Assembly: GCF_004331735.1 (NCBI RefSeq)
Contig: NZ_SJSO01000009.1
Span: 62,001-126,000, forward strand
Reading direction: 5' to 3'
From: Pedobacter psychrodurus
GTDB taxonomy: Bacteria > Bacteroidota > Bacteroidia > Sphingobacteriales > Sphingobacteriaceae
DNA length: 64,000 nucleotides
The notes under the pieces were generated by a model. That model saw only the letters and a program-made list of their open reading frames with translations, did not search any database and was not told the DNA's origin. The position numbers were made by a program, and so were the translations under genes. Below, piece after piece: positions 1 through 64,000 of the stretch (position 1 is its first letter; each line of letters starts with the position of its first letter).

Positions 1-2
1 AT

Positions 3-227
3 TTTGAGAAAGCTTATTTCTCTCAGCACATGAAACTGCGTAAACCCAACACCAATATTTTCGAACAGGTATTAAAAGACAACAATTTAAACCCATCCGA
101 AACCTTATTTATTGACGATAGTCCACAACATATAGAAGGTGCTAAAAAAGTAGGTTTAAATACCTTATTAATGACAGAAAAACCGGCTCAACTGGAATCC
201 TTTTTAAAAGCAAACGGAATTTTGTAA
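3..227 (+). CDS. HAD-family hydrolase, C-terminal part
   Basis: The gene begins before the window; the visible frame is open from base 3 and ends at TAA. Two late HAD motifs are visible: the motif-III lysine in LRKPNTNIFEQVL and motif IV in TLFIDDSPQHIEGAKKVGLNT, whose paired aspartates bind Mg2+. This order and spacing fit small-molecule phosphatases of the YihX type, probably cytoplasmic. Substrate cannot be inferred. The internal ATG at base 30 is not a true start because conserved HAD sequence lies upstream of it in the same frame. The next gene follows after 8 bases on the same strand, suggesting co-transcription. Confidence 0.8.
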   Translation, partial: FEKAYFSQHMKLRKPNTNIFEQVLKDNNLNPSETLFIDDSPQHIEGAKKVGLNTLLMTEKPAQLESFLKANGIL

Positions 228-235
228 ATTAGTGT

Positions 236-556
236 ATGTCAGAAAAAAAGTTCAAATCGCTTAAAGAGTTCTACCCTTTCTACTTATCAGAACACAGCAA
301 TACCACATCGCGCATTTTACATTTTATCGGTACAGGACTGGTTTGCCTTGCTTTTTTTACAGGCTTTCTTTTTCACAATTGGCATTTCTTTTTAGCCATA
401 CCCGTATTGGGATACGGCTTTGCATGGGTGGGTCACTTTTTCTTCGAAAAAAACAAACCGGCTACTTTTCAATATCCAGGTTATAGCTTAGTTAGCGATT
501 TTATTTTGTTCTACGACCTGCTTAGCGGTAAACAATCTTTTGTAGTGAAGAAATAG
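236..556 (+). CDS. DUF962 / Mpo1-like small membrane protein
   Basis: A 106-residue protein with the DUF962 (Mpo1-like) pattern: an N-terminal FKSLKEFYPFYLSEH segment, then RILHFIGTG, two or three hydrophobic helices (about residues 28-47 and 50-67), HFFFEKNKPATFQYP and a C-terminal SDFILFYDLLSG. In yeast Mpo1 is an Fe-dependent dioxygenase of 2-hydroxy fatty acids. The conserved histidines (SEHSN, LHFIGTG, GHFFFEKN) are present here, but whether bacterial members share the activity is not established. It lies 8 bases downstream of the HAD gene, probably in the same transcript. Confidence 0.8.
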   Translation: MSEKKFKSLKEFYPFYLSEHSNTTSRILHFIGTGLVCLAFFTGFLFHNWHFFLAIPVLGYGFAWVGHFFFEKNKPATFQYPGYSLVSDFILFYDLLSGKQSFVVKK

Positions 557-615
557 TTACCAGTGGGCGAATTTTCAATTCGCAGGCATCTATAACACCT
601 CAATATCCTCTGTTC

Positions 616-781
616 GTCACCCTGAATTTATTTCAGGGTCTTTTACAGAATGATAGATACTGAAACAAGTTCAGTATGACGAAACTAAAAGAAAAATCGT
701 CATCTCGACTGGAATGCAGTGAAATGGAGAGATCTATCTAATTAGATTTCTCGACTGCGTTGCACTCCGCTCGAAATGACG
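616..781. repeat. Intergenic palindromic repeats (REP-like)
   Basis: The gap between DUF962 and proline dehydrogenase holds two palindromes. Bases 619-639 form a short hairpin with arms ACCCTGAA and TTCAGGGT. Bases 698-781 form an imperfect palindrome of about 84 bases whose outer arms read CGTCATcTCGA and TCGAaATGACG, with GGAATGCA facing TGCACTCC inside. Such elements are dispersed in Pedobacter-like genomes between convergent genes. No open reading frame or U-tract terminator is seen. Confidence 0.65.
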
Positions 782-816
782 ACCTTATTAACTGAAAAAA
801 CCAACTGTTAACTGAA

Positions 817-2001
817 TTACAGTTTCCTTCTTTTTAATTCTCTTTCAATCAAACCCAGCTCACGGCCTGTTTGTCCGGCCACTGAAGTATTTTCTTGTGC
901 TCTTCTGAACAAATAAGGCATTACCGCTTTAATCGGTCCATAAGGAACATATTTTGCTACGTTATAATTCGAATCGGCAAGGTTAAAGCTTAAGTTATCA
1001 CTCATCCCTAACAACTGGGCAAAATATACATGGGGATGATTGTGCGTAATATTCTTTTCCTCTAAAAGGTAAGTCAATAAACGGCTGCTATCTTCATTGT
1101 GCGTTCCGGCAACAATGGCAATTTCTTCAATATGATCAACACTATAACGCAAAGACTCGTTATAATCGCGGTCTGATGCTGCTTTATCTGGCTGAATTGG
1201 CGAAGGATAACCCATTTCTGCTGCACGTTTACGTTCTTTTTCCATATAGGCACCACGAACCATTTTCACACCCAAAATAAAACCATCAGCTTTGGCAATT
1301 AAATGGTCGGCCTTCATATCGGCTAATTTATCATGACGGTACATTTGATAGGTATTGTAAACAATAATACGTTCACGGTTAAATTTACGCATCATATCCA
1401 ATGCCAGTTCGTCAATGGTATTCTGTATCCAGGTTTCCTCTGCATCGATCATAATTGGTACGCCTTTATCGAAAGCAGTTTTACAGATCATTTCGCAACG
1501 CAGTTTTACTTTTTCGTATTCTGCCTTTTCTGTATCATTTAAGGTTTCTTTAGCATCCAGCTTCTGTAATAAGGCAAAACGACCAATTCCGGTAATTTTG
1601 AAAACCGTAATCGGAATTTTAGTATCACCATCAGCGCGAACAATCGTACGGATAATCTCTGCACAGGTTTCATCAAAAACCTGCTCCTCTTCTTCGCCTT
1701 CAACCGAATAATCTAAAATGGTACCCACTCCGCCTTTATCCAATTGTTCAATGGCTTTATCACATTCGGCAATGGTTTCGCCACCACAAAATTGTTGAAA
1801 GATAGTTGCCTTTATAGCGCCTTGAATGGGTAAACCAATATTTAAAAAGAAATTGGTAATGGCAGGACCAACTTTGGTAAGGAAATTACTGCCAATCATT
1901 TTAAAAAGCCAATATGCTTTTTTTAGTTCGTTGTTGGTTTTTTGACGGAAAGCAATTTCCGTATTGTCGAAATTTGGTTGTTTGTTGGGGGATAAATCCA
2001 T
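817..2001 (-). CDS. Proline dehydrogenase (single-domain PRODH)
   Basis: Predicted FAD-dependent oxidation of proline to 1-pyrroline-5-carboxylate, first step of proline catabolism. The 394-residue protein is a single-domain PRODH without the P5C dehydrogenase half of PutA. Visible hallmarks are the barrel strand IMIDAEETW (about 195), the FAD/substrate segment ILGVKMVRGAYMEKER (about 245-260) and the C-terminal signature YVPYGPIKAVMPYLFRRAQEN (about 350-370), whose paired arginines bind the proline carboxylate. The ATG at 2001 gives a clean N-terminus and lies 28 bases after a -7 element. No P5C dehydrogenase is next to it. Confidence 0.93.
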   Translation of the reverse strand: MDLSPNKQPNFDNTEIAFRQKTNNELKKAYWLFKMIGSNFLTKVGPAITNFFLNIGLPIQGAIKATIFQQFCGGETIAECDKAIEQLDKGGVGTILDYSVEGEEEEQVFDETCAEIIRTIVRADGDTKIPITVFKITGIGRFALLQKLDAKETLNDTEKAEYEKVKLRCEMICKTAFDKGVPIMIDAEETWIQNTIDELALDMMRKFNRERIIVYNTYQMYRHDKLADMKADHLIAKADGFILGVKMVRGAYMEKERKRAAEMGYPSPIQPDKAASDRDYNESLRYSVDHIEEIAIVAGTHNEDSSRLLTYLLEEKNITHNHPHVYFAQLLGMSDNLSFNLADSNYNVAKYVPYGPIKAVMPYLFRRAQENTSVAGQTGRELGLIERELKRRKL

Positions 2002-2029
2002 TTTTATCTATTAATAAGTCAGATTGGTG

Positions 2030-2037
2030 CAAAATTA
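2030..2037 (-). promoter_or_regulatory. -7 element of proline dehydrogenase promoter
   Basis: On the minus strand this reads TAATTTTG, a match to the Bacteroidota -7 consensus TAnnTTTG, giving a leader of about 20 bases before the ATG. No convincing -33 TTTG is seen at the usual distance. The divergent S4 promoter lies about 50 bp away. Confidence 0.5.
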
Positions 2038-2080
2038 TAAAAAGCATTGATTGTTAAAACTAAAAACCTCTAAATAATCG

Positions 2081-2088
2081 TATTTTTG
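2081..2088 (+). promoter_or_regulatory. -7 element directly before the S4-domain gene
   Basis: TATTTTTG matches TAnnTTTG exactly and ends 6 bases before the ATG at 2095. Transcription would start at or next to that ATG, implying a leaderless or nearly leaderless mRNA. An upstream TTG start (2086) falls inside this box, so it is rejected as a start codon. Confidence 0.55.
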
Positions 2089-2094
2089 CACAAA

Positions 2095-2301
2095 ATGATA
2101 CAATTCAAATTAGAAGGCGAATTTATTCCATTAATCCAGCTGTTAAAAGCAACCGGATTAGTTGGCAGTGGCGGTGATGCCCAAACCGTTGTTGAGGATG
2201 GTTTAGTAAAAACTAACGGCGAGGTCGAGTTCCGCAAACGCTATAAGGTTAGGGTTGGCGATATTATCACTTTTGGCGAAAATAAAATAGAAATTATTTA
2301 A
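2095..2301 (+). CDS. S4-domain RNA-binding protein (YbcJ-like)
   Basis: A 68-residue protein consisting almost wholly of one S4 RNA-binding domain: FIPLIQLLKATGLVGSGGDAQTVVEDGLVKTNGEVEFRKRYKVRVGD. The pattern of a small helix-turn-loop followed by VxxGxVxVNGxxxxRxxxKVxxGD is typical of YbcJ/YaaA-type ribosome-associated S4 proteins. The ATG at 2095 is chosen over an in-frame TTG at 2086, which sits in the promoter. Its stop overlaps the start of aroB by one base (TAATG), so translation is probably coupled. Confidence 0.85.
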   Translation: MIQFKLEGEFIPLIQLLKATGLVGSGGDAQTVVEDGLVKTNGEVEFRKRYKVRVGDIITFGENKIEII

Positions 2302-3359
2302 TGGAACCACTAACCAGCGCAGGCCACAGCCTATATTTCGAAAGTAGTTTAGCAGCACTAAAAACACTTTTAGAAAGCAACAAATACAGTAAAGTTTTTG
2401 TACTTGCTGATGAGCATACGAGCGAAATCTGCTTACCGCTTTTTCAGTCCCTTTTAGATGATTTTTCTGAATTTGACCTGATCGAAACTTCGGCAGGAGA
2501 AGAAAACAAGAATATCGATTTTTGTATCGGAATTTGGAAAACGCTTTTGGATTTTGAGGCAGACCGCAAAAGTTTAATGATTAATTTAGGCGGTGGTGTA
2601 ATTACCGATATGGGTGGATTTATTGCCTCTACTTATAAAAGAGGAATCGATTTTATTAACGTACCTACTACCCTTTTATCCCAGGTTGATGCTTCAGTAG
2701 GTGGTAAAACAGGAATCGATATCGATAATGTAAAAAACATGGTGGGTACCTTTACCTTACCACAAATGGTTTTTATCGAAACTGCATTCTTAAAAACATT
2801 GCCACAACGTGAGCTTTTATCGGGCTTTGCCGAAATGATTAAACATGGTTTGATTTATGATAAGCCTTATTACGAAAAATTAAAAGAAAGCAACTACTTA
2901 ACCCCTTCTGCTCAAGATATTTACCGCTCAGTAGAAATTAAAAATGAAGTGGTAACCATCGATCCGCATGAGAAAAATCTGCGTAAGATTTTAAACTTCG
3001 GCCATACCATTGGGCATGCTGTAGAGGGTTATTCTTTGACGAATGACGAAAATCCGTTAACCCACGGTGAAGCGATTGCCATCGGTTTCGTTTGTGAGGC
3101 TGCATTATCAATCAAAAACAGTACGTTAACCAAAGCGGAACTGAACGATATTAGTGAATATATTTTATCGTTATATCCTAAATACCACATCAAAAAAGAA
3201 AGTTTCGATACGCTTTTACAATTGATGCAGAGCGATAAAAAGAATGAAGATGGAAATATTCTTTTCTCGCTTTTAGAAACAACAGGCAAATGCACGTTTA
3301 ACTGCCGTGTAAGCACAGCCGATATTTTAAGCAGTTTAGACTATTATAACAGTTTGTAA
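2301..3359 (+). CDS. aroB: 3-dehydroquinate synthase
   Basis: Second step of the shikimate pathway: DAHP to 3-dehydroquinate, NAD+- and metal-dependent. The 352-residue length is normal. Visible motifs are the NAD-binding GGGVITDMGGFIASTYKRGI (about 95-115), PTTLLSQVDASVGGKTGID, and the metal-binding region NFGHTIGHAVEG plus HGEAIAIGF (about 235-265). It overlaps the S4 gene by one base and is followed after 1 base by a desaturase gene. Although it belongs to the same pathway as the genes at 5589-10446, it is in a separate transcription unit that ends at a terminator at 4339. Confidence 0.97.
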   Translation: MEPLTSAGHSLYFESSLAALKTLLESNKYSKVFVLADEHTSEICLPLFQSLLDDFSEFDLIETSAGEENKNIDFCIGIWKTLLDFEADRKSLMINLGGGVITDMGGFIASTYKRGIDFINVPTTLLSQVDASVGGKTGIDIDNVKNMVGTFTLPQMVFIETAFLKTLPQRELLSGFAEMIKHGLIYDKPYYEKLKESNYLTPSAQDIYRSVEIKNEVVTIDPHEKNLRKILNFGHTIGHAVEGYSLTNDENPLTHGEAIAIGFVCEAALSIKNSTLTKAELNDISEYILSLYPKYHIKKESFDTLLQLMQSDKKNEDGNILFSLLETTGKCTFNCRVSTADILSSLDYYNSL

Positions 3360-3360
3360 A

Positions 3361-4323
3361 ATGAAGTTTACTGGAAGTGATATTTCTGTTATCGGGCTAT
3401 TTAGTTTCGTAATCGTTTTAACCCTGGTTGAGATGTATTTCAGCTATATGCACGACAGAAAATTATATACCAAACGCGATACCTGGACCAATATCTACCT
3501 GATGACGGCTGCTATTGTGATCAATTTAGCAACAAAAACAGGCACTTTTTTTCTACTGCAATATTGCTATCAATTCCGTTTGTTCCAAATTCCTAATATT
3601 TGGCTTTATTGGTTTGTTTTGATTTTAGCGCAGGATTTTCTGTATTGGTTTTTGCATACAGTTGGTCATTATGTACGCTTTTTCTGGGCAATGCACGTTA
3701 CACATCATTCATCAGAACATTTTAACTTAACCACTGGTTTCCGTTCAACCGTTTTCGAACCATTGTACCGTGTTTTCTTTTATTTGCCCTTAGCATTTAT
3801 GGGTTTTACAGCGGTTGATATTCTTTTTGCTTACCTGGTGACCCAAATTTATGGTAACCTGGTTCACACGCAATACAACATTAAACTTCCAAAATGGTAT
3901 GAATATGTTTTTGTAACACCATCGCATCACCGCGTACACCATGCCAGCAATGTACGTTACTTAGACAAAAACATGGGTATGGTTTTAATACTTTGGGATA
4001 GGTGGTTCGGCACTTTCCAAGAGGAGTTACCAGAAGATGTGATTAAATATGGTTTAACTACTCAGCCAGAAGATACTGGTGCGGTTAACATTATTTTTCA
4101 TGAGTTTATTGCCTTGAGCGCTGATGTTAAAAAAGCGCCTACTTTTATAGATAAAGTGAAATACATTTTCAATCCCCCGGGATGGAGCCATGATGGAAGC
4201 ACCAAAATTGCTAAAATTATGCAACAGGAATTACGTGAAGAGGAACGAAACAGGTACGAAACTTTGCAACAGAATAAAGTAAAAGGACTCAATGACCGGG
4301 GAGAGTTAAGTTCTACTGGATAA
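3361..4323 (+). CDS. Sterol desaturase / fatty acid hydroxylase family protein
   Basis: A 320-residue integral membrane di-iron protein. Several hydrophobic helices occupy residues 8-30, 45-65, 80-100 and 135-160. The histidine clusters of the family are present in order: HTVGHYVRFFWAMHVTHHSSEHF (HxxxH and HxxHH types, about 100-122) and PSHHRVHHASN (about 190-200). Members hydroxylate or desaturate lipids in the inner membrane; the substrate here is unknown. It starts one base after aroB and is the last gene before a strong terminator. Confidence 0.88.
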   Translation: MKFTGSDISVIGLFSFVIVLTLVEMYFSYMHDRKLYTKRDTWTNIYLMTAAIVINLATKTGTFFLLQYCYQFRLFQIPNIWLYWFVLILAQDFLYWFLHTVGHYVRFFWAMHVTHHSSEHFNLTTGFRSTVFEPLYRVFFYLPLAFMGFTAVDILFAYLVTQIYGNLVHTQYNIKLPKWYEYVFVTPSHHRVHHASNVRYLDKNMGMVLILWDRWFGTFQEELPEDVIKYGLTTQPEDTGAVNIIFHEFIALSADVKKAPTFIDKVKYIFNPPGWSHDGSTKIAKIMQQELREEERNRYETLQQNKVKGLNDRGELSSTG

Positions 4324-4338
4324 AAATATTAATCTAAT

Positions 4339-4365
4339 GGTCTGTGTCTCCACAGACCTTTTTTT
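4339..4365 (+). terminator. Rho-independent terminator of the S4-aroB-desaturase operon
   Basis: Arms GGTCTGTG (4339-4346) and CACAGACC (4351-4358) enclose a TCTC loop, followed by seven T. It lies 15 bases after the desaturase stop. Confidence 0.9.
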
Positions 4366-5394
4366 GTGAACATTTTTTTTAGCCACAATAGCCTGCGAGG
4401 AATCGTCATTGCTGTAAAGGCTTTTTCAGCCGACAGCCTGCCCTGTTTTTCGGGGAAGCAATCTTACAGCGATCGCTAGTAGCGCGCGCTTTAAGATTCC
4501 CGCCTGCGCCTATCGTGTGGACACATCTTTTGAGTGTTGGGTTTTTGGGCATTATGCTAGCCTACTTTAATAATACACAGGTTTTACCGAAGAACGTCCG
4601 TCAATCCCAAGTGGCAGGAAATCAAAAAAACGGGTAAAAAAAAGAACAAGTTGTACTGCCAAACCTAAAACACAGTGGTTTTGTAAAAATAGCCCTCAAA
4701 CTTTCATTTTGTAGAAACGAACAAAACAAAGTGCCGCTGTTTTTTTGATGAGCCTGGGCTGCGTGAGGCCACATTGCTGGATTGACAAAGCATTTATTCA
4801 TGGTTATTTATTGTTTTATAGGCATGAATGAGCTCCGCTAAAGCTCCGGTTTTGCATACTTTTGATGCCTCAAAAGTTTGATGCCCCGCGGCAAAGAGCG
4901 AAAAAAAACAATCAACATATGTGCCTAAACTAGCGTTTTTAAGGGTTTAAGTATCATTTAATAGCAGGAAAGATGCTGATCCCGAAGATTCGGGACAGCA
5001 TGACGACCGCTACAGAGATGAGTCCACACGATAGGCCTGCGCGGGAATGACGATCATTCTATTGGAGTCTATCAATGGTAGCGCAGCGAAGAATCGATGA
5101 CTGTGGCGAACAGGTATTTCATCGTCTGCATGTACTTCGTTACGCTTCTATGATAGTACTCAATTAGTACAATCGTCATTCCCGCGCAGGCGGGAATCTT
5201 AATACTTTTGCATTAAGATTCCCAATCAAGTTGGGAATGACGATCTCGCGCGACTGATCATCTCTAATCAATATTTCTAACCCTAACCATATATAAATCC
5301 GTTTTTCAACCGTTTTAAGAAACAAAAAGGCCTATTAAGAAACTAGTCCATTTTAAACAAAATTAAATTTTATTAAAAATATTTTCAATTTCCT
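4366..5394. other. Long non-coding interval with dispersed repeats
   Basis: About 1 kb without a credible gene on either strand. It contains several copies and half-copies of a REP-like element: CCCGCCTGCGC near 4500, GCCTGCGCGGGAATGACG near 5035, its inverse ATTCCCGCGCAGGCGGGAAT near 5175, and GGGAATGACGAT near 5230. Some pair into hairpins. The last 80 bases become very AT-rich and lead into the aromatic-operon promoter. I see no RNA gene I can name here. Confidence 0.6.
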
Positions 5395-5395
5395 A

Positions 5396-5425
5396 TTGAC
5401 AAATAAAATTTTGTTATTACATTTG
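5396..5425 (+). promoter_or_regulatory. Promoter of the aromatic amino-acid operon
   Basis: TTG (5396-5398) is followed by 19 bases and TACATTTG (5418-5425), matching the Bacteroidota -33 TTG / -7 TAnnTTTG pattern with its usual spacing. Transcription should begin near 5430, just before the leader peptide. Confidence 0.7.
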
Positions 5426-5443
5426 GCTCAACAAAAAGAAGAA

Positions 5444-5506
5444 ATGCAAATTACAAACACATATTACTTTGGTTACTTTTACTATTTTAGTAAGAGCCGG
5501 GGCTAA
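5444..5506 (+). CDS. Tyr/Phe-rich attenuator leader peptide
   Basis: A 20-codon reading frame: ATG at 5444, TAA at 5504-5506, preceded by the purine-rich AAAAAGAAGAA. Residues 7-15 read YYFGYFYYF, so eight of nine codons are Tyr or Phe (five Tyr and three Phe in total). It sits between the promoter and a terminator ahead of pheA. Its last codons and stop contain AGCCGGGGCT, complementary to the 5' arm of that terminator. This is the layout of a ribosome-stalling attenuator that senses charged tRNA-Tyr and tRNA-Phe. Confidence 0.9.
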   Translation: MQITNTYYFGYFYYFSKSRG

Positions 5507-5574
5507 TATGCAAAAAGATATATAACAATATTAAAATGTATAAGAAAGTCCCGGCAAACAGCCGGGACTTTTTT
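5496..5574 (+). promoter_or_regulatory. Aromatic operon attenuator: antiterminator and terminator
   Basis: The terminator stem pairs AAAGTCCCGGC (5545-5555) with GCCGGGACTTT (5561-5571) around an AAACA loop and ends in a T-run. The alternative stem pairs GCCGGGGCT (5496-5504) with AGTCCCGGC (5547-5555): nine pairs, one of them G-U. The upstream arm lies within the last leader codons, so a ribosome reaching the stop codon masks it and lets the terminator form. A ribosome stalled at the Tyr/Phe run leaves it free and favours read-through. The structures are read from the sequence; the mechanism is inferred. Confidence 0.85.
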
Positions 5575-5588
5575 GTTTTAACGCAAAA

Positions 5589-6422
5589 ATGGAAACGACA
5601 AAACGAGTAGCAATTCAGGGTATTAAAGCATCTTTCCACGAGGAGGCCGCATACAAATTCTTTGGTAAAGACATTGAAACTGTTGAGTGTAATTCTTTTA
5701 AAGAAACCTGCGACAAGCTAGAGAAAAACGATGCCGATTTCGTAGTAATGGCTATCGAAAACTCTATCGCTGGCAGTTTATTACCAAACTATACACTGAT
5801 CAGAGATTTTGGTTTTTCGGTTGTGGGCGAGGTTTACTTACCTATCCAATTGCACTTGATGGCGCTACCAGGCGTAAAGTTTGAAGATATTAAAGTGGTT
5901 ACTTCACATCCTATCGCCATCCGCCAGTGTATCGATTTCTTTTATGATTATCCACACATTAAAATCGTGGAGAGCAACGATACTGCTGCCTGTGCAAAAC
6001 GCATTCAGGAGGAGAAATTAACCGATACCATGGCCATTGCAAATAGTTTAGCTGCAGAACTTTACAGTTTAAACATTTTAGAACGCCGTGTAGAATCGAA
6101 CAAAAAAAATTACACCCGTTTTCTAATCCTTAAAAAGGATAAAACAGACGAAGGAAAGAAAATAAATAAAGCATCAATCTGTTTTCAGGTTGGACACAAA
6201 GCAGGCTCATTGGCAACTGTGTTAAATATTTTCGCCGAACAGGATGTAAGCTTAACAAAAATACAATCTATGCCGGTTTTAGGTAAAAGAAACGAGTATT
6301 ACTTTTACGTCGACTTAGAGTGGCCAAGTACCGAAAAATATGATAAGGCGATTAGAAAAGCATTAAAATATACATCGAACTTCAACATACTAGGAGAATA
6401 CCAGAAGAACGATAAAGTATAA
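5589..6422 (+). CDS. pheA: Prephenate dehydratase
   Basis: Converts prephenate to phenylpyruvate for phenylalanine synthesis. The 277-residue protein has the periplasmic-binding-like catalytic domain (about 1-185) with AIENSIAGSLLPNY and the catalytic NYTRFLIL (Thr-Arg-Phe motif, about 175), then an ACT regulatory domain (about 195-275). The ACT motif that usually reads ESRP and binds Phe reads QSMP here (LTKIQSMPVLGKRNEYYFYVDLE). No chorismate mutase domain is fused to it, because that activity sits in the next gene. It begins 15 bases after the attenuator terminator, so it is the first controlled gene. Confidence 0.95.
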   Translation: METTKRVAIQGIKASFHEEAAYKFFGKDIETVECNSFKETCDKLEKNDADFVVMAIENSIAGSLLPNYTLIRDFGFSVVGEVYLPIQLHLMALPGVKFEDIKVVTSHPIAIRQCIDFFYDYPHIKIVESNDTAACAKRIQEEKLTDTMAIANSLAAELYSLNILERRVESNKKNYTRFLILKKDKTDEGKKINKASICFQVGHKAGSLATVLNIFAEQDVSLTKIQSMPVLGKRNEYYFYVDLEWPSTEKYDKAIRKALKYTSNFNILGEYQKNDKV

Positions 6423-6552
6423 AAAGTCGGGAGTCCTAAGTCGGGAGTCCGAAGACAAATAGTAGAACATTCAAACTTGTAATAATAAAATAATTAAAAT
6501 ATAACTTCAGACTTCCGACTAGGGACTCTGGACTTTAAACAAACCCATCATC
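6423..6552. repeat. Palindromic repeat between pheA and the DAHP synthase gene
   Basis: GTCGGGAGTCC occurs twice in tandem (about 6425-6449), and the far side of the gap carries the partly complementary GACTTCCGAC and GGGACTCTGGACTTT (about 6508-6538). The two sides can fold into a long imperfect hairpin. There is no T-run, so it is not a plain terminator. Confidence 0.6.
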
Positions 6553-7692
6553 ATGAAACTTAATTTAAACATCCAACCATTAAACACCTGGTTAAACGTA
6601 AACAACGAGCCTTTAATCATTTCTGGCCCCTGTAGCGCAGAAACTGAAGAACAATTATTAACTACAGCACATTTATTGGCTGCAACTGGTAAAGTATCGG
6701 TATTGAGAGCTGGTATCTGGAAGCCACGTACACGTCCGGGAGAATTTGAAGGTATCGGAAGTATCGGTTTAGAATGGTTAAAACGTGCTAAAGCAGAAAC
6801 AGGTTTACCAACAGCTGTAGAGGTTGCAAATGCAAAACACGTTGAAGAGGCTTTAGCAGCTGGTGTAGATATCCTTTGGATTGGTGCACGTTCTACTGTA
6901 AATCCTTTCACTGTTCAGGAAATTGCTGATGCTTTAAAAGGTCATGATGTTCCGGTATTGATCAAAAACCCGGTTAACCCTGATTTACAATTATGGATTG
7001 GTGCAATTGAGCGTATTAATGGCGCAGGAATTACTAAAATTGGTGCTATCCACCGTGGTTTCTCTTCTTTCGAGAAAAGTTCTTTCCGTAACGAACCAAT
7101 GTGGGAGCTTGCGATCCAATTAAAAACACTTTGTCCTGAATTACCGATCATCAACGATCCAAGTCATATTTGTGGTAACCGTGAGTTAATCCCTTACATT
7201 TCTCAAAAAGCATTAGATTTAGATATGCAAGGTTTAATGATCGAATCTCATGTAGATCCTTCAGTTGCCTGGACAGATGCTAAACAACAAGTTACGCCAG
7301 CGGCTTTAGCTGAATTGGTTGATCGTTTAACCGTTCGTGAACCAGAAGCACCAAACGAAGCTTTCGCTGATAAATTAGCTGATCTACGTAAATCAATCGA
7401 TAAAATTGATGACATCTTATTGCAGAAATTAGGTGAGCGTATGGCTATTGTAGAAAAAATTGGTGAGTTTAAACGCGATAACCAGGTAACTATTTTACAG
7501 GTTAACCGTTGGGATGCCATCATTAAAAAGGGTCATGCTTTTGCAAAAGCTTTAAAATTAGACTTAAACTTTACTGAGAAATTCTTAGAATTGGTGCACG
7601 GTGAATCAATCCGTAAACAAACTGAAATTATGAATGCTGGCAAAGCTGAACAAGGCATTGCTGCTGAGCAACATACAGAGGTTAAAGCGTAA
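6553..7692 (+). CDS. DAHP synthase / chorismate mutase (bifunctional)
   Basis: A 379-residue fusion of the first shikimate step with chorismate-to-prephenate conversion. Residues 15-255 are a type I-beta DAHP synthase: ISGPCSAET, RAGIWKPRTRPGEFEGIG, WIGARSTVNPF, IKNPVNPD, KIGAIHRGFSS, INDPSHICGNR, IESHVDPS. Residues 275-355 are an AroQ-type chorismate mutase with LRKSIDKIDDILLQKLGERMAIVEKIGEFK. In this arrangement the mutase commonly mediates feedback control of the synthase. It supplies prephenate to the upstream PheA, and it lies in the attenuated operon. Confidence 0.95.
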   Translation: MKLNLNIQPLNTWLNVNNEPLIISGPCSAETEEQLLTTAHLLAATGKVSVLRAGIWKPRTRPGEFEGIGSIGLEWLKRAKAETGLPTAVEVANAKHVEEALAAGVDILWIGARSTVNPFTVQEIADALKGHDVPVLIKNPVNPDLQLWIGAIERINGAGITKIGAIHRGFSSFEKSSFRNEPMWELAIQLKTLCPELPIINDPSHICGNRELIPYISQKALDLDMQGLMIESHVDPSVAWTDAKQQVTPAALAELVDRLTVREPEAPNEAFADKLADLRKSIDKIDDILLQKLGERMAIVEKIGEFKRDNQVTILQVNRWDAIIKKGHAFAKALKLDLNFTEKFLELVHGESIRKQTEIMNAGKAEQGIAAEQHTEVKA

Positions 7693-7800
7693 TTGAGGTT
7701 AAAGCTGAAAGACTAAAGCTTAAAGCTAAGTTTAACAGTGGTGTCATCCTGAGCCTGTCGAAGGACTTATAATAATTTCGATAACTCAAAAAACAAATAT

Positions 7801-7837
7801 AATGTGGTGTCAGATGTTATCATCTGACACTTACATT
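7801..7837 (+). repeat. Strong stem-loop before aroA
   Basis: GTGTCAGATG (7807-7816) and CATCTGACAC (7821-7830) pair perfectly around a TTAT loop. AATGT (7801-7805) and ACATT (7833-7837) extend the stem after a small internal loop. No T-run follows, so an RNA-processing, mRNA-stability or protein-binding role is more likely than termination. The rest of the 7693-7858 gap holds AAAGCTTAAAGCTAAG repeats and another common short element (TGTCATCCTGAGCCTGTCGAAGGAC, in part). Confidence 0.7.
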
Positions 7838-7858
7838 TAAGAATAAAAACAGAATAAA

Positions 7859-9127
7859 ATGTCGAAAAACGCCTTAGTTTCTTTTAAAGGAACCAAGAAT
7901 ATTAATACGGAAATCCAATTAACAGGCTCAAAAAGCGAATGCAACAGGGCTTTAATTATTAGCGCTTTAAGCAAAAAACTGGTTAAAGTTGAAAACCTTT
8001 CCAATGCTGCCGATACGGTAACCTTAAATGGCATCCTTAATAATCTTGAAGAAGAATTAGAAGTAGAAATCCAGGAATCAAAAACAGTAGATGTTGGCCC
8101 AGCAGGAACAGCCATGCGTTTTTTATCGGCCTACCTTTCGGCTAAAAATGGAAATTTCCTGTTAACCGGAACGGAACGGATGAAACAGCGCCCTATTGGT
8201 ATTTTAGCTGAGGCTTTAAGAACGATTGGCGCAGATATTTCTTATGCAGAAGCTGAAGGTTTCCCGCCATTGAATATTGTTGGCCCTTTAAACCAAAAAA
8301 CTGCTGAAGTTAAAATTAAAGGCGATATCAGTAGTCAATATATCTCAGCCTTGCTGATGATTGCTCCTATCCTACCACAAGGCCTGGTATTAGAGATTGA
8401 AGGTGAATTGACCTCGAAGCCATATGTAGATATGACTTTAGATATGCTTGCAGAAGTTGGTATTGAACATACCTGGAATGGGAATTCGATTTCCATTAAA
8501 CCACAGGCTTTTAAACATGGTACTTTGGTTGTAGAGCCCGACTGGAGCGCCGCATCATATTGGTATAGCATTGCAGCTTTAGCTGATGAAGCAGAAATTA
8601 GTTTACCTGCTTTAAAAGAAAAAAGTTTGCAGGGCGATAGCCAGATCAAAAATATCATGAAGATTTTTGGCATCGCGACCAGCAAAACCGATAATGGAAT
8701 TGCCATTAGCAACTTAGGCCTTTCTTTAGATACAAAAGAGGTTTTAGACTTAAAAACCTGTCCAGATTTAGCACAAACCATTGTCGTTATTGCAGCCGCT
8801 TTGGGCAAAAACATGGCTTTCACAGGTTTAGAAACCTTAAAAATTAAAGAAACAGACCGTATTGCAGCCCTTCAGAACGAATTGGCAAAAATAGGCGTTA
8901 CTTTAATTGAAGACAATCTGGTTTATACACTAAACACTGATCATCTTCATTTCCCAGATAAAATTACCATTGCAACCTACGAGGACCACCGTATGGCGAT
9001 GGCTTTTGCACCACTAGCATTATTGATTAACGAAGTTGAAATTGAAGAAATGCAGGTAGTAGAAAAATCTTATCCGTATTATTGGGAAGATTTGAAAAAA
9101 GCAGGCTTTGAGGTAAGAGAGATTTGA
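7859..9127 (+). CDS. aroA: 3-phosphoshikimate 1-carboxyvinyltransferase (EPSP synthase)
   Basis: Adds enolpyruvate from PEP to shikimate-3-phosphate. The 422-residue protein shows GSKSECNRALIISALS (N-terminal phosphate-binding segment), DVGPAGTAMRFLSAYL (about 82-95), RPIGILAEALR, GDISSQYISALLM, the catalytic KIKETDRIAAL (about 335) and EDHRMAMAFAPLAL (about 380). In the PEP-site loop, class I enzymes such as that of E. coli read GNAGTAMRP where this one has GPAGTAMRF. It lies third in the attenuated operon. Confidence 0.95.
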   Translation: MSKNALVSFKGTKNINTEIQLTGSKSECNRALIISALSKKLVKVENLSNAADTVTLNGILNNLEEELEVEIQESKTVDVGPAGTAMRFLSAYLSAKNGNFLLTGTERMKQRPIGILAEALRTIGADISYAEAEGFPPLNIVGPLNQKTAEVKIKGDISSQYISALLMIAPILPQGLVLEIEGELTSKPYVDMTLDMLAEVGIEHTWNGNSISIKPQAFKHGTLVVEPDWSAASYWYSIAALADEAEISLPALKEKSLQGDSQIKNIMKIFGIATSKTDNGIAISNLGLSLDTKEVLDLKTCPDLAQTIVVIAAALGKNMAFTGLETLKIKETDRIAALQNELAKIGVTLIEDNLVYTLNTDHLHFPDKITIATYEDHRMAMAFAPLALLINEVEIEEMQVVEKSYPYYWEDLKKAGFEVREI

Positions 9128-9348
9128 GACACTAGATCTGAGACATGAGATTTGAGATACTAGACGTGAGGCTCAAGAAATAAAATAACACTAATCTAAC
9201 CAGATTTGAGTGCAATTTGAGGCCGAAATCTCAAATCTAATATCTCAAATCTAACATCTAAATAATTTAAACTAAAACATCGAAGTTTAGATATGATAAC
9301 AGGAGTATTTCTCAAATCTCATATCTAGCTTCTCACATCTAAACAAAC
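9128..9348. repeat. Cluster of GAGATTTGAGAT-type inverted repeats
   Basis: The gap between aroA and aroC is filled by degenerate direct copies of GAGATTTGAGATACTAG (9124-9171) and inverse copies AATCTCAAATCTAATATCTC (9227-9246) and CTCAAATCTCATATCTAGC (about 9311-9329). The two groups can pair over much of their length. No gene is seen. Confidence 0.6.
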
Positions 9349-10446
9349 ATGGCAGGCAACTCATTCGGACAACTATTTCGCATCACCACTTTTGGCGAAT
9401 CTCATGGCGTAGCCATTGGGGTAATTATTGATGGCTGTCCGGCGCAATTGGATATCGATATGGATTTTATCCAGTCAGAACTGGACAAACGCAAACCGGG
9501 CCAATCCAAAATTACCACACAAAGAAAAGAAAGTGATACCGTTCAGATTTTATCGGGTGTATTTGAAGGAAAAAGTACAGGCACGCCTATTGCACTTTTA
9601 ATTCCGAACGAAGATCAACGATCAAAAGATTATGGTCATAACGTTGATGTTTACCGCCCTAGCCATGCCGATTATGTTTATGATGCAAAATATGGCATCC
9701 GCGATCACCGTGGCGGAGGTCGTTCCTCTGCGCGCGAAACTGCTGCCCGTGTAGCAGCCGGAGCAATTGCCAAGCTATTTTTAAAGCAACAGGGCATTGA
9801 AATTTTTGCACATGTAACTTCAGTAGGAACAATAGAAGCGCCTAATTTAGAAAGTAATGATTTATCAGCTTTATTGCAAATTAGAGAAGAAAATATTGTG
9901 CGTTGTGCTGATCCTGCAACTGCACACGAAATGATTGAATTTATTGATTCGGTTCGTAAAGATGGCGATACCGTTGGCGGAAAAATAGGCTGCGTAGTAA
10001 AAGGCTGCCCTGCTGGCTTAGGTGAGCCTGTTTTTGATAAATTACATGCCGATTTAGGTAAAGCCATGCTTAGTATTAATGCGGTTCATGGTTTCGAATA
10101 TGGCTCAGGCTTTGCCGGAAGTGAGTTAAGGGGATCGCAGCACAATGATATCCCTCAGCCAAAAGCTGCCGATTTGAAAGTTTTTAAAACTACAACCAAT
10201 TATGCCGGTGGTATTTTAGGCGGCATTTCTAATGGAATGGATATTACCTTCAAAGTAGCTTTTAAGCCTGTAGCAACCATTATGCATAACCAACAAACCA
10301 TAAATGCAGCTGGTGAAGCATCAGAGATTAAAGGGAAAGGCCGACATGATCCTTGTGTGGTACCTAGAGCGGTAGTAATTGTTGAGGCCATGGCAGCACT
10401 CGTTTTAGCTGATCAGTTTTTAAGAAACAAAGCAAGTATTATTTAA
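9349..10446 (+). CDS. aroC: Chorismate synthase
   Basis: Last common step: EPSP to chorismate, needing reduced FMN. The 365-residue protein has the three family signatures: [15 protein letters not shown] (about 12-28), [25 protein letters not shown] (about 120-145) and [18 protein letters not shown] (about 330-350). The hydrogen-bonding histidines of the flavin site are in SHG and RHDP. Start ATG follows the repeat cluster; the next gene starts 9 bases after its stop, so it may be co-transcribed. Confidence 0.96.
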
Positions 10447-10455
10447 TTTTTGTTA

Positions 10456-11064
10456 ATGAGAATCATCACTTTCTTCTTGTTATTGATCAGCGTGAATACT
10501 TTTGCACAAAGTTATGCTGAACAAATCGCAAAACATCGTGAAACCTATAAACAGGATTTCATTAAAGAAGAACGGTCTCCGCTCAAGAAAAAAGACCTGC
10601 AAAACCTTCACTTTTATGATGCAGACAGTGCATATAAAATTTTGGCTGATGTAGAAATACTGAAGAATGAAAAAGTTTTCAAAATGCCTGCTTTTAATGG
10701 CTCCAGCAGCGATTATTATAAATATGCACGTATAAACTTCGTTCTGAATGACAAAAAAATTCAAATGACTTTATATAGAAGTGTTTCTTTATCAACCAAC
10801 CCGGTTTATAAAGATCACCTATTTCTCCCCTTTACTGACGAAACTAATAATAAGGAAACTTATGGCGGTGGCAGATACATCGATCTGGATGCAAAAGAAA
10901 TCGTAGATAATCACATCGAAATCGATTTTAATAAAGCCTATAATCCTTACTGTGCCTATAGTGACGGATACCGTTGCCCTGTGCCGCCAGAAGAAAACGA
11001 CTTACAATTGGCTATAAAAGCAGGCGAAAAATTATACACTGGTGAAAAGAAACACCAGAAATAA
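10456..11064 (+). CDS. DUF1684 protein, exported
   Basis: A secreted protein of about 202 residues. The ATG at 10456 is preferred over the TTG two codons earlier because it gives a clean signal peptide (MRIITFFLLLISVNTFAQS, cleavage after FAQ). The body matches DUF1684: DADSAYKILADVEIL, DYYKYARINFVLNDK, LFLPFTDETNNKETYGGGRYIDL, and the C-terminal INDFNKAYNPYCAY-like segment read here as IDFNKAYNPYCAYSDGYRCPVPPEENDLQLAIKAGEK. The conserved YNPYCAYS...CPxPPxEN motif is intact. Biochemical function of the family is unknown. Confidence 0.85.
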   Translation: MRIITFFLLLISVNTFAQSYAEQIAKHRETYKQDFIKEERSPLKKKDLQNLHFYDADSAYKILADVEILKNEKVFKMPAFNGSSSDYYKYARINFVLNDKKIQMTLYRSVSLSTNPVYKDHLFLPFTDETNNKETYGGGRYIDLDAKEIVDNHIEIDFNKAYNPYCAYSDGYRCPVPPEENDLQLAIKAGEKLYTGEKKHQK

Positions 11065-11191
11065 ATGTTGATGTTACGTTTATCTATAAAATGATACCTG
11101 GATTGTATTATAATCCACATTTTAACGTAAATTACAAACTTTAAGTAAAAATACGTGTTCTCTAAAATAAATTATATAAACCTATTTCTAA

Positions 11192-11947
11192 ATGACGTAC
11201 AGCTGTTTAATTGTTGATGATAATGAAATTGAAAGAGATGCTATAGAAATGCACCTAAGAAAAATCCCATCATTAAATATTATCGCTGTTTGCAGTAATG
11301 GTATAGAAGCTTCTCAAATTTTAGCCACTACTACAGTAGATATCGTTTATTCTGATATCGATATGCCAGAACTTTCTGGCATGGATTTATTAAAGAGCCT
11401 TAAAAAACAGCCGCTATTTATCTTCATCACTTCATTTAGTGAGTACGCTGCAGAAAGCTTTAATCTGGATGCCCTGGATTTTATTGTTAAACCAGCAACA
11501 TTCGAACGCATATTAAAAGCCACCAATAAAGCAATTGAGTATATTGAATTAAGGAAACAAGTAAGTAAACTTCCTGTCGAAAACTTAAATAGCGACGATA
11601 AAAAAGACGATGATTATTTCTTTTTTAGGGAAACTAAAGGCATAACCAAGCTGAAATATAATGATGTAATTTATATTGAAAGTATGGGCGATTTTTCAAA
11701 GCTATTTACCAGTAGCGATAAGCATGTTATTTTGGTAAGCCTAAAAAATTTAGAAAAACAATTGCCTTCGAGAATTTTTTCAAGAGTACACAAACAGTAC
11801 ATTATTAACATTAACCATATTGTAACCTTAACCAATCATGAGGTTCATTTAAATCATAACTTTCTGGTTCCAATAAGTGCTTCTAACCGGCAAGAATTAT
11901 TAGAAAAATCAATTGACAAGAAAATTCTGTCGAGATTTTTAAAATAA
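11192..11947 (+). CDS. LytTR-type response regulator
   Basis: A 251-residue two-domain regulator. Residues 3-120 form a receiver domain with acidic pair DDNE, phosphoacceptor aspartate in VDIVYSDIDMPELSG (about 55) and lysine in FIVKPATFE. Residues 145-250 form a LytTR DNA-binding domain (FFFRETKGITKLKYNDVIYIESMGDFSKLF, SRVHKQYIININHIV). It is convergent with a TPR histidine kinase whose stop lies 2 bases away, a possible partner. LytTR regulators more often pair with LytS-type kinases, so the pairing is uncertain. Confidence 0.92.
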   Translation: MTYSCLIVDDNEIERDAIEMHLRKIPSLNIIAVCSNGIEASQILATTTVDIVYSDIDMPELSGMDLLKSLKKQPLFIFITSFSEYAAESFNLDALDFIVKPATFERILKATNKAIEYIELRKQVSKLPVENLNSDDKKDDDYFFFRETKGITKLKYNDVIYIESMGDFSKLFTSSDKHVILVSLKNLEKQLPSRIFSRVHKQYIININHIVTLTNHEVHLNHNFLVPISASNRQELLEKSIDKKILSRFLK

Positions 11948-11949
11948 GT

Positions 11950-14265
11950 TTATTTCTTCAAAATTATTTTAAAATAACTTCCGCCTGTAGGATTAATATC
12001 GGCGCTAATTTTACCATCCATTAGGCTAATAAAGGTTCTACAGAGCAATAAACCTAAACCTGTACCTTTTTCTTTATTGGTACCCAATGTGCTCACACCC
12101 GCGCCCAGATAACCTGGCTTATTAAAATGTTCGACCTGTACAGGCGTTAAACCGATGCCCGTATCTGAAATTTTAATTTCCAGCGTATTTCCATTGGGAA
12201 CAGCACTAACTGTGACGGTACCGCCATTAGGCGTAAATTTAACTGCATTACTGATGATATTGCGAATAACCAGCATGAACATATTCGAATCAGCTTTGCA
12301 AAATGTTTTGACTGGCACTAAATTCTGAATAGCTAAGCTCTTTTCATTGGCGTTATCGTGCAAAGAAAGGATAACTTCATTAATCAGATCATAAACGTCT
12401 AATGATTCTAAATACGGGTCGAACCCCTGCATCTGGCTGGCCGCCCAATTAAGGAGGTTCTCCATCATTGTGGAGGTATAGGTGAGATTATTTTTTAGTG
12501 ACGCAGCATATCTGTTTAACTTCTCTTGCTCAATATTACCACCTTCTAACAGCTGCATAAAGGAAATTAATGAATTAACAGGCGTACGCATATCATGACT
12601 TACTACACTAAAAATGCGATCTTTAACCTTACTTAACTGCTCTAACTCTCGTTTTTGAGTATTGATAATCTTATTCAGCCTGGTTGTTTTCCGTTGGTTA
12701 AAAAATATAACAATGGCAATAATCAGAATAAGTGTAGTGGCTATGGTAAGGAATAATTTTATACGTTCGTCAAATTTAATCTGCTGCACCTGTTTACTAA
12801 TCTGTTTATCCTTTATTCCGGCGGCTAACTGTGCCTCAAATTTAGCACTAGCAAATTTGCTGTTTTGAGCCAAACGCTGAATATCGAGATCAGCTTTTGC
12901 CTTTTGAAAAGTTAACAGATCTAATGCTTTTTCTTTATCACTCAAAACTAATTGTTGCCTTTTTAGCGCAAGTTCTTGTTGTTGTCTTTTTAACTCGCCT
13001 TCTGTAAGTTTTTGCTTCAATAAATAGTCGCGTTCTTTAATGCCAAAATCGAGCTGTAGCTGCCTTCTGGTAATTTCCTTTTCCTTTTCCTGATCGAAAA
13101 TTTTATCTCTAACTGCAATATACTGTCTGTAATAGGCTAATGATTTATTATAGTCTTTTTGTTTTTCATATACGGCACTTAGTCCTAAAGTAGCTAGTTT
13201 TTCAATATCCAGCAGTCTGTTTTCTTCTGCAATTTTTAAACTATTATTGAGTAATAGGATTGCATTTTCAAAATCATTTTCTTTTTGGTAAAAGTTTCCC
13301 AAAGCATATAAACTTGCGGCATAGGCTTCCTTATCTTCTCCCGATTTATTTAAATCGACCGATTTTTGATACGATTTTAACGCCGCATCCTTTTGTCCTA
13401 CCGAACTGTACAAATCGGCAAGATCTCGTTTAACGGTAGCTACCAACCCTATATCTCCGATAGCTTCTGATACCCTTAACGATTTATTATAATACGCTAA
13501 GGCCAGTTTTATTTTCTGGTTGGGCATTACATTCATCTCCGTTAATTCACGATCTGAAGCCTCGAAATAATTGGTCCCAATCAGCTCATAAACAACTGCT
13601 ACGCCTCTTGTATTTTCGCCTTCTTTAGCAAAAACTTTTAGTGCCATGTTCATGTAAACCAGTGCCTGACTCTGATTACCCAAACGCTGATAAATAGTAG
13701 AAATATTGGTATAACAACTTGCCATATCGGTTTCGTTGCCCATTTTTTCGTAGATCGCTATTGCCTTTTGGTTAACTTCTAATGATTTAACATAATCGGG
13801 AATACTGCCATATAAGGCACCTAGATTGAGGTAAGCACCAGCTACCATATCCAAATTGCCTAATGAAGAGAACTCGGCAACTGCATTATGATAGTTTTCT
13901 TCTGCCTTTTGATAATTAGACCTACCGTGATACATTAAGCCTCTACGGTAATAAGCCATTGCAGAGAATTTTTTTAAATTTTTCTCATGCGAAAGCTGAA
14001 TGGTTTTATCCACATATTCTTCTGCTTTATCTACATTTTTCATCCTCATGTATTGGCGGTAAACTTCCGTCAATATTTTGATTTTAGTGGAGTCTGATTT
14101 TAAATTCTTTTGATTTAAACTTAAAAGGCTATCCAGTTTTTTCTGCGGCGCACTCACCTGGCTAAAGCTAGCCGCGTATAAAAACGAGAAAAAGAGACAC
14201 AGCATGCCTTTTTTAAAAAAACACGCTTTACTAACAAACCGAGCATTTACAAGATGGCGCTTCAT
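11950..14265 (-). CDS. TPR-containing sensor histidine kinase
   Basis: A membrane kinase of about 771 residues. The start at 14265 (MKRHLVNARFV...) is chosen over an upstream in-frame codon at 14328 because it gives a positively charged N-terminus and a hydrophobic signal segment ending near ASFSQ. About ten TPR units follow (periplasmic or sensory), then a coiled coil rich in KQQLLL-type heptads, one membrane helix (FLTIATTLILIIAIVIFF), a HisKA domain with the phosphoacceptor in VSHDMRTPVNSL, and an HATPase domain with N box IRNIISNAVKFT and G boxes DTGIGL and GTGLGL. Confidence 0.9.
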   Translation of the reverse strand: MKRHLVNARFVSKACFFKKGMLCLFFSFLYAASFSQVSAPQKKLDSLLSLNQKNLKSDSTKIKILTEVYRQYMRMKNVDKAEEYVDKTIQLSHEKNLKKFSAMAYYRRGLMYHGRSNYQKAEENYHNAVAEFSSLGNLDMVAGAYLNLGALYGSIPDYVKSLEVNQKAIAIYEKMGNETDMASCYTNISTIYQRLGNQSQALVYMNMALKVFAKEGENTRGVAVVYELIGTNYFEASDRELTEMNVMPNQKIKLALAYYNKSLRVSEAIGDIGLVATVKRDLADLYSSVGQKDAALKSYQKSVDLNKSGEDKEAYAASLYALGNFYQKENDFENAILLLNNSLKIAEENRLLDIEKLATLGLSAVYEKQKDYNKSLAYYRQYIAVRDKIFDQEKEKEITRRQLQLDFGIKERDYLLKQKLTEGELKRQQQELALKRQQLVLSDKEKALDLLTFQKAKADLDIQRLAQNSKFASAKFEAQLAAGIKDKQISKQVQQIKFDERIKLFLTIATTLILIIAIVIFFNQRKTTRLNKIINTQKRELEQLSKVKDRIFSVVSHDMRTPVNSLISFMQLLEGGNIEQEKLNRYAASLKNNLTYTSTMMENLLNWAASQMQGFDPYLESLDVYDLINEVILSLHDNANEKSLAIQNLVPVKTFCKADSNMFMLVIRNIISNAVKFTPNGGTVTVSAVPNGNTLEIKISDTGIGLTPVQVEHFNKPGYLGAGVSTLGTNKEKGTGLGLLLCRTFISLMDGKISADINPTGGSYFKIILKK

Positions 14266-14535
14266 TTTCTGATCAAACCAATGATTTGTTCCTACTAGAA
14301 AATGGGCATGAAAAATCTTGAAAATCACGGCGTTTCATATCCGGGATGAGATAAAACATAAGAAATAACAAAATAGGGTTTGGTTTATAAAAGTAATTAA
14401 AATACTAATCAATAGGTAATCAGTATTGTACCTTTCCATCAAAATCCCAATCATTTAAGCATAAACAAAATAAGAAACTGATTGTAAACCCTTTAAATTA
14501 TTCAGACGGTTAAATCTTATACCTTATCTATCACC

Positions 14536-16959
14536 TTATTGAAAAAATGGAGGGTATTTAGCTGGATTTGCATCATGCATCATCTGGTAAATGGTTTCAA
14601 TTACATCATCAACCGATGGTTTACTGAAATAATCACCGTCTGACCCGAATGGTGGACGGTGTGCTTTAGCCGATAATGTTTTCGGCTGACCATCTAAATG
14701 AAAATAACCTTTTTGCTCTTCCAGTACCTTTTGCAGGATATATGCAGATGCACCTCCAGGAACATCCTCATCTACTACCAGTAATTTATTGGTTTTGGCA
14801 AGCGAGTTTACGCAAACCTGTGTGGTATCGAAAGGCAACAGTGTTTGTGGATCTATAATTTCTACCGAAATGCCCAATAAGCTCAATTCTTCTGCTGCCT
14901 CCTGAACAATTTTTAATGACGAACCGTAAGATATTACAGTAATATCAGTTCCTTCTTCTAAAACCTCTGCTTTGCCCAATGGAACCGTAAAATCGCCAAC
15001 ATTAATTGGTAGTTTTTCTTTAAGTCGGTAACCATTTAAACACTCAATTACTACTGCAGGCTCATCAGCCCTAAAAAGGGTGTTGTACATACCGGCAGCT
15101 TGGGTCATATTTCTTGGTACGCATAAATGCATCCCTCTTAAAGCGCCTAAAATCATGCTGATTGGTGAACCCGAATGCCATACTCCTTCTAATCGATGAC
15201 CACGGGTACGTACAATAACAGGTGCTTTTTGAATCCCTTTGGTACGGTATGATAGCGACGCTAAATCGTCGCTAAGTACATTCAGTGCAAAAATTAAATA
15301 ATCTAGATATTGTATTTCGGCGATCGGTCTTAAACCCCTCATAGCCAAACCGATACCCTGCCCCATAATGGTCATTTCTCTAATTCCAGTATCGGTAATT
15401 CTTAACTCGCCATATTTTACCTGTAATCCTGCAAAACCTTGATTTACATCACCAATATTCCCTAAATCTTCTCCGAAAGCAACTAAACGCGGATCGCGGG
15501 CAAAGTTTTCGTTAAAACAGGCATTAAGTACCTCCCTACCGTCGACCATTTTAGATTGCTCATCATATGCAGCATTAACCACTGCAATCATATCCGGACC
15601 TTCTTTGCCGTTAGTATGCAGTTTAGAATTGTAACGGTCGTAATTAACCTTAGCCTGCTGTTTATACCATGCTAACAGTTCATTGCGTTCTGGAGAGCCA
15701 AAACTAGCCGATAAACGTATGGCTTTTCGTGCAGCAGTAAAAACTTCCCGCCGTTGTGCATCGGCAGTTGAAGCCAGATTTGCTGCAATTTTAGCCAGTT
15801 CTGGTTGATGTTTAGCTATACCACTAATTAAATCAACCACTTGTTTTTGTTCTGGTTTAATACTATCTAAAAACTCATTCCAAGCTTCTTTTTGTGCATT
15901 ACGTACAAAAACCTTTGCGTTTTTTTCAATCTCTGCAATTTCCTCTTCGGTTGCTACCGCCGAATCGAGCATCCAGGTACGCATTTTCAGGATACAATCG
16001 TGTTCGGTTTCCCAAGATAAACGATCTTTTGATTTGTACCTTTCGTGCGAACCAGAGGTAGAGTGCCCCTGTGGTTGAGTAAGTTCGGTAACGTGAATTA
16101 AAACAGGTACATGTTCATCTCTACAAACATTTATTGCTTTTTCATACACCTCACATAAAGCTGGATAATCCCAGCCTTTTACTTTATAAATTTCATATCC
16201 TGGTTGATCAGGATCACGCTGAAAACCCTTTAAAACCTCAGAAATATCTTCTTTTGTAGTTTGATATTTTGCCGGAACTGAAATGCCATAGGCATCATCC
16301 CAAATAGAAATGGCCATAGGTATTTGTAAAACACCTGCAGCATTAATGGCTTCAAAAAATACCCCTTCAGAAGTTGATGCATTACCAATGGTACCAAAAG
16401 CAACTTCATTTCCGTTAACCGAAAAGTGTTTTAGGTAATCGAGCTCTTTATTTTGCCTAAATAATTTAGAAGCATAAGCTAAACCAACCAAACGGGCCAT
16501 CTGGCCACCTGTTGGAGAAATATCTGATGAGCAGTTTTTAATTTGCGTTAAATCGTTCCAGCTTCCATCTTCATTAATTGATTTTGTTGCAAAATGACAG
16601 TTCATTTGTCTTCCGCCCGAAAATGGATCTGCTCCCTCGGTTGGATTGGCATAAAGCTGTGCAAAAAATTCTTTAATGGTAGAAATCCCTGTTGCAAAGG
16701 CAAAAGTTTGATCGCGGTAATAGCCCGAGCGCCAATCGCCTTTTTTAAAAGCTTTTGCCATAGCCACCTGGGGTACTTCTTTCCCATCGCCAAAAATCCC
16801 AAATTTAGCCTTCCCTGTTAATACTTCTCTACGGCCTAAAACACTGGCCTGCCTACTTTCAAAGGCTATTTTATAGTCGTTTATTACGATAGATTTAAAA
16901 TCGTTAAAACTTAGTTCAGAAGCATCAATAGTGTTGGTCATCAATTTTTCATTCGGCAT
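14536..16959 (-). CDS. 2-oxoacid dehydrogenase E1, fused alpha and beta subunits
   Basis: Thiamine-diphosphate-dependent decarboxylating subunit of a 2-oxoacid (probably branched-chain or pyruvate-type) dehydrogenase complex. The alpha half (about 1-400) has QMNCHFATKS, SPTGGQMARLVGLAYASK and the ThDP region GNASTSEGVFFEAINAAGVLQ...SIWDDAYGISVP, where the usual GDG...NN reads GNA...DD. The beta half (about 460-805) has FGEDLGNIGDVNQGFAGLQ, EMTIMGQGIGLAMRGLRPIAEIQYLDY, RTRGHRLEGVWHSGSP and VDEDVPGGASAYI. About 807 residues from the ATG at 16959; the in-frame TTG at 16968 is less likely. E2/E3 are not adjacent. Confidence 0.9.
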   Translation of the reverse strand: MPNEKLMTNTIDASELSFNDFKSIVINDYKIAFESRQASVLGRREVLTGKAKFGIFGDGKEVPQVAMAKAFKKGDWRSGYYRDQTFAFATGISTIKEFFAQLYANPTEGADPFSGGRQMNCHFATKSINEDGSWNDLTQIKNCSSDISPTGGQMARLVGLAYASKLFRQNKELDYLKHFSVNGNEVAFGTIGNASTSEGVFFEAINAAGVLQIPMAISIWDDAYGISVPAKYQTTKEDISEVLKGFQRDPDQPGYEIYKVKGWDYPALCEVYEKAINVCRDEHVPVLIHVTELTQPQGHSTSGSHERYKSKDRLSWETEHDCILKMRTWMLDSAVATEEEIAEIEKNAKVFVRNAQKEAWNEFLDSIKPEQKQVVDLISGIAKHQPELAKIAANLASTADAQRREVFTAARKAIRLSASFGSPERNELLAWYKQQAKVNYDRYNSKLHTNGKEGPDMIAVVNAAYDEQSKMVDGREVLNACFNENFARDPRLVAFGEDLGNIGDVNQGFAGLQVKYGELRITDTGIREMTIMGQGIGLAMRGLRPIAEIQYLDYLIFALNVLSDDLASLSYRTKGIQKAPVIVRTRGHRLEGVWHSGSPISMILGALRGMHLCVPRNMTQAAGMYNTLFRADEPAVVIECLNGYRLKEKLPINVGDFTVPLGKAEVLEEGTDITVISYGSSLKIVQEAAEELSLLGISVEIIDPQTLLPFDTTQVCVNSLAKTNKLLVVDEDVPGGASAYILQKVLEEQKGYFHLDGQPKTLSAKAHRPPFGSDGDYFSKPSVDDVIETIYQMMHDANPAKYPPFFQ

Positions 16960-16981
16960 AGTAATCAAAGATTGGTTGCGG

Positions 16982-16989
16982 CAAATATA
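16982..16989 (-). promoter_or_regulatory. -7 element of the E1 gene
   Basis: TATATTTG on the minus strand, 22 bases before the ATG at 16959. The -33 element is not clear. Confidence 0.5.
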
Positions 16990-17065
16990 TACAAAATTAA
17001 AAGTTTGCCTTTATCCTCCATTGTAAAATTATATATGGATTTGTAAAATATATTTGGAATAGTTT

Positions 17066-17093
17066 TTGTTTTAATATGAAAACATTAAATTTG
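17066..17093 (+). promoter_or_regulatory. Promoter of the DUF1573 gene
   Basis: TTG (17066-17068), 17 bases, then TAAATTTG (17086-17093), matching the Bacteroidota consensus. Leader of about 30 bases before the ATG at 17130. Confidence 0.6.
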
Positions 17094-17129
17094 TTTTAGA
17101 ATTTAAAAAATAAATTACAACCACATAAC

Positions 17130-17522
17130 ATGAAAAAGATCTTAGTATTATTCGCTTTTGTTTTAGGTTTAGGTATTGCTGTAAATGCGCAAACTAAGCC
17201 TGCAGAGTTTAAATTTGAATCGGAAACTCACGATTTCGGTAAAATTGTTTTAAACAAACCAGTAACATACGATTTTAAATACACCAACGTTGGTGAAGAA
17301 CCTTTAATTATCACCAAAGCTGAAGCAAGCTGTGGATGCACAGTACCTAAATACACTTCTACACCATTGAAAAAAGGTGAAACTGGTGTAATTTCAGTAA
17401 CGTTTAACGCTGCTGCTGGCCCATCTACTTTTTCGAAAGCCGTAACCATTACTTCAAATGCTAAAACACCAATTAAAGTGCTTTACATTAAAGGTGAAAC
17501 GGTTGCTGCAACTTCAAAATAA
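17130..17522 (+). CDS. DUF1573 exported protein
   Basis: A 130-residue secreted protein: signal peptide MKKILVLFAFVLGLGIAVNAQ, then one immunoglobulin-like DUF1573 domain with ETHDFGKIVLNKPVTYDFKYTNVGEEPLIITKAEASCGCTVPKY and the closing KTPIKVLYIKGE. The SCGCT cysteine pair is the family hallmark. Many Bacteroidota carry several paralogs of unknown role in the envelope. Flanked by its own promoter and terminator, so it is a single-gene transcript. Confidence 0.92.
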   Translation: MKKILVLFAFVLGLGIAVNAQTKPAEFKFESETHDFGKIVLNKPVTYDFKYTNVGEEPLIITKAEASCGCTVPKYTSTPLKKGETGVISVTFNAAAGPSTFSKAVTITSNAKTPIKVLYIKGETVAATSK

Positions 17523-17542
17523 TTTTTTAAACGATAATATTT

Positions 17543-17572
17543 AAAAAGTCCCGATTTTCATCGGGACTTTTT
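17543..17572 (+). terminator. Terminator after the DUF1573 gene
   Basis: Arms AAAAAGTCCCGAT and ATCGGGACTTTTT around a TTTC loop with a T-run. The -7 box of the next gene begins one base later (17573), so the two elements nearly overlap. Confidence 0.9.
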
Positions 17573-17580
17573 TATTTTTG
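17573..17580 (+). promoter_or_regulatory. -7 element directly before the aminotransferase
   Basis: TATTTTTG ends 4 bases before the ATG at 17585. Transcription would start at the start codon, as for the S4 gene at 2095. A -33 element would fall inside the terminator stem and is not evident. Confidence 0.5.
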
Positions 17581-17584
17581 TGCC

Positions 17585-18784
17585 ATGCCAAAAATTTCAC
17601 AAAAAGGTGTGCAGATGCCTGCATCGCCAATCAGAAAGTTAACTCCATTTGCAGATCAAGCTAAAAAAGATGGTAAAAAAGTTTTCCATTTAAATATTGG
17701 TCAACCAGATATAGAAACACCTGAAGGAATGTTAAACGCCATCAAAAACATTGATTTTAATGTTTGGGCCTATACACCATCAGAAGGTACACTTGCATAC
17801 CGTTTAAAACTTACCGAATACTACAATAAACTGGGTTACAACATTACACCCGAAAATATATTGGTAACGGTTGGTGGTTCTGAGGCCATCACCATTGCCA
17901 TGCAAACCTGCGTAAACGAGGGCGACGAAATTATCATCCCAGAACCTTTTTATGCCAATTACAATGGCTTTGCCTGTATGAGCAACGTGGTGGTAAAACC
18001 AATCCTTTCTTACATTGAAAATGGTTTTGCATTACCGCCGATTGCCGAATTTGAAAAATTGATTACTGAAAAAACCAAGGCGATCATTATCTGTAACCCC
18101 AATAACCCCACTGGTTATTTATATTCAAAAGCAGAATTAGAGGCTTTAAAAACACTTTGTGTTAAATACGATCTATTTTTATTCTCTGATGAAGCTTATC
18201 GTGAATTCTGTTACGATGGAAGGGAATTTATTTCACCAATGCATTTAATCGGCTTAGATGAAAATGTGGTTATTATGGATACGGTTTCTAAACGTTACAG
18301 CGCTTGTGGTGCACGTTTAGGCTGTTTAATTACCAAAAACAAAGAAGTTATTGCATCAGGATTAAAATTTGCGCAAGCAAGATTAAGCCCGGGCATGGTT
18401 GAGCAAATTGCTGGTGCAGCGGCCGTAGATACACCAGATAGTTATTTTGAAAAAGTAAATACTGAATATACTTTGCGCCGTGATACTTTGGTTGGCCGGT
18501 TAAATAATATAGAAGGCGTTTTCTGTCCTAATCCGGGCGGTGCATTTTACGTGGTAGCAAAATTCCCGATTGATGATGCTGATAAATTCTGTCAGTGGAT
18601 TTTAGAAGATTTTAATCACAATAACCAAACGGTAATGATGGCACCTGCAACCGGCTTCTACTCTACCCCAGGTTCTGGTAAAAACGAGGTGCGCATGGCG
18701 TACGTATTAAATACCGGCGATTTAAACGCAGCTATGGACTGTTTGGAAGTAGCATTGCAGCAATACCCTGGAAGAACAATATAG
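17585..18784 (+). CDS. Class I PLP-dependent aminotransferase
   Basis: A 399-residue fold-type I aminotransferase, cytoplasmic. Visible elements: substrate region LNIGQPDIETPEGM, cofactor contacts TVGGSEAITIAM, ICNPNNPTGYLYSKAELE (Asn-Pro-Asn-Asn-Pro-Thr-Gly), LFSDEAYREFCYDG with the pyridine-binding Asp and Tyr, the Schiff-base lysine in VSKRYSACGARLGC (about 235), and NPGGAFYVVAKFP. The family includes aspartate and aromatic aminotransferases; the substrate cannot be fixed from sequence, though an aromatic role would fit the nearby operon. Confidence 0.9.
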   Translation: MPKISQKGVQMPASPIRKLTPFADQAKKDGKKVFHLNIGQPDIETPEGMLNAIKNIDFNVWAYTPSEGTLAYRLKLTEYYNKLGYNITPENILVTVGGSEAITIAMQTCVNEGDEIIIPEPFYANYNGFACMSNVVVKPILSYIENGFALPPIAEFEKLITEKTKAIIICNPNNPTGYLYSKAELEALKTLCVKYDLFLFSDEAYREFCYDGREFISPMHLIGLDENVVIMDTVSKRYSACGARLGCLITKNKEVIASGLKFAQARLSPGMVEQIAGAAAVDTPDSYFEKVNTEYTLRRDTLVGRLNNIEGVFCPNPGGAFYVVAKFPIDDADKFCQWILEDFNHNNQTVMMAPATGFYSTPGSGKNEVRMAYVLNTGDLNAAMDCLEVALQQYPGRTI

Positions 18785-18861
18785 TTGACATTTTGCAATT
18801 CCTAATTCGCAGTTTTAGATGCCAAATATTAGTTTACAGCTATTATTTGGCATTTTATTTG

Positions 18862-18869
18862 TATATTTG
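18862..18869 (+). promoter_or_regulatory. -7 element of the tmRNA promoter
   Basis: TATATTTG lies 44 bases before the mature 5' end of tmRNA, so a short 5' extension would be processed off (by RNase P in known cases). Confidence 0.55.
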
Positions 18870-18913
18870 CAGTTCGGTTTACAAACTGATTACTTAAAAC
18901 TGTAAACTAAAAA

Positions 18914-19276
18914 GGGGCCGTTCTTGGATTTGACAGGGTGGCGAAGGTTATGTTAGCATGCAGTGCGTTGTACGGAGAGCACTTAAAGTGAACGTTCACA
19001 TTTTAGTTGGCGAAAATACTTACGCCTTAGCTGCTTAGTTTAGAACTAACTAGCTTTTGTCCCTCTAACTGCTGCATTGTTGGGTTAGAATCTGGGGCAT
19101 CGAAACAACAAAGCTGGCTTTAAGGAGATACGACTTAAAGTGAGATAAAGTATCTAAGGATTTAAATAAGGTCGGTTTTCAGCCCGTTTATTTCCCGAAA
19201 ATCAATTGAAAAATAAGCATGTAGAAGGTATAATTTATCTCACAACTGGACAAGGGTTCGACTCCCTTCGGCTCCA
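18914..19276 (+). ncRNA. ssrA: Transfer-messenger RNA
   Basis: tmRNA rescues stalled ribosomes. The acceptor stem pairs GGGGCCG (18914-18920) with CGGCTCC (19269-19275), with A as discriminator; CCA is not encoded. The T arm GGTTCGACTCC is at 19255-19265. The tag reading frame runs from about 18991 to TAG at 19036-19038, reads NVHILVGENTYALAA and ends in the typical ALAA degradation signal. Length (363 bases) is normal. The 3' end is also the left attachment site of an inserted element. Confidence 0.96.
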
Positions 19277-19311
19277 CTGGAATCAGTAACAAAATTCACC
19301 AAAAAACACTA

Positions 19312-19348
19312 AAAGCCTGCAAATCAATGATTTGCAGGCTTTTTTTTT
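19312..19348 (+). terminator. Terminator downstream of tmRNA
   Basis: Arms AAAGCCTGCAAATC and GATTTGCAGGCTTT around an AAT loop, followed by a T-run: 14 pairs. It lies inside the left edge of the inserted island, so it may have arrived with the element to close the transcript. Confidence 0.9.
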
Positions 19349-19519
19349 GTATTTATTGGCTTTTTTGGCCAAATAACGCATATGCGAGGTGCGTCAAACA
19401 AAAAAATCTGATGCACCGAATTTGATGATAACTATCTGTAATACAACTATTTTACCACGCAAAAATCTTGACTTTTTTTGATTGCAATCTTAACTTTTTT
19501 CACCTTTAAGATTACTTTT

Positions 19520-19864
19520 ATGAAAAGAAATTTCAGTTTACTTTTCTTTCTGAAAGGAAAAACAGATCAGGAAGGTAACTCCTTTATCTACATGAGGATT
19601 ACAATTGAAAAAAAACGTGTCGATCTTGCAACTGGCAAACAATGTGCAAAGACCGACTGGTTAAACGGAAAGGTCATTGGAAATTCAGCACTGGCAAAAG
19701 CTACTAACCTCTATCTTAAGCAACTGGAATCCAGGCTGCATGATGATCCCGTAAATTTTGAAATCATATTGAATTCTGAAGGATTGGAGGCGATTAATTT
19801 GATGCAGGTCCCCAAGCTTATATTTTATTACCAGGAGCGGTATTTCTGCCAGCCATCGGTATAA
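19520..19864 (+). pseudogene. Tyrosine integrase, N-terminal fragment
   Basis: About 114 codons. The start at 19520 opens with RNFSLLFFLKGKT...FIYMRITIEKKRVDLATGKQCAKTDWLNGKV, the N-terminal arm-type DNA-binding domain of Bacteroidota tyrosine recombinases. The part after about residue 100 no longer resembles the family, and the core-binding and catalytic domains (about 300 more residues with the RHRY residues) are missing. Position directly after ssrA is where the integrase of an ssrA-targeting element is expected. Confidence 0.75.
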
Positions 19865-19929
19865 AAACCGACAGTCCCTGAATAACAAAGACTTTTCTTA
19901 AAGAACCCTTAAATCTATAAATCTTTACC

Positions 19930-20594
19930 ATGTCCTATATGTTTTTAATGCCTTGCAGGGCTAAAGCCAGTGTTTCAGGAATCATACCTACCTGGTTTTT
20001 TTCTTTGATTTTAATAGCGCTCGCTGTCCCAGCCTTCTGCCAGAATATTCCCCCAGCCTCCAGTAGTGCCTGGGGATGTAAATTGGGCAACAATGTGTAC
20101 TATGACTGGGGAGGTACAAGCAATATATCAGGTGGGATAACCCATTATCACTTTGTTTCGACGGGAAGGTATATCCAATGGGACAACTTCTATGCATTGC
20201 AGCCCGACTATCCGTGTGTCCGTTTTAACAATACCTCGCCTGCCAACCAGAGCTGTCGGTCAACGGTGCCATCGAGATCAGGGGTAGTTTTCAAACCAGT
20301 GCTCTATATTGTCCTTTTGACAATAACATTGCTATGCTTTCCTTGGGTGCATTCCCGTTCTTCGCGCATTTATATCACTCGGAAAGAAAGGCCGTTGATA
20401 AAGTCAGTTCCGCACCGGATAATACCTTCGGTCAACAACAGTTTTGTCTGTTTCTTTCCGAAGAAAAAGGCAGCCTTACGGATACAGATCAGTGTCCCAA
20501 AGATAAATATACTATGGCCATTTTCGTCGGTGGCGGACAAACCCATTCGATTGATCCCATTCCACCTGTTTTAAAATCCCTTCAAAAAAAATAA
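19930..20594 (+). pseudogene. Frameshifted exported protein of unknown function
   Basis: The first frame (from 19930) encodes a hydrophobic leader ending PAFCQ and a Gly/Asn-rich body (GCKLGNNVYYDWGGTSN). From about 20256 the sequence makes better sense in another frame: VNGAIEIRGSFQTSALYCPFDNNIAMLSLGAFPFF, a Cys-Pro-containing segment with a C-terminal hydrophobic helix. A one-base loss near 20256-20258 would join the two. I do not recognise a named family. The tail after about 20400 may not belong to the original gene. Confidence 0.45.
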
Positions 20595-20930
20595 CATCCT
20601 GGCTGATGGTGATAAAAGTAAGTACAGATAACCTCATAGCTTCATCCATGCGGTACAAAAATGAATAAAGCGCAAACGTTTGATTGTTTAAAAAACTGCC
20701 GGTACGGTCTGCTATAACACTTTTTAGCGTAAAAAAAACATCGTGCCTGTTTTTAAATCGTAAAAAAGAACCCATAAGACCCAATCTGGGATACAGTTCA
20801 TAATATTTGCACAAAAAAACAACAGTTGGCACCAATTCAACAACTCAATCGTTTGCGTGGAGAAAAAAAAATCCGGTCATATTTTAATAACTAACTTGGA
20901 AACAACTTAAAAAACCTAACCTTAACAACC

Positions 20931-22589
20931 ATGAAATCAACCATTTTACTGAGATGGCCATTGCTTGCCATCCTCATTATTCTCTCTACCTTTGGTGCCT
21001 GTCAAAAAGCTATGGTCACTGAAAGTCCCAGACTATCAAAAACGCCGCTGGCAGTTGCCAATACAGCACTTGCCAGTTCAGAAAACGCCGCTCCCTCAGA
21101 GCACATCTATTTCACTTTTCCATCCGATGCTATCGTTAAACTCCATAAGGTAAAAATTACCCAGTCGGCTAATGCCGAATATTTCTCTGTGCACAATTTC
21201 AGCGGGGGTTACGCAGGACTGCAACAGACTCCCGATAATTCTTTCGGAACCCCGAACATTTTGATTTCCTCTCTTTGGGATCCCAATACCGCCGGAGGGG
21301 TTTTCTCGGAAGTGGCCTACACGGGACCAGGAACGACCAGCAGCAGGTTCGGTGGTGAGGGCGACGGGTATAAAACGATCAACCCATATCAATGGTCGCT
21401 CAACACCTGGTATAATGTTGCCCTCAGGGCCTGGAAACTCAACAGCAAGCTCTATATCGGAACCTTTATACAGAACATGTCAACGGGTGTCTGGTTCCAT
21501 ACTTCCACACTGGCTATCCCTGAACGAACAACATTTCTAGGTTCGAGTAATGATGCCTTTTTAGAGAACTGGACAGGATACAACACAGCCTACGATGGCA
21601 GTTTCATCAGAAAGGCTTTCTTTAAAGATTGCTGGAATCTCAATACGGCAAATGCATGGCAAAAACATACCGCCAGGAGTTTCAGTGCAAATGCCGGTGA
21701 CCAGGGCAGGAACGGTATATATGATAAGGCTTTCAACTCTGGATATGATGCCACAGAAGATGCTTATTTTATGGAACACGGAGGCAACGTACAGCCAAGT
21801 GCAGGATTTGGTACAGGCCGAATATTAGCCCTCCCCGCACAGACCAACCAGGGAAGTGCGCCAGCACTTACCATTGGTGAGGTACAGTCTGCAAGTGCCA
21901 TTAGTAATGGCACTTCGGTAACGGTAAACTGGCAGAACAACTCATCTAAAAGTCCACAACTATCCTCAAAAGTAGAATTGTTGAATTCTTCAGGCACCGT
22001 TATCAATACAACAGAGGAAACATTGCCCCAAAAAAGAACGGCTACGATCAGCACAACTTTAGGATCAGGAAGTTATTCTGTCAGGATTACCCTTACCGAC
22101 ATCTTCAATCAGACTTCCAGCGCTTTTTCTGTACCGGTATCTACGGGTATTTCCGGAAGTACCTTTTACAAAATAAAAAATGCGGCAAGCAGTCTTTACC
22201 TCGCCATAGAAAATAACAGCACTGCCAATGGCACCTTTCTGGTCCAAGCGACAAGCGCCACAGGCAATGGACAGAAATGGAAATTTAATACTCAGGGAAG
22301 TTCATATGTAATCGTCAACGCCAACAGTAATAAGGCGCTGGATATTTCTGGGGGAACGCAGACGCTAAACGGAAATATTATCCAATATACCCTTAGCAAT
22401 GGTGCTAACCAGCTATGGAATCTGGTTCCGGTAGCTGCTAACAAATATGTGATCCAGAGCAATCTTTCAAATCATTACGTATTGGATAATCCGGGCAGTA
22501 CAACTACAGGCGGAACCAAAATCGTCCAATATAGTATCAACGGAAGTACAGGTTCTTCAAACCAGCAATGGATATTGGAAGCGCAATAA
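20931..22589 (+). CDS. Lipoprotein with DUF3472 and ricin-type lectin domains
   Basis: 552 residues. The N-terminus (LAILIILSTFGACQK) looks like a lipoprotein signal with Cys24 as anchor. Residues about 58-285 match DUF3472 (IYFTFPSD, FGGEGDGYKT, NPYQWSLNTWYNVALRAWK, GSFIRKAFFKDCW). A short immunoglobulin/FN3-like stretch follows (about 300-400), then a RICIN-type beta-trefoil (about 410-552) with three Q-x-W motifs: QKWKF, QLWNL, QQWIL. Likely a surface protein that binds or processes glycans. It is the only intact gene in the ssrA island and has higher GC than the core region. Confidence 0.8.
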   Translation: MKSTILLRWPLLAILIILSTFGACQKAMVTESPRLSKTPLAVANTALASSENAAPSEHIYFTFPSDAIVKLHKVKITQSANAEYFSVHNFSGGYAGLQQTPDNSFGTPNILISSLWDPNTAGGVFSEVAYTGPGTTSSRFGGEGDGYKTINPYQWSLNTWYNVALRAWKLNSKLYIGTFIQNMSTGVWFHTSTLAIPERTTFLGSSNDAFLENWTGYNTAYDGSFIRKAFFKDCWNLNTANAWQKHTARSFSANAGDQGRNGIYDKAFNSGYDATEDAYFMEHGGNVQPSAGFGTGRILALPAQTNQGSAPALTIGEVQSASAISNGTSVTVNWQNNSSKSPQLSSKVELLNSSGTVINTTEETLPQKRTATISTTLGSGSYSVRITLTDIFNQTSSAFSVPVSTGISGSTFYKIKNAASSLYLAIENNSTANGTFLVQATSATGNGQKWKFNTQGSSYVIVNANSNKALDISGGTQTLNGNIIQYTLSNGANQLWNLVPVAANKYVIQSNLSNHYVLDNPGSTTTGGTKIVQYSINGSTGSSNQQWILEAQ

Positions 22590-22733
22590 CTTTTCAACAT
22601 TATGTTTGAAAGGGGAATTTATCAAAATGAAAAATCAAAAACAGATTTTAATTTGAGGCGCTTCTCGAAAGCGCAAGAAATGACCAGTCCTGAAAATTAG
22701 ATACAGGATTAATAATAAAATAAAAATTACATT

Positions 22734-23069
22734 TTAATTAGCAGCCAGTTCTTTCTGGTTGCTAATTTTTCGTTTATAAGTTTTGATTTTACCATGCATA
22801 TACTTTGGTGTATTCATAAAGCATACATGGTGTGGCCTAATATCATTATAAATATTAATGCTTCAGAAACTATTTTTTTCATTTCAGAAATTTGGACTCC
22901 TTCCCTAATTAAAATAAATTCTCGTTTTAAAATTCCATTCACCCGCTCAGCCACAGCATTCCTTTATGGATCGTAGCTTTCGGTCATGCAGCATCTGATG
23001 TTATTTTTTATCAGTATTCCTTATAAAAGTATTGCAAGCCCTGTCGGAGTGATGGATTAGCGTGTTCAT
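22734..23069 (-). pseudogene. IS3-family transposase, C-terminal remnant
   Basis: On the minus strand, broken pieces of an IS3 OrfB integrase core can be read across several frameshifts and stops: MNTLIHHSDR, then GLQYFYKEY, CMTESYDP, NAVAERVNGILKREFILI, EMKKIVSEALI, and TPKYMHGKIKTYKRKISNQKELAAN ending at 22734. HHSDR and NAVAERVNGILK are conserved DDE-domain motifs with the catalytic Asp and Glu. A base is lost inside the SDRG motif. No terminal inverted repeats were identified. Confidence 0.8.
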
Positions 23070-23271
23070 AATTGAATTTTGCTGCCCAACCTAATTTAAA
23101 CAATATTTTTTTTGCCAAAGCCTTTTGTATGTTATCAGGTAATTCAGCACCTTTAATCATTAAGATTTTGCATTTAAAAGTAAAGGTGAGTTATTGGTTC
23201 CTCAAAGCTAATCAAAAAACACAACATACTGACTTACAGATAAATAAATCGAGAGGTTCGACTCCCTTCGG

Positions 23272-23685
23272 ATCCTTTGTGGAACACCGAAGTGGTAAAA
23301 ATATCAGAAGCAAATACTTAATCCATCTTTTTTCAACTGTTCTAGTATTATTGATTGCTATTTTTTATATATAAATCAGTCCAAACCCCAGGGCTTAATA
23401 AACAATTTCGCTAATTGTTTAAATGCAACCATTCAGCAAAAAGTGTTAATATGCGCAAAAAGCTATATAACAGCACCTTAACAAATAGGCATAATATTAG
23501 TATCCTTCTACCGAATACAACATTCATTTTGCCATGAAAGAAATATTGGCATGATAATCTGCATTTAATGGATTATTCAAATATGGTTCAATGACAACAG
23601 GCAATAACCAGCCGGTGTCGATAGAAAAAATAGAAGACGATAAAGAATCAATTTTAAAACAAATAAATATCAAAAAAAACAGATC
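23272..23685. other. Interval between island edge and the next gene
   Basis: No credible gene. It holds an inverted repeat AACAATT-TCGCT-AATTGTT (23401-23419), whose TTTCGCTAAT resembles the shared upstream element of the sigma-54-like promoters. It also holds GGCATAATATTAGT (23488-23501), a weak -24/-12 candidate pointing at 23686. The separation (78 bases) differs from the 57-60 seen at the other promoters, so this assignment is weak. Confidence 0.4.
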
Positions 23686-24414
23686 ATGAAAAGAACCCTA
23701 TTCATTACTTTACTGGCTATTTCAGCTTTTAATGCATGGTCCTGCGATAAATGCAGGGATTTTGCCAAATCAGAGGACTTCAATATCAAGGCGGCAAAAA
23801 TTGTACACAACAAAGCCTTTGGTACACTGGAATTCGAGATTACCGTTGCCGGCAAAGCAGGTGGCACAACACCCAGCCCAATCGGTAAATTTGATATGGC
23901 ACCGGTTTTGGGTTATGTCTTTCCCACAACACTTAAAGCTGAAGATATTGGATTCAGCTCCACTGAAGGAATTGTAGCAATGGCACTCACCTCCCATCCG
24001 GATTTTGACGATACACCTTTATGGGACGAAAATATGGACAAACGTTTCGATAACGACGGGATAGTCTGGCATCCCCACTGGGTAATACTGGTAAAAGATA
24101 GCCGTGTGCCAGGGGGATTCTCGGTCAAAGAACACAAAAAAGCCGAACAGGTGACCAAGCCCAAAACCGCAGCAGATATGCCCATGTATATGGATTCCCC
24201 GGGATATCCGGTAGCTACCGAAGGCAAAGTGATCAGGTTAAGCGTACCCGCATACCACGTTAATAATGTAACCAGTTTTAAATTCGATGTGCTTACCTGT
24301 TACATGCAGATCAGTGCACCCGCAGATGGGGGAATGGATAAACCTATGCTGGGCGTTTACAATGTTTTCCAGATTTTATCAAAAGACCTCTCCTTGCCCT
24401 ACCAGGTAAAGTAA
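23686..24414 (+). CDS. Exported protein of unknown function
   Basis: 242 residues. Signal peptide MKRTLFITLLAISAFNAWS followed at once by CDKC, either a lipoprotein-like Cys or a CxxC metal/redox pair. The body has FEITVAGKAGG, DMAPVLGYVFPTTL, LTSHPDFDDTPLWDE, IVWHPHWVILVKD and a C-terminal SFKFDVLTCYMQIS. The Trp-His-Pro-His-Trp and Ser-His-Pro-Asp-Phe-Asp-Asp segments look like conserved, possibly metal-binding motifs. I do not recognise the family. A small cytoplasmic protein is encoded 57 bases downstream, probably in the same transcript, and both lie next to a sigma-54 regulator. Confidence 0.7.
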   Translation: MKRTLFITLLAISAFNAWSCDKCRDFAKSEDFNIKAAKIVHNKAFGTLEFEITVAGKAGGTTPSPIGKFDMAPVLGYVFPTTLKAEDIGFSSTEGIVAMALTSHPDFDDTPLWDENMDKRFDNDGIVWHPHWVILVKDSRVPGGFSVKEHKKAEQVTKPKTAADMPMYMDSPGYPVATEGKVIRLSVPAYHVNNVTSFKFDVLTCYMQISAPADGGMDKPMLGVYNVFQILSKDLSLPYQVK

Positions 24415-24470
24415 TAGTTAAAGGGAGCATGAAACAACATGTTCCCATTTCAAAAACTTAAAAACCGAAT

Positions 24471-24713
24471 ATGTCCAATACGATCGACCTTATCCCCGGC
24501 AACACCTTAATTACAGATTCACCTTTGGAAGGACGGATATTGGCTATAAAGATGGCCCGCTTGATCATTAAAGCAACCCAGCCAGATGACCAGATCCGGG
24601 ACAAATTAAGAGATATTTATGCAAGAGATGCGGGCATGCTCATTTCGATCGGCCATACTGTAGCCATCGAGTTTGCAACGATTGCAGCAGCCAACAACTA
24701 TTGGAAAAAGTAA
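24471..24713 (+). CDS. Small conserved-looking protein, unknown function
   Basis: 80 residues, no signal peptide or membrane helix. The sequence is mostly predicted helix (ILAIKMARLIIKAT, IRDKLRDIYARDAGMLI, HTVAIEFATIAAANNYW). No family recognised. It follows the exported protein at 23686 and is convergent with the sigma-54 regulator, whose stop is 17 bases away. Confidence 0.55.
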   Translation: MSNTIDLIPGNTLITDSPLEGRILAIKMARLIIKATQPDDQIRDKLRDIYARDAGMLISIGHTVAIEFATIAAANNYWKK

Positions 24714-24730
24714 CACCATGTTACCATTTC

Positions 24731-26119
24731 TCAGCGCAGTACATTTTCCTTTTTTATGCCAAGCTTTTTCATCCGGGAAACCAGCGTGGAGTAAGGCAGA
24801 TTGAGCAGTTCGGCCGCGCCACCTGGCCCGGCGATCTTGCCTTTACAGATTTTTAGGACATGTACAATATGCTCGACCTCGTTCTGCTCCATCGTTTTTA
24901 TGCCCACGGAGGTAATTTCTTTCACAGGCGGAACGTCCTCAAAGATCGGTAAGAGCACACTTGTAATTATTTTCCCCGGAGAGAGCAGGATACTCCTTTC
25001 GATAAGGTGCTCCAGTTCCCTGATGTTCCCGGGCCAGTTATAGTTCATCAGTGTCTTCATCGCCTCATCCGATATGCGCTCGATATCTTTGCCAAGCTTT
25101 GGGGCATAATGCGAAATAAAATGTGCAACCAGAACCGGAATATCATCTTTTCTTGTCCTCAAAGGTGGCACGGCAATCGGAAAAACATTCAGCCGGTAGA
25201 AGAGATCCATCCTGAATTTGCCGTTGGCGACTTCTGTCTCCAGGTTACGGTTTGTTGCTGCAACGATCCTGATATCAACTTTGATCGTGTTTTTACCACC
25301 TACACGCTCAATCTCTTTTTCCTGTAGCACGCGCAATAGTTTCACCTGAAGATCGAGCGGAAGCTCTCCCACCTCATCCAAAAAGATAGTGCCGGTATCT
25401 GCCTGCTCAAATTTCCCTATGCGCCTATCATAAGCACCGGTAAAGGCTCCTTTTTCATGTCCGAAAAGCTCAGATTCAATCAGCGATGCAGGAAGTGCGG
25501 CACAGTTGACCTTAATTAAAGGCCTGCTTTTTCGCAGTGACTGTGCATGTAGGCTATCCACCAACCGTTCCTTTCCAGTACCGCTTTCACCTAAGATCAG
25601 TACGGATGTATCGGTGGGTGCCACCAGTTTGATATGGTTGAACACGGTATTCAGTGCCTGGCTCTTTCCGATTATCCCCTCAAAATCCCTGTGCTGTACA
25701 AAAGCATCCTTGGCAACATGTTCACTCCTGAATTTAAGCTTTAGTTTTTGTTCATGCAAGTAGTTTGCAATATCTATCGTCACAAGCACATCCTTTTCCC
25801 TGAAAGGTTTGACCAGAAAACCGTATGGTTCAGTTTTTTTTGCCTCTGCAAGTATATCCTTGTTAGAATTCGCAGAAAGATAAACAAAGGCGATATTTTT
25901 TTCCTTTAACACTTTCGCCAGATCGATCCCCGTCAGTTTCCCTTTAAGGAAGATATCGAGCAATACCAGATCAGGCTTTTCTCTTTCAATAATTTCAAGC
26001 GCTTTGGTTACATAACCGGCGATATCGCAAACGTAATAACCTGCCCGATGAAGGATCATCTCAAGGTTATTGGCCTCTACAAATTCATCTTCAACAATTA
26101 GTATACGTTTCTTCATCAT
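24731..26119 (-). CDS. NtrC-type sigma-54 response regulator
   Basis: 462 residues. REC domain 1-120 with acidic EDE, phosphoacceptor in [12 protein letters not shown] (about 55) and [11 protein letters not shown]+ domain about 145-375 with Walker [15 protein letters not shown] (sigma-54 contact) and Walker [14 protein letters not shown]-terminal helix-turn-helix with [25 protein letters not shown]. It should activate RpoN-dependent promoters when phosphorylated. No kinase is adjacent; the HisKA_2 kinases at 36046 and 38488 are the nearest candidates. A -7 box TATTTTTG at 26148-26155 (minus) suggests the regulator itself uses the housekeeping sigma factor. Confidence 0.94.
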
Positions 26120-26147
26120 CTTTAGGTCTGTTTAGGCAGTTTGGGAT

Positions 26148-26155
26148 CAAAAATA
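26148..26155 (-). promoter_or_regulatory. -7 element of the NtrC-type regulator
   Basis: TATTTTTG on the minus strand, 28 bases before the ATG at 26119. Confidence 0.5.
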
Positions 26156-26280
26156 GGGTTCGGTTCACTAAAGCTACGACAAAAATTTAATTCAACAAAA
26201 AATCATAACCACCTCATTACCAAAACACTCTAACTCAACAAGAAACAATCTGCCAGAATATTTTCCATTTCGATAATTAT

Positions 26281-26363
26281 TGATATTCCGACAGAAATCC
26301 CAAAACAGAACAAACCACAAAACACTCAATTACAACAAGTTAAACAAACGGCATATCCTTGGC
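26281..26363 (+). promoter_or_regulatory. Sigma-54-like promoter and upstream element for the hydrolase pair
   Basis: GG (26350-26351), 10 bases, GC (26362-26363): CGGCATATCCTTGGCA. The upstream element reads CGGAATATCAATAATT on the minus strand (26290 down to 26275); its core edge is 60 bases from the -24 GG. A partial second copy (ATCGAAAT, minus strand) is at 26267-26274. The ATG lies 39 bases after the -12 element. Confidence 0.7.
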
Positions 26364-26401
26364 ATATCCGTGCCTATCCAACAAAAAAAAAGAAAAAAAC
26401 A

Positions 26402-27409
26402 ATGAACATTACAGCCACACAAAACCAGTTTATACCGTCGGTTTCTGCTGACAGCGCGCTTTCAAAAGAAACAAAAGTTTTTTTGAACGCCCTGAACAGT
26501 TCGGGCAGCCAGCCTATAGAATCCCTGGCTCCAGTAGCTGCCAGACAAGTTCTTGTCGGCGCCCAGGCATCAAAAACGGTAGATCTCTCTGGCATCAGCG
26601 AATCTGAACTGATCATTAATGCTGATGGCTACCAGATTGCCCTCAACATTGTAAAACCAGAGGGTTCCACAGCAGAACTACCGGCATTTATTTTCATACA
26701 TGGCGGCGGCTGGGTACTTGGCGATTACCCAACTCATAAACGCATGGTGAGAGACCTGGTGATACTATCAGGCTGCAGCGGCATTTTCATCAATTACACT
26801 CCCGCACCCGATGCGCAGTATCCCAGACAACCTGATGAAATTTTTGCGGCCACTAAATGGATTGCGAAACACGGGCATGAAATAGGCATTGATGGCAAAC
26901 GACTGGCATTGGTAGGAAACAGCGCAGGGGGAAATATGGCGACAGTAACCGCATTGAAATCAAAAGAAAACGATGGCCCTGAAATAAAACTTCAGATCTT
27001 ATTCTGGCCGACGGTAAACAGCGATTTTGAAACCGGTTCATACAGGCGATATGGACAGGAAAGGTTTCTTACCACGCCACTCATCACCTGGATGTACGAG
27101 AATTATATCCCTGACCATGAACAGAGAAAGGAGATCTATGCAGCACCGTTACTGGCCACCAAAGATCAGCTTACGGGCCTCCCGCCCACGCTGATACAGG
27201 TCGGTGAGGCTGATATTTTTTATGATGAGTGTCTGGCATACGGACGTAAACTCGATGAAGCCGGTGTCAGGGTAACGACAATGGTCTATGCCGGGGCAAT
27301 TCACGATTTCGGTCTGCTAAACCCCTTATCTGATACCCCACAATCAAAGTCCCTCTTCCTACACGCCGCAGCTGAACTTAAAGCATACCTCAAACCAGAG
27401 ATTTCTTAA
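26402..27409 (+). CDS. Alpha/beta hydrolase of the hormone-sensitive-lipase type
   Basis: 335 residues, probably an esterase. The oxyanion-hole motif HGGGWVLGD (about 99-107) and nucleophile elbow GNSAGG (about 175) define the HSL/esterase family; the acid is likely in EADIFYDE (about 270) and the histidine in AIHDFGLL (about 300). The first 60 residues are an extra N-terminal stretch without an obvious signal peptide, so it is probably cytoplasmic. First gene of a two-hydrolase operon (gap 31 bases) under a sigma-54-like promoter, divergent from the NtrC-type regulator. Confidence 0.9.
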   Translation: MNITATQNQFIPSVSADSALSKETKVFLNALNSSGSQPIESLAPVAARQVLVGAQASKTVDLSGISESELIINADGYQIALNIVKPEGSTAELPAFIFIHGGGWVLGDYPTHKRMVRDLVILSGCSGIFINYTPAPDAQYPRQPDEIFAATKWIAKHGHEIGIDGKRLALVGNSAGGNMATVTALKSKENDGPEIKLQILFWPTVNSDFETGSYRRYGQERFLTTPLITWMYENYIPDHEQRKEIYAAPLLATKDQLTGLPPTLIQVGEADIFYDECLAYGRKLDEAGVRVTTMVYAGAIHDFGLLNPLSDTPQSKSLFLHAAAELKAYLKPEIS

Positions 27410-27440
27410 ACATCAAAAGAAAGATCATAAAAAAAACAGA

Positions 27441-28223
27441 ATGAAATCGATAAAATCAAAAACAGTCGTTTTTGTAACCGGGGCGTTCGTGAGCCACATT
27501 GGCTGGGACAAATGGGTTACCTATTTTGAAAGCAAAGGTTATAAGGCCATTGCACCCTCCTGGCCCTTTAAGGAAGATCCTCCGGCAGAAATCAGGAAAA
27601 GGCAGCCTGATGCCAGAATTGCTTCATTGAACCTGACGCAGGTGGTGGACAATTATGCTAACATCATCAATGCCTTACCAGAGAAACCCATTATCATCGG
27701 CCATTCATTGGGCGGCCTCATTACCCAGCTATTGGTTCAGCGAGGGCTGGCTGATGCAGCAGTGATATATCACTCGGTTCCGCCGCAGGGCGTACTGTCT
27801 TTTAAATGGTCTTTTTTAAAAGGGGTAACGCCTTCATTGGGGCTTTTCACTTCGGCAGACAAAACCTATCTGATGTCTTTTAAACACTGGCAGTATACTT
27901 TTACAAACGGTATGCCTTTGGCCTATCAACAGGAAATGTACAACAAACTGGTGATACCTGAATCAAAACGGGCAGCAAGGGGCGCACTGTCCAGCCAAGG
28001 GAAAGTAGATTTTAAAAGACCGCACGTGCCTTTATTGTTCCTTTCGGGTACCAAAGACAACATTATACCGCCATCTTTGAACTATACCAATTTCAAAAAA
28101 TATAGCCACACAGGCTCGATCAGGGAGTATAAAGAATATCCTGACAAAAACCATCTGGCAATGGACCACGCCAACTGGCGGGAAGAAACAGACTTTATTA
28201 TTGACTGGCTTAACAATCACTAA
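27441..28223 (+). CDS. Alpha/beta hydrolase
   Basis: 260 residues. It begins with a beta-strand TVVFVTGAFVSHIGWDKWVTYFESKGY, then the nucleophile elbow IIGHSLGGLI (about 97), LFLSGTKDNIIPPSLN with the likely acid (about 205), and KNHLAMDH with the catalytic histidine (about 240). It lacks a signal peptide. Second gene of the operon starting at 26402 and ends at a strong terminator that also separates it from the convergent regulator at 28255. The substrate is unknown. Confidence 0.88.
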   Translation: MKSIKSKTVVFVTGAFVSHIGWDKWVTYFESKGYKAIAPSWPFKEDPPAEIRKRQPDARIASLNLTQVVDNYANIINALPEKPIIIGHSLGGLITQLLVQRGLADAAVIYHSVPPQGVLSFKWSFLKGVTPSLGLFTSADKTYLMSFKHWQYTFTNGMPLAYQQEMYNKLVIPESKRAARGALSSQGKVDFKRPHVPLLFLSGTKDNIIPPSLNYTNFKKYSHTGSIREYKEYPDKNHLAMDHANWREETDFIIDWLNNH

Positions 28224-28224
28224 A

Positions 28225-28256
28225 CTAAAAGCCCTGCGGAGGGGCTTTTAGTTTTT
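28225..28256 (+). terminator. Terminator between convergent hydrolase and regulator genes
   Basis: Arms CTAAAAGCCC and GGGCTTTTAG around TGCGGAG, followed by five T on the plus strand. Confidence 0.85.
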
Positions 28257-30381
28257 AACCCTTCCCAACGGAAACAACTTTTTCCTTAACAATGCCTAGT
28301 TTGGCTATCTTGGAGTTAAGCGTAGAGACAGGGACACCAAGTTTGACTGCAGCACCATGCGGCCCAAAAACCTTCCCTCCACACCTATTGAGTACATTTA
28401 AGATATGCTCCCGCTCGTTTTCATCTATTGTTTTGATATGGTCATGGCCTGCTTTCTTTTCATTGCCCCTATTCTGCGTAATGGAAAAATGGATTTCTTT
28501 GATCACCGGTCCCGGTGAAAGCAGCACGCTCCGCTCCATCAGATGCTCAAGCTCCCTTACATTACCTGGCCAGTGATAACCTATCAGGTCCTGGAGAACT
28601 TTCTCACTGAATGTGGCCACGTTTTTGCCCGTTTTTTTCGCAAACTTTTCAATAAAAAAATTAGCCAGGCCATGGATATCTCCCTTTCTGCTCCTCAAAG
28701 GCGGCAAGGTAATGGGGAAAACGTTCAGGCGGTAATAAAGATCGCTTCTGAACATCCCGTTGGCAACCTCTTTTAGCAAGTCACGGTTGGTGGCGGCGAT
28801 AACCCTTACATCTACCTTTATGCCCCCCTTACCTCCGATCCGCTCAATTTCCCGTTCCTGCAGTACACGCAGTAATTTAACCTGCAGGTCCAATGGCATT
28901 TCTCCAACTTCATCGAGGAATATGGTCCCTTGATGGGCCAGTTCGAATTTACCTGTCCGTCTTTCCATAGCGCCTGTAAAACTCCCTTTTTCATGCCCAA
29001 AAAGTTCGCTTTCGATGAGATTGGCGGGCAGGGCGGCGCAGTTTACCTTGATCATCAGTTTTTCCTTTCTTTTTGAATTTCCATGTATTGCCCTTGCAAC
29101 AAGCTCTTTGCCTGTACCTGTTTCACCGAGCAAAAGAACCGTGCTATCTGTTGGGGATACCTGACTGATCATCCGGAAAACTTCAGCCATCTCTTCACCT
29201 GAGCCAATGATCTCACTATGGTTATTGTCTGTTTCGATCTCATTCTGAAGATATGATTTTTCTTCCATGAGCTTGAGCCTATAACCATCAATTTCCTTTA
29301 ACTGGTCCTCTATTTTTTCATTGGCCAGTATATTTGATAAGGCAATGGAAAGCTGCACTACCGTTCCGCTAAAAAGGCTGCTATAAAACACATCAAATGT
29401 CTCGGCCTTTTCAGGCTCTATCCACAGTACGCCGATCGGTTCGCTGTAGCGCGTCAGTGCAATGCCGATAACGGTCCTGATTCCTATCCCGTGCCAAAAC
29501 CTGATATACCCCGGTACATCCTTGCGCGTGAGCAGCGCTGCGATATTGAAAATAAAAGGTTTGTCCGAAACCATAAACACATCAAAAACCCCATCATTGA
29601 TGTCAAATTTAGTATTCAGCGCCTTGGTAAATTCCGGCATTCTGATGTAGTCTGCATCTAAGTTATAGATAAATCCACCATGGGTTTTTCCATTCTCGTG
29701 GATCACAGAAATCACATAATCCCTGATGTTGCAGAGTTTTTTCAGCTGGTCATTGATGATGGCATTCAGGTCATGCTTGGTCCTCACTGCGGCCATGCTG
29801 TTACTAAAGGACAGCAATATTTCCTTCTCTTCTTCCCGCTGTTTGATTTCCTCCAGATAAATGATGTTTGATACGGCAACGGCAATCTGGTTAACTGCTC
29901 CCAAAACCAGACTGAGCATCCCTTTATCCTGATCTAAAGGTTTTTCCAGGTAAAACTTGACCAGCCCGAATTTTTCGCCCGCCTGTTGCAGCACCACACA
30001 GACCACCTGCACGATACCTGAATCACGAAAGATCTTCACTTCCCAGCGGCTCAAGGCTAAGGGCGCATCCCCAAGATCAAGAACTATCGGGCCCTGATCT
30101 TCTGCGGGCCCTAAGAGCATTTCCCATCTGACCGTTGAACCGGTGGTAATAAAACTATCATAATCCGGATGCCGCCTTAAATTATCCCCGGGATCCGACA
30201 CAAAATTTTCGGATACCTTCTCTGGATTGTTAAAAGTAAATATGGTAAAGCCGGTAAAGCCTAAAAGTGGTTTGATCCTGTTATTGATTAAATGGACAAG
30301 CGCTTCCTTGCCTTTGATATTGGCGATATCGGTACTTACTGATAACAGGATATTGCATTGCTGATCAGAAAAAACGGTCAT
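28255..30381 (-). CDS. GAF-domain sigma-54 activator (FhlA-like)
   Basis: 708 residues without a receiver domain. Two GAF-like sensory domains (about 1-175 and 190-350) precede a coiled segment ([10 protein letters not shown]) and an AAA+ domain (about 385-610) with Walker A GETGTGKE, Walker [13 protein letters not shown] and the sigma-54 contact loop GSFTGA in place of the common GAFTGA. The C-terminal helix-turn-helix [25 protein letters not shown] resembles that of the regulator at 24731. A small-ligand signal bound by GAF domains is likely. It sits among the promoters it may control. Confidence 0.93.
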
Positions 30382-30418
30382 AACTTGTATTGGTTATCGT
30401 GTGAACAAATCATTATTT

Positions 30419-30676
30419 CTATCTATTACCGCAGAAAACAACATCAGCCATTAATAGTCCCTGTTCACCAGTAAAGGTTTCTACTGTATAAACATATTTT
30501 TGGCAACAGCTCAACTGATCAAAACCCTGCGCAGCCAGCCTAAGCTCAACCGCTTCACTGAGAAAGAACGAATTGCTTTGTATGCAGAGCACCCCGTAAT
30601 CGGCCGTTATTGCAAAATCGAGATGATATCCCCTGGCATGCAGATCGATAACCTGTTTGGTTAAAAGGCTGTTCAT
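30419..30676 (-). CDS. Small protein resembling the short 'PRPP synthetase-like' family
   Basis: 85 residues. The pattern VIDLHARGYHLDFAI...LCIQSNSFFLSEAVELRLAAQGFDQ...YVYTVETFTGEQGLLMADVVF recalls a short Bacteroidota family often labelled phosphoribosylpyrophosphate synthetase (KGYxxDFN...LxLxPEEFxVxxxYRFEG...VYAISS...GVLVDAYG). It has none of the features of true PRPP synthetase. The match is weak and the function unknown. Its upstream region has GGCATG and an upstream element at the regulon spacing, so expression with the neighbouring hydrolase at 30930 is likely. Confidence 0.6.
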   Translation of the reverse strand: MNSLLTKQVIDLHARGYHLDFAITADYGVLCIQSNSFFLSEAVELRLAAQGFDQLSCCQKYVYTVETFTGEQGLLMADVVFCGNR

Positions 30677-30700
30677 GTTGATAATTTTATCAAGCAGGAG

Positions 30701-30781
30701 TTAAACATCATGCCAAATAGATAAACAACTAAAAAACAATCAGTTACAGAATACACAAACTGCTCATTTATCGAAATATCG
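30701..30781 (-). promoter_or_regulatory. Candidate sigma-54-like promoter and upstream element for 30676
   Basis: On the minus strand TTTGGCATGATGTTTAAC has GG at 30714-30713; the -12 position (N10 further) reads AA rather than GC, so this half is poor. CGAAATATCGCTAATC (30772-30787) starts 58 bases from the GG, the same spacing as the other promoters. Confidence 0.5.
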
Positions 30782-30821
30782 CTAATCTTTGATCAGGTTA
30801 TATATCCAACGGATACTTTAA

Positions 30822-30901
30822 CGGAATACCGCTAAACAGAAAAACCAACAAAACACAACGAATTGATTAACAGCAACATAAACAATCGGCATAAGAATTG
30901 G
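30822..30901 (+). promoter_or_regulatory. Sigma-54-like promoter and upstream element for 30930
   Basis: Upstream element CGGAATACCGCTAAAC (30822-30837), core edge 57 bases before GG (30888-30889) of TCGGCATAAGAATTGGG. The -12 position reads GG instead of GC. ATG follows at 30930. Confidence 0.65.
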
Positions 30902-30929
30902 GAGGCATTGTGAAAATTAAAACCGAAAC

Positions 30930-31787
30930 ATGAAAACAATTAAAGAACCACAGTTAACTGCCGTTGAAATCCCTAACCAATATATCCAGGCGGGAAAGAA
31001 CAAAATTGCCTACCGTAGCCTTGGCGAGGGAAAAGCCATCCTGCTCTGCAATAGGTTCAGGGGAATTTTAGACACCTGGGACCCCCTGTTTTTGGACAAT
31101 CTTGCGAAAAAACACCAGGTAATCATTTTTGATTATCCGGGAATCGGCCTGTCCACCGGAAGCTTGCCTACCACAAGCCTGGAAGTGGCAATGGAAGTAA
31201 AAGCATTTGCGGAGGCATTGAAACTGAAAAAGTTTATCCTCGGCGGATGGTCTTATGGCGGAACCGTTGCCCAGACTTTTGCCGCTCATTTCCCCGAGAT
31301 GATCTCCCATTTGATCATCATCGGCTCAAATCCACCGGGAGAAAACGGGACGCCGCCGGAACAGGTCTTTTTTGACGCAGCGCTTAAACCGGTAAACGAT
31401 CTGAATGATGAAATCGTCCTGTTTTTTGAACCGGCCTCGCAGTCAAGCGTGGCGGCCGCAAAAAAATCGAATGAAAGGATAGCAGCCAGAAAAACAGACT
31501 TAAGCGTAATGGTGCCGCCGGAACTGTTCAACAATTACTTTATGGGAGGTGCCGATTTCAAAACAGACAGCTATAACTCCAGGGAAAAACTGGCACACAC
31601 CAAAATCCCGATATTGATCTTAATGGGTGACCACGATCCCAGTTTCCCGGTAGAAAACTGGTTTCCGATCATCAAAACATGGAAAACCTCGCAGTTTATT
31701 ATCCTGCCGAATTCAGGTCATGGTCCACAGCATGAATATCCAAAACTAGCAAGCAGATATATCGCTGCCTTTACCAAGTTGAGCTAA
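30930..31787 (+). CDS. Alpha/beta hydrolase
   Basis: 285 residues. It shows GEGKAILLCNRFRGILDTWDP, the helix region YPGIGLSTG, nucleophile elbow LGGWSYGGTVAQ (about 105), LILMGDHDPSFPVEN with the acid (about 235) and LPNSGHGPQHEYP with the catalytic histidine (about 262). The usual HG oxyanion motif (HGF/HGG) is replaced by NRFRG. No signal peptide. Single-gene unit under a sigma-54-like promoter, convergent with the aldo/keto reductase gene. Confidence 0.88.
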   Translation: MKTIKEPQLTAVEIPNQYIQAGKNKIAYRSLGEGKAILLCNRFRGILDTWDPLFLDNLAKKHQVIIFDYPGIGLSTGSLPTTSLEVAMEVKAFAEALKLKKFILGGWSYGGTVAQTFAAHFPEMISHLIIIGSNPPGENGTPPEQVFFDAALKPVNDLNDEIVLFFEPASQSSVAAAKKSNERIAARKTDLSVMVPPELFNNYFMGGADFKTDSYNSREKLAHTKIPILILMGDHDPSFPVENWFPIIKTWKTSQFIILPNSGHGPQHEYPKLASRYIAAFTKLS

Positions 31788-31791
31788 ACTA

Positions 31792-31823
31792 CATCACGCT
31801 AAATCGGCAAATTTAGCGTGATG
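31792..31823. terminator. Palindrome between convergent genes
   Basis: Arms CATCACGCTAAAT and ATTTAGCGTGATG around CGGCAA, 13 pairs. No T-run on either side, so it is only a possible terminator, usable in both directions. Confidence 0.55.
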
Positions 31824-31825
31824 AA

Positions 31826-32881
31826 CTAATATACTTTATGTTTGATTTCTATAGCATTGCCGCCAAAAATACTGTTCTGTTGCTCCGCAATAGTTTCATG
31901 TGGACTGCCTAAAGCAACAGCGCTGGCGAGATTGAGCTGATCTATAATCTCCTGTGGCAAAGTAACGGTTAATGCTTTCAGGTAAACATCAAGCTGTGGC
32001 AGTGTTCTGGGCCCCACAATCGTGCAGCTGTAAATTCCGTTGCTTTTATCCTTTTGCCTCAACCAGGCCAATGCCAGCTCGGTTACATTGATATTCAATG
32101 TTTTCGCAGCATCATCAAGCGCATCTAAAACCTGGCTGGCCTGCTGGCTGTTCTCACCTTTTACCAATACCCCTCCCCAGGCTTTTTTCCTGGATTCTTC
32201 AGCAAGGTTTTGATTCCGGTATTTGCCGGTCAATGTACCTCCTGCCAATGGAGACCAGTAGGCAACACCAAGTCCCAACGCATCTGCCATGGGCAACAAT
32301 TCCCGGTCTGCGGTGCGTTCCAAAAGATTGTATTCGATCTGGATGCCGATTACAGGTGTCCAGCCTTTCATATCGGCAATGAGCGAGGCTACAGCGATGC
32401 GCCATGCGGGAAAATTGGAAAATCCACAATATAGGATCTTGCCCGAACGGACCAGATCATCCAAGGCCCGCAAAATTTCCTCGATCGGTGTCTGGTTATC
32501 TGAGAAATGCGCCCAATAAATATCCAAACGGTCTGTTTGGAGTCTTTTTAAACTTTGCTCAACAGCATAAACAATATTTTTTCTGCTGTTTCCGGTGGTC
32601 TGTACACCAGAGCCACCAGTAGAGAATTTAGAGGCCAGGACAAGATTTTCCCTATTTCCTTTAATAAACCTGCCAAGCAGCTCTTCTGATTCTCCGTATT
32701 GGTAGCCATCCGCGGTATCAATAAAATTCCCGCCCATATCGATATACCGTTTGAATATCCGCTCTGCCTCATCTGCCTGGGTACCGTAACCCCAGCGTGT
32801 ACCAAAATTGCCAGTTCCCAAAACCATTTCAGAAACCCTTAACCCGCATTTCTTTCCAAATATCTTATTGTTCATCACCAT
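31826..32881 (-). CDS. Aldo/keto reductase
   Basis: 351 residues, NADPH-dependent carbonyl reductase family (YccK/GSP69-like subgroup with insert). The catalytic tetrad is visible: Asp and Tyr in NFIDTADGYQYGESEELLG (about 50-65), Lys in LVLASKF (about 85) and His in DIYWAHFSD (about 125). The cofactor region reads WSPLAGGTLTGKYR and IVGPRTLPQL. Start ATG at 32881 (or the second Met two codons later). It has a well-formed sigma-54-like promoter. Its role in the regulon may be reduction of aldehydes or ketones. Confidence 0.92.
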   Translation of the reverse strand: MVMNNKIFGKKCGLRVSEMVLGTGNFGTRWGYGTQADEAERIFKRYIDMGGNFIDTADGYQYGESEELLGRFIKGNRENLVLASKFSTGGSGVQTTGNSRKNIVYAVEQSLKRLQTDRLDIYWAHFSDNQTPIEEILRALDDLVRSGKILYCGFSNFPAWRIAVASLIADMKGWTPVIGIQIEYNLLERTADRELLPMADALGLGVAYWSPLAGGTLTGKYRNQNLAEESRKKAWGGVLVKGENSQQASQVLDALDDAAKTLNINVTELALAWLRQKDKSNGIYSCTIVGPRTLPQLDVYLKALTVTLPQEIIDQLNLASAVALGSPHETIAEQQNSIFGGNAIEIKHKVY

Positions 32882-32909
32882 TAGAATTAGTTAGACATAC
32901 TGGGGTACA

Positions 32910-32990
32910 GCAAAAGACATACCTACATCATAAAACACTAACAGACAATCAGATACATAAATACAGATAAAATATATTGTCGAAATAGCA
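32910..32990 (-). promoter_or_regulatory. Sigma-54-like promoter and upstream element for the aldo/keto reductase
   Basis: Minus strand TAGGTATGTCTTTTGCTG: GG 32923-32922, 10 bases, GC 32911-32910, with TTGCT as in the sigma-54 consensus. CGAAATAGCAAAATTT (32981-32996) begins 58 bases from the GG. A second copy, CGAAAAGCCGCTAATT on the minus strand (33020-33005), lies next to the end of the neighbouring gene. Confidence 0.75.
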
Positions 32991-33020
32991 AAATTTAACC
33001 AGTAAATTAGCGGCTTTTCG

Positions 33021-35585
33021 TTAGTACCTGAAACTCAGACCAAAATAAGGATACCAGCCTTCTTTAGAATAGGCAGCGAGCAAACGGATTACCGTGATCG
33101 ATGCGGGTGCGAAATAAAAACCGCCTCCCACCCCATGATGCCAAACATCAGATTTTTCGCCACGCTTCCAAACCCTGCCAACATCGTAAAGTCCCACAAG
33201 GCCCAATTGCCCGGGCAGAACATAATTCACAAAATCACCAAGTTTAAGCCTCAGCTCAAGGTTGTTGTAAACACTCTGCTCCCCTGCAAACCTGAACTGC
33301 CTATACCCCAATAAATTTCCTTGCCCACCCAAAAACTGGGCCTGATAAAAGGCCGGTTTACCTACGCCAATCCCTCCTCCGATCCTTTCAGCAAAAACAA
33401 GGTTTCCTTTAGGCCCTATTTTTTGATAATAGCTCAGGCTTGGGTTAAACTGGCCAAAGGAATTGGAATAACCGTTCAGACCTTTGTAACCAACTATTTT
33501 TAAATCAAGTAAAATCCCCTTTGATGGCAGTGTACCATTGTTTCTGGTATCAAGGCTGTACTTAAATGTTATTCCCACAAACATCTTGTCCCGGTCTACA
33601 GATGCGCTATCTGCAGAATGCGATAAAGAAGGTTCACCAATAAAGCGCCCGGTGTTTTCAGTTGGGTCATACCGGTAATATTGATATGCAAGACCAGCGC
33701 TGACCATTGCCTTATTACCTTTCCACCTGATAGCCGGATTTATTTCAAAAAGATTGAAACGGGCACGGTAATAAGAAATGTTATTGCCTGATTCATTGAA
33801 AAAGGTCTCATTTCCAAGACCGAAAAAATTCTGCGTATTGCTGGGCGCATAAACATTGGCCTGAATTACCACATCAGCTTTTCCAATGACCTTCAGCCAC
33901 TCCCCTATATAATTAAATTTAAAGGCCCCTGTGGCAAATGCATACAAAAATGAAAAAGACTGAGAACTTCCATAAGGGACTTTTCTAAACCCTGGCCTGA
34001 TGAGATTAAGTCCCAATCCAATTGACAGCCCATCATCGTTATTAAAGCCAAAATTTGGAGTGATAAAATGCCTTTTGTATAAATCTTTCGGCAGATATAC
34101 CAGATTGGCCGAATCGGAAGAAAGATATTTCCTAAGCTTTCCAGAATCAGCGCCACTGTATTCTTGCTTTTTTGAATCGTAAAGTAAAATGCCCTTTTTT
34201 GATTTCTCAATACCATATCCCTTCCCTCCATCTCCCCCAATTATCCTCACTTTGATATCTGACGCGGTGTTATTAAATTTCACCCTGTCATTACCATTAT
34301 GCAGATAAAGCCTGATTTCCCTGGTAATGGCAGGAACAAAATTACGCTGATAGAACAGCTCACCTTTATTTCCCTCTTTTGTGAGCTTAAATACTTTAAC
34401 CAAAAGGTTTCTGTTTGCACTATCGGCAATCTCTACCAGCTCATTTTTGTCAGTCAGCTCTATATCAACAATGCTGTTGAAGAAATGATAATAACCGTTC
34501 ATCAGTTTGGGCATATTTTGCCGCCTGCTTTTTAACTGATCAAGCAATTCATTTTTCTTTAACGTATAACCGGGCTCAGGTAGTTTTTTTAATGCTTTTT
34601 CAAAAAGTCCGTCTGTCATGAGCCCACAAAATTCTTTGACCACCTCATTCCACTGTTTTTCATCAAGCGCGTTAAACCAGCGGCTGTTGATTTCCCTTCC
34701 TTCCCATAAAAACCAGTTGATGTTCCGGATATCCCTTTCATATCCCTGCATCATCGGCAAAAACCAGGAAGACTGGGCATAACGCTGAACTTTACCCTCT
34801 GAGCGGTAAAAAACCTGGTCACGGTCTCTTGGGACAGGGATATAACTGATCCCTTTGGGGGACTTTAATGGCTTCCACCTCCACTGGTCATCGTGCCTGT
34901 CCCAATCGCCAAGCAACACATCCAAACATTTGAGTTTCAGTAGCAACACTGCGTTTATGGTATTATCATTATCTTCAATAAGTTTCTGGCGCATTTTAGC
35001 GGTATTATCAGATTTACCCATAGGCTCCCGTTCCTCCACCAGTGCTACCGTGTTTGCAAAATCCGCGGAGAATTCGCCAAGGTTTGGATCAGAGGCTATC
35101 CAGCCGATAACAGGACTGCTGTGCGGAGCACCGATGGCTTCGGCAAAAACAGGTACAACCAAGGCGGAAAAAGGGTGTTGGGCCGACATATTATCTTTGA
35201 TGATATCCCTTGCAAAAGTTTTCCGCAACGCAGGGGGAAGCAAGACTTCAGGATATTTTTCCACGCTGCGCAATACCCATTCATCGCCCTTGGTATCTAA
35301 AAGCCTGATGGATTTCTATTGGTTGCCCCCGCCTCTTTGAACAGCCTTTAAACCTCCCGCAAAATTTGATAAACGGATAACAGGAAGTTTGGTTTCCAGC
35401 GCATATTCCTTCCTGTAATTTTCCCCAAAAAGCTTCCGGTGGAAATTACTGACGCTATCATATTTCGGAAGTAACCGGACCCAGATACTATCTGTCCGGG
35501 CCAGCTTATCCTGAGCGAGGACCCTTACATTAAAAAAACATAAGGGTAGCAAGAAAATATAGGTTAAAAGGAATTTTGTTTTCAT
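33021..35585 (-). pseudogene. Kinase-like / Omp85-type beta-barrel protein with internal amber codon
   Basis: One frame from ATG 35585 (signal peptide MKTKFLLTYIFLLPLCFFNVRVLAQ) to 33021, interrupted by TAG at 35316-35318 between GGGNQ and KSIRLLDTKGDEWVLRSVEKYP. The segment after the stop has LLGDWDRHDDQWRWKP and PVPRDRDQVFYR, which look like the catalytic and metal loops of HipA/FAM20-type kinase folds (inference). The last 350 or so residues are an outer-membrane beta-barrel of the bacterial surface antigen (Omp85) type, ending in an aromatic residue (FGLSFRY). Total about 854 codons. It carries a sigma-54-like promoter. Confidence 0.7.
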
Positions 35586-35621
35586 GATCGTTAGGGTGAT
35601 TGGTTTAACATAACCATTAAG

Positions 35622-35702
35622 ACAAAACCTATGCCTTATCACAAAAGGGCTCTTTAAATGGCCCAGCCCTTAAAAATCATGGTCCCAGCAATCGATATTT
35701 CG
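35622..35702 (-). promoter_or_regulatory. Sigma-54-like promoter and upstream elements for 35585
   Basis: Minus strand AAGGCATAGGTTTTGTC: GG 35635-35634, then N10 and GT. CGATATTTCGCTAATC (35693-35708) begins 58 bases away; a second copy CGAAATATCGCTATTC is at 35722-35737. The rest of the gap to 36046 shows no gene. Confidence 0.65.
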
Positions 35703-36045
35703 CTAATCCCGGATCTACTGTCGAAATATCGCTATTCATATCTCAGCCGATGTGTAAACCTTCTGAACAACTTTGGAAATGATCTCTTTTTAATCAAAAT
35801 TATTGTTATTTTTAAACTATAACCGGAACAGACAAAAAACTAGTATAGGTAAGATGCTCAAAGTCCTCCATGGCACCTGGCATTGGCTCAACGATTTATT
35901 TTCAGGCCCATAATTTATTGGGCTTACCGCAAAATGGAAATTTATTCGGAGCCTTGAACAGGCGATTTTTCTCTGCGTATCTTTTTTAGCCTTTGTGGCA
36001 TAGGAAATGTAATCCGACCGGCGAGATTGTCTTAAATTAAATAAT

Positions 36046-38463
36046 ATGCGATCACCGATATTTCTGCTACTGCTATCAGTCAATCTTTTTGCGGTCAACA
36101 ACGCAAAGGCGATTGATCCGTTATTGCCAGGGCTTAGTCCTCAACAGGCAAAAGTGGCCCTTAATAAACTAAAGACGACCAAAAGCAGTCAGGAACGCTC
36201 GCGGTTATATCTTGACCTGGCCCATTATTATTTATATACCGAAAAAAAAGAACCTAATAATCAAAAGAATGCGGATGTCTATATTCAAAAGGCACTGGTT
36301 TTCAATCAAAACCTACAGTACAAAAGAGGCATTCTGGAAGCGGAAATCTTAAAGGCTATTTCATTTGCCCAGACCAAAAGACACGGGGAAGCAGGCTCCT
36401 TGTTAAAGAACGTGATATCAGAAGGGGCCAATGCGAACCTCAAGGATCTTGAAGGTTGGGCATGGTTTGAAACTGCCATGCTGGAAGCAAAAGAGGAAGC
36501 CAAGCTAAAATATCTCATCAAGGCAGAAGAATCCCTAAAGCAAAGCAATGACAGGCTCAGGCTCGCCTCAATCTACAAATGGAAAGGATGGGTATACTAT
36601 AAGAAAACTGACTATCAGCCCGCCCTGGATGAATATATGAAAGCCTGGAATATATACAGTTCCCTCAGGTATAAAAAGATAACAGGCGTATTAAATTACC
36701 TGGCACTGCTGAACAATTTACTAAAAAACAGAACTGAAGCACTAAAATATGGCTTGATGGCCATTGAAAGCACAAAGGAAGAAGATATAGATTTAGCGAT
36801 ATCCTACTCGATAGTTGGCAATTGCTATCGTGTGACCGGTAATAGTAAAGATGCAACAGATTACCTGGTCAGGGCACAAATCATATTTGAGCGGGAAAAG
36901 AATATCAACTGGCTTTTTTACAACATGAGCCTTATCACCAACAACCTCATAGACTCAAAGCAGGAAAAGACGGCACTTGATAACTATATCGTATTTACGG
37001 AAAAGTATCCAGCAAAATCTGAAAAAAATACGTTTGAATCGACCGCAATGTTCCTGCGGCTATATACCATAACCAATATGTTCAGGCAGGCAGATTCAAC
37101 TCGGAAGGAGATGGTAAATATGTACAAAGCGAATAAAAAACCTGCCTGGGAAACTACAGTAAATACATCGCTGGCCGAATTTTATTTCCAGTTCAAAGAT
37201 TATGAAAAAGCTAAGGTTTATTACTTAGAGGCAAGCAGATCCATCAGTCCACCTACAAGGATCGCTTTCAGATTAAGTATGATAGACTCCATTGCCGGTG
37301 ATTATAAAGGTGCCCTATCACACTATAAAAAGTATAAATCGATCAGTGATTCTCTTCAGAATGAAAACAGGACAAAAATGCTCGCAAGTATGGAGCTCAG
37401 TTTTAAGGTTAAGGAAAACAAAGCCAATCTGGCTATAAAAGAGGCTCAACTAAATACCCAGGACCGTGAGCTTCAGGTACTAGGTAAAGATGCCCTTTTA
37501 CTCAAACAAAATGCAACACTTTTAAACAAAGAGGCAAAACTTAAGCAGAACGAACTCTACCAGGCGGCACTGGCCTCACAGAAAACGAAAGCAGAACTGA
37601 TACTTAAGGACAGGAACATTCAACTACTGAACAAAAAGTCCGAACTCCACCAAAGCGAGATCAGGCAACAGGCCCTGATCAAAAATATCGTAACTGCCCT
37701 GGTTATCATGTTCGCATTGGTGATAGCACTATTATGGAGACAATTCCGCTCCAAACAAAAAACAAATAAGCTCATCACACAAAAGAACCAACTCCTACAG
37801 GACCTGCTGTCTGACAAGAGCTGGCTGCTAAAGGAAATGCACCATAGAGTCAAAAACAACCTTCACACGGTAATCAGTCTTTTGGAATCACAATCGGCCT
37901 ACCTTAAAACTGACGCACTTTACGCGATCAAAAACAGCCAGCACCGGATTTATGCGATGTCGCTGATCCATCAGAAACTTTATCAATCCGATGATGTAAA
38001 AACAATCGACATGGCCGTTTACATCCCCGATCTGGTCGTTTATCTTAAAGAAAGCCTTGAAATCAGGAGCAATATCCAGATCATCATGGATATTGACCCT
38101 ATTGAATTTGAAATTGCCGAGGCTGTACCTCTCGGCCTGATCATAAACGAAGGCGTTACCAATTCACTGAAATATGCATTTCTTGGCAGGGAAAAAGGAC
38201 AGGTAAGTATCACATTAAAAAAGCTGGACAACAGTTGTTATCAGCTGATCCTCGAAGATGACGGGATAGGACTGCCCGTAGATTTTGAACTGAAAAAAGT
38301 ATTGTCACTGGGCATGAAACTCATTAAAGGTTTAACAGAACAACTTGAAGGCATTCTGGAAATCAAGGGCAAGAACGGAACCAGGATAATGATCACCTCG
38401 ATAGTCAACAATGTTTTGGCAGATACAAACAAAGCTAAAGAAATTGAAGAACTGATAAACTGA
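36046..38463 (+). CDS. TPR sensor histidine kinase, HisKA_2 type
   Basis: 805 residues. Signal peptide (MRSPIFLLLLSVNLFAVNNAKA), TPR-like helical repeats (about 30-430), a coiled coil of QLNTQDREL...LNKEAKLKQNEL type (about 440-545), one membrane helix (VTALVIMFALVIALLW), then HisKA_2 with the phosphoacceptor in LLKEMHHRVKNNLHTVISLLESQSAYL (about 600) and HATPase with N box IINEGVTNSLKYAF and DDGIGLP. The kinase faces the cytoplasm, the TPRs the periplasm. No response regulator is adjacent; the NtrC-type protein at 24731 is a candidate partner. Confidence 0.92.
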   Translation: MRSPIFLLLLSVNLFAVNNAKAIDPLLPGLSPQQAKVALNKLKTTKSSQERSRLYLDLAHYYLYTEKKEPNNQKNADVYIQKALVFNQNLQYKRGILEAEILKAISFAQTKRHGEAGSLLKNVISEGANANLKDLEGWAWFETAMLEAKEEAKLKYLIKAEESLKQSNDRLRLASIYKWKGWVYYKKTDYQPALDEYMKAWNIYSSLRYKKITGVLNYLALLNNLLKNRTEALKYGLMAIESTKEEDIDLAISYSIVGNCYRVTGNSKDATDYLVRAQIIFEREKNINWLFYNMSLITNNLIDSKQEKTALDNYIVFTEKYPAKSEKNTFESTAMFLRLYTITNMFRQADSTRKEMVNMYKANKKPAWETTVNTSLAEFYFQFKDYEKAKVYYLEASRSISPPTRIAFRLSMIDSIAGDYKGALSHYKKYKSISDSLQNENRTKMLASMELSFKVKENKANLAIKEAQLNTQDRELQVLGKDALLLKQNATLLNKEAKLKQNELYQAALASQKTKAELILKDRNIQLLNKKSELHQSEIRQQALIKNIVTALVIMFALVIALLWRQFRSKQKTNKLITQKNQLLQDLLSDKSWLLKEMHHRVKNNLHTVISLLESQSAYLKTDALYAIKNSQHRIYAMSLIHQKLYQSDDVKTIDMAVYIPDLVVYLKESLEIRSNIQIIMDIDPIEFEIAEAVPLGLIINEGVTNSLKYAFLGREKGQVSITLKKLDNSCYQLILEDDGIGLPVDFELKKVLSLGMKLIKGLTEQLEGILEIKGKNGTRIMITSIVNNVLADTNKAKEIEELIN

Positions 38464-38487
38464 TATAAGCCTTTTGGCAGTAATCCA

Positions 38488-41442
38488 ATGAAAAAAATTA
38501 AGCTTAACCTACTAATTATATTGTTCGTCTTTTTTGGTATCAGACTATCAGCAGACCCCATTTATATTGCCATTTCAGATAAAGATGCCAACAGTATCCT
38601 TAAACGCCTGTCAAAAACAGGCAACAACAGGATCAAGGCAGACATGTTATTGGATCTGGCCTACTATTATTTATACAAAACTTATGAAACCCGCGCCAGT
38701 TTCAACAGTAATCTTGACTCTGCCGATTTTTACGGCAGACAGGGTCAACTGCTCAGCAGATCAATTGATTACAGAAAAGGAGTACTAACAGCAGATCTGT
38801 TCAAAGGAATTGCATGCCACCAACAGGGAAATGACATCAAAGCAGTGAGTATCTACCGTAAAGTACTCACCGAAGCCAACAAGGCCAGTCTGTTCGATCT
38901 GCAGGGTAGGACCTGGTATGAGCTGGGTATATTGCAGGAAAAAAATGAGCGGTTGAGCTGTTATAAAAAAGCAAAGACGTGTTACCGCAAGAATGGCGAT
39001 AAACTACGCATGAAGTATATGGACATACTAACCGGTCTGGCAAACGAGCTGACGGTTAAAGGCCAGTATTTTCCCGGTTATCTTCCAATCAGCCCTTCCA
39101 ATATTCCATCCATCAGGAAAAAAATAAATGAAACGAGCGTTAAACAAGAGAAATTGGATCTGCTATTACGCCTGGCAAGCATTTATATCTACCGTAACGG
39201 GGAAGAAAAAGTGCATATTGACAGCGCCGTATTGTTGCTCTCCCAGGCCAAAACACTTAGCATAGCGCTGAAAGATAAACACTGCTATAACGAAACATTG
39301 TTACTTACCGCCTCCTGCTATCAGGAACGGAATCAGATCGGCATTGTAAATAAGATATTATCTGTTCTCAGCGATACCTCCAAAGTAAAACTGCTCATTA
39401 ATCTGAGCGATCATTATTGGTATGCTGCGTTCAAAAAACCAGGGCAGATAAATACCGGTTTTCTCGATTCTGCGGAACTTTTGAACCAGCAAAGTTTAAA
39501 ATCAAGTATGGTACTGGCAAAACCGGTTTACATCAAACAGTCTATGGACCGTCTCATGCGTCTGGCCGAATGGTATAAATACGGCAGTAAAAAGGATCCT
39601 GAAACACATTATGGGTTCATCATGCGTTATGCCCCATCCGCGGGCTATCCTTCCAAAGCAAGACTGTACAGCAGTTTCTGCAATGAGTATGTTAACCGCG
39701 GAAATTTTTACAAGGGACTCTATTATGCACAGCTGACCGAAAAAAACCTGAATGAAAAACTTAGTGTGGAAGATAGGATATCTGTTTATACCGGTCTTTT
39801 AAGCATCTATAAGCGTACCGAAAATTATGAAAAAAGCCTTATCTACCATAGAAAACTCATAGATGGCAATGCTATTTTCGGCATGAAAATATTGATCTAT
39901 TCTATCATCAACAGCTACGCAGAATGCCTTATTGCCATGCAGCGTCCCAGTGAAGCCTTAAATTACGTAAAAACCATCAGCACCAAATTGCCCCCTGATA
40001 TGGAGCAATCGAAACTTTATTACCATGTTGCCCTTGGACACTGCTACAGGGCGCTCGGACAATATCACCTTGCGGAAGAAAACTATAAAGAGGCTATCCG
40101 CTACGGCGAGCGGCAAAGGGCAAACCCAGGTTCATTATACAACGACCTTGGAAGCCTCTATGCGCTTACCAGAGATTTTAAAAAGGCCGATGAAAGTATC
40201 AGGAATACAGAAAAATATCCCCTGGCCAACAACACCCCATATCTGATCCAGTATTACGCATTAAAATCCCGGATCGACTCTGCTATGGGAAATTATCAAC
40301 CGGCCTATAAATATCTGGGGATCAGTAAACGCCTGAGCGACTCTATTTATATGGTCAGCAAAGACAAGCATACCCAGGAACTTGAATTTGCGTACCAGAC
40401 GCAAAAAAAGGAAACGGATCTGCGCCTCAAAGACAATAATATCCGCCTGCTTAACCAAAATGCAGCTCTGCTTTACCAGACTGCAAAAACCCAGCAGGCA
40501 CAGCTAAAAGAAGCCGGCCTGATTACACAGCAGAACTTGACGGACCTTAAGCTGAGGCAGAAGGATATCGACCTGCTCAATCAAAATGCAAAACTTCAGG
40601 AAAGTAACCTGCAAAAACAGCAATTCCAGCAGAAAGTTGTCATCGGTGCTGCGCTAATGCTTTTACTGCTCACTTTATTACTCTACCGCTTATACCGGAT
40701 AAAAAGAACCAGCAATAGGCAGCTGGAGAGCCAGCAAGTGAAAATAGAACAGAGCAACAATAAACTGCGGATCCTGCTGGAAGAAAAGGAATGGCTTTTA
40801 AAAGAGATCCATCACCGCGTGAAGAACAATCTGCATACAGTGATGAGCCTGCTCGAATCGCAGTCTGCTTACTTAGAGAATGATGCACTCGAAGCAATCA
40901 AAAACAGTCAGCACCGGATCTATGCAATGTCGCTGATCCATCAGAAATTATATCTATCCGACGATGTTAAGGCCATTAACATGGCACAATATATCCCTGA
41001 ACTTGTACGCTACCTAAAAGAGAGTTTCGATGTAAAGAACAATATTAAATTTGATATCCAGATAACCGAAGTCGAATTTGATGTAGCTGAGGCTGTCCCG
41101 CTGGGACTGATCGTCAATGAGGTGATCACCAACGCCTTAAAATATGCATTCAAAGCCGGGGACCGTGGAAAAATTACTATCAGTTTAAAACACTGTAGCC
41201 AGAACCTTTATGAACTGAGTATAACCGACAACGGACAAGGCCTGCCACACGACTTCGAACTGGGCAGCATCAAGTCGCTGGGCATGAAATTGATAAAGGG
41301 CCTTACCGGGCAATTGGAGGCTTATCTAAAAATTGATTCCGAGGGCGGAACAAAAATCACAATATCCTCACTTTCCAATAATGATCTAAAAACAATCAAA
41401 TTAATGGAAAGTGAAGATAGCCTGGAACCTCTTTCAGCTTAA
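38488..41442 (+). CDS. TPR sensor histidine kinase, HisKA_2 type (paralog)
   Basis: 984 residues, a longer relative of the kinase 24 bases upstream. Signal peptide MKKIKLNLLIILFVFFGIRLSA, two blocks of TPR repeats (about 30-170 and 210-650), coiled coil, membrane helix VVIGAALMLLLLTLLLYRLY, HisKA_2 LLKEIHHRVKNNLHTVMSLLESQSAYL and HATPase with IVNEVITNALKYAF and DNGQGLP. The two kinase cores are nearly alike whereas the sensory parts differ, pointing to tandem duplication followed by sensor divergence. No linked response regulator. Confidence 0.92.
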   Translation: MKKIKLNLLIILFVFFGIRLSADPIYIAISDKDANSILKRLSKTGNNRIKADMLLDLAYYYLYKTYETRASFNSNLDSADFYGRQGQLLSRSIDYRKGVLTADLFKGIACHQQGNDIKAVSIYRKVLTEANKASLFDLQGRTWYELGILQEKNERLSCYKKAKTCYRKNGDKLRMKYMDILTGLANELTVKGQYFPGYLPISPSNIPSIRKKINETSVKQEKLDLLLRLASIYIYRNGEEKVHIDSAVLLLSQAKTLSIALKDKHCYNETLLLTASCYQERNQIGIVNKILSVLSDTSKVKLLINLSDHYWYAAFKKPGQINTGFLDSAELLNQQSLKSSMVLAKPVYIKQSMDRLMRLAEWYKYGSKKDPETHYGFIMRYAPSAGYPSKARLYSSFCNEYVNRGNFYKGLYYAQLTEKNLNEKLSVEDRISVYTGLLSIYKRTENYEKSLIYHRKLIDGNAIFGMKILIYSIINSYAECLIAMQRPSEALNYVKTISTKLPPDMEQSKLYYHVALGHCYRALGQYHLAEENYKEAIRYGERQRANPGSLYNDLGSLYALTRDFKKADESIRNTEKYPLANNTPYLIQYYALKSRIDSAMGNYQPAYKYLGISKRLSDSIYMVSKDKHTQELEFAYQTQKKETDLRLKDNNIRLLNQNAALLYQTAKTQQAQLKEAGLITQQNLTDLKLRQKDIDLLNQNAKLQESNLQKQQFQQKVVIGAALMLLLLTLLLYRLYRIKRTSNRQLESQQVKIEQSNNKLRILLEEKEWLLKEIHHRVKNNLHTVMSLLESQSAYLENDALEAIKNSQHRIYAMSLIHQKLYLSDDVKAINMAQYIPELVRYLKESFDVKNNIKFDIQITEVEFDVAEAVPLGLIVNEVITNALKYAFKAGDRGKITISLKHCSQNLYELSITDNGQGLPHDFELGSIKSLGMKLIKGLTGQLEAYLKIDSEGGTKITISSLSNNDLKTIKLMESEDSLEPLSA

Positions 41443-41476
41443 AAACCGAAGGTAAGGCACTTGATCTGAAAGCCAA

Positions 41477-42259
41477 CTATTTTGAAGCGCCTTTTGCAGC
41501 CTCCTCTATTACCTTAACAACTGCATCAGGCTGCGACATGAATACCAGGTGGCTGGCTTTGATTTCAGTCACTTTTGCCCCAGCTCTTTTTGCCATAAAC
41601 CTTTCTGCATCTGGCGGTATGGTCTGATCCTCTGTTGCAACAATATACCAACTGGGTTTGGTTTTCCATGCAGCGTTCTCTATCACATGACCGAATACCG
41701 AAGCAGAGACTGGAATCTGTGAATCAGCTAAAAAATCCGCTTTTTCCTTAGGCAGATCCGCGCAGAATCCTGCATGGAATTTTGCTTTATCATACCAGAT
41801 ATAGCCGTTCTCAGGAGGCAATATTCCTGACTTTGGTGCGGGAGGACCGGATTGCAACAGCTTTAACAGTGTTTCCCCATTATCGGGCACAAAAGCTGCA
41901 ATATACACCAGCCCGGCAACATTGGAGGCATTACCGGCCTCTGTTATAATTGCACCTCCGTAAGAATGCCCTACCAATAAAACCGGCCCTTGCTGTTTTT
42001 TTAGTACGAGGCTAGTAGCAGCTACATCCTCAGGCATTCCGGTATTGGGGTTTCCGACCATGCTCACATTATAGCCTTTTTTCTTCAGTAGCTTATAAAC
42101 AGACTCCCAACCAGATCCATCAGCAAATGCCCCATGCACTAAGACGATATTCTTGATGGGATTTTGAGCAAATACATTCAGTGCAAAAAAAGTCATCCAA
42201 ACAGCTAGGGCCAAGCCCATAATCAGTTTGATTTTCCTTGATAAAATTTCTTTTTCCAT
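41477..42259 (-). CDS. Exported alpha/beta hydrolase (methylesterase-like)
   Basis: 260 residues. A signal peptide or anchor (IMGLALAVWMTFFALNVFAQN) precedes the fold: VLVHGAFADGSGWESVYKLL (oxyanion region), LVGHSYGGAIITEAG with the nucleophile (about 98), VATEDQTIPPDAERFM with the acid (about 212) and ASHLVFMSQPDAV with the histidine (about 240). The pattern is that of the salicylate-esterase/hydroxynitrile-lyase-like family common in soil bacteria. It is convergent with the kinase operon and has a well-formed sigma-54-like promoter, divergent from the operon at 42604. Confidence 0.9.
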   Translation of the reverse strand: MEKEILSRKIKLIMGLALAVWMTFFALNVFAQNPIKNIVLVHGAFADGSGWESVYKLLKKKGYNVSMVGNPNTGMPEDVAATSLVLKKQQGPVLLVGHSYGGAIITEAGNASNVAGLVYIAAFVPDNGETLLKLLQSGPPAPKSGILPPENGYIWYDKAKFHAGFCADLPKEKADFLADSQIPVSASVFGHVIENAAWKTKPSWYIVATEDQTIPPDAERFMAKRAGAKVTEIKASHLVFMSQPDAVVKVIEEAAKGASK

Positions 42260-42300
42260 TTCTTTAGGTTTTTAGGTTTAAATATTCTTTTACCCTTAAT

Positions 42301-42382
42301 GCGATTGGCATACCAAAAACATAAATAATTAATAAACAGCAACTTAAGCACAATTCATTGTTTCAAAAACAACGGTATTCCG
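42301..42382 (-). promoter_or_regulatory. Sigma-54-like promoter and upstream elements for 42259
   Basis: Minus strand TTGGTATGCCAATCGCAT: GG 42314-42313, 10 bases, GC 42302-42301. CGGTATTCCGCTAATC (42373-42388) begins 59 bases away; a weaker copy AGATGATTCGCTATTA is at 42395-42410. Confidence 0.75.
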
Positions 42383-42488
42383 CTAATCGGCGATAGATGA
42401 TTCGCTATTATGTGCAAAAGCTGAAATGATTTAGTTAGCATCTGATACATTACTCTAATCGTTTGCTGTCGATTTTAAACACTATTAA

Positions 42489-42571
42489 CGGAATATCGAT
42501 AAAAACAAGCCTCCAAAAACAAACATAAACAACTGAAAAACAACGAATTAAATACAAGGCATATAGTTTGA
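42489..42571 (+). promoter_or_regulatory. Sigma-54-like promoter and upstream element for the 42604 operon
   Basis: CGGAATATCGATAAAA (42489-42504), core edge 60 bases before GG (42558-42559) of AAGGCATATAGTTTGAG. The -12 position reads GA. ACAACGAATT just upstream of the -24 element (42539-42548) is also found before the promoter at 30888 (30855-30864). Confidence 0.65.
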
Positions 42572-42603
42572 GTATCGAGTTTAACCACTAAAACTAAAAT
42601 CTT

Positions 42604-43221
42604 ATGACCTCGCAGCAGATACAAAAAACAGCATTGATCCTTATTGACCCTTATAATGATTTTTTATCAGAGGGCGGAAAGCTCTGGCCGCTTACAAGAG
42701 CCAGTATTGAAGAGATCGGATTAATAGAAAACCTGAAGAAACTCGTTACCGGGGCGAGAGCAAACCATCTTCAGGTCATTTATGCCCCGCATAGACAGAC
42801 CACCAAGAGCGACTATCTGAACTGGCGCTTTTTAAGCCCTTCGCATCAGGGGAGCAAAAAACATCAACTCTTTGAAAAAGGTAGCTGGGGTGGGGAATTT
42901 CATCCCGACCTTGTTCCAAAGGAAGGTGACCTGGTTGCCCAGAACCATTGGACGGCGAGCGGTTTTGCGAACACTGATCTCGATTTCCTGCTAAGGATGC
43001 ACGGAAAAGAAAACGTAGTAATTGCCGGCATGCGGGCAAATACCTGCATCGACTCTAGCGCGAGATATGCCGTAGAACTGGGCTACCATGTTACCCTGAT
43101 CAAAGACGGAATTGCTGCCTTTAATATGCAAGAAGTGGATGTAACCGTCGAGGTAAACTTTCCAAGTTACGGTCATCTGCTATTGTCAACTGATGAATTT
43201 ATTGCCAGCATCAAATCTTAA
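42604..43221 (+). CDS. Isochorismatase-family cysteine hydrolase
   Basis: 205 residues. The catalytic triad of the family is recognisable: Asp in ALILIDPYNDFLSEGG (about 15), Lys in LVPKEGD or a nearby position (about 102), and Cys in VIAGMRANTCIDSSARYAVELGY (about 145). Members hydrolyse isochorismate, nicotinamide, carbamoyl groups and similar substrates, so the reaction is open. Cytoplasmic. First gene of an apparent three-gene operon that ends with catalase. Confidence 0.88.
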   Translation: MTSQQIQKTALILIDPYNDFLSEGGKLWPLTRASIEEIGLIENLKKLVTGARANHLQVIYAPHRQTTKSDYLNWRFLSPSHQGSKKHQLFEKGSWGGEFHPDLVPKEGDLVAQNHWTASGFANTDLDFLLRMHGKENVVIAGMRANTCIDSSARYAVELGYHVTLIKDGIAAFNMQEVDVTVEVNFPSYGHLLLSTDEFIASIKS

Positions 43222-43225
43222 CAAC

Positions 43226-43756
43226 ATGGAAATACTTGCAGAACACACTTCTACCACAGTGATCAATGCCCCAATAGAAAAAATCAATCTGACACAATGG
43301 CTTTTTACCTTAACAGACCATGAATATCAGGCCTGTTCAACTGCCCATATTGCCGGCGGCTCTTCTGTAACAGATGATGGAAAAATGATATCAATCAATG
43401 TAGAAATGGTAGGCGATAATTTGTTGGTACAGCACTATCATGAAGACATCAGTGAAGCTGGCCATTGCCGTGTGAGCTCTATTTCTGATTCCATCTCACC
43501 ATTAGGGAGGGCCACTATGGGCATCACTTGGGAGTTAAAGATTAAAAAGATATCCGATGAGATAACCGAATTTTCGAACCACATCATTGTGCTTTTGACC
43601 GAAGACTTAAAAATTCTGCTCGAAAAGGCAGGCATTACAGATTTAGCGCTAGTAAAACCTGAAATGCTCAAAAATGCGGCTAAACACAACCATGAAGAAA
43701 CCCCGCTCTTTGCCAAAGACATTGAGAAAAAGGCTAACGAGGATACATGGAATTAA
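43226..43756 (+). CDS. Unknown protein, possibly SRPBCC-like
   Basis: 176 residues from the ATG at 43226, which follows the upstream stop by 4 bases; an in-frame ATG at 43193 would overlap that gene by 29 bases and is less likely. The opening STTVINAPIEKINLTQWLFTL and the later LGRATMGITWELKIKKI suggest a polyketide-cyclase/SRPBCC-like fold, but the match is weak. No signal peptide. The end overlaps the catalase start by 10 bases, so translation is probably coupled. Confidence 0.6.
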   Translation: MEILAEHTSTTVINAPIEKINLTQWLFTLTDHEYQACSTAHIAGGSSVTDDGKMISINVEMVGDNLLVQHYHEDISEAGHCRVSSISDSISPLGRATMGITWELKIKKISDEITEFSNHIIVLLTEDLKILLEKAGITDLALVKPEMLKNAAKHNHEETPLFAKDIEKKANEDTWN

Positions 43757-45333
43757 TCAACCTGCTCAAAAAACAAACTGATAACGTCCAAAACAATCAA
43801 TTTCCATTAGCGGGGGTTAAGATAACAGCCCCGCTTCTTAAAACAGATCACATGAAAAAATTACGCACAGCATCAGGAATCCCATACTATAACCACGAGG
43901 ATTCTCAAACGGTAGGCCCAAGGGGGCCGGTTTTGATACAGGACTTTATCCTTCACGAGAAAATGGCTCATTTCAATAGGGAAAGAATTCCTGAAAGAAT
44001 GGTACATGCGAAGGGATCGGGTGCCTTTGGAACGTTTACAGTAACTCAGGATATCAGCCATTTAACAAAAGCCAAATTATTTGATAAACTGGGCAAAGAG
44101 ACCAAAGTATTTTTAAGGTTTTCAACCGTTGGTGGTGAAAAGGGGAGCGCCGACACCGAACGCGATCCGCGGGGTTTTGCCGTCAAATTCTATACAGAAG
44201 ATGGAAACTGGGATCTTGTGGGCAACAATACTCCAATTTTCTTTGTTAAAGATCCAAAAAAGTTTTCAGACTTTATACATACTCAGAAGCGTGATCCCTA
44301 CACCAACTGTAAAAATCCGACGATGACATGGGACTTTTTCAGCCTCAATCCCGAAACCATCCATCAGGTGATGTTCCTGATGAGCGATCGGGGAACCCCT
44401 TACGGATACAGGTTTATGCACGGTTTTGGGAGCCACACTTACTCCATGTATAATAACGGGAACAAACGTATTTTCGTGAAATTCCACTTTAAGTCTATGC
44501 AGGGGATCAAGAATTTCAGTGCTATTGAGGCGCAGAACATGAAATCTCAGGATCCAGATTTTGCCCAGCGCGACCTTGTAAGCGCAATCGACAACCTGGA
44601 TTTTCCAAAATGGAAACTAAATATCCAGGTAATGACCGAAGAGCAGAGTGCATTGTTGGATTTTAACCCATTTGACCTTACCAAAACCTGGAGTCAGAAA
44701 CAGTTTCCATTGATCGAGGTCGGTATTCTGGAACTTAATCGGAATCCCAAAAACTATTTTGTAGATGTGGAACAATCTGCATTTTCTCCATCAAGGATCG
44801 TGGACGGTATCGGTTTTTCTCCGGATAGAATGCTGCAGGGAAGAATTTTATCCTATCCTGATGCCCAGCGGTATAGGCTTGGAACCAATTATGAACTCAT
44901 TCCGGTCAATGCATGCCCTTTCATGACACAGAATTATCAACGCGACGGGGCGATGCGGACAGATAGCAATGGCGAGGATTGCCCCAACTATTACCCTAAT
45001 AGCTTTGATGATATATCTGAGGATATTAGCTATAAAAGACCTGTAGAGGAATTGGCAAGCAATATAGCAGACCACTATTGGAGAAACGCCGATGGTGAAA
45101 ATGACCATTACACTCAGCCAGGACTTTTCTATAGAACAGTATTGAGCGAAAATGAACAAAAAAGCCTTATTGAAAATATCATCAATGCGATGAGCAGCAT
45201 CGATGGTCCTAAAAGAAAAGAGATTATCACCAGACAGCTTTGCCATTTTTTCAGAGTAGATATGGGACTGGGAATGGCCATTGCAAAAGGGCTGAACATC
45301 CACATCCATGAGAACCAGCCCTTTATATGCTAG
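43747..45333 (+). CDS. Monofunctional haem catalase
   Basis: 528 residues; converts hydrogen peroxide to water and oxygen. Distal histidine in ERIPERMVHAKGSGAFGTF (about 78), the Asn region in ERDPRGFAVKFYTEDGNWDLVGNNTPIFFVKDP (about 130-155), and the proximal haem tyrosine in GRILSYPDAQRYRLG (about 370). The length is typical of small-subunit catalases. The first 35 residues (to DHMKKL) are an extension whose start at 43747 overlaps the preceding gene; a later in-frame ATG at 43852 is an alternative. Last gene of the operon at 42604. Confidence 0.93.
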   Translation: MELINLLKKQTDNVQNNQFPLAGVKITAPLLKTDHMKKLRTASGIPYYNHEDSQTVGPRGPVLIQDFILHEKMAHFNRERIPERMVHAKGSGAFGTFTVTQDISHLTKAKLFDKLGKETKVFLRFSTVGGEKGSADTERDPRGFAVKFYTEDGNWDLVGNNTPIFFVKDPKKFSDFIHTQKRDPYTNCKNPTMTWDFFSLNPETIHQVMFLMSDRGTPYGYRFMHGFGSHTYSMYNNGNKRIFVKFHFKSMQGIKNFSAIEAQNMKSQDPDFAQRDLVSAIDNLDFPKWKLNIQVMTEEQSALLDFNPFDLTKTWSQKQFPLIEVGILELNRNPKNYFVDVEQSAFSPSRIVDGIGFSPDRMLQGRILSYPDAQRYRLGTNYELIPVNACPFMTQNYQRDGAMRTDSNGEDCPNYYPNSFDDISEDISYKRPVEELASNIADHYWRNADGENDHYTQPGLFYRTVLSENEQKSLIENIINAMSSIDGPKRKEIITRQLCHFFRVDMGLGMAIAKGLNIHIHENQPFIC

Positions 45334-45336
45334 AAA

Positions 45337-45374
45337 ATAAGAGATGAGCCAGCGAATGAGCCCATCTCTTTATT
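45337..45374. terminator. Possible terminator after catalase
   Basis: AATAAGAGATG and CATCTCTTTATT form an imperfect stem around a 16-base loop between convergent genes; no long T-run. Confidence 0.45.
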
Positions 45375-45412
45375 ATCAAAAATTTGGTCAGCAAACCTAA
45401 TATCTGGAGGTA

Positions 45413-46093
45413 TTAAATATCAATGGTTTCACCTATAACAGGCAAGTGTAAAGTAATACCGGCTGCACTGAATTTTTGAAATGCCCACTCATGATCTAGT
45501 TTAATATAGCCAAAAGTGTCGTAGTGAACGCCTAGAACATGCTTTACCCCGACCATCTCAGCGGCCAAAATAGCATCCTCTACTCCCATCGTCAGATCAT
45601 CACCGATGGGTAAAACTGCAAAATCCGGTTTTGTCCATTTGGGTATCAGCTGCATGTCCATTGTTAAAGCGGTATCGCCACTATAGTAAAACTTACCTTC
45701 AGCGGTATCTAAAACAAAACCGCATGGCACTCCACCATAACTGCCATCTGGCATACTGCTGGAATGCTGGGCAATTACACATTTCGCTTTACCAAAATTA
45801 AAAGCCCATTGCCCCCCAGGATTCATCGGATGCGTATTTTCTACGCCGTTGGCATTCATCCAATCTTTAACCTCCCAGGTTGCAACCACCGTGGCCCCTG
45901 TGTTCAAAGCAATTTCTTTTGCATCGGTGATATGGTCAAAATGACCGTGGGATATAAAAATATAATCAGCTTTGATCTGCCTAATATCAATTTCTGATGC
46001 CAGTTCGTTTGGACTGATGTAAGGGTCAAAAAGAATGTGTTTACTTCCTGCCTGCACCGCAAAGCAAGAGTGTCCATAATAGGTTAATTTCAT
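45413..46093 (-). CDS. Metal-dependent hydrolase, UPF0173 type
   Basis: 226 residues, metallo-beta-lactamase fold. LTYYGHSCFAVQAG opens the fold; metal ligands are in FISHGHFDHITDAKEIA (HxHxDH), AQHSSS, YYSGDTALT and VHYDTFGYI. The AQHSSSMPDGSYGGVPCGF segment is typical of UPF0173 (YtkL-like). Substrate unknown, cytoplasmic. Second gene of a pair with the related hydrolase at 46124 (gap 30 bases). Confidence 0.9.
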   Translation of the reverse strand: MKLTYYGHSCFAVQAGSKHILFDPYISPNELASEIDIRQIKADYIFISHGHFDHITDAKEIALNTGATVVATWEVKDWMNANGVENTHPMNPGGQWAFNFGKAKCVIAQHSSSMPDGSYGGVPCGFVLDTAEGKFYYSGDTALTMDMQLIPKWTKPDFAVLPIGDDLTMGVEDAILAAEMVGVKHVLGVHYDTFGYIKLDHEWAFQKFSAAGITLHLPVIGETIDI

Positions 46094-46123
46094 TTTTGAT
46101 ATGGTTTTAATGGTTAATAGTCT

Positions 46124-46915
46124 TCAATGATCGGCTAACTTATATTTTTCTCCTGCTTTCAGAAAGGTTGTCCGGAAAGCTGTCACAGGATCAGCATATA
46201 AAAGTTCCTTAAGCTCCGCCTCATCCTGCTTAAAATGAGTCCATCCACGGGTATGTACCGGAAATATTCGATTGGGGTTTAAAACCCTTGAAGCCTTTAT
46301 CAGTCCCTGTCCATCCATGGTATATTTACCCAACCCTGTCAAATAACGGAACTGTACTCCGCCCACATTGAGAATGGCAATATCGATCACATTTCTTTTA
46401 CCAATTTCTTCAATGCCTTTAAAAAAAACCGTATCACCGGATAGATATATCACCCCGTTTTCCTGATCATCTGCTTCAATGATAAAACCGATCACTTTCC
46501 CGGAAACAAATTCAGGTATCCATGAAGGCCGGTGCTGGGCAGGGGTAGCAGTAATCTTAAGCCCTTTAATCTTTGGTGTTTCTAAGAGAATACTCTCCCA
46601 CTCTCTTAAGCCGGTTACACCTTTAATTGCTTTACTTGCCGGCACGGTAGAAATAACTGTCTTAGCCCGTTCTAAAAATGCACGACCTTTTACATCCAGA
46701 TTATCCTTATGCTGATGATGGCTTAATAAGACCAGGTCGATATCTTCAAGCAGATCCGGCATTATCTCCAGACCTTCAGTTTTTCTTGAAAATGCACCAA
46801 AGCCATGATAGTACAGACCACCAGCCTCATCCAGGGTTGGATCGGTCAATATCCGGTATCCATTGATCTCCAGTAACACACATGCAGTATTGATATGGGT
46901 TATACTAATATTCAT
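46124..46915 (-). CDS. MBL-fold hydrolase (UlaG-like)
   Basis: 263 residues with THINTACVLLEINGYRILTDPTLD, LLSHHQHKDNLD, TPAQHRPSW, IYLSGDTVFFKGIEE and FPVHTRGWTHF. The metal motif HxHxDH reads HQHKDN, so the last histidine is Asn, which could weaken one metal site. The other ligands (AQH, GD, VH) are present. UlaG-like proteins act on lactones or phosphoesters; nothing fixes the substrate here. It is upstream of and probably co-transcribed with the UPF0173 gene. Confidence 0.85.
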   Translation of the reverse strand: MNISITHINTACVLLEINGYRILTDPTLDEAGGLYYHGFGAFSRKTEGLEIMPDLLEDIDLVLLSHHQHKDNLDVKGRAFLERAKTVISTVPASKAIKGVTGLREWESILLETPKIKGLKITATPAQHRPSWIPEFVSGKVIGFIIEADDQENGVIYLSGDTVFFKGIEEIGKRNVIDIAILNVGGVQFRYLTGLGKYTMDGQGLIKASRVLNPNRIFPVHTRGWTHFKQDEAELKELLYADPVTAFRTTFLKAGEKYKLADH

Positions 46916-47341
46916 AAAAAAGTGCTTATTAAATGTTTATAATGCCCCGCCACACATATAAACACATTTACAATTTTAGCTTTCGGGCAAAATACCATAT
47001 AGGTCAAATACCCTCTGCTAGAAGGTATCTGGATTATTCAAAAGGCATGATAATAATAACCTCTTGATTTCTAGTATCAACATGTAATGCCAAACATCAA
47101 TCCAAAAACACAAAATATTATAAATCAAAACATTAACAAAACATATAAGTTATCGCTATGTCCAAATACAATTATTTGTCGACATAGCGTATAAAAGTCG
47201 ACTCTCAAGCGGCGACAAACGATCCTACTAGGAAAAGTCGACTTTATTACCTAACGGAAGTTAAACATTCTCTCAATAATATCGGCCTCAACATGTTGAA
47301 ATCACAACTTCAAAAGCTAAGAGACAGGTTTTGTAATTAGT
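46916..47341. other. Interval with long inverted repeat, no gene
   Basis: CGCTATGTC-CAAATA (47154-47168) and TATTTG-tc-GACATAGCG (47173-47189) form an imperfect inverted repeat with 15-bp arms and a CAAT centre. AAAAGTCGACT then occurs twice (about 47193 and 47234). The half-site CGACATAGCG resembles the regulon element CGAAATAGC. No T-run and no gene. Confidence 0.5.
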
Positions 47342-48103
47342 GTGATAATTACATGGCTCCATTACAAAGTTGCCAAGGTGCGCAAACCGTTATGGGATGA
47401 ATATGTCCAAATAAAGGCCGCCGATAGAAAAATCCTGCCGAGGGCTGCAATGCTCAAGGCAGAAATTGATCGAACTACCCAGCAGAGGGAGGATCTGTTA
47501 AGAACCTATGTAAAAACGCATCCAAAGTCTTATTTCAGTATCGATGCGATAACAGAACTGATGGGGCCATACGTATTTGTTGAAAAGGCAGAGTCACTAT
47601 GGGCGGGAATAGATCCTGAACTCAAAAAAAGTTACAATGGAAAGATCATTGAAGCAGTGATTATGGGTGCTAAAGTTACAGATGTAGGATCAAAAGCGCC
47701 TGCATTCGCTCAGCCAGATACCGCCGGCAAGATTGTTAAGCTCACAGACATCAAAGGAAAGTACATATTTGTCGACTTCTGGGCATCATGGTACCATCCC
47801 TGCCGGGCCGAAAATCCCAATGTATTAAAGGCTTATAACGCCTAAAAGAATAGAAATTTTGCAATTATTAGAGTATCCATCGATTTTGAAAAGGATCGTG
47901 CCAAATGGATAAAGGCTATAAAAGAGGATGGAATGCCCTGGACGCAACTCCTCTCACCTGCCAATATAGATGGTGGGGCGATGAAAACTTATGGTATCCG
48001 TGCAATCCCAGCCAATTTCCTGGTTGATCCAAATGGTATAATCGTTGCCAAAAACCTTCATGGGGATGAACTACAGAAAAAGCTCGCGGAGCTATTTGAC
48101 TAA
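47342..48103 (+). pseudogene. Thioredoxin-like (TlpA/AhpC-TSA) protein, degraded
   Basis: One frame encodes a TlpA-type protein but is broken by TAA at 47843-47845. Before it: GSKAPAFAQPDTAGKIVKLTDIKGKYIFVDFWASWYHPCRAENPNVLKAYNA. After it, in the same frame: NFAIIRVSIDFEKDRAKWIKAI, PWTQLL and AYGIRAIP-like YGIRAIPANFLVDPNG, to the stop at 48101. The active site CxxC reads YHPC, so the first cysteine is lost as well. No signal peptide is left at the N-terminus, which suggests 5' truncation. Confidence 0.8.
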
Positions 48104-48116
48104 AATCTATTTTTTT

Positions 48117-48142
48117 CATTCCCGGATTAATTTCCGGGAATG
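48117..48142. repeat. Palindrome between the pseudogene and the efflux operon
   Basis: Arms CATTCCCGGA and TCCGGGAATG around TTAATT. The T-run lies before the stem on the plus strand, so it is not a standard terminator in either direction. Confidence 0.5.
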
Positions 48143-48239
48143 GAAAATTATACAATCTTAAAATTGGCCAGGAACCAGCGGATCCCCTCCTATCTAGCCT
48201 AATTTCATTTTAAAAGTTTGAACTTTTGACCTGCCAGGG

Positions 48240-49124
48240 TCAGCAGACTTGTGGCAATAGCAGACGGTTCCTAAAATTCTTTGGAGAAAGCCCTGTTATG
48301 CGCTTAAAATATTTACCAAAATGTACCTGATCGCTGAAATTAAGTTTATCTGCAATCTGTGCTATCGAAAGTTTATTTCGCTCTAACAGTCTCCTTGCAT
48401 CCTGTACTATAAAAGATTCTATCAATGCGCTTGCGGTTTTACCGCTTTGGTTTTTAATCACCATGGAGAGATGCCTTGATGTAACAAAGAGCTTGTCTGC
48501 ATAAAAACTTACCATATGTTCTTTTCTGTAATTTCTCCTGAGCATGTAATAAAAGTCAGAATAAAGACGTAACTGGCGGCTGGAATTTACGTTTATATAA
48601 TCTGTTCGCAAAAGTCCGATCGTTTCATAGATCATCACCTTAAAAGCACAGAGAAGTGCTTCTTCATTCATAGGATTGCCAAAATTGTTTTCGAGCACCG
48701 TTTCCAATAAATCTGCTACCTTAAGTATATTTTCGTTGTAAGAGATAAAATACTTATTGCTATTGTCTAAAAACCAGGAGTGAAGGTTTAAGAGTAATGA
48801 TTCTGATAGGTTAAGCGAAAATAGTACTTCGGTATCAAAACAAATTAATTTGATGCATGTAGAGTGGCACTCTGCTACAACCTTTAACAGCTGGACACTT
48901 CCGTTGGTGATAAATGTGTGTCCTTCGGAAACCTCTTGGCGGTCAGAGCCTCTACCGATCAAAATACAGCCGCATTTTACGATCAAAACACATGTATTAT
49001 CAGCTTCCTTTGCCTGAAGGTTATCCTCTGCTTTTAACTGAAGTTGCTCTCCTCTATTTAATTCGACATTGGCCAAGCGAAAATTCAAACGCTTATTATT
49101 GGCCTCTTTTGATTCAAGGTTCAT
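48240..49124 (-). CDS. AraC-family transcriptional regulator
   Basis: 294 residues. The C-terminal 100 residues carry two helix-turn-helix motifs (VSFYADKLFVTSRHLSMVIKNQSGKTASALI and LSIAQIADKLNFSDQVHFGKYFKRITGLSPKNFR), the AraC signature. The N-terminal part (about 1-180) is a cupin-like ligand domain, VLIVKCGCILIGRGSDRQEVSEGHTFI. It begins 6 bases after the RND pump gene, so it is the last gene of the efflux operon and probably regulates it. Confidence 0.92.
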   Translation of the reverse strand: MNLESKEANNKRLNFRLANVELNRGEQLQLKAEDNLQAKEADNTCVLIVKCGCILIGRGSDRQEVSEGHTFITNGSVQLLKVVAECHSTCIKLICFDTEVLFSLNLSESLLLNLHSWFLDNSNKYFISYNENILKVADLLETVLENNFGNPMNEEALLCAFKVMIYETIGLLRTDYINVNSSRQLRLYSDFYYMLRRNYRKEHMVSFYADKLFVTSRHLSMVIKNQSGKTASALIESFIVQDARRLLERNKLSIAQIADKLNFSDQVHFGKYFKRITGLSPKNFRNRLLLPQVC

Positions 49125-49130
49125 AGAATT

Positions 49131-52100
49131 TTAATGTTTAACTTTTCTAGAGAGCCCCACAATCAGCCTGTCTATGATGAGGTACATACTTGGAACTACA
49201 AACAATGTCAGGATCATTGAACTGGTTAGTCCTCCGATAATCACCCAGGCCATTCCGTTTTTGATTTCGGATGCAGCACCAGTAGCAATTGCGATGGGAA
49301 GCATCCCAAATACCATCGCGAGGGTAGTCATCAATATTGGCCTGAGCCTTTCCTTTCCTGCCTCCAAAAGCGCATCTTTGACAGCGTATCCATCTTCTTT
49401 AAGTTTGTTAGTGAAGTCAACAATAAGAATCGCATTTTTTGAAACAAGGCCCAGAAGCATGATCATCCCTATAATGGTAAAAATATTCAGTGTCTCCATG
49501 GTAAGGGCAAGTGCAAGAAAAGCGCCTACCAATGCAACCGGTATAGAAAAAAGCACAACAAATGGATATACTGCATTTTCATACAAGGCAACCATGATCA
49601 GATAAACCAATATTATTGCGGTAAGGAGGGCAAGTCCCAGACTCCCAAATGCCTCACCCTGATTTTTAGCATCTCCAAGGAATTCGATGCTGATGCCATC
49701 TGGGATTTTAATTACCTGGGCTTTTTTCTTGATCTCATTACTAACCGTTCCGGTTGGCCTGCCCGACACATTGGCCTGAACAGTTATTGACCCCAGGCGG
49801 TCAATACGCTGCAAAGTGGTCTCCCCCAGTGCTTCCTTTACTTCTGCAAACTGGTTCAGCAAGATGGTTTGTCCCTGCGAATTGACGAAGGGTAGATTCC
49901 GTACATTTTTGATATTTGAACGGTTGAAACTATCATAGCTTACCAGGATGTTGTATTCATTTCCATCCTGTTTAAACTGGCTATCGTCGTTTCCGCTAAA
50001 GGCATTCTGCAGGGTAGAGCCTACAAGACTTGCATTGAGCCCCAATAAACTCATTTTTTCCCGGTTGAGCCTGATATCTACTTCTGGCTTTCTATCCTTA
50101 ACCGAAAGTTTTACGAATTGCGTACCGGCCACCGCGAGCACTATTCTTTTATATTCCTCAGCTACCGCCCTAACTTGTTTCAAGTCGACTCCCTTAACGG
50201 CAATCTGTATCGGGGCACTACTCACATTTCCTGTTATAGATGTTGATGAGGCAGAAAATTTAGCGCCGGTAATGGCACGGCTAAGTTTTTCCTGCACCAG
50301 GATACCAAACTCCTCAGCGCTCATGCTCCGTCTTTTTTTATCCACCAGAGAAACGGTCAGCTCTGCAAGATTCGCACTACTGCTAGTCCCCGATACGCTG
50401 CCACTTACAAAGCCGATACTTGAAAATACTTTTTCTACTTCTGGCTGGGCCATAAGCACTTTTTCAGCCTGTTGCACCAGCATATTGGTTTTATAAACTG
50501 TTGCTGTAGGCTCCAGTTCCATATTGAGTATAATATCGCTCTGATCGGTTTTTGGAATGAATGCAGCACCTATAAAACCAGTTGGAACCAGCGCTATCGA
50601 ACCGATAATCAAAAGTATCGTTGCAGACAAAAGCCATCTTTTTTTACGCAATACCTTTTCCAATAACTTTGCGTAATCCTCTTTTAGACTATCGATAAAG
50701 CGTTCAAAGCCAATATTGATCCTACCCCAAAGCGTATTACCCTGCAAGTGCTCCAGTTTACCAAAACGGCTGGCCAACAATGGGGTGATGGTAAATGAAA
50801 CAAAAAGGCTCATTAGCGTAGAAATAACCACCACGAGGGAGAACTCTCTCAGGATCGAGCCGATCATTCCTCCGGCAAGGGCAAGTGGTAAGAATACCAC
50901 AACATCAACCAGGGTAATAGACAGCGCTGTAAAACCAATTTCATTACGGCCTTCAAGTGCTGCCTTACGCTTATCTGCCCCCATTTCCATGTGGCGGTAA
51001 ATATTTTCCAGTACCACAATAGAATCATCTACCAGGATGCCAACCACTAAAGAGAGGGCCATCAAGGTCATCAGGTTGAGTGAAAAACCAAGGAGGTACA
51101 TGGCAATAAAAGTTGGGATTATAGATGAGGGCAAGGCAATCAATACAAACATAGCGCTCCTGAAACTATGCAAAAAGGCGAGCATCACAATCCCAACTAT
51201 AATTACAGCAAGCATAAGATCGAACATTACCGCATCGGCCGAATTTAATGTATATACACTCTGATCGGTAGATATGTTAAACTTCAGGTCCTGCGCTTTG
51301 TATTGGCGCGCTATTTCGGCAAATGTTTTTTTCACCTGCTTGCTCACATCAACAGCATTGGCATCGCTCTGCTTAATAATCTGTATACCTATTGATGGTA
51401 TACCATTGATATGGTTAATGGCGGTGGTCTTTGCAGTCGCATCTACTACCTCAGCAAGGTCCTTTAAATAAACAGTTCCTTCATTGGCCCGCTGCAGCAC
51501 AATAATATCGCGCAGCTGCTCGAGCGAGCTGATATTGGCATCGTAACGGATGGACAGCTGCTGGTTCTTTGTTTCGATGCTTCCTGCGAGAAAAGAAAGA
51601 TTAGAATTTTTTACCGCCTGGGTAAGCTGCGCTATAGCAATGCCATAATGTAACAACCTATCCTGCTTTATATTGATCTGAATTTCGCGTTTATCCCCTC
51701 CAATAATATTTACCTGGCCAACACCGGTTACATTCTGCAGGATTGGCCTAAGCTGGATATCAACAAAATCATATAATTTCCTTGGGGCCATACTGGCCGT
51801 TACGCCAGATTTGATTACAGGTGTTTCTTCCAGGTTAACCTTATTAACCTGGGGTTTTTGAGCATCGCCAGGCAGATTATTCTGTGCCTGATCTGCTTTA
51901 CGCTGAACGTTTCGCTCTGCTTTATCTATATCTGTACCACTCTTGAAGGCAATAGTGATTACAGAAACACTTTCCTGCGAGGTAGAATTGATCTGATCGA
52001 GCCCTTCCACAGATGAAAAGGCATCTTCGAGTTTTTTGGTTACTGTTGTTTGTACTTCCGCAGCAGAGGCGCCAGGATAGATGGTACTTACCGTAACAGT

Positions 52101-52229
52101 AGGCACCTCGATTTTCGGCAGAAGATTGTAGTTCAGGCCAAGATAACACTGGAGTCCAAAAAGAACAAGTACAGTAAAAACAACTATAAGTAACAATGGC
52201 CTTTTGATGGCTATTTCGGTAATTGACAT
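49131..52229 (-). CDS. RND efflux pump, inner-membrane transporter
   Basis: 1032 residues, AcrB/HAE1-type proton-driven pump. N-terminal helix RPLLLIVVFTVLVLFG, two large periplasmic loops (about 40-330 and 560-870) with KAERNVQRKADQAQNNLP and DRLGSITVQANVSG, and two bundles of six helices; the proton-relay aspartates are in VVGILVDDSIVVLENIYRHME (about 405). C-terminal GLVSKNAILIVDF and GKERLRPILMTTLAMVFGMLPIA are family motifs. It works with the adaptor and TolC encoded upstream. The substrate is not predictable. Confidence 0.95.
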   Translation of the reverse strand: MSITEIAIKRPLLLIVVFTVLVLFGLQCYLGLNYNLLPKIEVPTVTVSTIYPGASAAEVQTTVTKKLEDAFSSVEGLDQINSTSQESVSVITIAFKSGTDIDKAERNVQRKADQAQNNLPGDAQKPQVNKVNLEETPVIKSGVTASMAPRKLYDFVDIQLRPILQNVTGVGQVNIIGGDKREIQINIKQDRLLHYGIAIAQLTQAVKNSNLSFLAGSIETKNQQLSIRYDANISSLEQLRDIIVLQRANEGTVYLKDLAEVVDATAKTTAINHINGIPSIGIQIIKQSDANAVDVSKQVKKTFAEIARQYKAQDLKFNISTDQSVYTLNSADAVMFDLMLAVIIVGIVMLAFLHSFRSAMFVLIALPSSIIPTFIAMYLLGFSLNLMTLMALSLVVGILVDDSIVVLENIYRHMEMGADKRKAALEGRNEIGFTALSITLVDVVVFLPLALAGGMIGSILREFSLVVVISTLMSLFVSFTITPLLASRFGKLEHLQGNTLWGRINIGFERFIDSLKEDYAKLLEKVLRKKRWLLSATILLIIGSIALVPTGFIGAAFIPKTDQSDIILNMELEPTATVYKTNMLVQQAEKVLMAQPEVEKVFSSIGFVSGSVSGTSSSANLAELTVSLVDKKRRSMSAEEFGILVQEKLSRAITGAKFSASSTSITGNVSSAPIQIAVKGVDLKQVRAVAEEYKRIVLAVAGTQFVKLSVKDRKPEVDIRLNREKMSLLGLNASLVGSTLQNAFSGNDDSQFKQDGNEYNILVSYDSFNRSNIKNVRNLPFVNSQGQTILLNQFAEVKEALGETTLQRIDRLGSITVQANVSGRPTGTVSNEIKKKAQVIKIPDGISIEFLGDAKNQGEAFGSLGLALLTAIILVYLIMVALYENAVYPFVVLFSIPVALVGAFLALALTMETLNIFTIIGMIMLLGLVSKNAILIVDFTNKLKEDGYAVKDALLEAGKERLRPILMTTLAMVFGMLPIAIATGAASEIKNGMAWVIIGGLTSSMILTLFVVPSMYLIIDRLIVGLSRKVKH

Positions 52230-52240
52230 TCTGCTGTGCT

Positions 52241-53299
52241 TTATTTGGTAATATTGATTAGTGTTCCATCTTTTAAGTTGATCTGTCCGGAGGTAACAAC
52301 CTGTTCACCTAAGCCAAGTCCTTTGATTACCTCAATAAGGTTTCCATACTCCTGGCCGACATCGATTTTGCGAAGAACTGCCCTACCGTTCTGCGTTACA
52401 TAAACTGAAGCATCTTGTGTACTCTCAATAAGTGCTTCTCTTGGAATAAGCAGGATTTGCTTTGCTATTTTACTCGAAAAATCAGCCGATACAAAAGTTC
52501 CCGAACGGAGGGGTGATTTTTTATCATTGCCGGTAGTGATTTCCACCTGATAGTTGTAAGACTGGTTGGCCTGTGGAGCGATGAAGGTAACCATACCCAG
52601 AAAAGGTTTTTCGGGGTAAACGTCTGTTTTCAGTTTAATTTCCTGTCCGAGAGAAATCTGGTAGACTTCCGATTCGGTTAGAAATACTTCTACTTTCAAT
52701 TTTTCAAGGTTAACAAGCGAAGCAATCTCGTTTCCAGCAGTAACAAACATACCTTCTTCCATTATTTTTGAAGCTACAACGCCACTCGTTGGTGCCTTTA
52801 TAGTGGCATCTGAAATCTGTCGACGAAGCTGTCCAGCCTGGCTCAAGGCATCATTATAGTTCAGTCGGATCTCATTAACTTTTTCTAACGTGGCTGCATT
52901 TCCTTCAAGAAGCTCGGTGTAGATCTCCAGATCGCGCTTGAGTTTTGAAACATTGGATAATGATTTTTGAAGATCAATTTCAAGCAGCCTGGTATCAATA
53001 ACGGCGAAGGACTGGCCTGTGGTTACCTGATCGCCAATTTTAAACAGGAGTCTTTTTATGTTTCCACTAGCTCCTGAAAGTACCTTCGCCTGTGATATTG
53101 GGGCCAGCACACCAGTTTTCACCAGGCCATTCGCCTCCACCTTTGCTATAACTGGGGATATGGTTACCGGGATACTTACATTTTTGATTTTCACAGGAGT
53201 ATTTTTCTCCTCAATTTTCTTCTTGTTGGAGGCCAGCTTAAACATAAAAAAGAAGATGAGGGCAATACAGATCAGGGTTATTGTTAGTTTTTTTTTCAT
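52241..53299 (-). CDS. RND efflux periplasmic adaptor (MFP)
   Basis: 352 residues. N-terminal membrane anchor (KLTITLICIALIFFFMFKLA), lipoyl-like half-motifs (KVLSGASGNIKRLLFKIGDQVTTGQSFAVID and ATIKAPTSGVVASKIMEEGMFVTAGNEIASL), an alpha-helical hairpin between them (about 115-170), then beta-barrel and membrane-proximal domains (FVSADFSSKIAKQILLIPREALI). Links the pump to the outer-membrane channel. Gaps to both neighbours are 6-11 bases. Confidence 0.94.
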   Translation of the reverse strand: MKKKLTITLICIALIFFFMFKLASNKKKIEEKNTPVKIKNVSIPVTISPVIAKVEANGLVKTGVLAPISQAKVLSGASGNIKRLLFKIGDQVTTGQSFAVIDTRLLEIDLQKSLSNVSKLKRDLEIYTELLEGNAATLEKVNEIRLNYNDALSQAGQLRRQISDATIKAPTSGVVASKIMEEGMFVTAGNEIASLVNLEKLKVEVFLTESEVYQISLGQEIKLKTDVYPEKPFLGMVTFIAPQANQSYNYQVEITTGNDKKSPLRSGTFVSADFSSKIAKQILLIPREALIESTQDASVYVTQNGRAVLRKIDVGQEYGNLIEVIKGLGLGEQVVTSGQINLKDGTLINITK

Positions 53300-53305
53300 C
53301 GTGCG

Positions 53306-54634
53306 CTAAAGTGAGTTATAAAAAGTTTTTAATGTACCCGTTGCCTTTTCAATATCTACACGGGTCTGATAATAGTCGAATAATGACTTTAGGTAGCTAT
53401 TTTGGGCATCCTTAAGCGCATTCTGTGTATTGAGCCAGTCGGTGAGGTTGGTCGTACCTTTTTGAAACTGAAGATCGGTTACCTTTAGTACGGATTCGGC
53501 AAGACCTACATTTCGCTGATCATTTTCTACATTGACCTGTGCCTGCAAGAGTTTTGAGCGGGCGTTTTCATATTCTACCCTATATCTTCCTTCAGATAGC
53601 TTAAGGTTTTCCATAGCGTTGATCCTATTGATCTTTGCCTGTTTATATTGTGCACTTCTCTTAAAAAAATCGAATATGGGAAAGCTTAATTTTAAGCCCA
53701 CTGCAGAAAAAGGGAGCAGTTGATCATAAGCTCCTTTAAGATCGTTCCCAAAACCCACAGCACCATAACGGAAATAGCCGGTTAATTTAGGAAGTCCACC
53801 CGCTTTGATTTTAGCCTGTTCGATTTCTAATACTTTTATATTAAGTTCAGATAACTTATAATCTACCCTTAATGATGGGCTAAATGTATTGGGCCTACCT
53901 TCAAGATCGAACGGGATTTGCATTTTTGTAGAATCATCAATTGCAAGCAGATCGCCAATGGGGTATCCCATTTCAAACTTCAGCTCATTTTCAGCAAGGA
54001 GAATATTGCTCTGGGCAACACGTATCTGCGAATTGGTATTATTATAATCAACACTTACCTTATCAAGATCCTTTTGCAGTGCAATACCTTTCACAACCTG
54101 CAAGCGGTATATTTCAATCTGTTTTTGATAAGTCTGGATATTATGCTTCAGGAGTTCAAGTTGCTGCTGATACACCAGGATCTGAAAGTAAGCACCGCTG
54201 ATGTTGTAGATGATTGCTTCCTGGTTTTGATCAACATTCAGCGCTGCCTGCCGCTTGTTGTACTTTTCGGCTTTAAGGCCTGTTAACATAGACTGATCGT
54301 AGATTACCTGATCGAGCTGTGCACTTGCGTTGGAACTGTACTTTTGGCTAAGGGACACTTTCAGTTCATTAGGTCCAAAAACCCCTGCTGGAATAACACT
54401 CTGCTGCAATTTTAGGTTATTATCAATCGTAGAAGTTACACTAACCTTGGGCAGGTAATCCGATAACGCCTCCCTTGCCCTTGCGTCAGCGGCAAGCTTT
54501 TCATTGGCATAAACCGTATTGCTCTTATTGTTGATTAATCCGAATTCGATACAACGCTTCAATGTCCATTTTTCCTGGGCACTGGCACTTAACCAAAGGC
54601 TTAATAGTATTAATACAATATTCTTTTTGCTCAT
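53306..54634 (-). CDS. TolC-family outer-membrane channel
   Basis: 442 residues. Signal peptide (KNIVLILLSLWLSASAQ), then paired long helices with the outer-membrane efflux protein pattern: TLKRCIEFGLINNKSN, REALSDYLPKVSVTS, GIALQKDLDKVSVDYNNTNSQIRVAQSNILLAENEL and KGTTNLTDWLNTQNALKDAQNSYLKSLFDYYQTRVDIEKATGTL. First gene of the four-gene operon TolC-adaptor-pump-AraC. Confidence 0.94.
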   Translation of the reverse strand: MSKKNIVLILLSLWLSASAQEKWTLKRCIEFGLINNKSNTVYANEKLAADARAREALSDYLPKVSVTSTIDNNLKLQQSVIPAGVFGPNELKVSLSQKYSSNASAQLDQVIYDQSMLTGLKAEKYNKRQAALNVDQNQEAIIYNISGAYFQILVYQQQLELLKHNIQTYQKQIEIYRLQVVKGIALQKDLDKVSVDYNNTNSQIRVAQSNILLAENELKFEMGYPIGDLLAIDDSTKMQIPFDLEGRPNTFSPSLRVDYKLSELNIKVLEIEQAKIKAGGLPKLTGYFRYGAVGFGNDLKGAYDQLLPFSAVGLKLSFPIFDFFKRSAQYKQAKINRINAMENLKLSEGRYRVEYENARSKLLQAQVNVENDQRNVGLAESVLKVTDLQFQKGTTNLTDWLNTQNALKDAQNSYLKSLFDYYQTRVDIEKATGTLKTFYNSL

Positions 54635-55026
54635 ATCATTTTACTGCTGGCCCCACTTGGAGCCATGTTTTATATGGGCGAAAGTACTGGGCATAGCTAT
54701 CCGTATTTGGCTTATTATACCAAATGGACCAGTTTTTATACAAAAGGTAGGCAATTAGCTGCTATCTCTTTTTTATCCGTTTGATTGCTGGAGAGTTACC
54801 GATTGTTTTATTATCGACAGAAAATACGGCCGTACCAAGGCTGCAGCCCTACTACAATACTGATAACTGAGAATTTTCATTACAGGGGGCAGGACGAAAA
54901 AATGCCTGGGGTAGCTGAAATAGATAGGAATATGAATAATGAGAGAAAAAAATACCGAGGGATCTTGCTTAATATCTGTGTAACGCTTCGAGGTAAAAAA
55001 GTATCCTTGAAAGGGAGTACTAGTCC
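54635..55026. other. Gene-free interval upstream of the efflux operon
   Basis: No convincing gene on either strand. It probably contains the efflux operon promoter, but no clean TAnnTTTG/TTTG pair was found. It also separates the operon from the LytTR gene. Confidence 0.4.
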
Positions 55027-55752
55027 CTATTCATCCAGGTTTAGCGATCCCCCGGAATAGGTATTAAAAAAATCTTTTTTATAGACATCGCCCAAAGGAA
55101 TTTCGGAATCCTCAATATAGACTGTTCTATGGTCGAAAGCATTGATGAAATTTAGGTTGACCACGTAAGACTTGCTCGTTCGTAAAAAGATATGCCCAGG
55201 GATTCTGCTATGGATGGTCTTGAGGTTCATCGCGGTAATGAGCTTGCCTGAAACGGTATGGATAACCACATAATCCTTTAATCCCTCTATGTACCGGATA
55301 TCTGAAAAATTGACTTTATGAAACTTCCGGTCAGATTTTATGAGCAGGAATTCAGAGGTATTTCCCTCAACAACAGTTTTAGTTGTAGCTTCTGAGAGTA
55401 GAGTTCGGTAAAGTTCTGCCTTTTTTATCGCTTTTATCAACCTTTCCTTATCTATGGGCTTAAGCAAATAATCGATTGCGTCCAGCGTGTAACTATCAAG
55501 CGCATACTGCGGATAGGCTGTTGTAAATATAGTAAGGGTCTCTGCAGGGAGCATAGCTGCAAGCTCAAGGCCTGATATCATAGGCATCTGGATATCCAGA
55601 AATACCAGATCAACGGCATGCTCTTTCAGAAAGAATAGTGCTGTGGCAACATTCGAGAAAACCCCAAGTATTTCAACGTTCGAATACTCTTCCACCATGG
55701 CTTGCATTTCTGCCCTTGCCAATGGTTCATCATCAATTATAATGCAGTTCAT
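55027..55752 (-). CDS. LytTR response regulator
   Basis: 241 residues. Receiver domain (DDEP acidic pair, phosphoacceptor in VDLVFLDIQMPMISG at about 54, lysine in YLLKPIDKERL) followed by a LytTR DNA-binding domain (FLLIKSDRKFHKVNFSDIRYIEGLKDYVVIHT, FLRTSKSYVVNLNFINAF). It overlaps the kinase gene upstream by 4 bases, so the two form a pair. Confidence 0.95.
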   Translation of the reverse strand: MNCIIIDDEPLARAEMQAMVEEYSNVEILGVFSNVATALFFLKEHAVDLVFLDIQMPMISGLELAAMLPAETLTIFTTAYPQYALDSYTLDAIDYLLKPIDKERLIKAIKKAELYRTLLSEATTKTVVEGNTSEFLLIKSDRKFHKVNFSDIRYIEGLKDYVVIHTVSGKLITAMNLKTIHSRIPGHIFLRTSKSYVVNLNFINAFDHRTVYIEDSEIPLGDVYKKDFFNTYSGGSLNLDE

Positions 55753-56846
55753 ACTTCAATTTTAAGAATTACAACATATTCAAGGTTGCCCGATTGCAGA
55801 TCAAGCGTATAATGATCCGCATAAAGTAGTTCAAGGCGGCGTTTAACGTTTGCAAGTCCTAAACCACTGTTTTTCTCATCCTGTGGCCTATAGTTCGGAT
55901 CCCGGGAGTTTGAACAGGTAAAAGTGAGGTTTTTCCCTACAACCTCAATCCCAACCCTTACCTGAGATTTACCACCTGAAACATCAACACTGTGTTTTAC
56001 TGCATTCTCTACAAAGGTGGTGAACAGATTTGGGGGAAGAAAGACACTATTGAGGACCGAAGGGTCGGTCTTACTCTGTATTTCGACTGAAAAGTTATCT
56101 CTTCTAAGCTTTTCCAGTTCCAAAAAATTGGTCAGGAAATGAATTTCAGCACCGAGAATGGTATGTGCTTCGTTATTCTCATAAAGCTGATAGCGAAGAA
56201 ATTCTGACAGTTTCAATATTACCACCCCGGCCTTTTCCGGATCGGTACGGATAAGTGATTTGATCCCATTAAGCATATTGAAGAGAAAATGGGGATTGAT
56301 CTGGTTTTTTAACTCATTGAGCTCCATCTTGAGGGTGATGTTCTTCAGTTCGGCTATACTATTTCTATCCCTTACCCATCGCTGAAAAAGTTTGATCATG
56401 GTGGTGACGAGTATGATGGGAATTACCACTATGGTTCCCTCATAGAATTTCCGCTCCTCGTTCGCTTCCCTCCAGTTCCCCTTCCAATCCTTTGTTTGGG
56501 CAAGTATGTCAAAAATATGGGAGACCAGGGAAAGGCAGGAAATAACCAGAATAATCAGCAGAAGGATATAAATCAGGTACTTCCCCCTAAAGAAAAACAG
56601 GGGAACTAAAATATTCATGTTCAGATAACACATGATTACAATTGCACCGAAAACACAAACAAGGCGGTAAAAGCGGTAGTAACCTGGAAATTCATTGATC
56701 TCGTTAGAAAAGTAGATCATGATAAGCATACCCAGCAGAAGTACTGAATGCCGCAGTATCCTAAAGCGTTTGTCCACGATAAAGCTTATCATCCTGGTGT
56801 CTGATAAGTCTCCATGGTCATATTTAATTTTATCCCAGTTATTCAT
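55749..56846 (-). CDS. LytS-type sensor histidine kinase
   Basis: About 365 residues from the ATG at 56846 (MNNWDKIKYDHG). An upstream in-frame TTG at 56888 is rejected because a -7 box lies between the two. Four hydrophobic helices (about 35-150) precede a coiled linker and a His_kinase domain with NQINPHFLFNMLNGIKSLI (phosphoacceptor), then HATPase with FVENAVKHSV and GLGLANVKRRLELLY. Partner of the LytTR regulator it overlaps. Confidence 0.93.
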   Translation of the reverse strand: MNNWDKIKYDHGDLSDTRMISFIVDKRFRILRHSVLLLGMLIMIYFSNEINEFPGYYRFYRLVCVFGAIVIMCYLNMNILVPLFFFRGKYLIYILLLIILVISCLSLVSHIFDILAQTKDWKGNWREANEERKFYEGTIVVIPIILVTTMIKLFQRWVRDRNSIAELKNITLKMELNELKNQINPHFLFNMLNGIKSLIRTDPEKAGVVILKLSEFLRYQLYENNEAHTILGAEIHFLTNFLELEKLRRDNFSVEIQSKTDPSVLNSVFLPPNLFTTFVENAVKHSVDVSGGKSQVRVGIEVVGKNLTFTCSNSRDPNYRPQDEKNSGLGLANVKRRLELLYADHYTLDLQSGNLEYVVILKIEV

Positions 56847-56855
56847 TCCGTTACA

Positions 56856-56863
56856 AAGATAGG
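56856..56863 (-). promoter_or_regulatory. -7 element of the LytS/LytTR pair
   Basis: TATCTTTG on the minus strand, ending 9 bases before the ATG at 56846: a third case of a near-leaderless arrangement in the window. Confidence 0.5.
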
Positions 56864-57026
56864 ATGATACATATTCTCCGCGAAACAATTTATACCAAAC
56901 GGGCTGGATTGACTACCAAATATTTTCTATGGGGATTTAGTCTAAAATGTAACAGGTTTGGTATAAAAACGAAATTGTGCATTCAATTAAAGGCTTTCTT
57001 TGCCCATGTCTATAATTTAAGAAACG

Positions 57027-57479
57027 ATGGATTTAGCGAAGATGCTTCGAAAACATACCACTGAGATCATGGAAAATACCATGCTTACAGATAAACAGCA
57101 GGAAGATCGGATAACCCAGGTTTTTGATCTATGCCATTTTATTAAATGTTACGACCATCATCTTGAACTGGTTAATAGCCAAGAACATGAGATTATGACC
57201 ATAGACGATGCAGGAACAAAAAAGGGCATCTATTTTTGCGACCTTATTTACAACACCAAATATTTCTTTGACACGTATTTCTTTAGTGCAGCCAATATAA
57301 CTGCGTTCAGGAACAAAGCCAAGATTGATGAGCTATGGTTTGTACTGGTAGAGGAAAGCTTTTCTATCGACTATTTCTACGACAGTAAGAATTTTATAGA
57401 TGAGAACAACGTCACCTCCTTATACGATAAGGTATTTTATTTCAACTTCTCACAATCAATTATAAAAACACTAAAATAA
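57027..57479 (+). CDS. Unknown cytoplasmic protein
   Basis: 150 residues without signal peptide or membrane helix. Acidic, aromatic-rich C-terminal half (KYFFDTYFFSAAN, ELWFVLVEESFSIDYFYDSKNFIDENN). No family recognised. The start at 57027 is uncertain: an internal ATG at 57069 (MENTMLTDKQ) is an alternative. It is followed by a barrel gene 5 bases later and is divergent from the LytS/LytTR pair. Confidence 0.6.
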   Translation: MDLAKMLRKHTTEIMENTMLTDKQQEDRITQVFDLCHFIKCYDHHLELVNSQEHEIMTIDDAGTKKGIYFCDLIYNTKYFFDTYFFSAANITAFRNKAKIDELWFVLVEESFSIDYFYDSKNFIDENNVTSLYDKVFYFNFSQSIIKTLK

Positions 57480-57484
57480 ATATC

Positions 57485-58510
57485 ATGAATCCAATAAAGA
57501 GTACCCTATTTGCCTCTATCCTTTTTATCGGGGCAAGCAAATGTTTCGCCCAGAAAACCGATAGCATTCCGGGAATGAAAAGAGATAGCATAGCCCGACG
57601 TACGGTTGCCTTTGCAGCAGATAAGTTTGCAGTAGCACGCCCCCTGAACATAGAGTTTACACACGCTGCACCTTACAATTACAGTTCAAAGCTCGAAGGT
57701 ACGCCACTGCCAAACGGACGGATTAATACTTTTACGCAGGCCAGGATCGGTGCTAACGTGAATTTTATAAAGAGAAAGACCTGGATGCTGGGCGTAACAG
57801 CTGGCTATCGTTACACCAAGGCGCAAGCAGATAACATGCCCGCTTCAGGAGGCTTGACCTTCAGAACCGATGAGAATTTCAGTTATCTTTTTAGCTCACT
57901 GAATTTTACATACTTCTCGAGCCTGTTCAAAAAAAGGATGATTTATTCATCAAGTTTTTTGGTTGATGGAAGTGAGAAACATTTTGAGCGCATAAAAGGT
58001 ATATTTACAGGAACAATGGTTTTGAAGGCCAATCAGCGTACAAAAATGACTGCTGGTGTACTCGTAAACATAGATCAAAGTGCCCAGAGCCCTATAATTC
58101 CAACATTTTCTTATGAACATAAGTTCAATAACGGGCTTATTGCCGACATCGTTCTTCCAAGGAGCATTTATCTCCGCAAATATATGTTTGGAAGCGGAAG
58201 GGCCTCTATCGGAACAGAACTGGACAGAACCTCTTTTTACGTATATGATATTGATGGTACAGCCCAGAGATATGAATATAGGCAACTGGATATCAACTCG
58301 GGACTTACCTATGAGCATGCAATAGGAAAGTACTTTGTACTTTCAGCCAAAACGGGCATGAAGTATAGCCCATCAGGCAGACTTTTCAAAAAGGAAGAAT
58401 CTTTTGCATCGCCAGTGCTGGAAATCAGCCCCGATCCTACCTTTTTCTTTAATGTAGGTATTTCTTTCAATCCTTTTACAGTCTTGACTAAAAAAGGAAG
58501 ATCCAATTAA
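57485..58510 (+). CDS. DUF6268 outer-membrane beta-barrel protein
   Basis: 341 residues: signal peptide MNPIKSTLFASILFIGASKCFAQ, then alternating amphipathic strands typical of a barrel (NTFTQARIGANVNFIKRKTWMLGVTAGYRYTKAQ, YLFSSLNFTYFSSLFKKRMIYSSSFLVDGS, FFFNVGISFNPF). This looks like the DUF6268 family of Bacteroidota. Function unknown; probably outer-membrane. The gene follows the unknown protein at 57027 after 5 bases and is likely co-transcribed with it. Confidence 0.75.
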   Translation: MNPIKSTLFASILFIGASKCFAQKTDSIPGMKRDSIARRTVAFAADKFAVARPLNIEFTHAAPYNYSSKLEGTPLPNGRINTFTQARIGANVNFIKRKTWMLGVTAGYRYTKAQADNMPASGGLTFRTDENFSYLFSSLNFTYFSSLFKKRMIYSSSFLVDGSEKHFERIKGIFTGTMVLKANQRTKMTAGVLVNIDQSAQSPIIPTFSYEHKFNNGLIADIVLPRSIYLRKYMFGSGRASIGTELDRTSFYVYDIDGTAQRYEYRQLDINSGLTYEHAIGKYFVLSAKTGMKYSPSGRLFKKEESFASPVLEISPDPTFFFNVGISFNPFTVLTKKGRSN

Positions 58511-58758
58511 GAATATCATTACCAAGCCTTAGCCAAATGAAGCTGAGGTTTGGTATTGTATGATTTTATTTAAAACCAAGATTTTCCGAAAATAAAATTT
58601 TGGACTAATAAAGAAATCATCATGCGTCAATAGCTGCTGATTAGGGTGTTTAATGAGATTTAAGAAGAACTCCATCTATTGGAATATCTGTAAGCCTATT
58701 CCGTTACTTGACCTGGTTTTCTCCTTATTCATAATCTTGTTTTATTATTTTTATTTTT

Positions 58759-59646
58759 TTAGTTGCATCCAATAAAAGGAACAATATCTGCCCATACCGC
58801 CTCGAAATTGACTAGAAAGGCCGGATGTGGCGCATTTGGGATTATCCCAAGCTGAGCCACTGAGATCATATGGTAGGCATCTATAACGGTTTGTAGGGGT
58901 GCGTTTTGATCCAGTTCACCTGCCAATAAGAGCACGGGCGAATGAATTTTCTCAAATACTTCTTTACCTACCTCCAGTTTGTTGTAGTATTGGTTCACGG
59001 AGGTATACCACAGGTCAATTTTCTTTGGTTCGGGCATCAGGCTCAGTTGCTGCTTATAGTACAGGCTATCCAGGCCAAATGCCATTTGTTTTGAAAGGCT
59101 GAATATTCGTTCTCCTTTTGCCCATACACCGGCACCGATAGCGATTATACTTTTTACTTTTGAAGGAAACTGCCCGGCCAGATAATAGCTGGTATAAGCG
59201 CCGTCACTAAATCCAAGTACAATGGCGCTATCCCTTGTTTCCTTATTCAGTATCACATTTACATCCCTGGCTTTTTGTTCATAGCTCGGTTCAACAGATC
59301 CCATTTCCGATTTCCCATGCCCTCTGGTCGAAACCGCAATGACCATAAACTTTTTGGAAAGGCTATCAATAAAGCGGCCCATTTCATAGGTAGAACCAAA
59401 TATTCCTCCATGCAAGATAACCAGGGGCTTACCTTTTCCATAAACCTCATAATAGATTTTAGCATCATCTGATTGAATAAAATGTCCCGCTTTCGGGTTA
59501 TTACCATAGGGAATTGCATTTTCAGGTGAAGGCCCTGCCTGCATGAACGCTCTCAAAGCCGGCTGGCCCTGAGAAAAAGCTTGAAGGCTAAAGGCTAACG
59601 TTAAAAATAAAAGTATAAGAAGCCCTTTAAAGTTTACTGTGCTCAT
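58759..59646 (-). CDS. Exported alpha/beta hydrolase
   Basis: About 295 residues from ATG 59646, chosen because it gives a signal peptide (MSTVNFKGLLILLFLTLAFSLQAFSQ); an upstream start at 59742 would add 32 unlikely residues. Fold motifs: LVILHGGIFGSTYEMGRFID (oxyanion), RGHGKSEMG, nucleophile in VLGFSDGAYTSYYLAG (Gly-Phe-Ser-Asp-Gly), LLLAGELDQNAPL with the acid, and NAPHPAFLVN with the histidine. No sigma-54-like element was found upstream, unlike the hydrolases between 26 and 43 kb. Confidence 0.88.
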   Translation of the reverse strand: MSTVNFKGLLILLFLTLAFSLQAFSQGQPALRAFMQAGPSPENAIPYGNNPKAGHFIQSDDAKIYYEVYGKGKPLVILHGGIFGSTYEMGRFIDSLSKKFMVIAVSTRGHGKSEMGSVEPSYEQKARDVNVILNKETRDSAIVLGFSDGAYTSYYLAGQFPSKVKSIIAIGAGVWAKGERIFSLSKQMAFGLDSLYYKQQLSLMPEPKKIDLWYTSVNQYYNKLEVGKEVFEKIHSPVLLLAGELDQNAPLQTVIDAYHMISVAQLGIIPNAPHPAFLVNFEAVWADIVPFIGCN

Positions 59647-59854
59647 TTTAATTATATTTATTTTATGGCCTGGTATTCCGGTGTATAATTTACCCGATGG
59701 CCTATGACAAGCAAAGATGGGAATAGATGAAGAATGAAGCATTTGACTAAGGTTAAGAAATACCCTTGAACTAGTTTAAGTATTTTCCTTAAACTATATT
59801 ATTGGCTGCTGCTATTTTGATTACTCAAATTTGCATAACAAAGATCTAATCGAT

Positions 59855-60532
59855 ATGAAAAGCAATACTGCAAGGCTGATACTAATAGTAACCATGAGCA
59901 TTTCCTCTGCATATGCCCAAAAAATTTCACTTAATAAAGAAAATCTTACCCCTCACCTAAGCCAGTTGACTTTCGATGACCAATATGGAAAAAATGCGAT
60001 TAGGGTGGTGAAGTCGCCTCAGGTGATCAAAGTGGATGAACCCACATATGTAAAGATTAATAACTTAAATTTCGGAAATGGTACAGTTGAGCTTGAGGTG
60101 ATGGGGAGATTACTACCCAATGCACCGGATAGTGCAAGAGCATTCATCGGCCTGGCCTTTCACATCAACAGTGATGATTCAAAATTTGAATGTATTTACC
60201 TGCGGCCAACTAACGCTGTATCGTCTAATCAAATCAGGAGAAACAGATCGGTTCAATATTTCTCCTACCCTGATTTTAAGTTCAATCATTCCAGAAAAAC
60301 CAATCTAGGAGAATTCGAAACCTACGCCGACATTGCTCCAAATGAGTGGATCAAAATGAAGATCGTGGTCAAAGGCGAAAATGCTACACTTTATATTAAT
60401 GGAAATAAAAACCCCAGCCTGATTGTAAATAAAATGAAAATGGGTGCTGATCAAACCGGAGGGTTAGGTCTTTGGGTCGATATAGGCACAGAAGGGTATT
60501 TCAGGAATTTAGTGGTAATTAAGGACAGATAA
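59855..60532 (+). CDS. Exported concanavalin-like (3-keto-disaccharide hydrolase-like) protein
   Basis: About 225 residues from the ATG at 59855; the TTG at 59831 lies in a promoter-like CAAATTTG and is rejected. Signal peptide MKSNTARLILIVTMSISSAYAQ. The body has a beta-sandwich rhythm with FGNGTVELEVMGRLLPN, RAFIGLAFHIN, FECIYLRPTN, NEWIKMKIVVKGENATLYINGNKNPSLIV and GGLGLWVDIGTEGYFRNLVV, as in the DUF1080 / LamG-like group. Carbohydrate binding is possible, but no catalytic residues can be assigned. Confidence 0.7.
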   Translation: MKSNTARLILIVTMSISSAYAQKISLNKENLTPHLSQLTFDDQYGKNAIRVVKSPQVIKVDEPTYVKINNLNFGNGTVELEVMGRLLPNAPDSARAFIGLAFHINSDDSKFECIYLRPTNAVSSNQIRRNRSVQYFSYPDFKFNHSRKTNLGEFETYADIAPNEWIKMKIVVKGENATLYINGNKNPSLIVNKMKMGADQTGGLGLWVDIGTEGYFRNLVVIKDR

Positions 60533-60581
60533 CCATTAGCGCATTGGATCATATTTCACCATTTCAGCTTGGAAACCACAA

Positions 60582-61193
60582 CTATTTTTTAACAATCTTC
60601 TTTTTGATCTTGCTTAAAAATTCGGAGGTTATGCCTAAATAAGAGGCAATCTGCGTTCCGGGCAATCTTTGAATAAGGTCAGGAAAATTTTGCTGAAATA
60701 ATTGGTACCGTTCTTCAGCCGTAAAGCTGATGTTCTGCAATACCCTGTCCTGCAGTTCTATAAATTTCCGTTCAATCACAATCCGGAAGTTCCGGTCGAA
60801 CCTTGGATAATGGGTATAAAGATAGAGCAGATCATCATGTTCAATTTGAAGTACTGTTGAAGGCTCAACTGCCTCTATAAATAATCTGCTTGCGCTTTGT
60901 TCATAAAAGCTATTGAAATCCGCAATCCATTGGTTTTCTATTGCAAACTGAAGATTATGTTCCACACCATTATTATCTACACCATAGAGTTTGAAACAGC
61001 CTGAGATCACAAAGTTATAAAACCTGCACACATCTCCTTCCTGAAGCAACAGGCCCTTACGCTTATAATTGCGTAGGCTAAATACCTGTTTTGCAGCTTC
61101 CACGGCTTCCTTGTCTAACGGAAAAATCCCATTAAAAAATTTGATTAGTATGCCATATGCATGTTCGGTTTGGGCTAATGTTGAGTCTGACAA
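60582..61193 (-). CDS. Crp/Fnr-family transcriptional regulator
   Basis: 203 residues: cyclic-nucleotide-binding-like beta-roll (about 25-130; KGLLLQEGDVCRFYNFVISGCFKLYGV, EPSTVLQIEHDDLLYLY) and a C-terminal winged helix with LPGTQIASYLGITSEFLSKIKKKIVKK. cAMP-contact residues of true Crp are not evident, so the ligand is unknown. The frame opens with TTG (61193) and no in-frame ATG follows near the N-terminus, so a TTG start is likely. No operon partners. Confidence 0.9.
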   Translation of the reverse strand: MSDSTLAQTEHAYGILIKFFNGIFPLDKEAVEAAKQVFSLRNYKRKGLLLQEGDVCRFYNFVISGCFKLYGVDNNGVEHNLQFAIENQWIADFNSFYEQSASRLFIEAVEPSTVLQIEHDDLLYLYTHYPRFDRNFRIVIERKFIELQDRVLQNISFTAEERYQLFQQNFPDLIQRLPGTQIASYLGITSEFLSKIKKKIVKK

Positions 61194-61315
61194 ATCCTTA
61201 TTTTATTTTTGTAAATATAGAAAATTACCGATTCATGGAAAGTTTTGCATTTTGCTTCACGATAAACCCTTTCCCAAAAGTTGCCTGAATAGCCTGTTAC
61301 AGATAAATCCTTAAA

Positions 61316-61984
61316 CTAGTTCAATAGTATTCTTGTACTGGTTTCAACAGATGGAAAATATGACCTTTTTAGATGCAGATAATCTGCATTTAAATCCCTC
61401 AGAAAATTTACCTTTTGGAAAGCCGATCCCAGCTGCATGGCTGATGGTTTTAGCTGCTCGTATATCTGACTATCGCCATTGATAAATACCTGCAGGCACA
61501 TCAGGCCTACAACCTGTGCAGAGCCGAGAATGTACTGATCATATTGCTGCTCATTGAAATCGACTGGCGAGAGATCCATTTCCATACTTTTGAGAAAGCA
61601 GTTGATCAGTTCAGTTTCAATTTTATAGTCATTAACTGTTTTTTGAAATGCGTTTAAGATGGGATTGGAACTGATCCTGCGCTCGATCGCTTTGAAACAA
61701 TCAACTCTAAATTCAGCTAATAGCGAAGATTGGTCAAAACCCCCAAAACTATCAACGATCTCGTCGGCCAGTCTAACGAATCCGTAAATGTTATAGATGG
61801 GTTGCCTTAGTGCTTTGTTGATGAATTTTATGCCCAACGAAAAACTAGTGCTGTAACGCAAGGTTGTCTCCTTACTAACAACAGCAGATAATTGATCAAA
61901 ATGGCCTTGTTTATAATGTCCTGCTGCTTCAATCGTATGAGTTATGCTTAGTTCGACTAATCTAAATATGCCATCAATTGTCAA
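61316..61984 (-). pseudogene. Phytoene/squalene synthase, truncated
   Basis: The 222-codon frame carries LRYSTSFSLGIKFIN, the first Asp motif GFVRLADEIVD (DEIVD), and the second FLRDLNADY (DLNAD), with YIVGSA-like YILGSAQVVGLMCLQVF. It stops at RILLN shortly after RSYFP, about 55 residues before the usual end of CrtB-type enzymes, so the last helices are missing. The 5' end has no ATG in the expected place; the only start is a TTG within a -7 box. Broken at the 3' end and probably at the 5' end. It is probably the remnant of a carotenoid gene. Confidence 0.65.
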
Positions 61985-61989
61985 ATATA
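61982..61989 (-). promoter_or_regulatory. -7 element before the phytoene synthase remnant
   Basis: TATATTTG on the minus strand matches TAnnTTTG. It overlaps the only possible start codon (TTG) of the frame. Confidence 0.45.
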
Positions 61990-62125
61990 GCCCCGCGTAG
62001 TAAAAGTTTTTTCCTTAATTATACCAAATAGCTTTTTTATTATATCAACCTATGAAGCCCTTATACAAAAGCTAATATGAAGGGTAAGCCTGCCAAAATA
62101 TATTAGGTCATCCAACTTTAAAATC

Positions 62126-62202
62126 TTAGTATCAAATAGACATCATGCATACATTTAGTATATTTATATACTTTAATATCGTAACTTAGTATAATAATAT
62201 AC
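62126..62202. promoter_or_regulatory. Array of TTAGTAT elements upstream of folE
   Basis: TTAGTAT occurs at 62126, 62155 and 62186, with start-to-start spacings of 29 and 31 bases, close to three helical turns. The second extends to the inverted repeat AGTATAT-TT-ATATACT (62157-62172), the third to GTATA-N4-TATAC (62189-62202). This is the form of an operator array for a dimeric regulator, placed between a carotenoid-gene remnant and folE. Confidence 0.6.
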
Positions 62203-62220
62203 AAAAACAAATAAATAAAT

Positions 62221-62868
62221 ATGCCAGAAGAGAACCTAGCAGATTACGAAATCGAACCAGAGCGTTATAGAACGCCTTTAAGAGCAAATGCGTTTGAGAT
62301 TGATGATGACACTAAGATTGCGCTTATATCAGAACACTTTACCAGCATACTAAATATCCTTGGGCTTGATCTAAGAGATGATAGCCTTAAAGGAACACCG
62401 GACAGGATTGCTAAAATGTATGTTAAAGAAATATTTAGTGGTTTAAACCCGTCAAACAAACCTGTTGCAACCCTTTTTGAAAACCATTACCGCTATAGTG
62501 AGATGCTGGTTGAGAAAAACATATCCGTTTTCAGTAATTGCGAGCATCACTTTGTCCCCATTACCGGGAAAGCACATGTAGCCTACATCAGCAAGGGAAA
62601 AGTGATAGGCCTGTCCAAGCTCAACCGTATCGTACAGTACTATTCGAGGAGGCCACAGGTACAGGAAAGACTGACCGTTCAGATCGCCGAGGAGATCAAA
62701 CGGGTTATGGAAACTGATGATGTAGCGGTCATGATTGATGCTAACCACCATTGTGTATCCTCACGCGGAATCCAGGACACTGGCAGCTCGACTATAAGTA
62801 CATCCTTCAGTGGAAAATTTAAGGATACTGCTACTAGAAACGAATTTTTAAGATATATAGGACAATGA
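62221..62868 (+). CDS. folE: GTP cyclohydrolase I
   Basis: 215 residues; converts GTP to 7,8-dihydroneopterin triphosphate for folate or pterin synthesis. Zinc ligands are in NCEHHFVPITGKAHVAYIS (Cys and His) and HHCVSSRGIQDTGSSTISTSF (second Cys), with LNRIVQYYSRRPQVQERLTVQIAEEI between. N-terminal 40 residues are less conserved. It overlaps the SDR gene by 4 bases (ATGA). Its place in a cluster with an SDR and a flavin reductase, rather than with other folate genes, suggests a secondary pterin role. Confidence 0.94.
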   Translation: MPEENLADYEIEPERYRTPLRANAFEIDDDTKIALISEHFTSILNILGLDLRDDSLKGTPDRIAKMYVKEIFSGLNPSNKPVATLFENHYRYSEMLVEKNISVFSNCEHHFVPITGKAHVAYISKGKVIGLSKLNRIVQYYSRRPQVQERLTVQIAEEIKRVMETDDVAVMIDANHHCVSSRGIQDTGSSTISTSFSGKFKDTATRNEFLRYIGQ

Positions 62869-63584
62869 GATTCAAGGATAAAAACATTCTTATCATCGGG
62901 GGGAGTTCGGGTATCGGCTTCGACCTGGTAAAGTTATTGGACAGGGAGGGCGTAAATGTTTATACCGTATCCAGAACTAGATCAGATAGCTGGCCAGCGT
63001 CGGTTCGCTACCAAGCTACCGATGTGCTGGACAACATGAGTCCCCTTTCTTCCTTTCTACCCGATGAGCTCCACGGACTGGTATACTGCGTTGGCAGTAT
63101 CAACCTTAAGCCCTTTTCAAGGATAAGCGAAAAAGACCTGATAGAAGACTTCAGGCTGAATGTTGTAGGTGCAGCCCTATCTGTACAAATTGCGTTAAAA
63201 TCATTAAAAAATGTTCATTCAGCTTCAGTTGTATTCATTAGCTCGGTAGCAGCCAGAACAGGAATGGGTTTCCACTCCAGCATTGCTGCCGCTAAAGCCG
63301 CACTTGAGGGACTTGCAATATCGCTGGCTGCAGAGCTGAGCGCAGGCGGAATTAGGGTAAATGTAGTTTCTCCATCCCTGACTAATACGCCACTTTCCTC
63401 CAAACTGCTTAATACACCAGATAAAATGGAAGCTTCGGCGAAAAGACATCCCCTGGGAAAATACGGAGAGCCGGGAGATATAAGTGCCGCTATTGCATTC
63501 CTGCTTTCTGAAGACAGCGGCTGGATAACAGGGCAGGTTATAGCGGTAGATGGTGGCATGAGCAGCTTAAGGACAAACCTCTAA
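62865..63584 (+). CDS. SDR-family oxidoreductase without the usual catalytic Tyr
   Basis: 239 residues, Rossmann fold. Nucleotide-binding IIGGSSGIGFDLVKLL, VYCVGSIN, catalytic-Ser region VVFISSVAARTGMGF, and C-terminal VNVVSPSLTNTPLSS, GWITGQVIAVDGG. In the YxxxK motif position the sequence is HSSIAAAKAALEG: the lysine is present but Ile takes the place of Tyr. Such a change should impair classical dehydrogenase activity unless another residue substitutes. Translationally coupled to folE; the next gene starts 7 bases later. Confidence 0.9.
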   Translation: MRFKDKNILIIGGSSGIGFDLVKLLDREGVNVYTVSRTRSDSWPASVRYQATDVLDNMSPLSSFLPDELHGLVYCVGSINLKPFSRISEKDLIEDFRLNVVGAALSVQIALKSLKNVHSASVVFISSVAARTGMGFHSSIAAAKAALEGLAISLAAELSAGGIRVNVVSPSLTNTPLSSKLLNTPDKMEASAKRHPLGKYGEPGDISAAIAFLLSEDSGWITGQVIAVDGGMSSLRTNL

Positions 63585-63590
63585 CAGGAT

Positions 63591-64000
63591 ATGGATATCA
63601 CTCAACAAACAATACAACAGATGGACCATGCTCACCGGGCAACACTAATCAACTCGCTTCCGGGCTACAAATGTCTGCAACTGGTTGGCACTACCGGAAT
63701 AAACGGGCATAGCAATCTTGGCCTTTTCAATTCAGTAGTTCATTTGGGAGCCTCTCCTGCCTTGCTCGGGATGGTTTTCCGCCCAAAGTCAGCAGATCAC
63801 GACACCTTAAGCAACATCGAGCGTACAGGGTTCTATACCTTCAACAACGTAACTGGTTCTTTTTTGGAGCAGGCACACCAGACCAGCGCAAGGTACCCAA
63901 GCGGTTTTTCTGAATTTGTAGAATGCGGGTTAACGGAATTCTTTATAGCTGGGTTCGATGCGCCATTCGTTGCAGAATCCACCATCAGGATTGCACTGAC
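63591..64000 (+). CDS. Flavin reductase-like protein, partial
   Basis: ATG at 63591, 7 bases after the SDR gene; the frame is open to the end of the window (136 codons). The visible part, LQLVGTTGINGHSNLGLFNSVVHLGASPALLGMVFRP and FYTFNNVTGSFLEQAHQTSARYP, matches the flavin reductase-like (FMN-binding split-barrel, DIM6/NTAB) family. Third gene in the folE cluster; the C-terminus lies outside the window. Confidence 0.85.
   Translation, partial: MDITQQTIQQMDHAHRATLINSLPGYKCLQLVGTTGINGHSNLGLFNSVVHLGASPALLGMVFRPKSADHDTLSNIERTGFYTFNNVTGSFLEQAHQTSARYPSGFSEFVECGLTEFFIAGFDAPFVAESTIRIAL

Follow-up and report, generated by a model that had tools for sequence, protein, structure and literature searches.

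A predicted leader-peptide attenuator upstream of the pheA operon in Pedobacter psychrodurus and its relatives in Bacteroidota

The region upstream of pheA in Pedobacter psychrodurus very probably works as a trp/phe-type transcription attenuator in which a ribosome is the sensor. Sequence and comparison across species together establish the leader of this predicted attenuator and its three alternative helices, as well as their conservation, covariation and spacing. The predicted switch turns out to be widespread in Bacteroidota though missing from RNA catalogues. We give a comparative base-pair description of an attenuator family that has no Rfam model, in a phylum with little documented ribosome-mediated attenuation, and add its base-pair anatomy, its spread through the class, a protector hairpin, a spacing rule and a set of companion leaders. 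Plain positions refer to the 64-kb stretch of DNA that was analyzed (the window).

Leader, promoter and alternative hairpins

5396–5425, + strand: promoter of the Bacteroidota primary-sigma type (TTGAC ... TACATTTG; −33 / −7 TAnnTTTG)
5444–5506, + strand: leader peptide ORF, MQITNTYYFGYFYYFSKSRG followed by a stop codon; relatives keep the ORF, with indels in threes and aromatic-to-aromatic swaps
5460–5484, + strand: segment 1, the 5' side of the protector, within the Tyr/Phe codons (RNA fold and pairing over 51 sequences)
5488–5510, + strand: segment 2, the 3' side of the protector, in which 5496–5504 (codons SRG-stop) form the 5' arm of the antiterminator
5507–5542, + strand: antiterminator extension, 5507–5512 with 5537–5542 (RNA fold; helix 2 in the covariation analysis)
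5547–5555, + strand: segment 3, the 3' arm of the antiterminator and core of the terminator 5' arm (AGTCCCGGC), pairing with both 5496–5504 and segment 4
5540–5578, + strand: intrinsic terminator, a 16-bp stem 5540–5555:5561–5576 (segments 3:4) with a U-rich tail

As originally predicted, the leader MQITNTYYFGYFYYFSKSRG comprises 20 codons plus a stop and contains YYFGYFYYF (five Tyr and three Phe), with control codons at 5462–5488; across six frames of the window, this is the only stretch with at least eight Tyr or Phe residues in nine codons. Several features expected of a leader-peptide attenuator coincide here: a short ORF rich in codons for the pathway products upstream of a biosynthetic operon, an intrinsic terminator between that ORF and the first gene (pheA), a mutually exclusive antiterminator that shares an arm with the terminator and covaries with it, and a protector (1:2) hairpin as in trp/phe leaders, less stable than 2:3.

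The promoter has the layout TTG-19 nt-TACATTTG, with 18 nt between its end and the leader start codon, and its TAnnTTTG box is the primary-sigma consensus given for Bacteroidota in PMC9723704. Such a box lies at most 60 nt 5' of the leader start in 128 of 146 distinct upstream regions, typically at a distance of 16–19 nt, and 124 of these 128 also have TTG at the correct spacing. Because the promoter adjoins the leader start, an arrangement shared by most relatives, the 5' untranslated part of the leader transcript is probably only ~12 nt long.

Both stems of the original prediction are present: the 9-bp alternative stem 5496–5504:5547–5555 contains one G-U pair, and the 11-bp terminator 5545–5555:5561–5571 before pheA grows to 16 bp (5540–5555:5561–5576). 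That prediction was right about the leader and these two stems, but it overlooked the promoter (5396–5425) and the protector hairpin, and its description of the logic as minimal is overturned by the conserved protector, which makes the layout a four-segment one (1:2/2:3/3:4). When folded, the leader RNA forms two main hairpins, 5460–5510 and the terminator 5540–5576. The former is the protector, which pairs 5460–5472/5476–5484 with 5488–5510, sets Tyr/Phe codons against SKSR codons and overlaps the antiterminator arm. An RNA that ends at 5557, and so lacks the last arm, folds best into the antiterminator instead (5496–5504:5547–5555 plus 5507–5512:5537–5542). Folding is far stronger than in shuffles (z = −6.6 for the whole region, −6.6 for the antiterminator and −7.0 for the terminator part). 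A terminator scan did not list the leader terminator 5540–5576, the likely reason being that its stem extends into the run of Ts; it was identified by folding.

From this arrangement we infer where transcription starts, that the ribosome stalls, that the switch operates in vivo and that transcription reads through into the genes further downstream, as follows. RNA polymerase would start ~12 nt 5' of the leader start codon, with a ribosome trailing it through YYFGYFYYF. When charged Tyr-tRNA and Phe-tRNA are ample, the ribosome would reach the stop codon and cover segment 2 (5496–5504), and segments 3:4 would then form the terminator before pheA; when either charged tRNA is scarce, the ribosome would stall in the aromatic run, covering segment 1 and leaving segment 2 free, such that the 2:3 antiterminator could form and transcription could proceed into pheA-DAHPS/CM-aroA-aroC. 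The protector 1:2 should favour termination when the leader is untranslated. At folding equilibrium, the terminator is more stable than the antiterminator at every ribosome position once segment 4 exists, so read-through must depend on folding kinetics, as in other attenuators. Before segment 4 is made, free RNA favours 2:3 over 1:2, which makes the outcome without translation uncertain.

Conservation, covariation and spacing among relatives

We searched with PheA at the level of genus, family, order and phylum and in named genomes, the closest named relative by PheA being P. borealis (100% identity over 277 residues in the search, 99.6% by alignment). Nearly all family pheA upstream regions examined carry the leader, and an aromatic-rich leader was present in 112 of 112 distinct regions upstream of pheA relatives. 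Additional genera of the family likewise have leaders, of differing sequence, as do other families of the class. The Tyr/Phe codons are kept throughout the family and beyond it. The leader is absent from a lineage in which pheA lies directly 3' of an apparent EPSP synthase gene (L212, L220, L224), as well as from distantly related pheA genes belonging to other classes in the phylum (L228–L240). Four genomes outside the class with a class-like pheA (L169, L171, L173, L179) do carry such leaders, suggesting that loss or gene transfer may be involved.

Within the control block (codons 7–15) of the 91 family leaders that have 20 codons, substitutions number 14 at the first, 76 at the second and 114 at the third codon position; they mostly preserve an aromatic residue, with second-position changes mostly swapping Tyr, Phe and Trp. 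Length differences between leader ORFs are multiples of three. This codon-wise mode of evolution points to translation of the leader. It also bears on what the leader would sense, since 31 of these 91 leaders have TGG (Trp) as their eighth codon, YWFFGYF-type leaders are common in other genera, and the operon feeds the common aromatic pathway, all of which would fit sensing of Trp in addition to Tyr and Phe, or of translation in general, and not of Tyr and Phe specifically. We consider this unlikely: the Pedobacter leader in the window has no Trp codon, and TGG elsewhere may be kept for protector pairing and need not be a sensing codon.

The two antiterminator arms, 5496–5504 and 5547–5555, covary: across 51 distinct sequences, 98% of cells in this core are paired and compensatory changes occur, one example being GC to AU at columns 69:129. 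Over its full length, the antiterminator reaches 90% pairing in the same set, compared with 19–46% in slid controls, which remove the effect of relatedness, whereas shuffle controls do not. Helix 2 of the antiterminator (5507–5512:5537–5542) is 79% paired with 3 doubly changed pairs, in a part of the alignment that is less certain. For the protector, 90% of cells are paired across the 51 sequences vs. 35–49% in slid controls, with double changes in 6 pairs, and in the terminator stem both sides have changed in 8 of 16 pairs. Leaders ending in SRD (GCCGGGACT) go with AGTCCCGGC terminators and those ending in SQD (GCCAGGACT) with AGTCCTGGC terminators, while arm pairs outside the family often differ in sequence (CGGGATT/AATCCCG, GAGGCTTT/AAAGCCTC, ACGAGGTT/AAGCCTCGT). 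Among leader/terminator pairs from distant families, 18 of 23 score above shuffled leaders (p ≤ 0.05), and L175, L217 and L226 are among several distant loci whose pairing is no better than that of shuffles. GTCCCGG is common to many distant terminators, making the swapping of terminators between loci a weaker control. Because the leader is both coding and structured, the structure may owe part of its conservation to the codons, or vice versa.

Between the last aromatic codon and the antiterminator arm lie 5–11 nt in 125 of 127 family loci. The stop codon, by contrast, keeps no set position with respect to the arm; in L186, L188 and L190, for instance, the ORF stops earlier and the position of the arm relative to the aromatic run is unchanged. 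The ruler is therefore the distance from codon run to arm, and not from stop codon to arm. We modelled a ribosome footprint whose leading edge reaches 12 nt past the first base in the A site, a value assumed from general knowledge of ribosome footprints. This model yields a full antiterminator for stalls at Y7–Y14, a partial one at F15 and none from S16 on, so the aromatic run ends where stalling would stop working. Given the assumed footprint size, the spacing fits the original proposal that a stalled ribosome would expose the antiterminator arm and a finishing ribosome would cover it.

The same data weigh against the region being an ordinary terminator or insulator accompanied by an incidental or small functional peptide, without switching. 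The leader terminator alone is very strong and similar hairpins end other genes (e.g., L002, in the same genome, and L295), yet this hairpin sits between a promoter and its own operon, its 5' arm is tracked across species by the antiterminator arm, and the distance from that arm to the aromatic run is kept whether the arm falls within the ORF or 3' of it. The latter two observations find no explanation in a peptide function, and we regard a non-switching terminator as highly improbable in comparison with attenuation.

Controlled genes and companion leaders

5589–6422, + strand: pheA, prephenate dehydratase with an ACT domain, the first gene under the predicted control
6553–7692, + strand: DAHP synthase fused to chorismate mutase (DAHPS/CM), after pheA in 80 of 80 named loci
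7859–9127, + strand: aroA, EPSP synthase
9349–10446, + strand: aroC, chorismate synthase

As far as their contigs extend, all 80 named loci keep the order pheA-DAHPS/CM-aroA-aroC, and the terminator scan listed no terminator-like site on the + strand in the gaps between the four genes. We also observed repetitive filler with a 14-nt period between operon genes, at 6424–6451 and 9120–9346 (AAGTCGGGAGTCC; AGATTTGAGA...TCTCAAATCT), which forms long imperfect inverted repeats at 9124–9262.

The earlier statement that the controlled genes supply both Tyr and Phe holds for Phe and the common precursors, but the tyrA candidate lies elsewhere, outside the operon. The sole PF02153 match in the genome (29 bits) falls in a 418-aa protein on another contig (L241:1342-2598, C9). 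Prephenate dehydrogenase models cover much of this protein, which also aligns to structures of prephenate dehydrogenase 1 (5t9e and others). Its gene starts a few nt 3' of a TACATTTG box, and no leader was found upstream of it. Taking this protein as a putative divergent tyrA product is a simpler reading than Phe hydroxylation: a route from Phe to Tyr via a hydroxylase had been suspected from the weak PF02153 match (29 bits) together with a Biopterin_H protein, and is disfavoured by the prephenate dehydrogenase alignments. With the tyrA candidate outside the operon, the Tyr codons of the leader can be understood from the shared part of the pathway (DAHP synthase, chorismate mutase, aroA and aroC) and not from a gene specific to Tyr.

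As further observations, the tyrA candidate resembles plant and fungal enzymes, and a strong PF02153 match is missing in most Pedobacter sampled and present in two (G002, G012). The biopterin-dependent aromatic amino acid hydroxylase-like protein (~600 aa; C12:353606-354409, − strand) has its domain split into two matches, and a Biopterin_H protein occurs in nearly all Pedobacter sampled.

Four other amino-acid operons in the genome are also preceded by leaders:

L291:915-978, contig C14, − strand: Thr/Ile leader MNFNTSIITTIIITTGINQRG, designed like the pheA leader and ending in QRG, with a terminator, before an aspartokinase gene (thrA-type)
L258:1215-1345, contig C20: Ile/Leu/Val leader MNINTNIISNLIIVISQKRGGNRCV with a terminator, before ilvD
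L259:1256-1405, contig C45: Trp leader MINNIHTWLWQSNSNELRWLRMNKI (TWLWQ...RWLR) with a GC-rich terminator, before trpE
L257:2189-2235, contig C13, − strand: His leader MNLTLNHHLHLHHRR, before hisG

Like the pheA leader, all four are short and rich in the product amino acid, and those of thrA and ilvD have QRG/KRG codons able to pair with the terminator arm. They differ from it in the amino acids concerned, and the pheA-leader model, run across the genome, recovers just one of them, the thrA copy, as its second-best match (44.7 bits); this leader is conserved in another genome, G073 (L292). Directly 3' of the hisG leader lies a hairpin, ATCGCC-GATA-GGCGAT, without a clear T-run, and the mechanism there may differ. 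Collectively, the pheA, thrA, ilvD, trpE and hisG leaders suggest that much of Pedobacter amino-acid biosynthesis could be under ribosome-stalling control.

Among the other matches, L002, the second DNA match in the genome, is a plain intergenic terminator and not another attenuator, and L296 and L295, weak RNA-model matches in other genomes, showed terminator hairpins with no leader. The window itself contains a weak match to the pheA-leader model at 17458–17577 (+ strand; 29.7 bits, E 0.0019), possibly just a terminator hairpin.

A broader reading, offered tentatively and at somewhat below an even chance, is that of a single old Bacteroidota design, passed on together with pheA and adopted for other amino acids as well. 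In this reading, the final leader codons would copy the terminator 3' arm (SRD/SRG = AGCCGGGAC/GGC), control codons and arm would stay a set distance apart even where the stop codon drifts, and a single leader would read Tyr, Phe and, in many species, Trp together for the shared aromatic pathway. The family may also aid genome annotation, as such leader ORFs are easily missed, and could provide a simple reporter system for transcription-translation coupling in Bacteroidota.

Comparison with known systems

No Rfam family matches the leader locus at its gathering threshold. The best sub-threshold matches there are Thr_leader and Phe_leader, at 25.8 and 25.6 bits against a cut-off of 55, which leaves the locus outside RF01859 (Phe_leader; 25.6 bits vs. 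a gathering score of 55), and no T-box was matched at the locus at the gathering threshold or among matches with E-values up to 5. A tRNA- or ligand-binding leader (T-box or riboswitch) in place of a translated one would also present a structured 5' region and terminator before an amino-acid operon, but is next to impossible here, as no Rfam family reaches its gathering score, the best sub-threshold matches are themselves leader-peptide families, and the conserved feature is an in-frame run of aromatic codons.

Comparative work on attenuators by Vitreschak et al. in 2004 may already list cases in Bacteroidetes. The authors of a 2010 study knew of no such attenuator shown outside Proteobacteria and Actinobacteria except their own find in Firmicutes (PMC2965389). 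A 2021 transcriptome of Flavobacterium psychrophilum describes, in its accessible text, a structured pheA 5' element without an Rfam match that is conserved in Flavobacteriaceae, as well as leader-peptide clues for amino-acid operons (PMC9723704). As far as that text goes, its element shares with the Pedobacter leader the gene, the phylum, suspected leader-peptide attenuation and the lack of an Rfam family; the likeness is one of description, conservation is stated there for Flavobacteriaceae only, and neither the sequence of a leader nor a scheme of base pairs is given. The original remark that ribosome-mediated attenuation is less often described in Bacteroidota is tempered by this account of a pheA 5' element and leader-peptide clues in Flavobacteriaceae, given which attenuation before pheA in the phylum is not new.

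The enterobacterial pheA leader (RF01859) resembles the Pedobacter one in its Phe-rich peptide, its protector, antiterminator and terminator alternatives, and its place directly 5' of pheA. The Pedobacter leader differs in having more Tyr than Phe codons and a Bacteroidota promoter, in placing its antiterminator arm within the last codons and the stop codon, and in its predicted control of DAHPS/CM, aroA and aroC as well. A four-segment logic in which a stalled and a finishing ribosome lead to different hairpins is established for the trp and thr operon attenuators of E. coli, and the same logic would apply here. In contrast to E. coli thr, the Pedobacter locus has no family match, with Thr_leader the best but sub-threshold hit (25.8 vs. 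55 bits).
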